Assembly: GCF_036417845.1 (NCBI RefSeq)
Contig: NC_089979.1
Span: forward strand, 118,949,415 to 119,013,414
From: Apteryx mantelli
Taxonomy: Eukaryota > Chordata > Aves > Apterygiformes > Apterygidae
Reading direction: 5' to 3'
Length of the DNA: 64,000 bases
Positions within the stretch are counted from its first letter, which is position 1. Every line of letters begins with the position of its first letter. A program made the translations under genes and the position numbers. Shown in pieces: positions 1 through 64,000 of this stretch. Under the pieces are notes generated by a model, which searched no databases, was not told where the DNA came from, and saw nothing but the letters and a program-made list of their open reading frames with translations.

Positions 1-3000
1 ACAAAGAGCTAAAGAGAGGAAAAGCACTGCCAAGGACTTAATGGTATAATCATAACAAATGTTTTTAAAACTGCCATTAAAAGCAGTAGGTAGAGATACA
101 GCAGTATTTGTGTAGGCAGGTGCACTTCAGCATCTTCACAAAACTTCTCCTAATACTTTGAGGAGAAAGAATAGAGACTGTTGAGCCAGCTCTGGACAAA
201 GATGACCAGTGTCCTGGAAGCTGCCTGTCTATATACTGTAGTATAGCAGCACTGTGCTCCTGAAAGTTGTTTATATGTACTGTCAGTCTGACCCCTAATT
301 TATGAATGTCAGCCTGTATGAATGTATCCCAGTGGCCAGGTTTCCAGGAATGTATTACCCTTATGTAAAAAATAAAAAATAAATTAATAGTCTCCTGCAA
401 TTCAGACTTCTGGCCAAGACTCTTGCAGTATCAACTGCACAGTGTAAACTGAGCAGGTGCGACCTACCTTGAATCTCACTAATTTTTGAGAAATGTTCAA
501 AGGAAGCTTAGGCAAAATTTAAGGAGTAGATAGGCTATGCATTGGCTCTGCAGGGTTTGAAAAGATAGGTTTCACCATACAACTGTGAATCATTTCTTCT
601 AGAGAAGCTGTAGAAGTATAAGCAAAAAAGCTGAATCTCTCAAAGCATTCTGCTGCTAGATATATGGGGGGGGCGGGCAGAGGAGAGGGAGGACCTGGCT
701 CTCCAGAAGCTTTAGGAAGCTTGTACTGCATTTTGCTGATTTTTTTTTCTTTCCTGTTCCTCTCCATTCTAGGAATCTGCTATGGGATCTGCTGTGATGT
801 ACTAAACTTAGACATCTCTACTGCCAATAACACACTGCCTAAGGCTGTACACTAGAGTGCCTTTACTTAACAGCCATTGTGTATGTCCAATTGAAAGTGG
901 ACCCTCAAGAACCCACAATGCCTCAGTTATAGGGCTTCGTTTGGATACCTCACTGAGAAAGCTGTCCAAGTCTTCAGCATTGTGGTCTGCTAGTGGAAAC
1001 TCTGCCTTAAAGTTCTCACAAGACTCTAGAAAGGATGCTGAGTTTCAAAAGCAAGGCTCCACATTTTAAGATGCACTTTTTCTCCCCATCGATTGTACTA
1101 AAGTATGTCGTCTTTAAACTGCAGTATGTTTTTGTACACTTAGTCATAATTATAGGCCAATATTTCATACAAAAAGAAAGAACAAAGCAGACCTGTGATC
1201 CATATTTGCTGGCCTGTTACTATTCACATAGGCATCCATCTTGTCGAGCAATAAGAAGAACTCTGTGCAGTGAGCACTGCTTTTCAGCTGCTTGGTGGGA
1301 GTGGAGAACTGATGTATCTAGCTCTGCTCCCTGGGAGTCAGTGGAAGTTTTGAGGAGGTTTGCAGGGTGAGGTTTGCAACAGGCAAAGACTTCTCTGCAC
1401 TGAGGGTACATTTGGCAGAGATGGTGTTCTAGCTCCAGTGCTAGCTATTGGCAGCAGAGGGGAACGTGAATGTCGTGTTGAACTGTGAATTGATAGTGAG
1501 CAGCACGTGGGAACCAGAGGTCTGTTGAGTTGTTATCCTGGCATCTGGGCACATCTGAACACTGTTGCAAAACTAAGACTTTTGTATGTCTTGTTATTTT
1601 CGGCAGCATCATCCACTTAGCAGTGTCCAGCTACACTGTAGTTCAGAATAAAGTCTAACCAAATCTTTAAGACTGGAAAAAGTAAAACAATTGTGGATTA
1701 GATCTCTGCAGACTCACTGGTCGTTGTAGGGTGGGTGCAATCTAGAGGAGATTCCCTTCTGCTGTTTATTGTCTTTTCCAAGGGGGAGGCAAATTCAGGC
1801 AAATGCAGCCTGGATGTCTTTTCCTCTGCTCCTCTGTAGCCACCATAGAGTAGCTGGGGCTTGTCACTAGTGTCATGTGCACTCGCTGTGACTGTCTGAG
1901 CCAGACTCTGGAACGCCCTTGGGAAGGCCCAATTATAGTGTGACCCCCTCCTCCTCTTTGGGGAGGATCTTGCCAATTTGTGGTACTTTTTGCTCTGGGG
2001 AATGCAAAGGAGGAAGGTAGAGGAGATGATAGGCCAGTGTATCCTGTATCTTATAAACCGAATGCAGAGGAGGTACCCAAATGCAGACAGGGCTGATGTG
2101 AAATGTGGTGTGAAGGAGGATATGCTGTGAAGGAGGATATTCCCCCCCTCAGCGTTAAGGAGTTCTAGGTCGGAGAACACCTCCCTCTCGAGTGAGGTGT
2201 CTCTGTCCTTTAGAGAGCCCTGAGGATGCACCTGTTTGACCTCGTGTCTTTTTTTGAGGACCATTTCTAAATTATACAGAAATTTCAAGATAGGAAACAC
2301 TGAAAAATTTCTGGCTGACTCCAAACAGTTTAGTCCAAATTTTCAGTCCATTTGGGAGAAGAGAGTAACTTGATTTTCAGAGCTGATGATGAGCTCTCCT
2401 GAGGGTAATTGGTACCAGGGGATGAGAAGAGCCAGTCCTTTCCCTGTGCTCCCTCTGAACATCGCTTAGTAGAGTTTGTGCATTTTATCACGCGGCAGGG
2501 AAGTAGCCCCCGCCTTGCCCCACCGCCTCGCAGCACCGCTACACCCAGCCCTGCGGCATTGACAAGTCTGGAAATGGGGCCATGAAGTGCCTGTGCCTGG
2601 GCAGACCTCTTGGCAGTTTGGGGCTGTAGAGAAGAGACATGGGTAAAATCTGGCAAATTTCCTGACTAGGCAGGGATTTGGTGCAGCAGGAAAGGACTGG
2701 CTGGATGGGACAGGTGGAAAAACAGTTCCAGTTACAAATTTATCAGCCACATTTGAATTTTAGCTTTTCACTACATTGGTGTCCAGTTATATGTAAGGAA
2801 CCATTAGAATAAATACAGCCATCTTCCCAGCTACTATACAAAAGCATTGCTCTATCTCGTCAATGAATTTCAATCTGCTGATAATGTGACCCAGTATGTT
2901 TGTTCTGGGTGAAATTATGCCTTCTCCTACTCCCATACAACATCAATTCTCTTGAATTGGTTTGCACAGATGCGAGGGCAGAATTCGGCCCACTCTGTTT

Positions 3001-5800
3001 AACATAGGTATACATATAAAGATAGATTTTATTTATATATGCAATCCAGCAAAGGAGATTAAACAGAGTAGGATGCCTAGTAATTTTTTGCTGTTCAGTC
3101 TCCTCCTTCCTTGACTGTTCTCGTGTATGTATACAATACATTCCCAGGTTTTGGTTTATGCAGGTATGTGTGTTATGAAATGTCATTAATGGTGGTTGGT
3201 CTACATATTTGTCTAATAATATTAACTAATATTGTGTATGTAATATCAATACAGAAATGACTAATTTTAATAGAATAACTCTTCAGCTTTTGTTCTTGTT
3301 AGTGTGATTTAAACAAAGTTTGGAATAGGATGTTTTCCATAAGAGGCATGAAAAGCAACTATTATTGTGTTACAATGTTAAAATACTCAGTCTTTGACAG
3401 AAAAATGTGTACTGTGTAGGCATTGCAAAAAAAAAAAAAGAAAAAAAATCCCACCTGCTATAAGGCATTTGAATTTTTACAAATGTTTGTTGTGCCAAAT
3501 ATGTGCAAAGATATTATTTACTGTTTTAAAAAAATCATAAAAGCATATGTTATAGCACACAAATAATTATTTTGTCATCAAGTGATTTCAATCTTTAGTG
3601 TTTATATTTAGATTAATTTTTATAAATGAATATATTTTAATGGGTAAAATGAAGACTATATGATCTATTTGATTAAGTCTGAGTGAATATTAAGCTTGCC
3701 TTGTTGTTGTTATCTGCATACTCACCAAGAATTACTGTCAAGAGAAATTATAAGAGAGTAAAGCAATTTATGGAAAAGAATGCCTTTTCAAGGACTTGAT
3801 TCATAAAGAAAAAACAAAAGTTATTCTCTGCTGTTTGGATTTATGTGCGCTTCAGTCAGGAAACATGCAGAACATGTTGCCACATCTGGCCCTTCAGGTA
3901 CTGCCTGCCTGCCTGCCTGCCTCCTCACAAGTAACACTCCCCTATAAAATGTAGGAGACTGGGCAGTCCGCAGAGTGGTCTTGGCTGGCTGAGGGGAGGA
4001 ATATACCTAAACGCACTCAGTTTTTATCAGCATAATTTCTACAACACGAAGGGGCATTCATTTAAACTAATGTGTTTCAAGTACCACTTTGGCTCAGCAG
4101 ATACATTGTATTCAGGCTGCAAACCCTGAATGCTGCAGTTACTGCAGATGCACCAGTATGTGATGGGTTGTGTCTGATCTCTGCGGTGAAGGAAGGCCAC
4201 ATCCCATGGTGCCGTGGCTGGGAGGAGGGCCCTCCACCAGCACCACTAGCATTGGGCTCTTTTCATTGACTCTCTCTGACTTCTCAAAGTTTCTGCTTTA
4301 CTGTTTCCTATTTTCAAGTTAAGATTACAGTCAAAATTTTTTTAGTGTGTCCATTTTTCTTCGTGTGGTGATGTGGATCACTTAAATTAGGTGATGGTTT
4401 AAACAGGAGATTAGGTGGTCAGAAATGAAAACATTATTAAAACCTACTGTTTTTATATTGGGTCATATATGGTTGAAGCAAAGGTTGGGGGTTTGGGGGT
4501 TTTTTTTGTTTTTTTTAATGGCATATCCTTGAAAGCTAAAGAAACTTCCAAAAGTTCTCAGGGAAAGAAAGTGTTCTTCCAACAGGCCACACAGCCAAAG
4601 TTTGCCTACATGTTTATAATGTTCATTGATCCTGGAATATTTAATAATGCTCAAAGAACTCAAAATTACTTCCTTGTCTCCAATTGGCTTGATAATTTAG
4701 AAATATAACTGAACTAACACAGAAGCTGCGCTGATAGTGATGATTGTTTTTTTTATTATTCATGCAGTCAATATGGCTAATAATTGGGATTATCCATGGA
4801 TATAATTTAAAACTAGAGGAGTTCCTAGTTCATAATTTTAAAGTACTCACAGAAAATGTAACAGCAGCAGTTTCATGTGAGACAGATAGTGAATGATAAT
4901 AGAATGGCTTGCAAAAAAGCTAGTATCTCAAATCTCTTCTTACAAGCTATCTATCAAACTGAAAAGGATCAAGCCTGTATTATAAATAATAATAATAACT
5001 TATTATAATAAAAATCCACTCATTGCTGACAGATCATTCACAAACAGAAAAAAAGGATTAAATTAGCTGCCATGATTAATTCAACCACCCTTAAATTTTA
5101 GTAGTTCTAGCAAGACACAGCTAGAAATGCAAGTTAGTTCTAATTTGTTTTCTGCAGTACAATTCATGGCCTGGCTTTAATTGTCATTCATTAGCTAAAT
5201 ATTAAGCAATCTTTTTTGGATATAAACCACAGATTAAACTGCATTCAAATATTCTAGCTGGTAATAATTATTAATCAAGATTATAAATAACACTTCTTAT
5301 AAAATGACTATACCAAAGTTAATCAGCAAGGCAAACATAGACGTTAAGTCACAACTCCAGGCTTATTGATGTGGACTAATACAGTAGGATTGTACATTGC
5401 TCATGATCCTCAGAAAGCAACTTTAGCTTGACCAGATAACATGGTTATAAACCACTATGTTGTTTTAAAGGGAATCAGGTAGTTTAGGCCCTTAACCCTT
5501 TTGGATACTGGTGTGTGATTACATGCAGTAGGTACAAAACTACTCTGAAGAATCTGATTGGCCAATGGCTTTTTAACTTTCTGCCCTTCAGCAGGGAGAA
5601 AATATTTATTTTTGATAGAAACTCCTTTCTGTTCATTAATATATGCCTCCAGCTGTACAGGAAAGCAGTACAGGGCTACATTCCTGCAAGTGGGTGTTAA
5701 CAGTCTGTATGAAAAGCATGCCCAGAGCACCAGCATTTCATGCTGTTAATGCAGGTACCCTAAAAAATAGTGAGAGCCTTTTTTTTTTCTTCCAGCCATT
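1..5800. other. Gene-free left flank
   Basis: I see no exon or RNA gene I can support here. The open frames are short and lack splice context or recognisable domains. Roughly 3,240-3,830 is strongly AT-rich, with A-runs near 3,427-3,448, and has the texture of a 3' UTR or AT-rich intergenic DNA. That is an impression, not a call. A (CTGC)n microsatellite sits at 3,901. Confidence 0.5.
3901..3922. repeat. (CTGC)n microsatellite
   Basis: Five uninterrupted copies of the tetranucleotide CTGC plus a partial unit are read directly from the sequence. Confidence 0.9.
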
Positions 5801-5804
5801 GCTT

Positions 5805-5810
5805 TTTATT
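5805..5810 (-). terminator. Candidate poly(A) signal of the C-RFamide gene
   Basis: AATAAA on the minus strand, about 370 bases past the PRLH2 stop codon. A G/T-rich stretch follows further downstream on that strand (around 5,720-5,745). The position suits a short 3' UTR. Assignment to this gene is inferred, and another AATAAA-like site near 5,607 could serve instead. Confidence 0.45.
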
Positions 5811-6182
5811 TTTAAATGCCAACAACCATTGACTTTGAAACATGACAGGAAGATTTCATGATACGCTTAACACTGCAGAGTTTAAATCCCAGCACAAAAG
5901 TTGTTTGGTTCTTGGATAAACCTAATGTTACAGTGCACAGCATCATTAGGGCTTGGGGAAGGGATTGGGAGGGATGTGAGAGGAGAAAACATTTTTATAA
6001 GTGATGGTTGCACTCAGTGCTGGTGTCAGTGCATTGTCTTTTACCCTGAACGTGTTTCTTTTCGAAGGTGTTTGCACAAGGAGCGTGGGATTGCTAGGCA
6101 AAAGCAGAACTAGAGGTGTGAAGTGCAGGGGAGGGTGCAATTCAGAGAGAGGAGCTCAGGTCACTGCCTCGGAGAGGAGGGA

Positions 6183-7922
6183 TCACCAGTCGTCCAACAC
6201 TTTTTGTTCCCACAATGCATTCAGGATGAAATCCAGGCGTCTGCTCACAGGCCTTGAGTTGCCACGGCCGCTTCTTAGCTGCCTCTTCCCAAACCGACCG
6301 ATGGGACGAACGCCACGTCCCACATACCAAAAAGGATCAATCTCAGGACCTGAAATTCAAAGCATTCAGTGAAGCATCTATTCCTGCACTTAAAGGCAGC
6401 ATTTCCTGAACACTTCGAGGATGTCCAGCAGGGCTCATTCATAGCCCAGGAGAAAAACCAAGGGGAAAGGCTGCAGGCCTGCAGCCAGACACAACTTTTT
6501 TGGTGCCTTTGAGGGATGCTTGTCATGTGTGGAGCCCAAAGAAAGAGGGTTCAGATGCAAAATGAATTTTCAACTCTCTGGGCCACAACCTGCAATTCCA
6601 ACATAGCCAAAGACCCTGCCAGGGTGCAGCACACTTGAGCAGAGGCAGTACAGGGAGCAAAACTGAAGTTCCCACTGTTCAACCTCCCTTTCTACTGTCC
6701 AGCCAGACATGTTACCTCTACAGGGTAACAAATCTACTGGATTGCAGAGTGGGTACCTGTGTGAAAGTGAAACTTAAAAAGCTTTTTTTTTTTTCAGTTA
6801 GAAAGTTATTTTACATATGGATTTTTTTTTTTAAATGCATCTGAAGTGCACTTATACTTGACTTATGGCATAGTTTAGTTCTAGAGCAGGTGTGGAGAGG
6901 CATTATATTTTTATTAAAAGACTAAACTATAGCTAATGCAAAAAGACAGGGAGAATCTACCCAGTGCTTAACTCCCCCGCTGTGCTTGAAAACCAAGCCC
7001 TTTCATTTCTTTCATTTTGGTACCTAAAAACTGAGGTTCTCCAGCTCTTTTGTCCTCTTTGAAAGAGGAGATGCGTGCCATAGGCAGCCCGTGCACCTTA
7101 CTCCCCACATCCACCTCTTTCCCACGCCACATCCAAATATCAGTCATTGCTCCTTGACGAACACAAGTTTTCCTGATAAAAATTTTCTCAGAACAGCCTT
7201 TTGGATTGTGTGTTAGTTTTAGTTTGGAACATACAGTATTGTCCTACATCTGGCTGGCCTCAGTTTCTCACAGTATGGATGTTTTTCAGCCACTTATATT
7301 TTGACTTGCAAACCACTCGTGGTCTGAACTGAAGATCTCTGTAAAATCAATGCAAGCTACTGGTGCTTGCTTTTTCGTACCTCCTTAGAAGTAGTTTGTG
7401 AACCACCACAGGTCTACAGAACACAGCTTGAAATTAGTTGCTTAAATATTGAATGTATATGTGCTTCACATTTTCTTTGGGGGTCTTTTGTACCTCAGGC
7501 CTTTTGTACTTTAGTACCTCCTCATGTATTTTTAAAAAATTACACCATCATCTCCTTTGGTTAATTAAAGGCTGTGAGATGGAGATTAAGGTCTGCATAT
7601 GGCACAAGCAGCTCTTGTAAGTGTAAGTCGAAGAATATGACCCCACACCGCCTTTTTAGCGTAGAAACGTCCACAGGGATTTGCTGCAGACCTCAGAGCC
7701 CCTCCATCTGCGGGAGCCTGTGAGGTCACCCTGTGGGAGTCCACCACGTTGTAGCAGGGGAGCCTCATACTTACTTCTGTTGTCTATCTGGTGTTTAAAT
7801 GGCCTGCTCTGTCCTGAAGCAAAGCTGAGCGACACCAAGAGCACCAGCACGTAGACGGTTACCAGCTTTAAGTGCTTCGGCGACCACTGGGTGCGTGGCG
7901 TCCACAAGCTCGTGGGCCACAT
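6183..7922 (-). CDS. PRLH2: C-RFamide / prolactin-releasing peptide 2 precursor (two coding exons)
   Basis: Precursor of the C-RFamide (PrRP2) neuropeptide, a secreted ligand of PrRP-type GPCRs. Coding exons are 7922-7775 and 6349-6183, joined inside a Ser codon (AGA A | GT CCT), giving 104 residues. The first exon ends at a strong donor (GAA|GTAAGT). The second follows the acceptor TTTGAATTTCAG. Residues 1-38 hold a basic N-terminus and a hydrophobic core (about 20-36), a signal peptide probably cut after ASGQ. The mature peptide should be 31 residues, starting SRPFKHQ and ending SPEIDPFWYVGRGVRPIGRF. The next residues, Gly-Lys-Arg, are the expected amidation and dibasic cleavage signal. That C-terminal 20-mer matches the fish and chicken C-RFamide family and differs from mammalian PRLH (TPDINPAWY...), so this is PRLH2 rather than PRLH. 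A basic tail (RQLRSGRGN...) with another Arg-Arg follows. The Met at 7922 has A at -3, but an in-frame start in the 5' exon is also possible. Confidence 0.93.
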
Positions 7923-7942
7923 GCTGCAGTGGTGGAGGAAGG
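7775..7942 (-). other. PRLH2: PRLH2 exon 2 (full extent)
   Basis: The acceptor CTTCCCTCCTCCCAG precedes base 7942 and the donor GTAAGT begins at 7774, so the exon is 168 bases. Twenty bases lie before the ATG at 7922. A weaker AG closer to the ATG (CACTGCAG) could also be used. The pyrimidine-rich tract favours the 7942 boundary. Confidence 0.7.
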
Positions 7943-10486
7943 CTGGGAGGAGGGAAGTGAACACAGATGATTTAAAGCTCTCAGCAAAGGAACATGTCAG
8001 TTGTAAGAGCATGTTCATATCAAAGCCATTTCATGCCTAAATTCTGTGAAACACTGGTGCTGGGGATGTCCTGGGTATATCTGTGTAAAGGCAAAGGCTA
8101 GGCAGTGAACCACCTACTGAGGTAAGTCCACAACTTAAGCTTATTCTCATCATCAGTGAAAGCCCATGACATGACTCTGCAGGATGCAGGCAGCCTGGCC
8201 CTGAGGTTGCCACTGACTTTCTGTGCAGCCTTTAGCAGGTCACTCAGTCACCAGTCTCACCCCAAGGATGTTGTGGGGATTAATCTGTGCATGCAGAGTT
8301 CAGACACTGCAGAGCGCTCTGTGTGGCCGTCTGCAATTGTCATCAAAGTGTGTTTTAGCCATTAGCTCTGTCTTCCTTTCTTCACTTGTAAAATATATTT
8401 AGCATCTGCATTTTACGCAATCTCTTTATGACTAAATGCATACGAAAGGACTACTGAAAGGGAAAGTTCCTCCCATGGCAGCTCGTGCTTTTGCAGCCAG
8501 TGCACAAAAGTACAATTTCCAGTTATGGTTTCCATTTACAGATGTCCCAATCCTGAAAGTGGTTCTAGATGAGGCCCGATGAGAAATCCCACCTGAGAGA
8601 GGAGTTGTAAAAGGAGAGCTAAGCTGCGGGGAGCAGAAAGGAGGGTGCTGGGTCTGGAAAGCAGGACCCAGGAGGTGAAGGATCCGGGATGCTGGTTCCC
8701 ACTATGCCCCCTGTCTCTGTGATGTCTTGGATGAGCCTTCCCCTCATCAGTCCCCCTAGTTTTAACCCTAGGAGAGTCTACCTCACAGTATGCGCAGTAT
8801 GGCTGCTTAAGCATCGCTTCTGCCAGACGTGCAGCTGCAGAACTACAGGAGATGCTCTTGGCTCTGTCTGCACAGAGGGGTCTCCCTGCATAAGGACAGG
8901 ATTTTCCCCTGTTGCTGCCTGGGCACTGCACTGCTAAAACTTCAGCCAGCCTCCAGTATGGGCAGAGCAGGAACGAAGAGCTTTTGATTCAAGATGCTCT
9001 GCAGCACATCACGCAGGCAGCACAGCAGATGCACACGGGGAACCTGCTCATGTCTTTCACTAAAATGCAAAGTCAAAAACTTCTTAATGCCTAGTATTTA
9101 GTGAAGGTTGGTTTTTTTTCTTTCCACACTGACAGTTACTTAGTAGGCAGCTTAGCGGAAAGTGACTTTAATTGGTAAATTTAACAGAACGGTGAATTAA
9201 CTTCTTCTAACTCCTTATCTCATGACAAGCAGGCCTAAATGATCTCAGCACATAAAACTGTATGGGATAAATTCTGTCTTCAGTTTAAACTAGCGTTCAA
9301 CTCTTGTCACGCCGTGTTTAGCAAAGCCTTAAATTCAGAGAGACAGAATGACGATGTTGGGAGGAATCTCTCCTCTGTGCTTATGCAGCTGCAGTTGGGT
9401 TCTCATTTTGTATCTCATTTTCCTAGGAACTGAGTGACAGAAAGGAAGAGCTTGCCTGGAGCTCGTTGTTGATAAAAACAGAGGGAAAAGCTTTTAGTAC
9501 AAGTTTTATCCTGAGCAATGCTGTGTCTTGGTCTCCACCACCTGGTCCTGTGCCCGATTCAGGCCACTTTGAAGAGTGCCACTATTTATTAAACTTTTTG
9601 TTCTGACCCTTGACCTGGCTAAGATTTCTAGAAAGCAAATGGCTCCTGCTGTTCCTCTGTAAGTAACCGGCCATCCCTCATAGCCAGGTGGCTCAGCACC
9701 TCCTGTCCTCCCTGATTCTTCCTCTTCCTCCTTCCTAACTGTCCCACTCGTGTTTGTGTGGGGAGAAACCGAGGCACAGCGAATGCCACAAAGTCAACCC
9801 CTTGTGACGCTGAGCACTTCTAACTTCAGCTCCACCTTGTCACTAGGTCCGAGTTCGCCTCGGTCCCAGACCGGCTGCAGCCCGCAGCCTTTGTCCAAAG
9901 GGAGAATTCAGAAAACGAGTCAGACAGTCGCTCTGCCTGACCGCTGTTTCCAACTCTCCCATTAAATGAGCACCAAAAAGTTTAAAAGCTTACTGGTTTC
10001 AACAAAACTTGACAGAATTTAAAGTTTCAGGAACAATTCTGTTCCCAAAGCTCAGCAAGAAGCTGGCACTGCTGCCTTTCCTTTTCCGCTTGATCCCAAG
10101 CAGGAAAGAGCCATTAAACTGTGATGGCGGGGGAGCCCTTGCTGGAAACCTCCACAAAAGATCAGCTCCAGGCCAAATGCAGGCCCGGGCTACGGGCTCG
10201 TAAGGGGCTGAGTGCCGCAAGAGGCACCGCTGCCGCGCGCCGCAGTAGCACAAGCTCCTGCACGTGCACTGGCTGCAGAGGTACGAATCTGCCCGCAGGG
10301 TTTGCCCTGATCCCTCAGCACCTTGCCTTCGCTGCAAAGGCTGCACAAGCAGTGGAGCACAGCTATGTATGTTAATGCAGAAAAGCAAAAAGCTAAAGCT
10401 GACAAGGAAAACAAAAAAAAAAAGAAAAGGAAAGAAGCAAGAAAGAGCAAGGCTGAGCGCAGAAGCAGCTAGTGGGGGTCACTCAC

Positions 10487-10532
10487 CCATTTGCACCGAG
10501 GCTGCTCGTCAGGTAGTCGCTGCTCCCAGCAG
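10487..10532 (-). other. PRLH2: Probable 5' exon of PRLH2
   Basis: A TATA box at 10,561-10,568 on the minus strand is followed about 80 bases later by a good donor (ATGG|GTGAGT, intron from 10,486). The next fitting acceptor on this strand is that of PRLH2 exon 2 at 7942. The right-hand end is only the start site expected about 29 bases past the TATA box. The exon ends in CAAATGG. Spliced to 7942, this ATG reads in frame into the known start (MAFLHHCSMWPTS...). The exon may therefore be 5' UTR or may carry the real start codon. Confidence 0.55.
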
Positions 10533-10560
10533 AGCCAGGGCAGATGCTGGGGGCTAGTGC

Positions 10561-10568
10561 CTTTTATA
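10561..10568 (-). promoter_or_regulatory. PRLH2: TATA box, PRLH2 promoter
   Basis: TATAAAAG on the minus strand, flanked by GC-rich sequence, about 75 bases before the donor of the proposed 5' exon. A focused TATA promoter suits a tissue-specific peptide gene. Assignment to PRLH2 is inferred from strand and splice compatibility. Confidence 0.6.
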
Positions 10569-10569
10569 G

Positions 10570-13500
10570 CCGAGGGAAGTGGGTTTGAAGGGGGGGAGCT
10601 GGGAGGTGGGCCAGGAGGACGTCAGTAGTGCTACTGAGCAAAATTTAAATTGGAAAAAAGAGAGGAGAAGAGACCTGTAGCTTTATTAAAAAGCCACTGA
10701 TCAGGGCAGGGCGCAAGAGCTGAGGGCGGCGCTGAGGGATTGCATGGGGGCACCAGCAGGACACCTGGTTGAGCCCCCCCAGACAGGAGGGGAGGGGGCT
10801 GCTGCTGCATACCTGTCACCCGGGGGCTCAGACCGGAGCAGCAGCGGCTGCAACACTCCCGTGCACGCGAGCCCAGCTCTCCACGTCACCCAGCTGAGAT
10901 GCTCCGTCTAAAGTGCCTATCTGCGGAGGGGGAAAATGCTCAGCACCGGCGGCAGGGCGTCAAGAGAAAGAGATGAGATGGCTGACAGGAAACCCTGAGG
11001 GCCGACAGCCGGAGCAGCCAGGCCGCATCCCACTGCCCTGTTTTGCTCGGGATCCTGTGTTATGGCAGCGCTCACCCACCTGCGCCCCAACCCACAACAC
11101 GCCCGTGCCATATGTGGATGTTCAAGCCAGCCGTGGGCTCCCTGAGCCCCAAGGCTGCGTCGTCGGCATGAGAGAGGATGGGAGGGCACTGAGCGACCCC
11201 CCCCCACCCCGTTTGCCCTGCATCCCCCTCCCCAGATGAGGACCCTGCTGTCCCGCACCACTCACTGGGTATTTCTCTTTGTGAGAAGCCGGGAGTCGAG
11301 CAGGCTGTCCAGGGAGGCCACCAGAGATGGTCGTGTGTGCCAGGGCCCCGATTCAGCACTTGCATCCTTGCTTAACCAAATGTGAGGTTCACACATCTGA
11401 AGTGATGCCGTAAGTTTTAAGCCATAACACAGCAAAGCACCAAAGCAACTTATCAAATCATTTCTGAGTAAGTAGCACGTTTAAGCACATGCCTAGAAGT
11501 TTTGTGGCAGAGAAAAGTTTTATCTGCATGAGGCCAATACCTCGAACAGTCCTGTTTCTAGGACGGCCATCCCTTCAGCAAGGCTGTTTTTAACTCTGTT
11601 TCCTGACTAATGTCCCATCACAGCCTTGCTGTTACAGATCTCACTGCTCTAAAAGCTAAGAGCATGTTTACCAGGACGTTTTGCAGAGAGGCAGCAATCA
11701 AACTGGCAGGTGTTTTACTGCTTCGCTGTGATGATGCGGTGAGGCTGAAATGTGACTCTTTATAGGGCTGCCTGGTGACCGCCGGCTCTGCTGCAGAGAT
11801 CTGTGCAGACACCAGATTGTGCTCTGTGCCTGGTGAGACTGACTACCTGAAGAAACAGTTTTTAAACCTGTACTTAGGAGACTCGGCTCCAAGACATGAC
11901 TCCATAAGCTGAGACTGAACAGCAATACTGCAACTCTGCTAGAGCAAAGAGGAATTTCAGCAGCAAATCTGTTGTTCAGTTTTCCAATAAAGATGCTTCC
12001 AATTGAGAAACCTTCACAGTGAAAATGACACTTTTTCGCTGAAACCACCTCCCAAGAGAAATGAGCAGATTTTTTTTTCCGAGGGGCAATTTGCACGGTG
12101 CCTGTACAAGGAAGCATGGTTGAAATTTTGCCCTGCCCTGCCCTTACTCGATACACACATCAAAGTAGATGACCTCCCAACATCTGGGCAGGGGGGATCA
12201 CTAGTTATGGGGGTTAAAAGAAATTTCTCCTTTGTGTATAGTATTTTGCTCCACAGACATATATATGAACACAAATGGTGAAGAAGCCTGAAAAATGTTC
12301 TTCCATTCTCCAGCTTCCATGCAGTAATAGCTAAGTGTCTTCCTCATCCAAGTTTTCAAGAGTTTACTCAGCCTACTTAAGATTACAATGGCAAAATATT
12401 AAGAGCACTTCAGGTCCATGGTAGCACAAAAGGCCTTTCTAAAGCTGACACAATCAATAATGTATATCCACGCTTTCTTCAGCAACCTCTTTTTAGCATA
12501 TTCCTTTTGAACCCCGCAAGCACTCCCTACTTAAAAATTGATCCTCATCCAAGAGCCAGTCTGGGGCTGTGCCTCCATCGCATTCATTGTGTGTGCACGC
12601 ATGTAAAGGGTGGCTTCTTAGTAAGTAAAACTCTTCATGATTTTGCAGCATAGATTTTTTTTCCCCTACTATTCTCCGTGTTTATTTTGACCAGCTAATA
12701 TGGGTATCTTTTCTTGATCTCTAGTGGGCAATTGCTGGAGCAAGGGCTTTTTCTCCCCAGGATATGTAGGACCCTTTCTTGTCTGGCTGATTTGTTGAAT
12801 GACCCTCTCATCTTAAAACAGAAGTAAAAGCCAGTCTCATCCTATTTACTCATGCTAGTTTTGCTGCTACTGCAATGTGAGCCTTTCATTAGCAGGTAAT
12901 TTTCACTGATTACCACCTACATGAACATTACCATGTAAAATACAGCCATGCAATGTCTTCATGTTAACACGGTTTGCTCATTGGTAAGTGCTGCCTGCAA
13001 AGCAATATGCCAAACAAAGACAAACCATCATGAGGAGAGCCAGCATTTAAAATACTCTAATGCAACCAGCTGCCTCTATTCAGACCAAAAATCCATCTAC
13101 TGCAGTGTCTTGTCTTCGAGACAGTGGCCAGTGGAGAACATCTAGGGAAGAGTCTAAAAACAGGGCAGCATATTTGGATGTTCGACACAAGAATACTCTA
13201 ATTCTGGAGCCAAATGTGTCTTTGGACTTCATGGGCTACTTTTTCTTCCATGGGTTGCTTCTTGAACCCATGTAAACTCTCAGTGTCCAGAAAATCCTAT
13301 GCCAAGGACATCCCCAGCTCTCTCCTGCTGCAAGAAGAAGGAGGTCCATGTGCTTGTTCTGACGCACCACTTGCCAGTTTCGAGTACTTATTTTTTTCTT
13401 TTTCACTTTCGGTCTTTCTGTCTTAATGAAAGGCTACTATAAAAAGGTCTAAGCAATGACACTACTAAACTATGCGACAGTCTATTGAAATGAGCCTCAT

Positions 13501-16500
13501 CAGGCATTTCTCTTACCAAAGTACTATTTTACTCCATTCTCATTTACTGTGAGGTGTCATTTCTTTCTGCTAGACCATGATTGAGCTATCAAAGTGCTAA
13601 GTATAATACTCAAAACCTTCACATAAATCACCCTGACTTCTCAGGGTCTTTTCAGGCAGTCACGATTTTGTTTTACTTTGTTATCCCCTTCATAGCAAGC
13701 CTTATGCTTTGGCTGAGGAAAGCAAGGCAGCACACACAGCACAGAAATGTGAAAGCTGTTCGGACTTAAGAGGAGGAATGGGGAAAGAATGAGGGAGCTG
13801 TCAGGGATCCTGGATCATCCGGGATGGCCCGTTCCCTTCCCTCTCCCCTCCCACAGGAAGAACTCAGGCCTCCATCACATCCCTGCTCCACATGTGACTG
13901 AGAACTCCTGCATTTAAAATTCCTGTGTAGGCTCATAGAAGCAGGAGTGGGGCTGAGCCCACTGTTAGCCAAAGTGTCTCAGTGGGACTAGAGGGGATGG
14001 CTGACCAGGGAGACACTGTGGGATGCAACTTCTCAGAAAGGCAACAGTAATACAGATGTGAAGCGCTGCAGGAAGGAGAGCAGTTTCCCAAAGGCTAAGG
14101 AGAGAGCAGGCTCCTGGGCAGGAAATGATGAGCAGGATGAATGGCTGAAATGGGGAGCTGAAGGTATCTCTTGGAGGCTGGAGTGACCCCAGAGAATGAG
14201 GTCTGGGGAGTCTGCTATGGAGGAAGAGAGCACCAGAGACAATAGAGAACTACAGTTTTGATACCAGAGTCTACAATCTGGTCTACTCCAATAAGTAATC
14301 AGAAACATTTCTTTTCTGTATTTCTTTTGTTGGAAGGAGCCATCCACAAACTGAAGGTGAAAACTATCAAAGCAGAGGCATTTAATGCAGTTGGAGGGAG
14401 AAACAGAAGCATTTTTTTCCCAGCCCACCACTCTCGGTGTTTCACACACTAGCATGTGAAAAGTTCACAAATGCAATGGTGTTGAACCTCTGCACCAGTT
14501 GTGAATCTGCCCAGCCTTCTGTACTGATATAGAGCATGATGTCCATGTGTGAAATGAAGAAATGACATTGCCATTCTGATTTTGCCTGTTTTTGAATGAG
14601 AGGGATGGGTAACACTGATATTCGTGTTGTCTGGAGCTGGAAACAGTCATTCTTAACTGACATCAACTAGGAAATATTTTATCAGCAATTGATAAGAGGC
14701 CCAGTTGCACTAATTGAGTTTGCAGGATTCATGGGAAAGTTCCATTTAGTCTACTCAGGAAACCACATCAATCAAGCAACTAGATATGACTGTAATTACC
14801 TGTGCCTTTACATTAAAGCCATGCTCCACTAACATCATTCAGGTCCAGAGAAAAGCCAGGACCAGCTTTATTTTGGAATATGTTTTTCTTTGAGAAACAG
14901 GACCATCTAGTGGTTAAAACAGAAATTATCTTCTTGCTCTGTACTTCACTGCAGGGCGCTGAATGAACCCCCACCGTTTTCAAGTGAAAGCTTAGTTAGC
15001 GTGAAATCTGAAAGTGCGTCTGAAGCTAAACCAAACCATATGCAATCTGGACTTCCGCGAAGTTAGACTAGGTATCTAGGTTTTTACCACCAGCACACTT
15101 CCAGATCTGCCCAGTTCCCCCAGTAAGCAGATGATTGCTGGAACAACTCATCAGTGGCTGGGCAGCTCAGACACAGGCAGCAGCGACTCTCCCCCAGCTC
15201 AGCCCTTCCTCAGCACACTAGAGGCTTTGCAACAGAGAGAGCACCTGGATGGAAAACAAGTATGAGTCAAGTTTGGCATGGTTATAGCCACTTTCAAAAC
15301 TATTCTGCTGACAGTGTAGATAGATTTCACTATTCATTCTCCCACCTAGAAAGCCCGCAGGACAGCCTTCCACTCGGCATTTAGGTATGTGTAGCTTCCA
15401 AATGCAGCTGGATATTGTAGGTACAGTCACATAGCAGGGACGATAATACGTTTCAAAAAAAAAAAAATGAGGACAGAAATATTCTCCCTCTCTTGCAAGC
15501 ACTCACCACGGTATTCCAGCACTGAGACATTTCAAGTTTGCCAATATTAGGCCAGCAAAAGCACTTTTCTGGTACTGGAGCGGAGTTGAATTTGTAACTA
15601 TAGTCATTGTATTGTTGGGATGCAGGATGGAAATTCCTGTTGCTATTTGCCATTTGTATGTGCTCATGGGATCTATTAGATTTCATGCACAATCACTTTG
15701 CCAGGCAACTTAAACTGCTCTCTGAACACCACATGCTTCAAGCAGTAGTTGTCCAGGTTTCCAAGCAGCTAGAGCGGACAGTTCAGCACAAGTGTCTGCC
15801 ATGTTCTGGTAAGGCACAAAGCAGGACCAGGTCCTGGGGATCTGCCTACATGAGCAATCCTTAATTAAATTAATAGACCTTTTGGCTTTGTAAAGGTTCC
15901 TAAGGAATAAAACTTGCAATATCAGGGTGCTGCACATGAAAATAATTGCTGCAGTATGTATTAAAAAAAAGCCTCTAGGAAATGAAAAACAGTGATGTGG
16001 TCCATTCCAGCTATTTCAGAGATGACTGGAAGAAGCTAAAGGCAAGGCCATGCATGTGTGTGTACGCATGCAAGAACAGATGTCACACGGAGCCCTAAAT
16101 TAAAGCAAGGCTTTAGCTCTTACCATGAGTGGCTTGTTCTTTCCTGTCATAAAGCTTTCTCATGGTATTCCTAGCCCAAGTTTCTGAGACAGTGATTCTC
16201 TGAAAAGAACAAGGTTTCTGCTACCTGTCCGGGTTACCTGTTGTTCCTAAAGGGCAGCTGAAGTACTTCAGAGTAGACTTCCAAAGGTGGATTCTGAATT
16301 ACACAGGTGCTTTGCACAAAAGTGTATTTTATGGCTCCAGGATGTCATATTTTTCATCTGCACAATAATGAATCCCTGGATTTAATCCCAGCACCTGAAC
16401 AAGTCATAAATAGCATTTAATGAGTCACATACAGCATGACAGATGAACTGAGGTACAGTAAAAGACAAGCATGGGGATCCCTAATTGCTATTCATAATCA

Positions 16501-19400
16501 GGTCTTCCAACTATTATACTTAAATAGCTTGAAGCCATGATCAAGGTAATCAGAGATGACGTTCTTCTTTTCCCACACAATAACTGCCAGGTTATACATC
16601 AATTGTGGAATGGCAAGATTATCATTCCCAATCCAGGGCTTTAACAATGAAATCCAGTAGATGTTAGGGAATGAGATTAACACCAACCTTGGCTCTAGAA
16701 TGATTAGGCATAAGGTGAAATTTAGTTCTCAAGTGACAACACCTCTTGCTACCACTCAGCTTTTGAGCATATTTTAACTGCTCCTTCCTATTTTGTCTGC
16801 TATAGCTGTGCCACACCTGCTTGGTCCACCCTTCTGCAGGCAGGCAGTGCAGCAGGAAGCCCTCATGGCCAGGACTTGCCTGGGTCTATTGCCCCAGCAG
16901 TGGCTGCCCATGAACACTGAGAAGGACTCAGGACAAGGACTTATGGACAGCCTTCAAAGGAGTAAAAAACATGAGAAGTCTGCCTCCAGCAGGATGCCAC
17001 CTGTGTCTACCCACAGTTACCAGCTTTTGGTGCAAGATGCTGACAGAGACTGTATTTGTGCCAGCCCCAAGTGATGGACACAAGGATGTCGAGACCTGCA
17101 ACTCCCTCCAGGACAGCTGAGAGAAAGCTCTTTGCATTGACACAATCTCGGAGACCACACTCCAATGGATGTGGACGTCGAGCCAGGCTGCCAGGCAAAC
17201 AGTAAGCATGCTTGCCACGGTCTTCATTTTAATTGCTATGCATTGCGTGCCAAGATGTGCAATTAGGATTTGTTTCCATTCCCTCTGCAGTTGTCAAGGT
17301 TTGCACTTAAGAACTGTTTGTTCTGATTTTATTTTAAAGACAAAAAAGTCACACCTTTTTGACTTATAGAAGAGCTTTGTTGTCTCCCACATACCAAATC
17401 TCTTTTGTGTGTAAACTGTACAGTAAATCCCACAGCTGCACAATGAACCCGTAGACCTGGGTTCACGCCACAGTGAGAACTAGAGGTACAAAACCATTTA
17501 CAATGTATTAGGGTTCAAAATAAGCACAAGTACCAACACAGTGAGCAGAGAACATGCCCATACCTATGGGTTCAGACTTTGGTTTTGTGTCTGAAGACCC
17601 AAGGTCCTCTTATCCTTGGCCAGGCCAGTCCCCAGCCTCCCACTGACCCCTTTGCTTGTGTCAGAACGATTGTTTTATCGTTACATAAGTGAAGTGGATC
17701 TGAGATTTTAACCTTTATTTTTTAACACAAATCAGTTTGCTGATCTAGTTCATCACAATACCCCACACAGACAGTGGTACTGGCCCAGCCAAGGTAACAG
17801 AAACTAGTGGCTGTGGGGAAAAAAAGGGGTGACAGGTCTGCTTTGTTGCATAGAAAAAAGTTTCGTGGGAGAGGAAAAGATACAACAACAAATTTACATA
17901 GAGATGAAAAGCTTGCAAAAATGCATCAGAGCCAAAAACTGCCCACACTTACTAGTAACATTAAGTTCTCTGAAAGAGGTGCTCAAGGCATCCTGGAGGA
18001 CATGACCCTATGGATGGGTGACTGTCTGTCCAAAAGGTCTCTCAGTATCTCACTCCAAGCCCTTAGTCCACAGATGTTGCCCAAATCGTTGCATGCCCTG
18101 TGACTGAAGTAGCTATTTGTCCCAAGCTTTGTAATTAGTGCCTCCCCATCCTTCCATTACTTTCCCAGTAGTGCCTTTTTTGTCATTTTGCAGCTGCCTA
18201 GCTAAGAGTTAGCCAACTCTTCTCTGCAATCCATACTGCAGGGAAAGGCTTCATTAGCAATGGTAGCACAGGGTAAGCAGAAGGTTTGCATGTTGGCAAA
18301 TTGCCCTGTTTTCCCCAAGGGAAAACGAAAAGCCTCCTTGCAATAAGCTGCCAAGAGCAGGAACTTTCTTAGACCAATTCACACTGACATTCATAAACCT
18401 ACTGCAGTGCTGATCCAGGCCTTGGAGCACAGTGGAAAAAATATCCCTTTGATTAAAGCAGGCTGAAGCTTAGTATGAAAGCCAAAAAATAGAAATATAT
18501 GTTCTGGCAGTTGTGCCAATGCAACTAGCTTATTGTATATCTGCAAAGCCATTAATCACCTCCTGAGGACTAGCAAGCTTTACGACATGAACGCATCTTT
18601 TTAAGGGTGGAGGTTTAAATGCAAACTTTTACCATTGCAGCCCCAACAACACTTATGCTCTCCACACATGTAAGTAGTTACAGCAGTTTAGGATTGTGGG
18701 TTTCCAGTGATAGACATATGCTAGTGATTAAATAAGGGAATTCATCCAGGTGTGTGCTGCTTTGCAGCTCGGAGTACGTTGCATGCAGACATCCAGCCTG
18801 CCCAGCTGGCTTTGCCTGTACGGTGCCCCACAGAAACAATCTAAATATTTGGGATCAGGTGGCAGTGACAAGGAGCGTGAAATTACCACCCATCACAGCC
18901 CCTCAGTATTTCAGGGAAATATGGCCCACTCCCCACCCCAAACAGTGGAAAAATGACTGACAGCAAAGTAAAAAGGTGGCTGTTTACATCCTCTTCCCTC
19001 CTACGTGCCCCTGGGATCTGTAGGATTTCTTTCTTTTTTGATTTCCCATTTTATGAGTATCCACAGATTGTACCAAATGAAAGGGACGCACATCCTTCCC
19101 TCTGAGGTCAGTCAGAGAGTCACTGCCAGTGAGGCTGCCCCTTCCTCCCCTTCCTGGGGAGGCGCCTGCTGCCGGGCCACCCGCCGCAGCGGGTACCCTG
19201 GTGCCCGAAACACGGCAGTTCTGCCATGCTAGCAGGTCTAGCAGGGACGGCGGCGAGTGAAAATTACCTGTAAAGGGGGAGGCGCTGATGGTTTGTATGT
19301 TGCAAATTGTCCCCCCCCGCCCCCAATTTATTCTTGTGCATTGAGCAGGATCTTGTCCAGCGAGGCAGTTGTAACGGATGGTTGGGTTTGGTTTTTTTTC
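10570..19400. other. Intergenic stretch between PRLH2 and EIF1B
   Basis: No coding gene that I can support. The part next to the PRLH2 promoter (10,570-11,300) is GC-rich and may hold its regulatory DNA. Ancient L3/CR1-like sequence lies near 13,060-13,310. The rest is ordinary non-coding sequence with short A or T runs (for example 15,456-15,468). Confidence 0.5.
13060..13310 (+). mobile_element. Worn L3/CR1-family LINE fragment
   Basis: The stretch around 13,079-13,150 resembles the phrase seen in many ancient amniote CR1/L3 copies (a 'ccatct...cagt.tcttgtct..gacagtggccagt' block). Further on, 'cttcttgaacccatgtaaactc' matches the next block of the same family in the right order. Divergence is high, so boundaries are approximate. 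This is recalled similarity, not an alignment. Confidence 0.45.
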
Positions 19401-19862
19401 CAGCTCGTCTGAACTGGGGAGAGAAGGGAAAGGAAGAGGACGACCAAGGGAAAGCAGCACACTCTCCCAATTTCGGATCAGCTTGGGAAGCCAGTGCAGC
19501 AGCTGGCAGGATAGAAAAGGCACCAGGCGGAGGAAAGGCACCTGAGCGGGGAGGGGACCCGGAAGGGGGCCCGGGAGGGCGCCCCCTTGCCGAGGCCCGG
19601 GCCCCTTCGAGGCCGGCGGCGCGGCCCGGCCGGCAGCCGTGCTGCCTGGGCGGCCTCAAAAGACACCGGCTTCAGCTCCGTACCCGCGCTGCCTTCGGCG
19701 CTGCTTCTGTGCGGAACTAGGCTTCTGAGCAAGTTATGTCTAGTTGCCTGATGCTTCCTCAGGGAAAGCGGGAATTTGTGATTACACACAACGAAACTGC
19801 AGCACCCCCGGCGTCGCCGGGGGAGGGGAGGAGAGGGCGGGGGGAGGGAGGGCGCGGCGCGG

Positions 19863-19881
19863 TGCTCTCTGGGACCTGTAG
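19863..19881 (-). promoter_or_regulatory. ZNF143/THAP11-type motif (first)
   Basis: On the minus strand the sequence reads ACTACAGGTCCCAGAGAGC, a close match to the ACTACAnnTCCCAGnnnGC consensus typical of housekeeping, often bidirectional, promoters. It lies about 480 bases upstream of the EIF1B start codon. Confidence 0.65.
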
Positions 19882-19933
19882 TCCTGCCCGCCGGCGCGGC
19901 ACTGCGTGCTCTATGGCCGCGGAGCGGGCAGGG

Positions 19934-19952
19934 ACTCTCTTTCCCATGATGC
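19934..19952 (+). promoter_or_regulatory. ZNF143/THAP11-type motif (second, weaker)
   Basis: ACTCTCTTTCCCATGATGC keeps the ACT start, the TCCCA core and the terminal TGC of the same consensus, on the opposite strand to the first motif and 52 bases away from it. It could be a degenerate second site. Confidence 0.4.
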
Positions 19953-20002
19953 AGCACGGGGGCGGCAGTAGCCATCACGTGCCTGGCGCGGCAGGGGCGA
20001 AC

Positions 20003-20011
20003 GGCCATTTT
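20003..20011 (+). promoter_or_regulatory. YY1-type motif
   Basis: GGCCATTTT matches the core YY1 recognition sequence, which is common close to start sites of housekeeping and translation-related genes. It is placed in the EIF1B CpG-rich promoter. The match is short, so the call rests partly on context. Confidence 0.45.
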
Positions 20012-20360
20012 ACGAGGAGTAGAGAACGGTGGGTGGCCGTTAGCGGCAGTGCGGAGTGGTGTGCTGCGGGGGGGACGCCTGGTGGGGGGGATCTGACCGC
20101 CTTCTCCCCCCCCATTTTTTTTCCCTTTTCTTTCTCCCCCTTTGCGATCTTTCCTCCTTTCACTTCTTTCTCTCCCTTTCAGGTCCTTCCCCCTCCCTCT
20201 GCTCTTGTTACCCCTCCCCTCGCTGTGTCCCCACCCTCCCCGCTCCCTCCCTTCTCTGCTCCCCACCCCCTGCGCTGGTATTGCGGCGCCGCAGACGTGA
20301 CCCGAGCGGACCCGACCGCGGCCTTTTCCCCGCTGCTCCAGCCTCTCGCCGCAGAGTCGC

Positions 20361-23300
20361 ATGTCATCTATCCAGAACCTCCAATCCTTTGGTAAGAGGC
20401 TCCCCGCCGCCCTCCTCCTGCGATTCACCTTCGCCAAGCCCCTGCCGACTTGCTGCTTGCCCCCTTTCTTCCCCGCGACTTACCCTTCCCTCTCTTTTTT
20501 GGGGGGACTTGGTGTGTCGGTGACCCCCTCCCTGCCCTGGTGACACTGAAACGGTTATTGGGCGGTGTGTTGCCAGCCCGTATTCTGCCTGCGTTTTTCT
20601 GTAAAGAGGTCCCTGTCGGCTCGTCCTTGTCCTCCTGATCACTCACCCTGTGCTGTCAGCCTGGGGACGTGTGTTGTGTATACAGTAGAGGGAAATCTGA
20701 TATGAGGATAATCTCCCTCTCTGGTCGGAGCTGCTGCCCTCTCTAGTATTCTGACCCCTCCAACCTGCAGCCTTTGCCTGAATCTCTGCTAGGGCTCCAG
20801 GCCAGGCTTTTCTGTCAACGGTGCAGTCCCACAGTTGCAATCTTTGGTGAGTGGGGGGGTGTCTAGGGTTGGTGTTGCCCTGTCAAGGAAGGGAATAATC
20901 ACCTCACTACCCCATTCCCAATAAAGAATCACTTTGCTTGTTGATTTGCTGCAAAACTGCCTCATGTGTGTCATTATCCACTGCTCCAAAACCTGATTTA
21001 TGCCTTACAAATGATAGTGTTTTTTACAAATTGAGTTATATAGCTATTAGGTCATGTCTTGTATTAGCACAGAAGTTGTACCTTACTGGGCCATGGTTCT
21101 CCATGTTTCTTGATCTATAGGCTACAGAAGTGAGCAAGTAACTCTTCAGGATAATGTTGTCAAGCTTTTGATCTCAGCTTCGGCTCTGATCTTCTGCACC
21201 TGTAAGCAGTATGGGAAAGTTGTGGTAACTATGATTTGAGAACTTGTCCCAAGCTTAGCAATGTGCTACCCGAAGGATTTGTTTAAAGTAATCCAACGTT
21301 GACACCTACTGTGTTGGCTTTACCTCCAACCTAGAATCCTAAACTCTTTGTCGAGTGCAAGTCCCCTTTTCCTTTAATCCTTTCCTTGACTGAAATTTTT
21401 TATCGGTGTTTGTCTTACAAGCTGTGAAACTTGGGATATTTTAACAAATGCCCAGGGGAAATGGAGCTGCTCTGCCACACCTGGGCTATATTTCTTTCTT
21501 GTGGTGTTTGCACCCTCATGCTGCTTAACGCCTTCATGCTCTTGTCATTCTTGATTCCATTAGGGCCAGTCTGTCTGCTGAACTACTTCTGTTCCTATTC
21601 CTGCCCAAGTTTTATTTTTTTGCAGTGCTTGTTTCCAGTGGATGGCAAAACTTGATCTGTGCTTTTAGATTTGAGTTTTGGATAGAAATTTGAACATCTT
21701 AAACTGCATACATTTAAAATGGTGAACTTACCCTTTCTGAAAATCTGACTCTTTAATATGATGCTGATTAGTATGCAGAATAACTAGTTGTGGGTTAAAA
21801 ATAAAAATCTTGACTTAAAGCACTTAATGCTTTAAGATTTATTTGAAGGAGTTACTGTTCGGGAAGCTTGTAGGCTTACCAAATAAAATACATAATTAAG
21901 TGTGTTTTTGTGGAGAACAGAAAATAAGTAGTATAACCTGGAAACCCATCTTTTCTTCCTGAATGCCTGCTTGTTGTATACCTCTTTTAGATAAATTGAA
22001 GCTTGGAAGAAATAGAGAATGGACTTCTGTGTAGACAAAGCATAAATGAATTATAATGATTCTTGTCTGAAACTACCTCCTAGCAGAGTGATGCTGATTG
22101 ACATACAGCTTCTGTCATCTGTTGTATGTTGCTGTGTCTTGTTTACATTAGTAGCCAAGAATATATCCACAACTTAAATGCTGGTAGTGCAGTAGTTGTC
22201 ATGGTGCCAAGACTTCTGTTTTTGACCTGTAAAGCAGTGCATGTGAAAGAGCTTTTTATTTTTCTGTAATTATCAGTTCATCTGATAAAAGATATCCTCC
22301 CCATACCAACCTTACTTTGCTTAAAATGCATACGACTGGCTACAACGCTTTGTGCACTTAATATTCTCACTGCTGGAAATGAGCATAACTCTAGTCTAGG
22401 AACTACTTTTTCAGGTGCAGGGCTTCGGGATTTAGGGTTTATAAGAAAAAGTGAAAGCTTAAATTGATACCATAGCAGAATTTCTAAGAAGTTATTAAAG
22501 AAACTAGATGCTTAATAGCTGACCAACAGTAGGCTGAGTTAGTAGGCTAGTTAGACTTAATACAACTGAAGAAAAAAGTAATCTTAACAGTGCATTTTTA
22601 AACAGGGGGAAAAAAAAGCAAGATTATCCCATAAAGCCCTTAGTGAAGTGAAAAACTTATCTACTAGTTTTTGAGTTCGAATATTTTCTTTTATGAGAAT
22701 TACATACGATTTTTTTCCTCTTGCAGACCCCTTTGCTGATGCAACTAAGGGTGACGACTTACTCCCAGCAGGGACTGAGGATTACATTCATATAAGGATC
22801 CAGCAACGAAACGGAAGAAAGACACTAACAACTGTTCAGGGAATTGCAGATGATTATGACAAAAAGAAACTTGTGAAAGCCTTCAAAAAGGTGAAGTTGT
22901 TACTTTGATTTAAGAGTAAAGATATTACATAAAGGAGTATAAAGTTAAGAGGAGAAATATTTTTTTTTCTTTCTTGCCAGTGCCCATCACTTTCTTATTC
23001 AGGTTGATCCCCTTCCCTGTTTTTCTCAAAACTATTGTCACTGTCCAAGTGACAGTGATTTTTGCCAAAAAGCTATATGTTTCTTTCCTGTAATGCTCCA
23101 GTAAATAGAAATATATTCAGAGTGTTCCATTTAAATCTCACAGGTGTCTGGCATTATTGATATGAAGAATAGAACCAAAAACACAAAAGAAATTCTACTT
23201 AAAGTTGATTTTATCGTAGTTGGATTGCTGTTGAAATAAAGGTCTTGAGTTCTCCCAAGATAAAAGCGTATTTACTTCCTATTTTAAAATAGTATGTTGT

Positions 23301-24352
23301 TGAAAGGCTGTATCTTATGATTTTGTTTTCCATTCTTGTATTGAGTATTGGCCAGTCGCTTCTGCGTGGTAGCTGATCTTGCCCCTGCTTGGATTTACTA
23401 TCAGCAGCTTAGTTTGCTTTTACGCATCCCCAAATATGTTCCATTTGCTCTCAAAACCACCACAGAATAGATCTAACCTTGCCTTTTTTGGTTTCAGAAT
23501 TTTGATAAGCAGCTTCTGTGACAAAAGCCTGCTGAAAAGGCTTACTAAGTAAAATCATAATATACATAAGATATCTTATAATATGAATGTTTCTCTCTAG
23601 AAATTTGCTTGTAATGGTACTGTGATTGAACATCCTGAATACGGTGAAGTTATCCAGCTTCAAGGTGACCAGAGGAAGAACATCTGCCAGTTCCTCTTGG
23701 AGGTGAGGCACTGCAGATAAATACCTTGCAGTATTCTAAAACTCTCTGGAAGCAATAAATATTGACAGGTGACACTGATGTTAATTAATCTGTTAAAGAT
23801 GCCTACTATAATTTCTTTATATTTTCAGCCAAAAGGCAAAATGGCTTTTGCAGCACTGTTAAATGAGAGTAAGTCTTCAGTAAGAATCAAAATGCTTTGA
23901 AATGTGTTTGCCCTGCTGGAACCTATCATTTGTTCTCTGGCAATGCAACTTAAGCTTTTCATCTGTAAGTTGAAGTGTTTGATGCAAATCATAATTTTGA
24001 GGCTGAAAGCACTGTAGACAAAAGAGGTTTTTTCAAAAGTACTTACTAGCTTACTGCTGTAAATAGTGATATTGAGGTTTTAAATTGTCAAAGAATATGT
24101 GCTAGGACTGAAGAACAGATCAGACGTCTGAAAGAGTTTTCCTTGTTGTGTAGTGAATTCTTTTGTTTGACCCAAATGCATTTTGGAAACTAGAAAACTG
24201 CTTTATTCCATAGCTACAGTATTAATTTCTTTAATCAAAGTGTAAGATTCTGATAACTTCATATAAGCTTATAAGCTTTATTGAATTATGTTGCTTTTCT
24301 CCTTTAGATTGGCATTGTCAAGGAAGAACAACTGAAAGTTCATGGTTTCTAA
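20361..24352 (+). CDS. EIF1B: Eukaryotic translation initiation factor 1B (four exons)
   Basis: Complete eIF1-family gene. eIF1 binds the 40S subunit near the P site, promotes scanning and blocks initiation at poor start codons in the cytoplasmic 43S complex. Exons are 20361-20391, 22727-22890, 23601-23702 and 24308-24352, all with GT-AG introns. They encode 113 residues, the normal family length. The protein starts MSSIQNLQSFDPFADATKGDD, followed by the SUI1 domain (roughly 28-105) with IHIRIQQRNGRKTLTTVQGI and the basic KKKLVKAFKKKFACNG segment, and ends EEQLKVHGF. ADATKGDD, FLLE and GIVKEEQ point to EIF1B. EIF1 has ADASKGDD and GLAKDDQ at these places. The start codon is the first Met of the conserved N-terminus, 30 codons before the exon 1 donor. 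No frameshift or premature stop was seen. Intron 1 is about 2.3 kb. Confidence 0.98.
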
Positions 24353-24700
24353 AAATCCTATACTCTCATGAAGAATCCTGCAGTATTTGTACTTACCTAA
24401 GCTGGCTCTTTTGTGGAAGATGAATCTTTGCAGTGAATGGACTTCCCTATTACCTGAACATTTAAAATTTGATTCAGATTTGCGTGATTGCATGAAACAT
24501 GTGGCATGTAGACTAGAAACACATAAGAAAACTGCAGTAAGGTGGTAATGAAGACACTTGTGAACTTTAACACATTTCCAATGGAAATGTTTTAGTGCTG
24601 ATTGTTCAGTTTACTACTCTTTGCCTGACTTAAATGTGTGTGTTATATTAAAACAGTGTGTGTTGCTGCTTAAAAATAAAAGTTTATTCATATATTTTCT
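24353..24700 (+). other. EIF1B: EIF1B 3' UTR
   Basis: AT-rich, non-coding sequence runs from the TAA stop to an AATAAA signal at 24,675-24,680. The cleavage site about 20 bases beyond that is an estimate. Confidence 0.7.
24675..24680 (+). terminator. EIF1B: EIF1B poly(A) signal
   Basis: Canonical AATAAA 323 bases past the EIF1B stop codon, followed by a T-rich stretch. It is the first canonical hexamer on this strand after the stop. Confidence 0.75.
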
Positions 24701-27700
24701 GAGGTATCTGAAATGCTTTAGCTTAAGTTTTAAACTAGGACAGCAGCCCTACTAAAGAATGGCCAAAACGTTTTGTGGCAAGTGTAGCTTACTGCTAATT
24801 GAACAAACTGGCAAATCTACGTGATGAAGTATTAGCTAAATTAAAAGTACATGAGCTTGATGTGATCTTCTGCTGTAGCTGTAAGACTAGAGCTTTAAAA
24901 TCTCTTGTGTAGGTGTATCTTAGTAGTAGCATGATAAGACATTAATTGTTTGTTGAGTAAGTAACTGGCTCTTCCCTCTAGACTGTGAAATATTAGTGTT
25001 AAACGTAGCAAGACTAAACAAAGCTGAACTCCTTAAAGCTACTATTGCTAAGAACGTGCTAAACATCTCGGTCTTATATGGTGCTCCCAGAACACTTGAA
25101 GGAAGTGCATAGGATTTTGTATCCTTCCTGTCACTGAATGAAGGGGAAAGATCTTGAGTTGGCTTCTGCTATGACTGTGTTTCGTGTTGGCAAGCAGACT
25201 GCTTTAATTAGCTCTAAGTGTTAGCTGCAGAAGTAAGGAAGGGAGCAGGCTCTGCACTAACAGGTTTCTTGTACATATGTCATTGCAGCCTCTAATTCAA
25301 TGTTATGGGAATAATTTGGTGTGAAAAGTTTTACTGTGATTAATGGTTAATCTGAAGGTTTTGTTATGGGATTTGGGTATAACCACAAAAAGTTAATTTA
25401 GTCTACTTTTCTGTCAGACGATTCATTCAGTGTTATCTAAAGTTACAATAGGTTTGTTCTACCAAACTTTCCATCTAGTTTTTGTTAGTTGTAGACATTT
25501 GATATCTGGTCACTAGACCACATCTTTTTACAGAACAAAATGACTTTATTTGCTGAAACATGCAATTCCTGTTTTCCATGTGATATAGACATTGAAATTG
25601 GCTCTAAATCCAGAAGATGCTGAGCTGGGAAAACATAATAATAGTGGAAAATGTTAAAAGACTTTTTGTAATAGCACACATTCTCACAGGAAGAAAGAGA
25701 CATTTCTTTACTGCTGAGGCTTTTAATAGCCTATTCAAAGAAAAGGAATTGATGGTGATGTAGGTAAGCATCAAGAATAGGCAAGACTGTATTTCTGCTA
25801 GCAGTGCATGCCCCTGCTTATGTTCAGAGACTTGCCTTTCAAAACAGTAATGATCAATTTTTAGAGATCTTATCTGAATCTTTTTTACATTTCTGAATTC
25901 AGATACAGTCCTTTATGGCACTAACAGTGATTAGGGGAGCATTACAAAGCATTCGTACATCAGTTTCTTACTCTGGCTGGTCTAAACTGAGAATTCTACC
26001 TGTAAGAATCCAGTGTCCGTTCTTTGTCTTGCAGTCTCCATGGATTCTTCCTGTGTTGTTGATCTTACTGTTCCAGAGAAAGGATATTCTAGAGAAGAGT
26101 ATATTGTTAAGGTATAATGTGTTCAGGAGGATGAGGGGGAAGTCTATTGCAGTGTGTGAACTGTCAGCACAGATGAATTTAAATCTATGAAATTAAAGTC
26201 TAATGCTAGTCTTGCACATTAGCAGAATAAAATCATTGTACAAGTTTACCTAGGGCCTGATTCATAGGTATTAAAATGATTAATCCTTTGGGGTATATAG
26301 CACTTAGTGGTCTTCATTTTATCAAATGCCAAAAAGTAACATTCTCAATTAAAACTTTTTTTCCTGCCTAAGAGGGAAAAAAAGTGGTATGTTCTCCTAT
26401 TTCACTGGTGGTATTAACTGAGTACTTCTGGTGGGTTTTTGAATTGCAGATTAGTGAATGATGAGCAAGTCTCATGTGTTACTGAGTCGGTTTTTATTTC
26501 AGATAACATTTCATTAACTTTTACTACTTAAACTGAATCATTTCTCCACAGTCATTCTGCTTGAACCTTCCTTCCTTCCTCTACCCCCCATTTAAAAGTC
26601 CTTTGTGATAGGAGGAATCTTGCAGTTGATAGGTGGCTTAATTTTTATGCTGCAGTGAAGCTGCTTCTCCTTTGACCTTTGAAGAGTAGCTAGCCTTGTC
26701 AGAAACCCAAGCCTGTCTGCATCTTCCAGAAGAAAGGTTTCTGCAGGTTCCTGCTTTATTGTCTTAGACTGAAGCTTCTTTGTCAAAGCTCAGCTTACTT
26801 GGAATATATACCCATATTTTAAGAACACTGAAAAATATGAAAGACTTTAGAAAAGCACTGTTTAAACTACTGCCTGGAAAACCTGCCTTCACAGCTGAAG
26901 GCAGGTTTCAATCTTTCCATCTATTCCTAAAGTAGGTTTAAAAAATAGTGCAGGTTATGGCCCACAATTGTCTAGACAGGAAAAGGGAACTAATAAAAAA
27001 TATTTACTTTTAAAACCTGCTGGTAGGAATTGAAACTGGATAAGCTCAGACTGGAAACAGTGGTGGGTTCTTTTGCTGGGATATTGTGAGTTCTCTGTAC
27101 TTCGGATCACCAAATCAAGATTGCCTCCTTAGTGGTATCTTGGCTTAACCACAAGTTATAGTTGAATGTAGGAATTGCTCTTTCAAATTCATAACCTTGC
27201 TCTGTGTAGCTAAACTAGGTTGCTGTAGCTGACTGTCTTACCTGATACAATTGAGTAGGCTGTTGAGTAAATAAATTCTTCGAATTGTCTGTTCAGAGCC
27301 TACATCTTTTTAATGCAGCTATGAGCAATGAAACCATCCCCTCCCAAACTGTGGTAGCAGTTGGTATTTGTAGATAAAGAGATCTAGTGATTTAAGTCTG
27401 TGAGATGCCTATTCTTTTTTGTAGTTTGAATTATCTGAGACTTGATCTTCACCTGTGGTCTGCCAAATCTGACCACATGTTTCAGAGAAAAGTATGAAGA
27501 ACACAGCTATGAGTGAATGAGCAATAATTTTCTCCACTGAAAGGCCCTTAGAAAAGAGTAGTGCACAGATAATAGTACGTGTGTACTATTAATTGGTACA
27601 ATGGCATTACAGGAACCTGATTTCTTGCACTGTGTTCTCTGCACAACATAAATAAAAAGCATCTTTTATATACTCTTAAAAAAAAAAAACACTTAGGAAA

Positions 27701-27758
27701 TCAGTTAATGTTTTAAGACTATTGCTTTCATTAACTTAGATTCTCCTGGACTGCAAGA
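24701..27758. other. Intergenic stretch downstream of EIF1B
   Basis: AT-rich sequence without a supported gene. A few AATAAA hexamers (for example near 27,649) could act as alternative distal poly(A) signals of EIF1B. The short open frames have no domain or splice context. Confidence 0.5.
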
Positions 27759-27885
27759 CCTCTTGTCGCGTGAAAGGGAGGGACGGAAGGCCATTCCTTA
27801 TCTTTATAATTTATGTTTGCCTGCCAGAGCCTCCCTGTTTGAGGACTTTCCCTGAGACAGTTTTGCAAAGTAAAAAGAATAAGAT

Positions 27886-27891
27886 TTTATT
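27886..27891 (-). terminator. LTR poly(A) signal
   Basis: AATAAA on the minus strand inside the solo LTR, about 270 bases downstream of its TATA box, marking the expected R/U5 area. Confidence 0.6.
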
Positions 27892-28161
27892 AAAGCAACA
27901 GATAAAACAGGTTCGAAATTGCCGTTGATAAATGCACTTGCTACAAATTTTCTTTCTATGAGCTCAAACTAACAATTAAGCGCTTTCAATAACAATATAT
28001 TTTCCCGGGTAACGTCCGACATTTGTCGGAGGTGCAAGTCTTACCAAAGAGGCGTCCCTGTTTGGGGGAGGGAGAAGGAGGCTCGCTCGTCAGCAATCTC
28101 CAGTGAACAGGTTGGGGGTTCAATTTTCTTCCCTTCCAAAAACTTTAGTGAACTATCCTCT

Positions 28162-28169
28162 GTTTTATA
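28162..28169 (-). promoter_or_regulatory. LTR TATA box
   Basis: TATAAAAC on the minus strand of the solo LTR. It would drive transcription toward, and antisense to, EIF1B, whose 3' end lies about 3.5 kb away. Confidence 0.6.
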
Positions 28170-31100
28170 GTTGCTGAAGGTGGGATGTGGAAGTGCGGCA
28201 GACATACTTCATTGGCCAGATTGCCATTTGCACGGTTGTTGGGGGTATGCCCCCTTATTTACATATCATTATGCAGCAAAGGGCGTGATTTTTAATATGG
28301 TAAGCAGGGATAATGAGGCTGGGGGTACTATAGGTCAACAGTTAGTCTGTGAGCAGCAATTATTTTTTGGGATGCAACCCTTTGTGGTCAGGGGTGGACC
28401 GTGATACCTCCATATTGCTCCCTCCTCCGCTGTGCAGCTGGAACAAACTGTCTGGCCTTCACCAGCTAGTTCGTTACTCATGTTGCAAAAGGGTGGTGTG
28501 CTTTGGCTGCCACGTACTGTTTTTCCCGTGTGCCCCCTTATCTTTCTCTCTGAATTCTCTCTTGTTCCCACACCTCTATAGAACTTCCAAAGATAAAGAA
28601 ACAGGAGTAACAAAATGATAACTAAACTTCTTTCAGGGGTTGGCGTTTAAGCTTCTAAGTGTATCAAATGTTATAAAAATTGTAGTTAAAATTGTGAAGA
28701 GTTGCTGAAGCTCAAACTTTGAAAAACAAGAAATGATCACAGAACAGCGGAGCTCTGCATTTTGTCCTGTTCTGCCATCCTGATTATCAGTATGCTGTTA
28801 CCCTAAAGATGCAGGCATATTTACAAACCTGCCAGTAAGCAGAAATCATTTAGGCAGTGTCCCTAATGTAGTGCACTACCTTGTGTATATGCTTTGTAAA
28901 GGACCTTATCTACTGTACTGCTATCTAGAATTTACTTTCCTCAATCTTACAGTATAGGTCTGAAGATGTACTTTGAGTACCAGTCAACAGTTATCTTAAT
29001 CCTCCTTGAAGGCTGTAGCGTACTGGATCCATGTATTATACCCTTTTTAAGTGGCTTGGCAGTTTATTTTGCTGTGTAAAATTATATATGTGAGTAGTGT
29101 AATAGTTTTTTGTTTTTGTTTTTTAAGATGGGACTTCTGGTACGTTCAGTGTCTTGATTAGTGTCACTGAATATTCTTCTAATTATTGTGCCACTATCAT
29201 TAGGGAAGTGGAAGTCTTAGAAGTTCATGAGTATTTAAGTATTAAGAATCTGCCTTCATTCTAAAACTCTGCATATATCTGTACTCAGTTTAGTCAGGAG
29301 CGTGTGTCCCATGCGTGGCAACATGAGGGTTACTTTAGAATTGTTAGATCAAAAGCTCTTAAGATGAATAAGGGAAAAATAGTTGTTTTGCATTTGCTTT
29401 ACAGATGCTTCATGCCTGCATGAATTGTACCAATTTTGTTTTATGTATGTTTTATAAAGCAAATGGAATTTTATGCAGTTACTACGGAAGATTTTCTTTT
29501 GGTGAAGATAAAAGTGGTGTATTTAATGGTGATGTTTGTGATCCCCATGTAATTGACTTTCTGATATATATATTTTTTTCCAAGAAATGTTATATTTGCT
29601 GTTTTAAGTTTCTACCATAGGCTGTATTAGCTGATTTAAGAATACTGTGATGTCTTCTGGGATGATCGCGGCTCTAAAACACGATGATGATTATTGGCTT
29701 GAGGTCTGAAATTTTAGGTAGAAGAGAATCATCTAACTTCTTGAATGAGCAAAGCCCACAGTATTTTAAAATGAAGTCAGTATTGTTTGCTCGAGCTTGG
29801 TGTCTCAGCTATTTTAGAATGTCTTGCATCTGTGAAGTGTCATATCGCATTTCTAAAATTAATTTGGGATCTGATAAAAGTAGCTATATATATAATAAAT
29901 GTTTTTTCCATTTTAAACCATCTTTGCTATGATTATGCAGCAAAAAGCATAATATGGCACAGTTCTCTAAGTTTACAGGAGTTGAATTCTGCAGTGTGGT
30001 TGCAAGTAGCATGGGCATGCTCCTTGGGACAGGGTTTTAACTGTTAACTCTGTGGTCCTTGTCAAAATCAGGGAAACAGTACTGTTCCTACAGGGCGATG
30101 GACAAGTCCTGTGTGTAATGATGGGACAGCCAACCCTGTGAAATAGGTGGAAGTAGGTCACTTAAGTTGCTGTCCAGCATGTGAACTAGCAGGTTCTTGC
30201 ACCCAGCAAATGACATAAATATATGGGAACAGTTCTGAGAGAAAAAAAAAAAAAAGAGGGGAAAAAAAAGGCTTAAAACAGGCTGTACCCAAGAGTCCTA
30301 CAGGAAAAATCTACTGAAGGGCAGCCCATATTGTAGATGAAGCAGGCTTTAGCTACTCCTGAACAGGGAAAGTCAGATACTCATTTGGCAGGGATACCCA
30401 GTGATAGACTACATCTCGATAAATACCATAATAAGCATCAGTGGTATCAACCCATCTGTACTCTGTAACACTGTTGAAAAAGATAGCCCTGCAAACTGAT
30501 CCCTGTCAGTGCTGCAACAACTGTAATTGAAAGCCTAGATCTGGATTAGGACTTGAAGATTCAAAATAAAACCGATGTGCAGGTTGCTTTAGCAAATAGT
30601 CAGTAACCTAAAAATGGATTCATGCATTATTCAAGAGAATTGATGAGTGACAATTCAATATGAGGAAGGTCATTATAGGGAATACTGAAAGAAGAGTATT
30701 TTCCTCCATACCAGAGGTAATATAAAATAATTTTGTGGTAACGTGGAGAAATTTTCTGATGCTCAGTAGTGGCTTCTCCTTTGTACAAAATACTGTGAAT
30801 AGTGATACACTGAAAGTAGCTGAACACCGAAATCCTCACCCACTTTTGTCTTGCTCTTTTTATATGGCTAGACTATTTTTAAAGGGTATTCAGGGCACCA
30901 ACGGGAGGGATATCCCTTGGGGGGCCTTCAAGATGTTTCATTCTTCTGGTAGAAGTGAGTTTCAGAGCTGGCTTAGAATAAAGTTATGGGAAAGCTAGGT
31001 TGTCATTCAATAATACTTGGAAAGATAAACAAGTGACATAAAACAGCAGGACCTTCTGCAACTGCAAGATTCTGTGAAGACTAGAAGAACTGTTACAGAC

Positions 31101-33105
31101 TTGTTCTAAAATCTGTCATGTTTCAACTGGAAAGTAATGTAAATGTAAGAATTGCTTTTTAACATCATATATTCTAGAAGAAAAGTCAGACAAGGTGCTG
31201 ACAATCTGACCAAACCAAATTTGTATTTCCTGGGCTAATGAGAGGCTGGAATACAGGCAGAGGACAACCCCAGATAATTTTGGTAGCAGACACTATGTGA
31301 AGCCTAGAGCTATGATTAATGCAGCTCCAAGACACCTCATGACTCTGCTGTCAGAGTTGACATACATGTCTGTGGGCATATTAATTTTTTGTAGCCCTTG
31401 GTAGGACTGCCTGGCTCATGCTGAATGTGTGTTGTACAAGTGCTATGCCAGAATGACTGACTTGATCGGTTGCAAGCCTCGATCCTGCGTGGGACTGCAT
31501 TCACATGGTGCTTCCTCTGATCAAAGAGGCCCTGAAAACTGGACATGCTTGGGAAGTGGGCAGAGCCCTGATACGGCACCCATGAACCTGTTCAGGGGAG
31601 CTGGAGTTAAAGTTGTCCACTGAGGAGATTACAAAAAAGTAAACTTCTAGAAATGAGTAAGGAAATCCACCAGAAAAACTGTGTCTGAGGAGACAACTTT
31701 GTATACAAAAGAGAAAGGCCCATGTTGCTAGCAGCTGCATATTGCTGGGGGGAGCTACAGGCAGTGGGAGTACAAGGGAAATATGCTCATCTATACACTT
31801 AAAACAGTAATACTGCTTATATAACTGTCTCAAGGCTATGCAAGCTGTTATGCAAAGAAGCAGATGTGTCACTTGGTAATTTTTGCGTCTATGCTGTGTT
31901 CTCCGTTGTTTGCTTGGTGAGCCCCCTCTCCCCCTTCTAAACCATAGGAGATAATCTCTAATCTATTAGCTTCCAATATCTTTATTAGCTAGCTCTAGTT
32001 TGATTTCAGACTACTAATATTCAGATTGTTAAGGTATGTTTCAGGAGGAAGGCATTAAAAAGGAAGCTTATGTGAATCAATTGGATATAAAGAGACCCTA
32101 TGAGAAAACACTACAATTAGATAATTTGTGGTGTTTATATTTCTGCAAATAAACCATTAAAATTGAGACCTCTGTTACAACAAAACTGTAGAAGTCATTT
32201 CCTGCCCAGAAGAGTCCTTTTTGCTGTGTTTATTTCCATGCCCTAAATGATCCCCTCAGGAGCGCTTTCTTCCTGCAAAAGGCACAGGCCAGGTTGTGTG
32301 AACTTTTGCAAAGCCTGATGCAGTTGGTGCTGCTCTTGTGATCACCTGCAACTTGCAAGCATATGTCTCTGCCCCAGCTCTGCGCCCGGGGCCATGATTC
32401 ATGAACAGCACATCTTTACAGTGGAAACAGCAGAGATGGTAAAAACAGACTTAAAAGATTTGACTTGTAATTTTCACTTTCTGTAAGCAGTTCAGCAATG
32501 TGGCAAAGTGGCTGCTGGGAGCAAAAGGGTTGACCTTTTTCCAGTCCCTTCACAAGTATGTGTCTGGAGAAATTGTCCTGAAGTCTTTAGAGTTATACCA
32601 ACTGCATTTTCAGGGTCACAGCTTTTAGTACTGATGCTGATCATTTTGTTTTTCAAAAGCTCTATTTGCGGGGTATAAAAATAGTTTCAAAACTGGGCTC
32701 GTAGCAGCCAAAATCATGCACATCCACAAAGCCGTCAATGTTTAGGAAAGGAAAAGAAAATGTACTGCTTGAAAAGTGCAAGATACTAACAACTGCCAAG
32801 TTTAAAGTAACATTTTACAGTGCAGAAATGCAAGCTGTTTTCTGTAGTCTTTACAGAATTTTCCTGTTCACTGAAATTTGGGCCTCAGCTGGCACAGCTC
32901 CTTTGGATCTGGCCAAAAGTCCTTGGAAAACCACAGGTTTGTCTCCCCCCTCCCCTTCCTTCTCCATGCTAATTTTTCAGGCAAGCAGATTTAAATCTAC
33001 TTCAGTCTTGGACATACAAGCCCCTGGTACGTGTACAAGCACATCTCTTAATTTGAAGTCTCCTTCTGAGAATATATACCGTGTTCCTGCCATTGAAGAT
33101 GCACC

Positions 33106-33129
33106 TTTTTTTTTTTTTTTTTTTTTTTT
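33106..33129. repeat. Poly-T tract
   Basis: Twenty-four consecutive T residues. The flanks do not show a clear retroposed sequence on either strand. Confidence 0.9.
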
Positions 33130-36100
33130 AATTCTCTGGAGGGCTGTTCAGGAATTAGGGAATTCTTTTGTTCTTGGGGCTTGTGAAAAATCAAGAAGCT
33201 AAATTTGCAGGGGGAAATCTGGAGCAGATGTAGACTGTACAATGACAGTCTGTTTATAAAAGGTAAGGAGCTAGCCTGTATGTTTTCTGCATCTTTGATG
33301 TGAGTTATTGCATGGGTGCATAGCATGTTCGCTATCTAATCTTGTTTGGCTGTGCTCTGGAGCAAACCTGTCTGCCCTTCCAGTAAGGAAAGGGAGGCAC
33401 AGCAGCAGGGCTTGCTTATTCTTCACCTCTGTTGCTCCAAGCAGTGTGAGCACGACTCCTTCCAGCTTCAACACCGTGAAGTTGCATCTCACATCAAGCC
33501 AAGCTACAAAGCTGTCTGGATGGAGCTGCTGTTCCCCGTGGAAATACTTTGTATTCTCTGTACAAGAGTGAAACCTCCTGTCAATCAGATTCTTTTTCTC
33601 TGGTGCATTTCATGAAATACGAGATTCCTTTCCCTTGATCTTTACTGCAATTGTATGCTGAAGCCATTGGCTTATTGGAAGTCTTGTGTCCACTGCATGA
33701 AATATGTGCTGTGATTGAAGTTTTGCAAATAGTTATTGAGAGATTACACATAAGCTTGATTTATGAGACTATAGCAAAAGATTAAGAATACAAATTCTGT
33801 CATGAGAATTTTTTAAAGCTTTTCCAGGGAGACGGGAATTCTGGTTTAGGGATTTTGTTGGTTGGTTTTTCCAGAATCAATTTAAAAATTTCATCTCTGT
33901 CAAATAGGCCTGTTTTATCAGCTTTAAATGTTTTTAATAATGCTTATGAAAATGACAGGGTTGCTGTTTCCAGTCTATACCCCTAGATGTCACTGGAAGA
34001 CAACACATGCTGAGAATTTGTGATGTTAAAGCCAGAGAAAAGAGACTAACATTTAGATTGGGGGAGTGCACAGGGGAAGATTTTTGGTAAAGTCCCAGGG
34101 TGGTTACAGGTATAACCTGTGTGCAACTGTACCCTAAAAACCTGAGAGGAAGAGGATGAGAAATCTGTCCTTTGATATGCCCCTTCCCTAGGGTTACTGT
34201 GCAGTATCATCGATGCCCTTTAGCTCATGCATGTTTACTGCAGTGCCGTGTGGAGAGAAGAGTCCGGCTGCACCACTTCAGAGGGGAGAGATGTCTCCTG
34301 GTGGCACCGGCAGCTGCATGGGGGCCAAAGCAGGTGAAAATCCACAAAGGGTGAGGTGCTATGGGAAAGCAGCCCTGCCTTCATGCCTCTCTCCCACTTG
34401 TGCCAGCTCACACTGCCCCGCTGCTGACAGCAAGCATGTCTGGGCAGTGACTTGGCAGGGGATGACTTGCTTTTGGGGGGAAGGAGTCGTTTTCTGTCAA
34501 TTTAGCTCTCCAAGTGTGCAGGCTTGAAGAAGTGCTGGTGTCAGGAATGGGGATGGCTGTGCTGGGGCTGTGCATGAGATTGGCTGTGTACAGAAAAGGG
34601 GTTTTAAGGAGCCGGCACTGAAGAAGCAGTCAAACCCATGAAAGATGGCAGTGGAAGTCCCTGCAGAGATCAGAAATTCATATGGCTGCTAATCCTTTCC
34701 AGTGGCACTTTATGCTGTCCGTGTCGGGTACTGACAGTCCCCAGGGGAGCTCATCCCTCACAGCTGTAAGAGTTCAAAGAAGCCCATTAGAGATGGGGTC
34801 CTTCAACGCTCACAACACTTTGGATTTCAGTGGGTGTTTTGTCCATGAAAGCAGTCCGAGACCAGTTTTTAACATCAAAAGATCAAAACTGTAACTAATG
34901 TTATTAAAACTCTCAAGAGAAAAAAGAGCAAGTGTTGGAAACTACTTCTAGGATTTTTGCTAAGAAAGGATAAAACTTGTCAACATGTGGCTTGTTTTTT
35001 TTTTTTTTGGTGGTGGTGTTTTTTTTAGGAAACTTGTTCTTCCCTGTGCTGAAATTGTACAAAGAGTAATTTCTAATCCATCACTTGATTCAGATGTTAA
35101 AAGTATGTATGTAAATGTTAAAAGTTAAAGTAGCCGTCTTTCTGTTGACTTTAGCAGGCTTCAGGTGAATAAAGGAAGTGTTGTAAAACTGAAACTCTCC
35201 CTCTTACAGTTGAACATTTCTATTTATTTATTTTAAGAGTAAAGCAGCAGCAGTGCAATGACATTATGAAATAATAAGATTAGAAGGTACCTTGTGCCCA
35301 GAAGATTGGAGTTGCTGAAACTCTGGAGCCAATTATATCAAATGGGGTCACTTGTATCAACTTGCATCAAACAAGAGCCTAATGCAGATCATTGGGCACA
35401 TGATCACAATCAGTGCCATATGGAAAATGGCACAGACGTGTGAAGATGAGTCTCCAAAGAAATTTGTTGGTAATTTTAAAACCTGTTTTCCTAAAATAAT
35501 GTATGTACATTTGTTTTTTGTTTTTTCTGGTCAATATAGGAATATTGTCCTCTCATCTTAGGATTTGTAGATGCTTGTGGACTCTTAGCATGCGTTCAGC
35601 CATCCAAATGTCCATGTCTGTTCTCAGGGCTAATGGTAGGATGTACTATCATTTTCTAACTCACTTCTATAGTTTTCATTGTCACAGCTATCATTATCAT
35701 ATCTAGCTCATTTCTGTAATTTTCTAGCTCATTGTTGTTCCAGCTGCCATTGTTTCACAAAACCAAATAGATACAGCCCCAATTACATCAGAGAGAGACC
35801 TGATTTGGGAGTGGGGGGAAGAGTAAACCCCTCTGGGCTGCTGCCAAGAGCCTGCTTTAGATTTTAGGGTCTGTTACACACAGGAAGGGACTAGACTGTT
35901 CACTGCCTGCTCCTCACTCAGAGGCAAGTGGCCACGGCTTGTCTTGCTGATCTCAGAGCAGCTCAACGTGAAGATCTTCCTCCTTCCTCCTCAAGGCGTT
36001 GGTTAGCCTGCCTCTGCCTTGTGACTGTGCCCTGGGGGGCTTGCAAGGCAAAAGGTGAATACTCACAACTGACTCTATGCTTAACTTTTGACTTAAGCTC

Positions 36101-38559
36101 CACAGGAAATTTTTTCTTGTTTGGGGGTTCATGTGTGAAAAACAACAGAGACCTTCATGGTTTTGTTGATAGCTGAGAGTGAGCAAGTGTTTGAAAACTG
36201 TCAGCTGCCTGTTATGTTTGGTAACTTATTTCATTCAGTTAGTGATTTTGGTCCCATTTATACAGGACAGATATCCATAGCTATAGGAAACACCAACAAA
36301 GCTGACAGATGACAGAGATGATTTAGGGCCCAATCTCATGCTTATTAAAACCCTGATCCTTTAGTGTCTCTCTCATAACATGGGCCGTGGAAGAAAAATT
36401 GTTCTTGCTTTACTATTGTCTGTTCCTTGCTGTGTTTGTAGCTACTCAGAGGACCTGAGCTTTCCAGCATGTACTGCTCAAAAACAAGATTGTCGTGTGC
36501 CTGCTTGCATGGTGCCAATTCTGACTGTCTAAAAGGTCACAAATGACAGAAAACTGCAACTCGCAAGACTGCAGGTTAGGCTGTGCAGCAAAGGTGCACC
36601 AGCCTATTTTTGCTTCCAGGCCTGAAGGGGTTTGTTCTTTTATTTTCACATTCTTTTCCTCCTGTCTGCACCCTGCTCTAGCATCAAGAAATTGTGTGTG
36701 AGAGCAAAAACTAATTGCTTATGAGAAAAATACTTTATTTTTCTTTTCCTGGGGAAATGGTTGAGTAGCACTGTGAAACACAGAATTAAAATTCCCACTT
36801 GTAAATACTTGAAGTTGAAAATACTAGCCTGAAAGACTTAAGTGCTGCTTCCCAGAAGAGGCACCTCTCTCTTTCTGATGTGTCCTTTCTGCCTTGGCAC
36901 CAGCCTTGGTCTGAGGCACTTCAAGCAAGACCCTGAAGATGCACAGACGTGTTTTCTCTCTTTGCTGGGGCTGGTGTATAGGAGTATAGCCTAGGTTCAG
37001 CAAAAGAGGAAAAGCAATTGGCCCCCTCTCCTGCCCCTGCCAGAGAAATGTGGTTGATTCAGCTCCTGCAGAAGGAAGCTCCATGAAAACAACATCCTAA
37101 TGCAGCTCTAAGGGCTGCCTTCCTGCTGAAGGCCCTGACATCTCAGCATTGGTAAGATCTGAGACTACAGCCAGCAGGAGAAAATACCTTAGATTTTTAG
37201 CTGTCTTTCTGCTGCCATCTGTCCAGTCATACTAAAGAACTAGCTCCAATCCAAACTCTAGTCTAACATCTTCAATTCACATGTGGAGGACTTGCCAATG
37301 CCCTATGGAATAATTAAATCAATAGTGTTTTCCTGCAATGCAAGGAGGTATTGAAAGGTTTTCCCTGTTATTTTGAGTATTTTAATTCCATTAAGAATAA
37401 CTATGTGGAAATTTTCAGCTGCTGCTGAAATGCTGTCCTGAAGAAAGGTCACCTATTTTTCTGGTTGAGATGCCTTATTGCCTCTTCCTTTTGGTGCTGG
37501 TGAGCAGGTATAGTGGTTCAGGCCATTCTGGGTAATGTCACTCTCAGATGTTGCAATCAAGGCCTCCTGCATAGCTCTGCGAAACGGCAGCTGCATTTGC
37601 ATGGCCAACAGGCAGCAGCTAATTGTTCCTAGGCCAGAAACACCAATCACTTCTAGTGCAAGGTGCTAAAAATGATAGGTTTGAAAAGAAAAATGAAAAG
37701 AAGAAGAAAGCAACCAACAGGAGTAATATTGTTTCTCCAACAGGAGAAAATATGTCAGTCTCAGATGCTGACCCTGGCTGCATTCAGAGTGACCTTAGGA
37801 AACAGTGGTAATTCTAGGTGAGTGGCTTTATAGTAGGATTTAACCTCCATATACATTATTTGAAGTGCATCATACTTAATAGAGATTTAGAAGAATTCAA
37901 TAGTCTTACATGGATGCTTGATAGTTTGGGTCATGTACCTTCCTTTCACACTGCAGGTGAAATCAGATATTCATGAGATGCATCTAAATATTATAAAGTG
38001 ATCTGCTGCTGAGGCTACTCTTGCTTTTGCAGAGGTTGGATGAAGCCTGAAGAGGTTTTTTTCTAATCTCATCTAAGAAAACACAGAGCAAAAGCTTTAG
38101 ATTTAGCTGTTCCCCGCAAAGATGTGCAAGGAAGAGTCTGATTGTGCTACCTGAGAGAGAAGAAAAAAGTTGGTCTATTGATAAAGCCATGAAACTGAAG
38201 CTACTGTTTTGTGACACAGGAAAATCTACTAATGATTTGGTGCCACTGAAACAAAACTTATGAGTCACTTTCAGGACTTACAAGATGCTTCTGGGGTGAA
38301 CTTCCTAGTCACAGTACTAGGAGTTGCCACACAAGCCAGGAGTCCGTGGCACTATACATCACGTGACATCACACCCCAGCCCCTTGCCTGCCCCCTCCAA
38401 ATAGCTTAGAAGTAAACACTGGATGTGGGTTTAAGAGCTTAATTTCGGAGTGTCCAGGTTTGATGGCATTGGCTTTAGATGGACCTGGCTGTCTCAAAGT
38501 ATGATTTAAGATGTGGCACAGGAAGCATAGGCAAAACCATAATTCAGTAATCAGTCCCC

Positions 38560-38760
38560 TCCCACTGACTTCAGTGGTAACTGTGCACACACAGAAATGG
38601 ATATGGCCCATATGGCCAGCCAGCTGCTCTGGACCACCTTTTGGGAACTGCCAATATTGTTAAAGGACAGGCTCCACCAAGGCTGTTAAGTGCCTGAATA
38701 CCTATTGATTGCTGTGGGACTGCAGGTGCCTAAATATATTTCCATATTGAGCCAAAGCTC
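38560..38760. mobile_element. Possible ancient CR1/L3-type remnant
   Basis: 'cccactgacttcagtgg' and, further on, 'ggtgcctaaata' resemble phrases common in old amniote CR1/L3 copies. The blocks are short and divergent, so the call is tentative and the ends are approximate. Confidence 0.3.
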
Positions 38761-41700
38761 TCCTAATCCTATCCTTACCTTCCATTCCAGGAAAACAAAT
38801 GACTGGAATTGGCTTGTTTGTTTGGAAAGCATAAGGGTTCCCTAGGAAGCAAGGATATGCAGACATGTCTCTTAATTCTGGAATTTATTGATTACAAGAT
38901 ACAGAATCCCAAGCCAAACAGTTTGCGGGTCAGGCAGATCAGAGTGTAATACTTATCAGTTTCATTTCTGGTCAAGATTAAAGCTGTAAATATAACTCTA
39001 GCAGAGCAAAGACCTCTCACAAGACTTAGGGACAAAGCCCATCAGCCTAGATATCAGGAAGAAAACCATGTGGAATTACAATTGCAGGCCAATTTCTATA
39101 TGGTGGCTTGGGTCAATTTAATGAAAGTGCTGCCTTTTTACATGTTGGGTGGACTCGATTTCATCTAACTTTAGCTATCTAAGCATTTTGTGTAAGCTCC
39201 CCCACTCAGTGCTGAAGACAGATAGGTATTTTAACACTTCCTAAAACAGTTCAGCTTGGCCATTCTCTGGAAGGGTGTATCTCTTGCCAGCTGATTTGTT
39301 GGATAAAATTTGGCTGGCTAAAGTTAATTAAGAGAGATCCCACTCAAAGAGACCAGCTGTGATTTGGCCTCTGCTGCTGTTCTGACATCAGGAGATTGTC
39401 GCTGCACACGGGAGCCTGGTCCAACAGCTGACTTTGAGACCAATGGACTGGGTGAGCAGGGACCCTGAAGGGGAACCTCTCCTACAGGAATAGTTATAAT
39501 GCTGGAAAGCATAGAGAGCAGGATCAATTGGTCTTTTGGAGTCTTTCCATTGATCTCAGGAGGAGGCCACCTATACTTTATTTTACAAATCATCCGCCTT
39601 GAAGATCGATTACAGAGGAAAGGTTTCAAAACTGGATCCACAGTTGGGAACACAAACCTAAATCAATGTTATTCCTTTTCCCCAAAATTGCAGTCATATA
39701 GCAATTTTGATAGCTAGGGGGAAAAATAGCACTAAAGCATGTAGACTCATACTGTGCTTCCAAGTGAAGGACAGAAGCGATTTGTACTGAATAATTGAAG
39801 GGTTCTCCTGAGGACCCTGGCATTGCTTTTAAATAACTGTGAGTGATTGAGACCTAGCTGGAAATGAATTTCTTGGTCGGCTCTTTTGTAAGTAAAGAAA
39901 TTAGGTCTGTAAATTATTGGTTTAGATGAAAAATGGAGGTTGCATGGCACTGTAGCTGTTCTCTGGCCACAAATTAGAATTTCATGGGGATTGTATCCAT
40001 GGGCTGGATCTGAAAGTCATAATTTCATTAGATTTCTGAGAAAATACCTTCTACAAGTAAAACCGGATGCTTTAATAACTCTGACTGGTGGGGCCTAAAA
40101 ATGTTTTCATTTTATCTAATTTCTAAGATTCTTTTCATTTCTTAGCCAGCCCCAGACATCCCTCTCCAACTTGTTCCCAATGACCTCTCCTCTTACCAGA
40201 AACAGCTGCCTTTTTCAGACTTTTTTATTTTTTTTTTCTTCCTTCCTTTGGAGGCATGGTTGGAAAAGGTCTGCAGAAATACAATATTCATCTGCTCATC
40301 TTCTTCCTTTGCCACATCCTTCAAACCTCTATCCTGCCCCACTGTCCCTCTCCAGCAGCAAAAACAGGGTGCAGAAGTGACCTCCTGCCAGTGCCCCAAT
40401 GCTGTGCAGGTGTCTGAAATTCAGACTCATGGCTTAAAGCAAATGCTGGCCTCACATGTCTGCAAGAGACCTCTGCTAGGGAACCACTGAACTAGGTGGA
40501 AAGGCATGGGGTTGGTGTTTCTATATTCCTGGAGGAAGAGAGACAAGTGGGGAGATGGGGGAGAGGTTGGTCAGCTCTGCCCATCATGCAAAGTCTGGAA
40601 ACATAAAATGAGCACTTTCTGGACCCGTCACTTCAACGTTAACAAAATATTTCAGAGCAGACAAACCCTATCAGTTTCTCTATCCACCTCCACCAAAGAA
40701 ACCAAATAATAACAAAAATAATCTTGCACAGCATGAAATCTCATTGGAAGAAACAATTTAACAGTAATTTCTGTTCCTTTTTAGTTGTGAGCTGCTTTTC
40801 TCAGAGGCAAGTAATTGAAGAAGAGATACTGGTAGTTTAGCAATGATATTTAATGAACTGAAAAATGATCTGTTTGTAGGAGGATTAATAGCTCTCTGCA
40901 CATTTACCTCATGTGGGTCGGTTAGTGAAAAGAAAACGTCACATGGCAGGGGGCCTGCAGCTTTCCATCTTCAGCTCTTGGGCCAAGTTCACCCCTGCCG
41001 TAACCTGGCTCTCAGAGCAACGGCACCAGTGGCATGGCTGCTCACTCCGGCGGGCTAATGACCAAAGCTGGTTTCTTCTCGGTGGTTTCTCTGTCTGAGC
41101 ACTAAAGTGTCACTTTGCTTCTTAGCCCTCCTCAAAAGGCCTAGCCACACAAACCCCTGCCCACCTGGGGGTCCTAATTTTAGCTTTGTCATTAAAAATG
41201 GTGTGTTTCATCAAGGGGCAAACAGATGCTGGTGAGCTACCCTGCTCTTAAAAACAAAATGCTGGTGGAGACAAGGGCTGTGTGTGGTCTACCATGAGCT
41301 CAGCTTGGCAGCGGCTGCAGCTGAGGAAGTTGCCTGCATGGGGTCACTTCCAGGCAAAAGCCGCAGGTGCCTCATCACCGCTGCAGTGCTGCCAGGAAAG
41401 CGGCATCAGGTATCAGCACGTGTTAAAGTTTGTGTCCCTACATAGGACTGAATTTACCAGCTAGTGGGGGAGAGGACAGGAAGGGGCTAAAGTGACTATT
41501 CCCCAGCGTCGTCGCTGCTGCCACAGCCTCCGGCTCCTGTTATGTGCAGAGAGGGGTTTATATAATCTTCAGCTCCCCCCATAAAGCAGCAGCATCCAGC
41601 TCTGAAACCTGCGCAGGCAACTGTTTTAGTAAAGCACGCTCTCTCTGGGGAGCATGGCATGGCAACTTGTACCTCCAGGAACTTGTTCTTTAGCATTAAA

Positions 41701-42365
41701 TCGAGCATTTTTTCATGTTCTTGCATAGGCTGAGGCTATGAAGGTTTTCATCTCAAGGTCCAAGGGATCAAAAAAGCCATCTCAGTTGCAGAGTTCATTA
41801 ATAAAAAAGGGGAGAGAAAATTAGATCTGGAAGGGGACCTGCATGACCTCATTCTAGGGCTTGCGCAATAAATACCATTGATCTTTCTTCTGCCTGATGA
41901 GCTGGCTTTTGTACTGCATATTCAATTTAAAAAGTTGGTCAGGTAACAAGGAAGAAATATTATGGTAGAAAAATGGGCATTTGATACATAGTCTTCCAAC
42001 CCTACCAATAAACCCATCAGTAAGTAGTCAGTCAACATGGCTGGAAGAGCTGAGCTCACAGTGACTGTCATTTAACAAGCTCAGTTTTCGTCTCGTCCGT
42101 TTAATTGAAATCCAGAATCTTTTTTAGAGTGATGGATGTAATATTAAGAAAAGCACATGTAAAAAAAAATGCCATTTTAGATCCCCTGGTGCAGTGAGTA
42201 ATGCAGCAGAATACTTTACTCAAGCTAATAGTATAAATAACTTATTTATTTCAACTATTAGGCCTGGGGAGTTTTTTGTGGATGAGTAGCTACTTTCAAT
42301 AAGAGAGTATTTATAGTATGTGGCTGCATGTATTTTCTCTTTTTTTCTTTGAGTGCTTTTATGTG

Positions 42366-42420
42366 CATATATATATGTGTGTGTATAAAAATAAATATAT
42401 TTGTATATATGAGAACATAT
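42366..42420. repeat. AT/GT-rich simple repeat
   Basis: Alternating TA and TG dinucleotides interrupted by short A runs. It was read by eye and has no fixed unit throughout. Confidence 0.7.
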
Positions 42421-42779
42421 TGATCTTCATTTAGATGTTAAAATCTATGTATATGAGGGAGAGATGATTTTATCAAATGACAGGTCTTTGTCTTGAATGG
42501 AAGCTGACCTTCACAAGTTAGGTGCCTTTTTTTTTTTTCTTTTTTTTAAGAGCTGTCTGGTGTATAATTGTCTTTTGAAAAGCAATGCTCAAATTCCTCC
42601 ATAGGTCATGGGGTTCCAGGGGAGAAAGGGTCCATGAAGAAATGCCAGGGGAGAAATCGACAGCCTGGATACGCCAGAGCTCATGGTTGCAGTCAGTCCT
42701 TTCTGTCCTCAGGCCACAAATAGTGATGGAAATGATGGTGGCATGTTGTCACAAGATTTCTTTAATCAGTCTAATTCTC

Positions 42780-42960
42780 GCCTAATATTCATGCCAGTGT
42801 TTAGTGTGGTTTCCCTTTCTACAGGTTTTAATTTTTGTAGCTTTGTGTTCTCTCAGTTATTGCTATGTAAAATTAGACTGGGATTTAATTATAATGCAAT
42901 GAGCAGCTCTGGTCAATTAGATTGCGATTAAGTGCCATGCAAATCTATTAGGATAGAAAA
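42780..42960. promoter_or_regulatory. Candidate conserved non-coding element with POU octamer
   Basis: The stretch packs TTTAATTATAAT, CAATTAGATTG and a perfect octamer ATGCAAAT (42,937-42,944), the POU-domain binding site, close together. Such clusters of homeodomain and POU motifs are typical of developmental enhancers. Conservation cannot be judged from one sequence, so function is inferred. Confidence 0.3.
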
Positions 42961-43000
42961 CAACGCTAAACTAAGCTGGGGGTGCTCGCTGCTGCCAGCA

Positions 43001-43042
43001 GGACGCCCGAAAGCGGACGCCCGAAAGCGGATGCCCGAAAGC
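43001..43042. repeat. 14-bp tandem repeat, three copies
   Basis: The unit GGACGCCCGAAAGC occurs three times in a row. The third copy has C to T at position 4. It lies at the start of a local GC- and CpG-rich patch (about 42,975-43,330), directly next to AT-rich DNA. Confidence 0.9.
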
Positions 43043-45887
43043 AGCCGCCCGCCAGTCCGGGGCAGGGCCTCCCCCAGCCCCTCTCGTCCAGGCAATGTCA
43101 GCCCCCAGCATGAGAAAGTGCCAAAAATGCCCCCTGCGTGGCAGCGCCGCCCACCTCTGGTCCTGAGCAAACACAGTATGTGCATTTAGCCCCAGCTGCC
43201 GGCTGGCAGCTGCAGGGATGCTGGCGTCCATGGGAAACACGGGCGCAGGGTAACGCCGCGAAGAGCTGAGCGGGATTCACCCGGGGAGCTGCTGCAGCGG
43301 TGCAGGAGGCTCGTGTGGGCTGCCACAGACCACGTGTTCGGCTTTGGAAAATTAGATTAAGAAGTATCAGATGCTCTACCAGCATTAGTCTAATATACTA
43401 CCACAGCAGGAAATTATGTAATCTGGGTAGACATTAGATGGCAGTAAAAACTATGCTTTTCAGGGGCTTGTTCGGGCAGAAGTGGTGTTAAGGCAGGCAG
43501 TGGTGGGGGGAACCGGAGTTTATTAGCCACTGCTCAGGTCACCGGGAAGCACATCACACAACTAGAAATTTTAAGCATGCCAAAGCAATTACCTAAGAGA
43601 CCATCGGGGACTAATTGCTCAGCAAAGATAGTTTTGATTAGCCATCCCATACAAGTATCTGGAAAAACTTCGGGAATATTTTAAAGCGGTCATTTAATAC
43701 TGGTGGTAATTTACTGCAGATGCAAAGTTTAGCTCATGAATGTCTTCAAAATTCATGTGGCAGGGCTCTTGGTGTTGGCTCCTCTGAAATGGTAGCAGCT
43801 TTGAAATTTTCCTGTAGCACCCTATAAAAGAAGATGCCTACTGAATTACTCTTACAGCTGTGAAGTATGGTGGAGTCCAGCGACATTACTGTCAGACCCT
43901 CAAGTTGAAACTTTATTGAGGCTTTGAATAACAGATACTCTCAAATAAGAGGAAGGCAAATGTGTCACAGTCTCTGCCTTGTAAACGGAGAAGGGCTTCT
44001 GAGTAGATAAAAAAAATCTTTCAAAATCATATAAGCCATTTGTTCTCTTATCCACAGCAGAGCTAACAAACCCAAATGTTGCCAGCTCACAATTTAATTG
44101 CAATGCTGGTAAGACTTGTGGTGCCTCTTGGGGTTTTTCTGTTGGTTTTCAAGTCAAAACAGCCTGGACAGACAAGTGAGTATAGCAGATCCTGATTTTT
44201 TGTTTGCTTGCTTCTGCTTGGCAGTAACCTTTTAGTCCTTCTGCTTGAATGAATGAATTCTTGAATGAATCTAAATACCTGGGGGCTCAGGTACAGCATG
44301 GAGATACTCTAGTTTCTCAAGGTACAGCATGTAAATCAAACCCAGATACCCTTCCTTGTAGTTATAGTACCCTGTGGCTACGGCTGATTTAGTTTAAGCC
44401 TTTTTTGCTGTGAGCTATGCTGATGGGCTCTGTCTTTCCCATGGCTTTGGAGCCCGGTCCTGTGCTGCCGCTTGCCTGAAATGTGGGGCTTGGTGAAGCT
44501 GCCATTCCTTGTCCATGCTCTGAGGTTTTATGGGCATCCAATTCCTCTCCGAGGGCCCAGCAGACCCCGCTTGGGACGGCCAGCCCTGCGGGGCTGCAGC
44601 TGCTTGGCTGGTGCCGGGAGGTTTCGCTCATCCCAGCCCATGCAGTCTAGTTTCCCAAGGAGCCAATGGGGTTCTCGAGCCGGTGTTATTTAAGGTTTGT
44701 TGGGAAATTCGGAGGCAATCCCAGATAACTGAACCCTTTTCATGGCTGAATACCACCTGGCAGTAACATTACACCACTGTTTCTGGAGTGTTTTTCACCC
44801 AGGTTTTGCGTGTTTGCTCTGTGCTGGCAGTTCATTTTCTGTACTCTTTGGCATGAATTTTAATCCAACTGTCCCATGTTTAGGACAGCATTCGCTAATG
44901 AAGCAGACAAGCTGAAAGAGGCATTTGAACACAAAACGTGGCTGTTTTCTAGCAAAGCAAGCCCTGCAAGGGTTATCGGTGAATTCATGAATTTTTTCAG
45001 GACTGTGAAAGGTCCTTTAGGTGCCTGACCCTTAGAGAGTTAGATGGGAACAAGAGCGTTTTCAACCTTTGTGAGCCTTGAGGTCTTTTCAAATACGCTG
45101 AACCTGGCTTTTCCCAGGCAGGCTGCTCAGGCAATGCAATAGCTGAAAAACCTGCTTTTAATCCTGCTGAGAAGCCCTGTAGTCGGTAGCCAGAGCGACC
45201 GGACGTGATACAGTCAGTGCAGTGTCCCCTGGGGAACACGAGCAGATGGCACAAACCGGAGACTCGCAGGCTGCCCTGTCTGGCATGCTGGGGCTGTTGG
45301 GGCTTTCGTGACGAGTCTCTGCCCTACAAGGGCCCGAGCCCTATTTTCAGTGTGGAACAGGCCGAAATTTTTGTGGGCCTACAAATAAATGAGGCATACA
45401 ACTATTGTCAGTAATCTCTGACATTATATATATGGATGGTAGAGTGTTTGCTCACATAATGGAGAGCTCCAAAAATGAGCATATACATCTACTTTTGTTC
45501 AGCCAAGTAAATTTTTAACGCGTGTCAAATCTCTTAGAAGAAATCCCTGAATTTGACATTATTTCTATCACTATGGTGCTGGTTAGCTTAGGGTATTTAT
45601 GATAGTGTTATGTTTTCCTCAAATAACCATTTAAAACATCTTCAAGTGGAAATGAGCTGCCCATGTTCCTATTCTGACTAGGTTCAGGTAGCATATGTAG
45701 AAGTCCTCCTTCCTCAGGTAGACCCATCTCAGTTTAGCAAAAAGCTCTATTAATATCCTTATGTACTGCAGCAGGCCAGCTAGGATCTATGGGAATGAAC
45801 GAACCATTAAGTATTAATGTTACCTAAAGATGTAAGAACACCAGGAATCAAAAAATAATGAAAATTTGTAATCAAAGCTGTCCTAGG

Positions 45888-45937
45888 GTTGTTTTGCATA
45901 ATTAATATTACTGTTGTTTTGCATAATTAATATTACT
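45888..45937. repeat. 25-bp tandem duplication
   Basis: Two exact, adjacent 25-base copies (45,888-45,912 and 45,913-45,937). Each contains TTTGCATAATTAATATTA, an overlapping octamer-like and homeodomain-like motif. Confidence 0.95.
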
Positions 45938-45984
45938 GTTACCCATATTTCAGGTGTCCCATCTGTGCTAATGAGACTCTTTCT

Positions 45985-46085
45985 GCTAAGCAGTAGGCAT
46001 TAAGGGCAATGTAAGTAGAGAGTAAGAGATAATCCCTGCCCTGAAGGGCTTTCAGTCTTATCAGATATAGATGACAGGGGAAAAA
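45985..46085 (+). mobile_element. Possible ancient MIR/L3-like remnant
   Basis: 'gagataatccctgccctgaagg' followed by 'ctttcagtctta' matches a phrase found in many very old amniote repeats ('..tccctgccc..aagagcttacagtcta'). Only this block is recognisable, and the family is uncertain. Confidence 0.35.
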
Positions 46086-49000
46086 AAAAGTTGAGAGAAA
46101 GGCACACAACATATAAGCAGAAGATTGGGAAATGGGCCACTAAAGATTGAATGACTTAAGATAAAAGACTCACACTGAGATCTCTTTAGCTTGTTCTAGT
46201 GTTTTCCTCATAAGTCCCGATTATCATGCAAGCATTTAAAAATACACCTGCTCAAAGCCTGCGCAGGTCTCCCACCGGGGTTGAGGCAAAGATGTTATCT
46301 TATGTTTAGCTGTGTACAATACCTACCCAATGTGTTTTGATATAGACAGCTGTAAGTGGCTCTTTCTGAAGGATTAATGCCCAATGTATATTTAGGAGGC
46401 CACATTGATTTGTTACCAGCTTCCGGTGAGATAATGTATGAAGTGAACATGAAAATCAATAAGGCAAGCAAAATGAAAGAGCTTGAGATAAGCTCCGTAT
46501 TGCAAGGAAGAGGGAAAAAATCAATGCCATCCAGCTACTATGATGGTGAAATAAAGTCTGTAAGAGATAATATTAAATTCACAAGTCACATATTTCAAAT
46601 ACCTGTCAGTAACATCACATATAATAACTGCAACAAGGATTGCCATCTCCGTCTTCACATATTCATATAATTGCAGCGAAATTCTTCAGATTCCTCGTAA
46701 ACTTGTACTACTACAAACTCTCACAATAAATTGGCAGTGACAGGACAAGTTTTCCAGAATAATCTTTATATGTTTAGCATAGTGAGATTTATTGATGTAA
46801 GATCAAATATTAACCTACCTTTCATAAACTGGAAAGTATAAGCCACATCATTAGAAATATAAGAAATTGACTATTACTCTGTGGTTGCGTGTGGGTGTGC
46901 ACAGACACATAAATAAATCGAGAGATGATACAGCAGCAGTCCACCCCATTGAAATGCCGTTCAAGAAGACTCTTCATTATTGTGGTACTGGGATACATTA
47001 ACTTCTGTTGGCATTTAAAAATCTCTCCATAAATACTCTTTGGATAAGTTAGACATATCCAGACCATGGTTGAGCTGAGCTCTAAAACATGTGAGGTGAA
47101 GGCAAAGACGTAATACCACTTTTATGCTTTCAGGAGGCAACAAAGGACTGACTCACTGACGAATAAAACAGGCTAACTGCTAAGGTCAGAGCAGCCTGTG
47201 CACCAGTTGCCCAGGATGCCTGCTGCTGCAGGGCTGTGATGACTTACAAGCACTGTAAAGCAGTTAGAGATCACTGCCTATTTGGAGATACCTGCTAGAG
47301 AGGGGGAAATGACACAATTTTCTGCACGGGTCTGCCAGGGCTTTTTTGTTAACAGCGGTGAAACACCAGAAGAATGGTCCTGCCCGGAGACATCATTCCC
47401 CTGACACTGAACTCTTGTTCACGCTGAGGTTCCCACCTGAAGATGCACCAAAATCTTCTTTGGAGCTTGTCTTTTTGAAAAATAGCTGTAGTAGGTTGGT
47501 GACTCTTCAGCAAAGGCTGAGGTGTCCTTTTGCTGCATTTATAACGCTAAGCACTGGAAGATACACTCACCTTTGTGTTGTGCTAGTCTTCATTTATTCA
47601 CTGTTTATGTGCTTATGACATTAACTTTCTAATGATACTTCAGACTTATTAGAGTACTTGGTTTCTCTGGGGCAGGCTTGTTAAGCTTCTCTCCGTTCTC
47701 AGCTTGTCTCCTGGGGGAATCAATACGAAAGATTTAGTCTGGTGGAGTAACCAATTCTCCAACAAAGATGGGATTTGAGGCATTAAACAGACAACTACTG
47801 GGAATTATCATATTTCCACATGCAACTTTTTAGTCTTCAGACAAATACACAAACACAAATTTAGGCTGGATTTTGATGAGAGGTCATAAATTTTGACAGA
47901 GTATGCTTTATGAATAATTTGCACTGCATAATAACCTTTATGAATAATTGGATTGTACTTAAATGCCAACTTTTTTGACAGAAAAATTTCAAGGAGCCCC
48001 AGTTTTCAGGTTTAAGTCATCAGTGAGGATATTATCAGAGGACTTTATTACTGTTACAGGTTGATCCCTTTTCCACTTGTGTTAGAATGTTATTTCTCTG
48101 TGTCCAATATTATCTGAAATATTTCCAAATACCTCCAGCAAATGTGTCTCCCTGTAGTCATAGACAGATTAAAATTGCCTTTTTGGTATGCAGATGTAAA
48201 AATTATAATTTACCTAAACAAGGGAAAAACATAAACCATTGGAAATAGCTTTTCTAATTCACTTTTCCTTCCTCCACTGCGTGAATAATGCAGTTTTTCA
48301 CACATTCACTGCTGTAAACACAGCTACGTCCCAATATAACTGCATTCATTTCAGCCGAGCTACTTCAAAATGGTACAAAGCGACAATGGGCCAGTACTTG
48401 CACCAAGAGACACAAAGAAAACATTGGGAGCATTTCCATCCGCAAATATACCATCCAGCAGTGGAGTTGAGATGTGGCATTTAGAGAAAAGAGAAAAAGA
48501 CAAAAAGAACTCTTTGTCAGCGATAGGTATATGTCTGTATATGTCTCGACTAAACTTGTCTCAAGGTGACATTTGTAATTCTAACCATGCTGATTTAATA
48601 CGACAAAAGCATGTGAAAGTCAGCCAATCTCTTTTTTTCTTTCCCCTGGGAGTTGCATGGTTTCAATGTATTTTGGGCAATTGTCTGAAAGCAAGGGGAA
48701 AGAAAACTTTGCCTTTCTGCTTTAGGCACCAGAAGCCAATTATTTGCTATTTGCAGTCTCCCATCTGACACGGGAAGTTTACAGGAAAAGAGCCAACTCA
48801 CAAAGCAACCCGTATCTCTATCACAGCAAAAGCAAGACATCGCTCGCTGCTGTCTCCTGCCTCACCTCTGCATCATGCATTGGAGTCTGCGAGGATGGCA
48901 GGAATGAGTCAGTGTTCCCAGTTCTGCAAACATCATCCTTTCAAGAATAACTTCTGCGTGTGAATTGCCTCCCAGAACTGTCAGAAAATAAAGCACTGGA

Positions 49001-51138
49001 CTTAAAATAAGTCATCTCTCAACCTATCCCTATGCACACATATGGTCTGCTGTCTCCTAAATTCTGATGGGTTTATGATACTGCAACAGGAGCTGTGATG
49101 AGGCAGAGCCAAGACCCCAGGGCTTTTAGGCCAACCAGCAGGACTAACGGGAGGCAGAAATGGGAGCAGCAGCACCCGAAGCCCAGCGTGCCCATGCAGC
49201 TCGGAAGGGCTTTTGTTCCTGACTCTGTTGCCAGAAATGGCCTTAATGCAAATCTCTGACCCCAGAGGGAGTTCCTTGAGTATTTTGACAAAATAATATT
49301 TGCCCTTCTAAACTGAGTAGCCTTAATCCAGAATTGCCCAGAGACATTTTCACAGCATAGGATAGGAGCTCCCCTATGTCCTGCAGAGGCCAAGTGACTG
49401 ACAGGTAAGTGAAGCAGCTCTGTCTCCAGGGCTGGCTCACCCCGCTTAGCATCCCGCAGCAGGGGCACAAGGGCTCGGCAGCAAGGGCCTCAGCCCCACG
49501 GCTTGCCCCGAACCCTGCTCCCTGCTAGTGGCTGCACATTTTGGAGGAGAATTAAAGCAGTTCACTCGTGGGGCAATAATCCCACGTCCCCTGGGCCCAC
49601 GTTCATGGGGGCTCAGCAGCTCTGCAGCTGGCGCAGCTTCTGCAGGGTCACCCCGGAGCTGTGCAGCTCTTCTGCCTCGGCACAGCAACCCTGGGTAGAC
49701 AGCGTGCACCACTCAAAGCAGGTTAGAAAACTTTTGGCACCTGGCTTTTATGCCTAAAATGACTTCTGCTTGGAAAACAAATGCACTGATGAATCCATAC
49801 CCTCCGTAGGCAAACCTGTAACCTTCCCCAGAAGAGCACATTGTACTTACTCACCCCTGAGCCCTTATAATTTATTTGCTCCTATAACAGAGCTATACGC
49901 AGGCTATTCCCCTCTTTCCTTGAACCATCAACAAGCGAGGAGGTGGAGCAGTGTAAAATTGCCTCTGCCAGGCCTAATGACAGTTGTACCCCTCGTGCAT
50001 CAGGTCCACCTAGGCAAGTTTGAGCAATGTTGCCGTGCCTTGTCTGGCCTTTTGTGCTGCCTAGTGAGAGTCTGAAAACTGTACTCAGGCAAATCTCCTG
50101 TAAAGACAATACCCCCTCCTAAGAAGCCCTGGAAAAGAAATGCTGTTCCTAATATGTTATTTCAAATATGCTATTGTTCTCAATTTTTCTTTCTCTTCAT
50201 GAAATAGTCTCTTATTTTCCAAAGAGGAAAAATGGGCCCTAAATTAGATCTCACAGCAATGCTGGCTCCAGAAGTGTGAAAATTAATACACAAGCGATTG
50301 AATTTGAATTGAATCTGAAAGCAAAAGAAAAAAAACAGTGGAGCAGGAAGGAAGTCACTGACATTAAAATCAGAGCTATGTAAATTAGATCATAAACTCC
50401 CAGCCAAATTTAGGAAATTTTCCGATCTTTAATTCACTTCACTCTGCCATCAGAATCCTTCTTGCCCATTTACCCCCAGGATGAAACTGTCCATCATTAA
50501 AAAATGGATGCATATACTCTTCTTTCTATTTCTCCCTCTAAATAAAACTCTAAAGCAAATAACCAAGAGGAGCAAGAATTGAAGATGAAAAGAGACTCCA
50601 GTGACAGTAAGTGACAAAGCCAGAGACTGACAAATTAATTTCATTTTCTGAATTACACCAATCCTATTTGCAGGGTCATTCTATGCATCTTTGTTTTAGA
50701 CTGAAATGTCCTATATAGAGCATTGCATTTGGTGTGAAGAACATTGAGTTTTGGTTCACTTCCTTTCTGTAAACCCTGCTGCACCCCTGCAGTACTAGTC
50801 TGCAGGATCCATTAGGACATCACTGTGCTATGAACATCTAGACCTTCCACAGCTACCCCATCCACGGGGAAAAATGGGGCCACAGAGGAGCAGCAAGACA
50901 GTGCCTGGCCTTCAGGGAACGCAGCATAATTTGCTGTATGAAATCAAGGGAGAATTGCAGCTTCTCACGGGGCTGGTGGGCTATGAAATTCTGACTTTGA
51001 GGATATTAAGGTTGTATTCCTTTATTTATCACTCCAAAACAGTTTCAAGGATCATGTGTGACTCCAGGAGAAGGTCCTCTCTGCTACCTGGGGCAGAGCC
51101 TCTCAAGGGGCCAGTGAGCTGTATGAAAAAATCCTAAT

Positions 51139-51215
51139 CTAAATATACACTATATATGCATATATATATACATTTATGTAGGTATAGCTATAGCTATAAG
51201 TGTAGCTAACTAGAT
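51139..51215. repeat. AT-rich simple repeat
   Basis: Degenerate TA, TATG and TAGCTA runs. The central part has 'tatagctatagctata', a self-complementary stretch. Confidence 0.75.
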
Positions 51216-51432
51216 AGAACTGTTAAAGGGCAAAGTCGGGTAGCTATAAACTGGGAAAAGCCACAATTAAGACTTCCAATGCAATTTTCATCCCCTTTTT
51301 CATGGATATGCTTTATGACATAACCACATCTTTAGCCTTATGTGCAACAGGCTCAGCATCTTTTTTTTTTTACAGCCATTTCATTCACAGGATGGTGGGT
51401 GGTGGCGGAGGAGAATCGCTGGCTCTGGCAAT

Positions 51433-51457
51433 AGAGCACTACTCAGAGCAGTGCTCT
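51433..51457. other. Short perfect inverted repeat
   Basis: AGAGCACT (51,433-51,440) and AGTGCTCT (51,450-51,457) form an 8-bp stem with a 9-base loop. It sits in an unusually GC-balanced 160-base block that begins after a poly-T and ACAG (51,361-51,375). I see no tRNA or known RNA gene matching it. Confidence 0.35.
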
Positions 51458-54432
51458 AACTGCTCATTTTCTCCCCAGGATGATCTCTATACATCTCAGC
51501 AACTCGGCTGTAATTAAAAGTAGTAACTGATAGATGATTAAAGGCTGCATCATAAAAAATGACTTGACCCTACTACTGGATTATTAGATTACAGAAGACA
51601 AGTAAGCATTTTCCAATAAGACTCTCTTCCTCTTCCAGATTATTCCTGACAGCTCCCGTAATGAAAATGTCAAGCTCTCTCTGTCAATTGCCTTTGAATT
51701 AAGGAGGTACATTATCATGTTTTGTAAATTGTTACCAAATTACACTCATCAAAGGGGTATTTTCCTTCAGCGACTGTTTCCTTCACAGTAGCACATATCA
51801 AAAAGCCTAGTGATGGGTGTACTTGTGCAGTGGCATTTCTGTCACGCTGTCAAATTCCATTAATCTTCCCCTGGCTCATCTGTGCTTCTAAAATACCTGC
51901 AGTGTTACTTACATATCTGTACTATGATAGATTATACTTCTGTATTACGTAGGGACTGTGAAAGCTGAGGACCTTGACAGTGACATTAGACTTACAGGCA
52001 TGTTGTAGGGGGCTGAAGGCTCTCCTGCCATTCTTTTATATAAAGGGCTTAATTAAAGCTCTGCTGAAAGAAACAGTTTAAGAGCCTCTTGAAAATGACT
52101 GAATATAATGAATGAGTCCCACATTACCAGACTGATGCCGCTGGACCAGAACAATATATTTTTTTGTTTCTAAGTGGATGATGAATATCAAGTGTTGCCA
52201 ATCCATAACATTTTCACAGCCTGTCTTGTTATATAGATAGATTGATGCATAACAAAGTATATATCTCTGTATCATGAGAGCTAGATATATATTTATATAT
52301 ATATCTCACAAAAAGTAAATAGGTATATAGAGATAGACATTAATTAAAGCCCTACTTTAATGTCTTAAGATTGCATGAACATCCCATTTTTCTCATTAAA
52401 AAGAATTCTGGTCCCTAAGATCAAGAAAAGAAAAAAAAACACTCTTTTTCTCTTCACAAAGAGTAAAAAAAGGGAAACAGAACACAAATTAAAGAATCCT
52501 ATTTTTTTTCCTTCTTATATCTCATAACCTATAGACCAAATCTCACAGTTTTTTAAATCTTTGCACGTACAGAATTGAATATCCAAAATTGGCTCTAAAC
52601 AGCAGAGATTTTTGTTGTCTATAACGTGTCATCTCTACAGCTTTTAGCAATGAACCCAGGAAAAATGAACTCAAAGTAAGTGTTATAGCTCTGGTAATAA
52701 TAAGGGAAACAGTAAGGAAAAAAGTGTAGCACATTTTGTTTTTGGTTTTGTTTTTTTTATCTATACCAAAGTGGAAGGGGGAGCTGGGGCTCCCAAACAC
52801 CAACTAGAATAGAAAAATATATGTTCGAAGCACCCTGCCAGTAAACTTCTTAGGAAATTAAAACTTAACGTTTCCTAGTTAATCTGACCTTTCTTCAGAA
52901 ATAAAGATGACAACAATGGGAGATGGTAAGGTTCAGTTCCCTTCTGCCTGCTTTCTTCTCTGTGTGCACAGGTAGCTTTAAAGGCTTAACTTAAGAAATT
53001 CAGCTTTGGAGTTGCCTTCTTGTGTCAAATTTTGGGCACAATGGAGGACATGCATCATTTCACAAGTATCACTTTTTTATTACTGCTTCTCTGGTTAGCA
53101 AGCCAGGAAATGACCAGTGTCATACTGGATCCTGGCTTACACAGCAAGATGTAAGCAGGGTCCTGGGGGAGCTGGGATGCTCCTATTAAATAGTTGAGGC
53201 TCTGGACATGAGACCCTAATGATACAGCAAACTTGCAAGTATCCTTGCATGGACCTGGAAAAATGTGCAAAGAGGTGCATGCACAGTAAAGTCATAAAAA
53301 TTATTTCTTTTTTTTATTCCAGTTTACCTTCTTATAAGGGCTAGGCCTCGAAAAATGATGCAGCTGCTGCAATACTCTAAGATGTGCCTGGCTGCCTAGT
53401 GGCATTTATGGGCCAAGCTGTGGGTCCAGATTTGCCGTACGATGCCTGAGACAGAATTAAAATGGAGATTATAAAAGTCAGAATGTTAAGGAGGGAACGA
53501 TTTTTCCAGGCAATAGGTAAGGACAGGAATTTTATCACGTGCCTTCCCCCATCTCGCGTTCATGTACTTTACTCTGCAAGGAGATACTTGTCTACCAGGG
53601 TTTCACAGCTCTTAACACCCGCATGGGGTCAGAAACCTAAAAGTAGTTATCATTTATAAAACACAGCCAAAAAATCAAGGAGTAGCTGTGGTGACCATTT
53701 TTTCTCTAGCAGCTCTGGGATTCAGTCAGACAGGTCAGCCAGGGCAGCGGGGACCCAGGATCAGCCCCCTCCACAGTGCACATCTTGCCCCAATACACTC
53801 AGGCAGTACACGTGCCTTCTCTTGCCCTAGGTAGATCTCCAGTTGGTTGGCACACAGAAAAATGAGAGATTCAAGTGTCACTCTTTGCTGACAATGTCAA
53901 AAAGGGTTGTTGGTACCATTATGTCAATGCTAATGACTGCAAAAAGTTGAAATAAATAGAAATACAGAAATTACCATTTCAACTTGATATCTTGGGTTTC
54001 AGATAAATAGTCTTTTTTGTGACACCCTGACATTCACTCCCAGACTAAATGCTATTTTACATTTTCAATAGCCAGGTTTCATGAGCCTTTTTTTTTTTTT
54101 TATCATTCTCCCCTTATTTTTTCCTGTTTTTCTGTATTTTAAAGCGTTGAGGCAGCCACTTGTTCTGGAGTACCTGCATCTGTTCTGCCAGCACCCCGGT
54201 GGCCCTGAGCATGCATATGTATGCACACTGAGCGGAAAATTCCACTGAATAGGAGCTCTTGCAGGACTCTTTCCAGGTTGTATCAGCTTCCACAAGGCAA
54301 GGAAGTGGAGTTTTTTGCTTTTAATACAGCAGGTCTGTAGCTTGTGGAGCACGTTCGCCGGTCATCAGGTCCTCACCTCCCTCCCTTTTCTGTGGGAAAC
54401 CTGTGTGCAAAGCGGGCAGGGCTCCTACTTGG

Positions 54433-54447
54433 TATATATATATATAT
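54433..54447. repeat. (TA)n microsatellite
   Basis: Fifteen bases of alternating T and A. Confidence 0.9.
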
Positions 54448-57400
54448 CCATGTTCATGAATAAAGAGCCCCAGTTAATGACTTGACACCTACTAGGGTTT
54501 GATTTAACTTCCTTTCAGCTACAACTGTACCAGGAAAGAGATTAACCCCCTGCAGCCACTTATCCCTGCTCCCTGCCATACAAGCACTCCCTGGCTCATG
54601 GGGATGCGCTGCTGCTGCACTGGCGGTGGGGCAGGCACCAAGTTTCTCCTTTTTGGTTTTAAAGAATCGAAGATGTTCCACAGCTGGGGGGAAAGGGGCA
54701 GGAAATGCATCCTATGTTAGAGGATCACTGAGACACACAGGCAAAGTGCTGGGAGATACCAGTGTTAGGTTGGTCTGCAGAAGCACAACATGATCTTTGT
54801 GTGCACATGCAGAGCAATACGAGCCTGGAGTATCGGCGAGGATCACGTTGCAGGACTCCTGTCCTATATAAGCGACCGCTTTAATACTGAGTCCAAGCTG
54901 AAGAATAAGAGGAAGGGAAGAGAAGTCCGTAAAATACATTACATGGTAAGCATAATAGTGCCTATTAAAAGCTTCTTCAGTCTCCTTCTCACAGCACATG
55001 TGCAGACAGCCAAAAGTACGTGCCTCTAGAACCAATTAATGAGAAAAGGAGCTACCAACAGAATGAAAATAAGCTGTTTAAAAATCATACTGTAAAAGAG
55101 AGACAAGCTGGTTGCTGATCTGTGCTGTGATTATATGCCAGTACACAAGCTGCTCTCCAACTTAGTTGACAGACAGCTGCAGCTGAACACAAACCCCGAA
55201 AGAAATAACCATACCCAACCAGCATTATTTTGTGCCCTGGTCAATGCAGATGGGAGGGCAGCAATGCGCAGGCCCAAAGGCCACTCCGCTATGGGGAACA
55301 GGGCAGCTTACAGAAGAGGAGCCACTTAGTACTGTGCAGTGCCCTTGCCAGGCATGTTGCCAGGAAACATGAGGAGACTTAGGCCAACCATCAGTGAAAA
55401 TGTCCCCTGCAAAACAGCTTTTTCCTCCTGTTCCCTCCACTGTTGTGAAGCCCCAAAGCTGCCCAGCATTCCCAAGGCTCTTTACATTTACTTGCACAAC
55501 TTACTTGTTTAATGTAAGAAAAATGCCATGGAGGAATGCCAGCCGTGACCATGAGGGGTAGGAAGGTGCTGGCTAAGTCTCTCCTGGTGCACAAAATAAC
55601 ACATGGCCTGTCTGCTGCCCCAAGGCACAACCAAGCTCACATCAGGCCCATCCCACCCCAAAACAGGGTGGCCTGATCCAGACTGGCTGTCAGGAACGGC
55701 CTCTCAGGCACATCGTCCCCTGCCTCACGTGCTGGCAGCATCTGCAAGATGCTGCCCAGTACAGGCTAAAACCGTGCGACGTGGCAGGGTGACAGCATGC
55801 CACTGCGCCTGCCGGGCCCAGGACCTGTTTGCTTGGGCAGATACAGCCATGTGCTCCCTTGCCCTCCAGCGATGGTCTTGCCACCCTCACATCCAGGGCA
55901 TGCGGCCGTGGCAACTGAGGTTAAACTATCCTGGCTTGTGCTCAGCTTCACTTGCAAGTACTACATCAAATATTAATCTCTTCAAAGAGTCGTTCTGCTG
56001 GTGTAGGACGTTTTGCAACCTTGCATTTCCAGGCCTTGGTCTGAGCTCACAAGGACCATTACATTCTGGGTTGTTTATGCTCATAGAATTATCTTGAAGA
56101 AGGTAAATGGGAAGAAGTTTTATAAAAGAGTGCACTTTAAAGCAATTTTAAGCTTCCAACAGTTAGACAAAATTCTGAGCCAGTGCTTTAGGTCCCAAGT
56201 GTATGCGTGTTTTCAGAGCAAGTTTGTGAGTTTTAAAACTCAACTGAAGCATTTCAGTAAGAGGATTTCAATACTGTTGTTTCTGGACAAAACAATGCAG
56301 AAATGAACAGTGTTATTTGGAGCTTACTTCTACCATTTTCTTCCTACTCATGGAAAGAATGAAATTCATGAAATTCATACACCAGAGAAATAAAATCTTG
56401 TTCTCCGTTTCACATACACATTGAATATCTTGTTCCACCTTTAAATAATGGCATACCCTCCTCCCCGTGCCCTGTGAAACAGCACCAATGAAACCTCCTT
56501 ACTGCAGAGGAGCATGACAGGGAATTATAAGGCTACGACAGAGACAACCAAAGGATCTAGAAGAATAAGAAATCCAGGATTAAACTGATCTGGCAAAGAA
56601 ACCCAAACCAAAAACCCAAACCCACTGAATTTGTTGCAAATAGGAATGAGGAAAAGATGAAATTGTCATTGTTATTTCTGAAAGTCATCATTATCTCTGG
56701 GTTTTATCCTCATTTTCATTCCAACGCCATTATTTGCAGCCAGCAGTTGTTTTTCTGCTTGCATGAAGGGGGTGTGATCTTCTGAGGCAGAGCTGTGCAC
56801 CAAATTCATGTCAATCCCATGTATTATGTTAACAGCCTGTAACTCCACATAGTTCCAGTGAAATTTTAATGTAACAATGGGCAAAAGTCACTTAACTTGC
56901 CTGACAGTGTGGCCTTCTCACTAAGCTCTTGTATAACCATGAGTTAACGCGATGATCTCTGACAAATCTCTGGTATGGTCTCACTTTATATTCCTGGCTC
57001 AAAATAATTACTGCATGACCCATATCATCATCATCCCCATAGCTGCAGTATTTCTAAGTATGTTTGACTCTCAGCTGCAGAGCATTCCTTTTGCCCTGTC
57101 CTTTTTCAATAATGCTGAAATGGAATTTGGATTAATCAAACCCTGCTGCTCACCACCTGCAACACTCGCTGTTTCCAGCTTTCATGGCTACAATGGCAAT
57201 GGGAAAGGTTCATCAGGGCATAGTAAGAATGCAATCACTTCAAACCAAGGGTACAAATACTGGCCACATAAACATGGAAACATCCCCACAGGAACAGGGA
57301 GACTGTTCCACCTAAAATGAATTCAAGGCTAACTACCATCCCCCTGTAATTACTTGTTCAATTATATAACTGGGAATGGATGTGGGACAAGTCAAGGCTA

Positions 57401-57867
57401 AACACTCAGAAATGTGGCTATCACTCTGCTGGGTCCAGTTTATAGGAGAACATAAGGAAAACACATTTTACCAGTGCCACCTGCTACTCAGAGGATCTAC
57501 CAGACATATCTGAGGGTGTAAGTTAGAAAATGAAAACAGCCCAACAGCTCTGACTTTTCTTGCTCTTTAATGCTTAGGAGAGAAGTTGGTTGCATTTGTA
57601 ATGGAGCCTTTTCCTGTTTCTCTAATTCGCAGAAAGGGAAGATAGATGCACAAGAAGTATTAGGAGAGCTTTGCCAAGCCATAAGTTTCCAGTTGATGGG
57701 GCAAGCGTTGAGTTTCATTTAACAGATGGGCTAATAATTACAGTAATAGATAAAGAACTTTTCCCATTCTACATGAGCTTCTGGGTGAACAAAAATGTTC
57801 CTGCCACAGATAAGATGAAACCTCAAATTCTTAAGAGTTTTTAATGAGCTGAATGAACTAATGAGTG

Positions 57868-58314
57868 AGTCCAGCAAAAGACTACTAAAATGATTAAGTG
57901 ACTGGAGCACCTGTCATATGAGGAGAGGCAGAGAGAGCTGGGATTGTTCAGGCTGCAGAAGAGAAGGCTCAGGGGGGATCTTCTCAATGTGTATGAATAC
58001 CCGAAGGGAGGCAGTAAAGACAACGGAGCCAGACTCTTCTCAGGGGTGCCCAGTGACAAGACGGGAGGAACCGGGCACAACCTGAAACACAGGAAGGTCC
58101 ATCTGAACGTAGGAAAACACTTTTTTACTGTGAGGGTGACTGAGCACTGGACCAGGTTGCCCAGAGAGGTTGTGGAGTCTCCCTCCTGGCAGATATTCCA
58201 AAGCCATCTGGACTCGATCCTGGACAATCTGCTCTTGGTGACTCTGCTTGAGCGGGGGGTTGCACAAGATGAACTCCAGAGGAGCCTTCCAACCTCAACA
58301 TCCTGTAATTCTGT
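57868..58314 (+). mobile_element. CR1 LINE, 3'-end fragment
   Basis: About 450 bases match the well-known 3' end of avian CR1 in order: 'gatgattaagtgactggagcacct', 'atgaggagaggcagagagagctggg', 'gagaagagaaggctcagggggga', 'gaaacacaggaaggtccatctgaa', 'actgtgagggtgactgagcactgga', 'cagagaggttgtggagtctccct' and 'gatgaactccagagg..ccttccaac', ending 'ctgtaattctgt'. It is 5'-truncated, as most CR1 copies are, and includes only the 3' end of the reverse-transcriptase region and the 3' UTR. The open frame at 57,944-58,399 is CR1 read-through, not a host gene. Several indels suggest moderate age. Confidence 0.92.
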
Positions 58315-60943
58315 CAACGTTGCAATTTTACTGTCACTTCTGCTGGGGTACGATTCGACTCATTCTTCCATTTCCAGGCTTTTAAAAGAGAATGTTTAAC
58401 ATGATAGCCGTGCATCCTATACCCCTTTTTCAGGAATTACATTGATACCCCCAATGTCTAATGCTGAAGACGGCTGTCCGATTTTCTGTACTCAATGCTT
58501 TTTCCTTCTTATTTGTTTAATTAAATAGATTACAGATTTCTTAATCCAAGAATCACTAACAAAGTACGCGCAAGTACATCTTCCTCCCCAAAGTCTTTAA
58601 AACAGTCAGTTATCCCTTGAAAACACACATACTAAAAGGTATCCTTAGATGAGCTGAAAATACATAGCATTGCATATGGCACATCAGAATGACTGTCTCT
58701 AATTTTAGACACTGGGGGTATCAACTTAATTTCTGAGAAATGGGTACAGTGTATGTGACTTTAATGGTAAACATTGCTTTCTAAAAGAGCTTTGTTGCAA
58801 GTTAAATCCTTACTGCTGTGCACTGGTCATGCTGCGTCTCTGCTGAAGGCCACCATACTGTCGCAAGGCTGGCAGAAGCAAGCGTGTGCCCAGTTCTCAC
58901 CCACTGCACTTTGTTGCCCCATGTATTCAGTTAAGCCACCATTGCAGTGACCTGCAGTGAACACACTGTGCGGTAAAGTGGAGAAACTGAAAAGCCAGTG
59001 CACATTCCCTTGCGCTCACTCGGCTACAGTACAGTAACGTTCAGCTAAGGTGAAGGAATCGGCTAACCTTTGAACTGCCCCACCATTACCTGGTAAATGC
59101 TGCCTGGAGCCACCTTATTTAGTCAGAAAGGGCTAAGACACTCTGTGCAAAACCTGTTACCGCTAGCCCTTTGGCACTAGACGTAGTGGCAGCAAACCTG
59201 ACTTGCTAGAAGAGAATGATAAAATGCAGCATAGGTGTATTTTACAATACCCTGAGACTGCATTGTTGTGTCTTACTACTACAGGCATCCCTTTCTGAAT
59301 TCTAAATTGCTTTTGTTCTAAACTGAATACTAAATACACCAAATAAAAGTAAATAGCTGCTCCGGGAATGACTGTTTATAGTGAAGCTGAAGACCATCAA
59401 CTGCCAAGCTAAACAGTATAGGTATAGAGACTGGATAAATAGCAATTGGTATGCTCATACTTGTATAATTACTTTACCAGCCCAAGCAATAGATTTTGCT
59501 GACTTTCAGAACCAGTACAAGACCTATGAAAGTTCATAGAAATGAGGTCTGGGGAAGTAATAACATTCGGGCTGGCAGATGCGATCACTGCACCTATTCC
59601 TCTGCTTGAAGATACTGTTCTGCATGCTTCCGAAAAGGAAGCGCAATCGTTAACCATTTTCGCAATACGTAACTCTTAAACAGTCTTCAATGTGTTTACC
59701 CTGATAGATCCTCATGAATTGCTGTATCTACAGAAGAGGCTGGCAACAGGTGAACAACCAAGAGCAACCTGGCTTTGCATCCTTGTCCTTGCCCAAGCCA
59801 CAAGGCTTGGGCCGCCGTTATAGCTGCCCAATCTGTGCCCAGAAATGGAACTGCTCCTAGGAGCACTGCCCATGTATGAGCGCACAGAACCAGGGATCAG
59901 AAAGAGACCAGAGAAACGTGCTCTGTGAAACCATTTCCAGTTAAATTCCGAGACTTTTGCCACACCTGCAGTCCGATTTATATCAACTGCTGCAAGTAGG
60001 ACGCTGAAGAGGTGGCAGATAAGGTTCTTGGGGGTTTTATAGCTGCGGTTTGGAAAAAAAAAAGAATAGGCTTCAAGAAGAGGACACTATTCCCCATACA
60101 GAAAAGTTTCACCAATTGCCAACCTCAAAGAGTTCCTTCTAAAAAACACATCCATTCAGAAAAGAATCAAACACCAATCGTGCACATTTTAAGCTCTCCT
60201 TTTCCAAGACTATAAATTAGCCTAATGTGTGCAAGAAAGTATGCACACACAAGTGTCAGCGAAGCCTTATAACTTCCCGGACCTCACACAGCCAACTGCA
60301 GTAATAGAGGTAGTAGTGTGAGGGACCAGGCAAAGATAAAGCTCATGACTCCATGAATTTGTGCGCACCCCCAGGCGTGCGTGCGTGCGTGCGTGCATGC
60401 GTGCATCTCTACATACACGTACCACCTTCTACGTCTGCAGAGACACCTGGTAACTTCAAGCAACGTAGTACTGGTGTTGCTCTCAGTTAGTGTCGTATGA
60501 CTAAGCACAATATAAAAAGAAAATAATCATTTTGCTCTTCTTCGGTCTCATAAACCAGCAGGCAAAAACTTGAAAGCTTTTCCATGCGCCAGAAAGAAAA
60601 GGAACGCTTGTACTCTAGGTAGCTCTAATGACAACCAACCCCTTTAAGGCAGCTGTACTTTGTGAGACTGCCATTTCCTCGTCCAGATTTACCGCTTCCT
60701 TTTGATTTACCGCTTCCCCTGACGTTCCCTAGTCCTTCTTCAAGCAAAACAGTGACCAGACAGCCAATGCTCACAGCACTGGCAGCTCCACCATCAAGAC
60801 AGTTGATTCCAACATTCTTGCTTTGTAGCTGTGGCCCAGTCACATGCAACGCACAGAGGTAAAAGCGAAGGCACTGCGAATCTTCTGAAAGGAAGCCTTC
60901 TCTTCTGAACGCTGAACGAGCCCAGGTCCCTCCACCTCCCCTT
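58315..60943. other. Stretch between CR1 and the palindrome
   Basis: No gene supported. Two minus-strand open stretches (59,469-59,681 and about 60,625-60,845) look less random than average, and the second follows an acceptor-like GGGCCACAG. Neither has a domain I know or a matching partner exon. A (GTGC)n repeat lies at 60,375. Confidence 0.45.
60375..60405. repeat. (GTGC)n microsatellite
   Basis: Seven or so copies of the tetranucleotide GTGC/GCGT with two GCAT interruptions. Confidence 0.85.
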
Positions 60944-61122
60944 CTATGCCACGTGCTGCAGCACCTGGTCACCTCTGTGGCCCTAAGCTGGGCTCCTCCA
61001 GTCTTCTTTGTGGCGGGGGGAGCCCAAAGCCGGCACAGCAATCCAGAGGAACTCTCACAAGGGCCAATCAACAGGGAGGCAAACATTTTTGCAGTTTGAG
61101 CAAATTAGCCCTAATGGAGCCA

Positions 61123-61407
61123 TTAGAACGGAAGGAACTCCCTGCTGAAATCCAGCACGTCTTTGTGCTGGAATTGAAGCCCTTTGCTTCTCCAGGGGAG
61201 CAAAGCTCCTTCGATCGATCCGGTGGTGGTGGTGGTGGTGGTGCGCCTCCAAGGAGGGCCTTGCTCCATTTTCAGCCACCCCTTAGGTAGCTGAAGAGCG
61301 CAGGAGCTGAAGACAGCTACCCCCATTCGCCTTCTCGACCGCCGACGGAAAAACACCCGCCTCCGGGCCCCCAGTGACCTTGGCGACCCTCCGCCAGACT
61401 CCTCCAT
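61123..61407 (-). CDS. Doubtful 94-codon Arg-rich open frame, left arm
   Basis: Mirror of the frame at 63,537-63,821 and identical in protein. Begins MEESGGGSPRSLGARRR, has a dense Arg block (residues about 15-27) and a seven-Thr run made by (ACC)n. The start has a good context (GCGATGG). It lies beyond the poly(A) signal of the EPMEVDPP gene, so it would need its own promoter, which I do not see. No family recognised. It may be a chance frame in GC-rich DNA. Confidence 0.2.
   Translation of the reverse strand: MEESGGGSPRSLGARRRVFFRRRSRRRMGVAVFSSCALQLPKGWLKMEQGPPWRRTTTTTTTGSIEGALLPWRSKGLQFQHKDVLDFSREFLPF
61222..61243. repeat. (GTG)n microsatellite, left arm
   Basis: Seven trinucleotide units, the mirror image of the (CAC)n at 63,701. 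It has equal length in both arms, which again shows their youth or homogenisation. Confidence 0.9.
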
Positions 61408-61566
61408 CGCCCCGGCACAGCAGCCCAAAGGCAGCCAGGCCCTCTCGTCACCTCTCCCTCGGGGCTCAGGGCAGAAGAGAGGCCACCTCTTCACGCCCCA
61501 GGGCGTGCGGGGACAGTGCGGGGCAGGAAAGAAGGGCTCACACAACACTTGAAACTCAGGAATTCT

Positions 61567-61572
61567 TTTATT
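61567..61572 (-). terminator. Poly(A) signal, left-arm gene
   Basis: AATAAA on the minus strand about 294 bases past the stop of the 119-codon frame. It is followed by a TG-rich element (AAGTGTTGTGTGAG), as in the right arm. Confidence 0.6.
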
Positions 61573-61583
61573 CATTGGCCCAT

Positions 61584-61870
61584 GGGGGTTGGCTGGTCTC
61601 AGTTTGCAGCCTGCAGATGTCTGTTCCACGCAGCCCCTCACCTTGTTCTTTTGGCGGCGGGCTGGTGGCTGCGCTCTGTTTGCCGCCTGCGGATGTCTGT
61701 TCCACGCAGCCCCTCACCTTGTTCTTTTGGCGGCACGCTGGTGGCTGCGCTCTGTTTGCCGCCTGCGGATGTCTGTTCCACGCAGCCCCTCACCTTGTTC
61801 TTTTGGCGGCAGGCTGGTGGCTGCGCTCTGTTTGCCGCCTGCAGATGTCTGTTCTATGCAGCCCCTCACC
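61584..61870. repeat. 76-bp tandem repeat array, left arm
   Basis: Mirror copy of the array at 63,074-63,360: three full 76-bp units and a partial fourth, with the same minor differences between units. The array overlaps the stop codon of the left-arm gene. Confidence 0.9.
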
Positions 61871-62225
61871 TTCTTCTTTTGGTGGGGGGCTGGAGGCTGG
61901 GCCCAGCTCGATGGCCGTGCCACCCCCTGGCTCTCCTGGCACGCCTCTGCTGTCGTGGCTGATGGAAAGCCATTCCAGGTGCCAGGGGGTTTTGGCAGGC
62001 CACCTTTGCTGGCGGCGGATCGACCTCCATCGGCTCCACCTCATTGTATGCTGGAGGATCGACCTCCATGGGTTCCGGGTCGTCGTTGGGAGGATCAACC
62101 TCCATGGGTTCTGTGTCATCCTTTTGGGGCAATGTCACAGAATCCTTGATGGCCCAGATCTTGTCCCAGAACTCCCTGCTCCTTATCCTCATCCTTTTGG
62201 TTCCCCTGCGGGCCACCTGATTCAT
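61866..62225 (-). CDS. Hypothetical basic protein with EPMEVDPP repeats, left-arm copy
   Basis: Encodes 119 residues, identical to the right-arm copy at 62,719-63,078. Starts MNQVARRGTKRMRIRSREFW, then three EPMEVDPP repeats (about residues 39-72), then a basic region (QRRARRARGWHGHRAG) and a C-terminal KRRR. The promoter (TATA at 62,388-62,395) and poly(A) signal (61,567) are mirrored too. The two copies are transcribed divergently, away from the palindrome centre. I do not recognise the family. The description and doubts given for the right copy apply. Confidence 0.6.
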   Translation of the reverse strand: MNQVARRGTKRMRIRSREFWDKIWAIKDSVTLPQKDDTEPMEVDPPNDDPEPMEVDPPAYNEVEPMEVDPPPAKVACQNPLAPGMAFHQPRQQRRARRARGWHGHRAGPSLQPPTKRRR

Positions 62226-62387
62226 TGTGCAGGAGTGCCCTGCAGAAAGCTGCGAATGCTCGCAAGACACCACCCGGAGGGTAGCAAGTAACTCGCCGAG
62301 GCTTCGTTGCCACCTGCCGCTCCAACTCTCGTTGGTGCTCCAGGAGCAAGAGCCTCAGTGAGCTCTGGGCCAGTGCCAGCGCTCCCG

Positions 62388-62395
62388 CTTTTATA
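62388..62395 (-). promoter_or_regulatory. TATA box, left-arm gene
   Basis: TATAAAAG on the minus strand, 163 bases before the start codon at 62,225. Mirror of the right-arm box. Confidence 0.7.
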
Positions 62396-62420
62396 GGGCC
62401 ACCGGCAGTGAGGGGGATTG

Positions 62421-62428
62421 TGACATCA
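62421..62428 (-). promoter_or_regulatory. CRE-like site, left-arm promoter
   Basis: TGATGTCA on the minus strand, 25 bases upstream of the TATA box. One mismatch to the palindromic CRE TGACGTCA. Confidence 0.5.
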
Positions 62429-62451
62429 GCGCGCCGCTGTGACCTCAGGCC

Positions 62452-62492
62452 AAGTGGGCCACTGGACCGCCAAGCATGCCAGCCATTCAGTG
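62452..62492. other. Palindrome spacer
   Basis: Forty-one bases between the arms that do not match in inverted orientation. The first mispair is A at 62,452 against G at 62,492. The spacer sits between the two divergent promoters, so both genes share a control region of under 200 bases. Confidence 0.9.
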
Positions 62493-62515
62493 GGCCTGAG
62501 GTCACAGCGGCGCGC

Positions 62516-62523
62516 TGATGTCA
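62516..62523 (+). promoter_or_regulatory. CRE-like site, right-arm promoter
   Basis: TGATGTCA, 25 bases upstream of the TATA box, with a second related site, TGAGGTCA, at 62,497-62,504. A CRE-like site close to a TATA box is the arrangement of several spermatid-expressed genes controlled by CREM. Testis expression is only an inference. Confidence 0.5.
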
Positions 62524-62548
62524 CAATCCCCCTCACTGCCGGTGGCCC

Positions 62549-62556
62549 TATAAAAG
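62549..62556 (+). promoter_or_regulatory. TATA box, right-arm gene
   Basis: TATAAAAG in a GC-rich context, 163 bases before the start codon at 62,719. A start site near 62,580 would give a 5' UTR of about 140 bases with no upstream ATG, which supports the start chosen for the gene. Confidence 0.7.
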
Positions 62557-62718
62557 CGGGAGCGCTGGCACTGGCCCAGAGCTCACTGAGGCTCTTGCTC
62601 CTGGAGCACCAACGAGAGTTGGAGCGGCAGGTGGCAACGAAGCCTCGGCGAGTTACTTGCTACCCTCCGGGTGGTGTCTTGCGAGCATTCGCAGCTTTCT
62701 GCAGGGCACTCCTGCACA

Positions 62719-63078
62719 ATGAATCAGGTGGCCCGCAGGGGAACCAAAAGGATGAGGATAAGGAGCAGGGAGTTCTGGGACAAGATCTGGGCCATCAAGG
62801 ATTCTGTGACATTGCCCCAAAAGGATGACACAGAACCCATGGAGGTTGATCCTCCCAACGACGACCCGGAACCCATGGAGGTCGATCCTCCAGCATACAA
62901 TGAGGTGGAGCCGATGGAGGTCGATCCGCCGCCAGCAAAGGTGGCCTGCCAAAACCCCCTGGCACCTGGAATGGCTTTCCATCAGCCACGACAGCAGAGG
63001 CGTGCCAGGAGAGCCAGGGGGTGGCACGGCCATCGAGCTGGGCCCAGCCTCCAGCCCCCCACCAAAAGAAGAAGGTGA
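62719..63078 (+). CDS. Hypothetical basic protein with EPMEVDPP repeats, right-arm copy
   Basis: A 119-residue open frame that I do not recognise. The ATG has A at -3 and is the first ATG after the predicted start site. The N-terminus is basic (MNQVARRGTKRMRIRSREFW), followed by WDKIWAIKDSVTLPQ. Three acidic, proline-rich repeats of EPMEVDPP follow (about residues 39-72). Then comes a Gln/Arg-rich region (QPRQQRRARRARGWHGHRAG) and a terminal PPTKRRR that could be a nuclear localisation signal. No signal peptide or membrane segment. The stop codon lies inside an AAGGTGAGG donor-like site, so splicing there would remove the stop and extend the protein. TATA box, CRE-like site and poly(A) signal make a compact unit of about 0.8 kb. 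Internal repeats kept in frame and complete signals suggest a real gene. No homology is claimed. Confidence 0.6.
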   Translation: MNQVARRGTKRMRIRSREFWDKIWAIKDSVTLPQKDDTEPMEVDPPNDDPEPMEVDPPAYNEVEPMEVDPPPAKVACQNPLAPGMAFHQPRQQRRARRARGWHGHRAGPSLQPPTKRRR

Positions 63079-63360
63079 GGGGCTGCATAGAACAGACATC
63101 TGCAGGCGGCAAACAGAGCGCAGCCACCAGCCTGCCGCCAAAAGAACAAGGTGAGGGGCTGCGTGGAACAGACATCCGCAGGCGGCAAACAGAGCGCAGC
63201 CACCAGCGTGCCGCCAAAAGAACAAGGTGAGGGGCTGCGTGGAACAGACATCCGCAGGCGGCAAACAGAGCGCAGCCACCAGCCCGCCGCCAAAAGAACA
63301 AGGTGAGGGGCTGCGTGGAACAGACATCTGCAGGCTGCAAACTGAGACCAGCCAACCCCC
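63074..63360. repeat. 76-bp tandem repeat array, right arm
   Basis: Units begin at 63,074, 63,150, 63,226 and 63,302 (period exactly 76), the last one degenerating after about 45 bases. Each unit starts GGTGAGGGGCTGCGTGG (first copy GGTGAGGGGCTGCATAG) and contains ACAGACATC and CCGCCAAAAGAACAAG. Every boundary reads AAG|GTGAGG, a strong splice-donor match. The period is not a multiple of three, so a frame shifts at each unit. Confidence 0.92.
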
Positions 63361-63371
63361 ATGGGCCAATG

Positions 63372-63377
63372 AATAAA
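63372..63377 (+). terminator. Poly(A) signal, right-arm gene
   Basis: AATAAA about 294 bases past the stop codon, followed within 25 bases by AAGTGTTGTGTGAG, a GT-rich downstream element. Confidence 0.65.
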
Positions 63378-63536
63378 AGAATTCCTGAGTTTCAAGTGTT
63401 GTGTGAGCCCTTCTTTCCTGCCCCGCACTGTCCCCGCACGCCCTGGGGCGTGAAGAGGTGGCCTCTCTTCTGCCCTGAGCCCCGAGGGAGAGGTGACGAG
63501 AGGGCCTGGCTGCCTTTGGGCTGCTGTGCCGGGGCG

Positions 63537-63821
63537 ATGGAGGAGTCTGGCGGAGGGTCGCCAAGGTCACTGGGGGCCCGGAGGCGGGTGTTTTTCCGTC
63601 GGCGGTCGAGAAGGCGAATGGGGGTAGCTGTCTTCAGCTCCTGCGCTCTTCAGCTACCTAAGGGGTGGCTGAAAATGGAGCAAGGCCCTCCTTGGAGGCG
63701 CACCACCACCACCACCACCACCGGATCGATCGAAGGAGCTTTGCTCCCCTGGAGAAGCAAAGGGCTTCAATTCCAGCACAAAGACGTGCTGGATTTCAGC
63801 AGGGAGTTCCTTCCGTTCTAA
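63537..63821 (+). CDS. Doubtful 94-codon Arg-rich open frame, right arm
   Basis: Same frame as the left-arm copy at 61,123-61,407. It lies about 160 bases past the poly(A) signal of the EPMEVDPP gene. An arginine block (ARRRVFFRRRSRRRMG) is its only striking feature. It has no promoter, poly(A) signal or family that I can see. A longer open frame reads through the 76-bp array on the opposite strand. Both could be chance. Confidence 0.2.
   Translation: MEESGGGSPRSLGARRRVFFRRRSRRRMGVAVFSSCALQLPKGWLKMEQGPPWRRTTTTTTTGSIEGALLPWRSKGLQFQHKDVLDFSREFLPF
63701..63722. repeat. (CAC)n microsatellite, right arm
   Basis: Seven trinucleotide units, followed by CGGATCGATCG. Mirrored at 61,222-61,243. Confidence 0.9.
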
Positions 63822-64000
63822 TGGCTCCATTAGGGCTAATTTGCTCAAACTGCAAAAATGTTTGCCTCCCTGTTGATTGGCCCTTGTGAGAGTTCCTCTG
63901 GATTGCTGTGCCGGCTTTGGGCTCCCCCCGCCACAAAGAAGACTGGAGGAGCCCAGCTTAGGGCCACAGAGGTGACCAGGTGCTGCAGCACGTGGCATAG

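Follow-up and report, generated by a model that had tools for sequence, protein, structure and literature searches.

An inverted repeat occupies the final 3057 bases of the window, by which we mean the whole 64-kb stretch of Apteryx mantelli DNA that was analysed. In this repeat two identical arms face each other across a short spacer, and each arm carries a complete model of the same short gene, directed away from the centre. We lean towards a young inverted duplication, by which the gene would have been doubled around one symmetric promoter, as the origin of this arrangement, and favour it over an assembly artefact.

Arms, spacer and surroundings of the palindrome

The base-by-base check showed that the left arm (60944..62451, minus strand) is the reverse complement of the right arm (62493..64000, plus strand), with 1508 bp in each, 0 mismatches, and a 41-bp spacer at 62452..62492 between them, which bears out the initial annotation in its description of two identical facing arms of at least 1.5 kb around a spacer of this length. 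The repeat finder had returned slightly longer arms of 1513 nt (60944-62456 and 62488-64000) with a 31-nt gap, and two of these 1513 pairs, 62452/62492 and 62454/62490, failed in the base-by-base check, leaving exact arms of 1508 bp. Inverted, near-identical arms around a unique spacer, the features by which a palindrome is recognized, were found at 60944-64000. Paired positions follow i+j=124944, and because 60944 pairs with 64000, the final base of the window, the arms are at least 1508 bp long, the right arm being cut by the window end and both outer junctions lying outside view. The self-alignment that had been suggested for finding the outer boundaries confirmed the arms but reached no outer edge within the window, the match extending to base 64000.

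The 76-bp array (4.1 copies) and the GGT run are the same in both arms, as is the 119-aa open reading frame (ORF), in agreement with the matching microsatellite lengths and identical frames noticed previously. When the window was compared with itself by blastn (E <= 1e-5, low-complexity filter on), the top inverted pair elsewhere was just 86 bp at 78%, and a chance origin of the match between the arms is therefore excluded. The GC content was 0.47 in the left flank versus 0.60 in the arm, a rise which may be due to the gene itself. With 0 differences in 1508 bp, the time since duplication or last conversion is less than about 0.5 My at 2e-9 per site per year, and this bound ranges from 0.25 to 1 My for rates of 4e-9 to 1e-9, these neutral rates being assumed values. 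The earlier proposal that the arms are either very young or kept homogeneous fits such identity.

For the spacer, no exact 11-mer in common with the window beyond the central stretch was found, nor any resemblance to a SMRTbell adapter, the sole adapter tested; within this scope the spacer is unique and non-adapter, as had been stated. Without gaps, its inner symmetry was borderline (9/20; p 0.049 relative to shuffled sequences and 0.057 relative to 41-mers of the window), and once gaps were allowed it was ordinary (p 0.32 and 0.30). The spacer therefore gives no clear indication of a formerly longer, old palindrome whose centre has diverged, a possibility which was set aside. According to a review, palindromes are stabilised by short spacers: in test constructs, spacers of 35 bp and 52 bp suppressed breakage or rearrangement, while about 35% of offspring showed rearrangement of a mouse palindrome of 15.4 kb that had a perfect junction (PMC8701086). 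The 41-bp spacer is near the reported size at which palindromes gain stability and, by extrapolation from the 35-bp and 52-bp constructs, may be tolerable for arms of 1.5 kb.

About 37 kb to the left of the palindrome, an EIF1B gene was located in four pieces on the plus strand (20361-24349) in a search with an EIF1B protein sequence. Two exons, at 22726-22890 and 23601-23705, agree with that sequence at every matched residue, the final 13 residues lie at 24311-24349 (the reported stretch from 24284 holds a stop and unmatched residues), and the first exon, with 10 residues at 20361-20390, is weak alone (E 0.10). The Pfam scan, which covered 144 of the 166 frames of at least 75 aa ending before 61000, returned SUI1 as the only clear match (E 3.7e-11), with four others at E 0.003 to 0.008; for 91 shorter plus-strand frames ending before 19500, matches were confined to E 0.0016 to 0.0085 and were taken for chance. 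A frame at 57902-58396 had 7035 database relatives at E <= 0.001, and those named among the 120 listed were from birds (Mycteria, Grus, Limosa), several being annotated as reverse transcriptase; we take this frame to be a CR1-type LINE, which marks the window as avian. Query pieces from MYRIP, RPL14 and an ENTPD protein found no match in the window better than E 0.76, which leaves EIF1B as the sole synteny landmark. EIF1B is autosomal in chicken and other birds, in a region which is presumably chromosome 2 in chicken, and it speaks, as a single landmark, against W or Z linkage; judging from this gene, the bird chromosome that carries the palindrome is probably an autosome. A review places PrRP2 of chicken, together with MYRIP, on chromosome 3 (PMC4226156), which differs from this assignment, both chromosomes being autosomes.

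The gene model and its relatives

Outward from the centre, each arm presents a TATA box, an ATG, an ORF of 119 codons, a stop codon and an AATAAA signal. For the right gene (plus strand), the TATA box TATAAAAG is located at 62549..62556, 77 bp from the palindrome centre, the ORF at 62719..63078 (119 aa and stop, with the ATG at 62719), the 76-bp array at 63045..63354, covering the stop codon as well as the 3' part, and the poly(A) signal at 63372..63377. The left gene (minus strand) mirrors this layout with the TATA box at 62388..62395, an ORF for the identical 119 aa at 61866..62225, the array at 61590..61899 and the poly(A) signal at 61567..61572. In the 76-bp array, the word AAGGTGAG occurs four times at 76-bp spacing and resembles a splice donor motif. 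The protein consists of a basic N-terminal stretch, three EPMEVDPP repeats and a C-terminal KRRR; its structure model is poor (pLDDT 64.4, pTM 0.18), with a single helix at residues 3-29 and otherwise no structure. The claim that each arm has a full, divergently transcribed gene thus stands at the level of gene models with database relatives.

The protein search with the 162-aa stop-to-stop frame as the query gave 20 matches at E <= 10 (P0121-P0140), while the search with the 119-aa ORF at E <= 0.01 gave none. Only two of these matches are strong relatives, P0121 (E 4.1e-39; 74/116 residues identical to the ORF) and P0122 (E 8.7e-19; 56/137 columns identical), and in both the similarity spans the repeat plus its flanks. 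P0123 and P0124 are moderate, with E about 1e-5 and 1e-4, and the remaining 16 fall between E 1.5e-3 and 5.1 with similarity mainly in the repeat. The five matches with a named source are all weak and from birds: one from Patagioenas fasciata and two from Grus japonensis, all hypothetical proteins, and two from Lagopus muta (LOC125686119 and LOC125695660). The proteins P0121-P0140 carry two to five exact or near repeats with mostly basic stretches on both sides, like the ORF of the window, and the ORF, having several repeats and similarity to P0121 and P0122 outside the repeat, belongs with the bird EPMEVDPP-repeat proteins. The motif WHHxTVPG, present in 9 of the 17 matches in the profile A3, is absent from the ORF of the window.

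We also looked at codon positions in the three 35-nt repeat units, which were defined on the DNA. Their 12 variable columns comprise 8/11 third, 3/12 first and 1/12 second codon positions, and the difference between third positions and first plus second positions (4/24) has a P value of 0.002. A similar test on the eight EPMEVDPP codons (5/8 third, 0/16 other) was dropped as circular, since these codons had been picked for the same residues. Because of the relatives P0121 and P0122 and the third-position bias in the 35-nt units, it appears unlikely that the ORF is a chance frame.

The single open frame of P0121 also matches a window frame across the TATA box (47/66), stopping only a few bases short of the inner arm edge, and, at its C-terminus, another window frame over the 76-bp unit (31/45). 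The C-terminal reading frames of P0121 and the window gene, as aligned, are different, and the DNA shared with P0121 probably comprises the entire unit, promoter included. Because P0121 is equally similar upstream of the ATG and follows another frame at the C-terminus, constraint may fall short of the entire ORF. That the similarity upstream of the ATG matches the level in the ORF goes against the duplication.

The ORF matched no family in Pfam and no solved structure in the PDB. For the 18 members of A3, Pfam gave two weak matches (E 0.034 and 0.43, one member each), and the A3 profile had a sole match in the PDB at E 0.95, so that neither the ORF nor its A3 relatives have a convincing match in either database. 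Rfam at gathering scores and the tRNA scan returned no matches. The ORF found no locus in the genome contigs, the A3 profile found nothing in the viral or genome contigs, and the viral contigs contained no exact copy of a 29-base piece taken from the 76-bp unit. One viral-contig locus matched by the ORF over 22 residues (64%, E 6e-5) was read as chance, its arginine/glycine-rich surroundings of 62 residues being without EPMEVDPP. The literature search found no work on the bird EPMEVDPP protein family and no paper with the string MEVDPP.

Origin of the palindrome

In the duplication that we favour, one copy of a short gene, kin to the bird EPMEVDPP-repeat proteins, would have been copied in inverted orientation, with a fold-back or template switch about 80 bp upstream of the TATA box creating the inverted copy. 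The outcome would be two head-to-head copies with a common symmetric promoter region, in which the spacer is the sole asymmetric DNA of the visible part. Judging by the TATA box and poly(A) signal of the models, both copies may be transcribed divergently, which would give twice the dose of a basic, largely disordered and probably nuclear protein, and the identity of the arms could stem from a recent event or a recent last gene conversion. In support of this origin, the centre lies just upstream of the TATA box and neither copy has lost its promoter, ORF or poly(A) signal; a fold at a random site would rarely land just upstream of a promoter, which is suggestive of a real event. Such palindromes are rare a priori, because a survey of the 2006 chicken draft that allowed loops of up to 20-25 bp detected only one palindrome of more than 200 bp (arm length according to the legend, overall length according to the text; PMC2444050); some may be missing from an old draft, and the 41-bp loop exceeds the size searched.

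The strongest alternative, to which we give a considerable chance though short of even, is an artefact, in which one real gene copy would have become two through a snap-back (fold-back) read or by the joining of a contig end to its own reverse complement, the spacer being the genomic loop upstream. Consensus assembly is usually built from several concordant reads and generally requires them to agree, which argues against such an artefact, as do the position of the centre within 80 bp of the TATA box, the two complete gene models that result, and a spacer unlike the sole adapter tested. The perfect identity of the arms is in its favour, as is the continuation of the match to the last base seen; exact identity across the repeats and the GGT run is expected of an artefact as well and thus tells against the duplication. 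Palindromic reads are also known from strand-displacement amplification, in which 3' ends can anneal to displaced strands close by (PMC13265396), and this would apply if the assembly used such amplification. Because the strand is nearby, the loop of an amplification chimera would be ordinary genomic sequence, so that the argument of the initial annotation, that a non-adapter spacer speaks against an artefact, fails.

Beyond the young duplication and the artefact, it is improbable, in our estimate, that the structure is a fixed autosomal palindrome, with a lineage-specific gene as an identical head-to-head pair around a symmetric promoter, homogenised by gene conversion; if this were true, the ampliconic palindromes of sex chromosomes would have a small counterpart on an autosome. 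More doubtful still is a head-to-head pair that is old and ancestral for the family, repeatedly homogenised, with the symmetric promoter itself under selection: the similarity to P0121 covers the frame at the TATA box nearly to the inner arm edge and the ungapped spacer symmetry is borderline, both of which would suit it, but the gapped symmetry is ordinary. A sex-chromosome ampliconic palindrome, with identity held long-term by arm-to-arm gene conversion, is very improbable, and this comparison, drawn in the initial annotation, is unsupported since EIF1B, an autosomal gene in birds, lies in the same window; the palindromes known from duck are also much longer than the visible arm, although the true length of the arm may be greater. 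Identity and gene content are like those of such palindromes, the known bird cases are on the W (PMC7787181, PMC3403216), and the arm GC is above that of the left flank as in primate X palindromes (PMC8981503), but this GC is possibly the gene's. The ancestral-pair and ampliconic readings overlap with the favoured young duplication, and the likelihoods given here need not sum to one.

Comparison with known palindromes and significance

Near-identical inverted arms in a bird genome, like those of the window, have been described on the W chromosome of the white-throated sparrow (PMC3403216) and of the Pekin duck, where 38 repeat-built palindromes of 15.2-345.5 kb are without robustly expressed genes (PMC7787181). 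In contrast to the duck palindromes, the window has a visible arm of 1.5 kb and a 41-bp spacer, with EIF1B about 37 kb away. A short asymmetric loop between identical arms also characterizes fold-back inverted duplications and short-spacer palindromes, which have been described in yeast constructs, reporter plasmids, transgenes and chicken lymphoma cells (PMC2444050, PMC8701086); unlike these, the palindrome of the window belongs to a genome assembly, and its arms hold complete gene models.

If the palindrome is an artefact, it would illustrate that a genomic, non-adapter spacer is no proof of a palindrome and that gene counts in multi-copy families may be inflated. The palindrome also highlights a bird EPMEVDPP protein family for which no paper was found. 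If it is real, a bird genome would contain a natural palindrome of the rare short-spacer type, apparently on an autosome and with both arms holding a complete gene model, and this would offer a direct test of conversion versus recency versus selection as the source of arm identity outside the sex chromosomes.

EIF1B gene and 25-bp tandem repeat

The EIF1B gene was recognized in four pieces on the forward strand (20361-24349), and its middle two exons were found to be identical to the human protein. An exact tandem repeat with two copies of a 25-bp unit was identified by TRF at 45888-45940 (100% matches).

LINE frame and adjoining inverted repeat

The open frame at 57902-58396 (+) belongs to a bird LINE, presumably CR1, and its database relatives number 7035 (E <= 0.001). 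Among the matches listed, four from Grus bear the label "translation initiation factor IF-2-like", which looks like a misannotation. The LINE is adjoined by an imperfect inverted repeat (58379-58461 and 58705-58787; 86 bp at 78%), whose copies are separated by 243 bp and which is possibly a small mobile element.

76-bp array in the arms

In each of the inverted arms, a 76-bp tandem unit (61590-61899 and 63045-63354) runs across the stop codon of the 119-aa arm ORF, and the match of P0121, the strongest protein-database relative of this ORF, to the array falls in a different frame from the ORF. Since 76 is not divisible by three, a copy-number change or small indel in the array would alter the protein tail.
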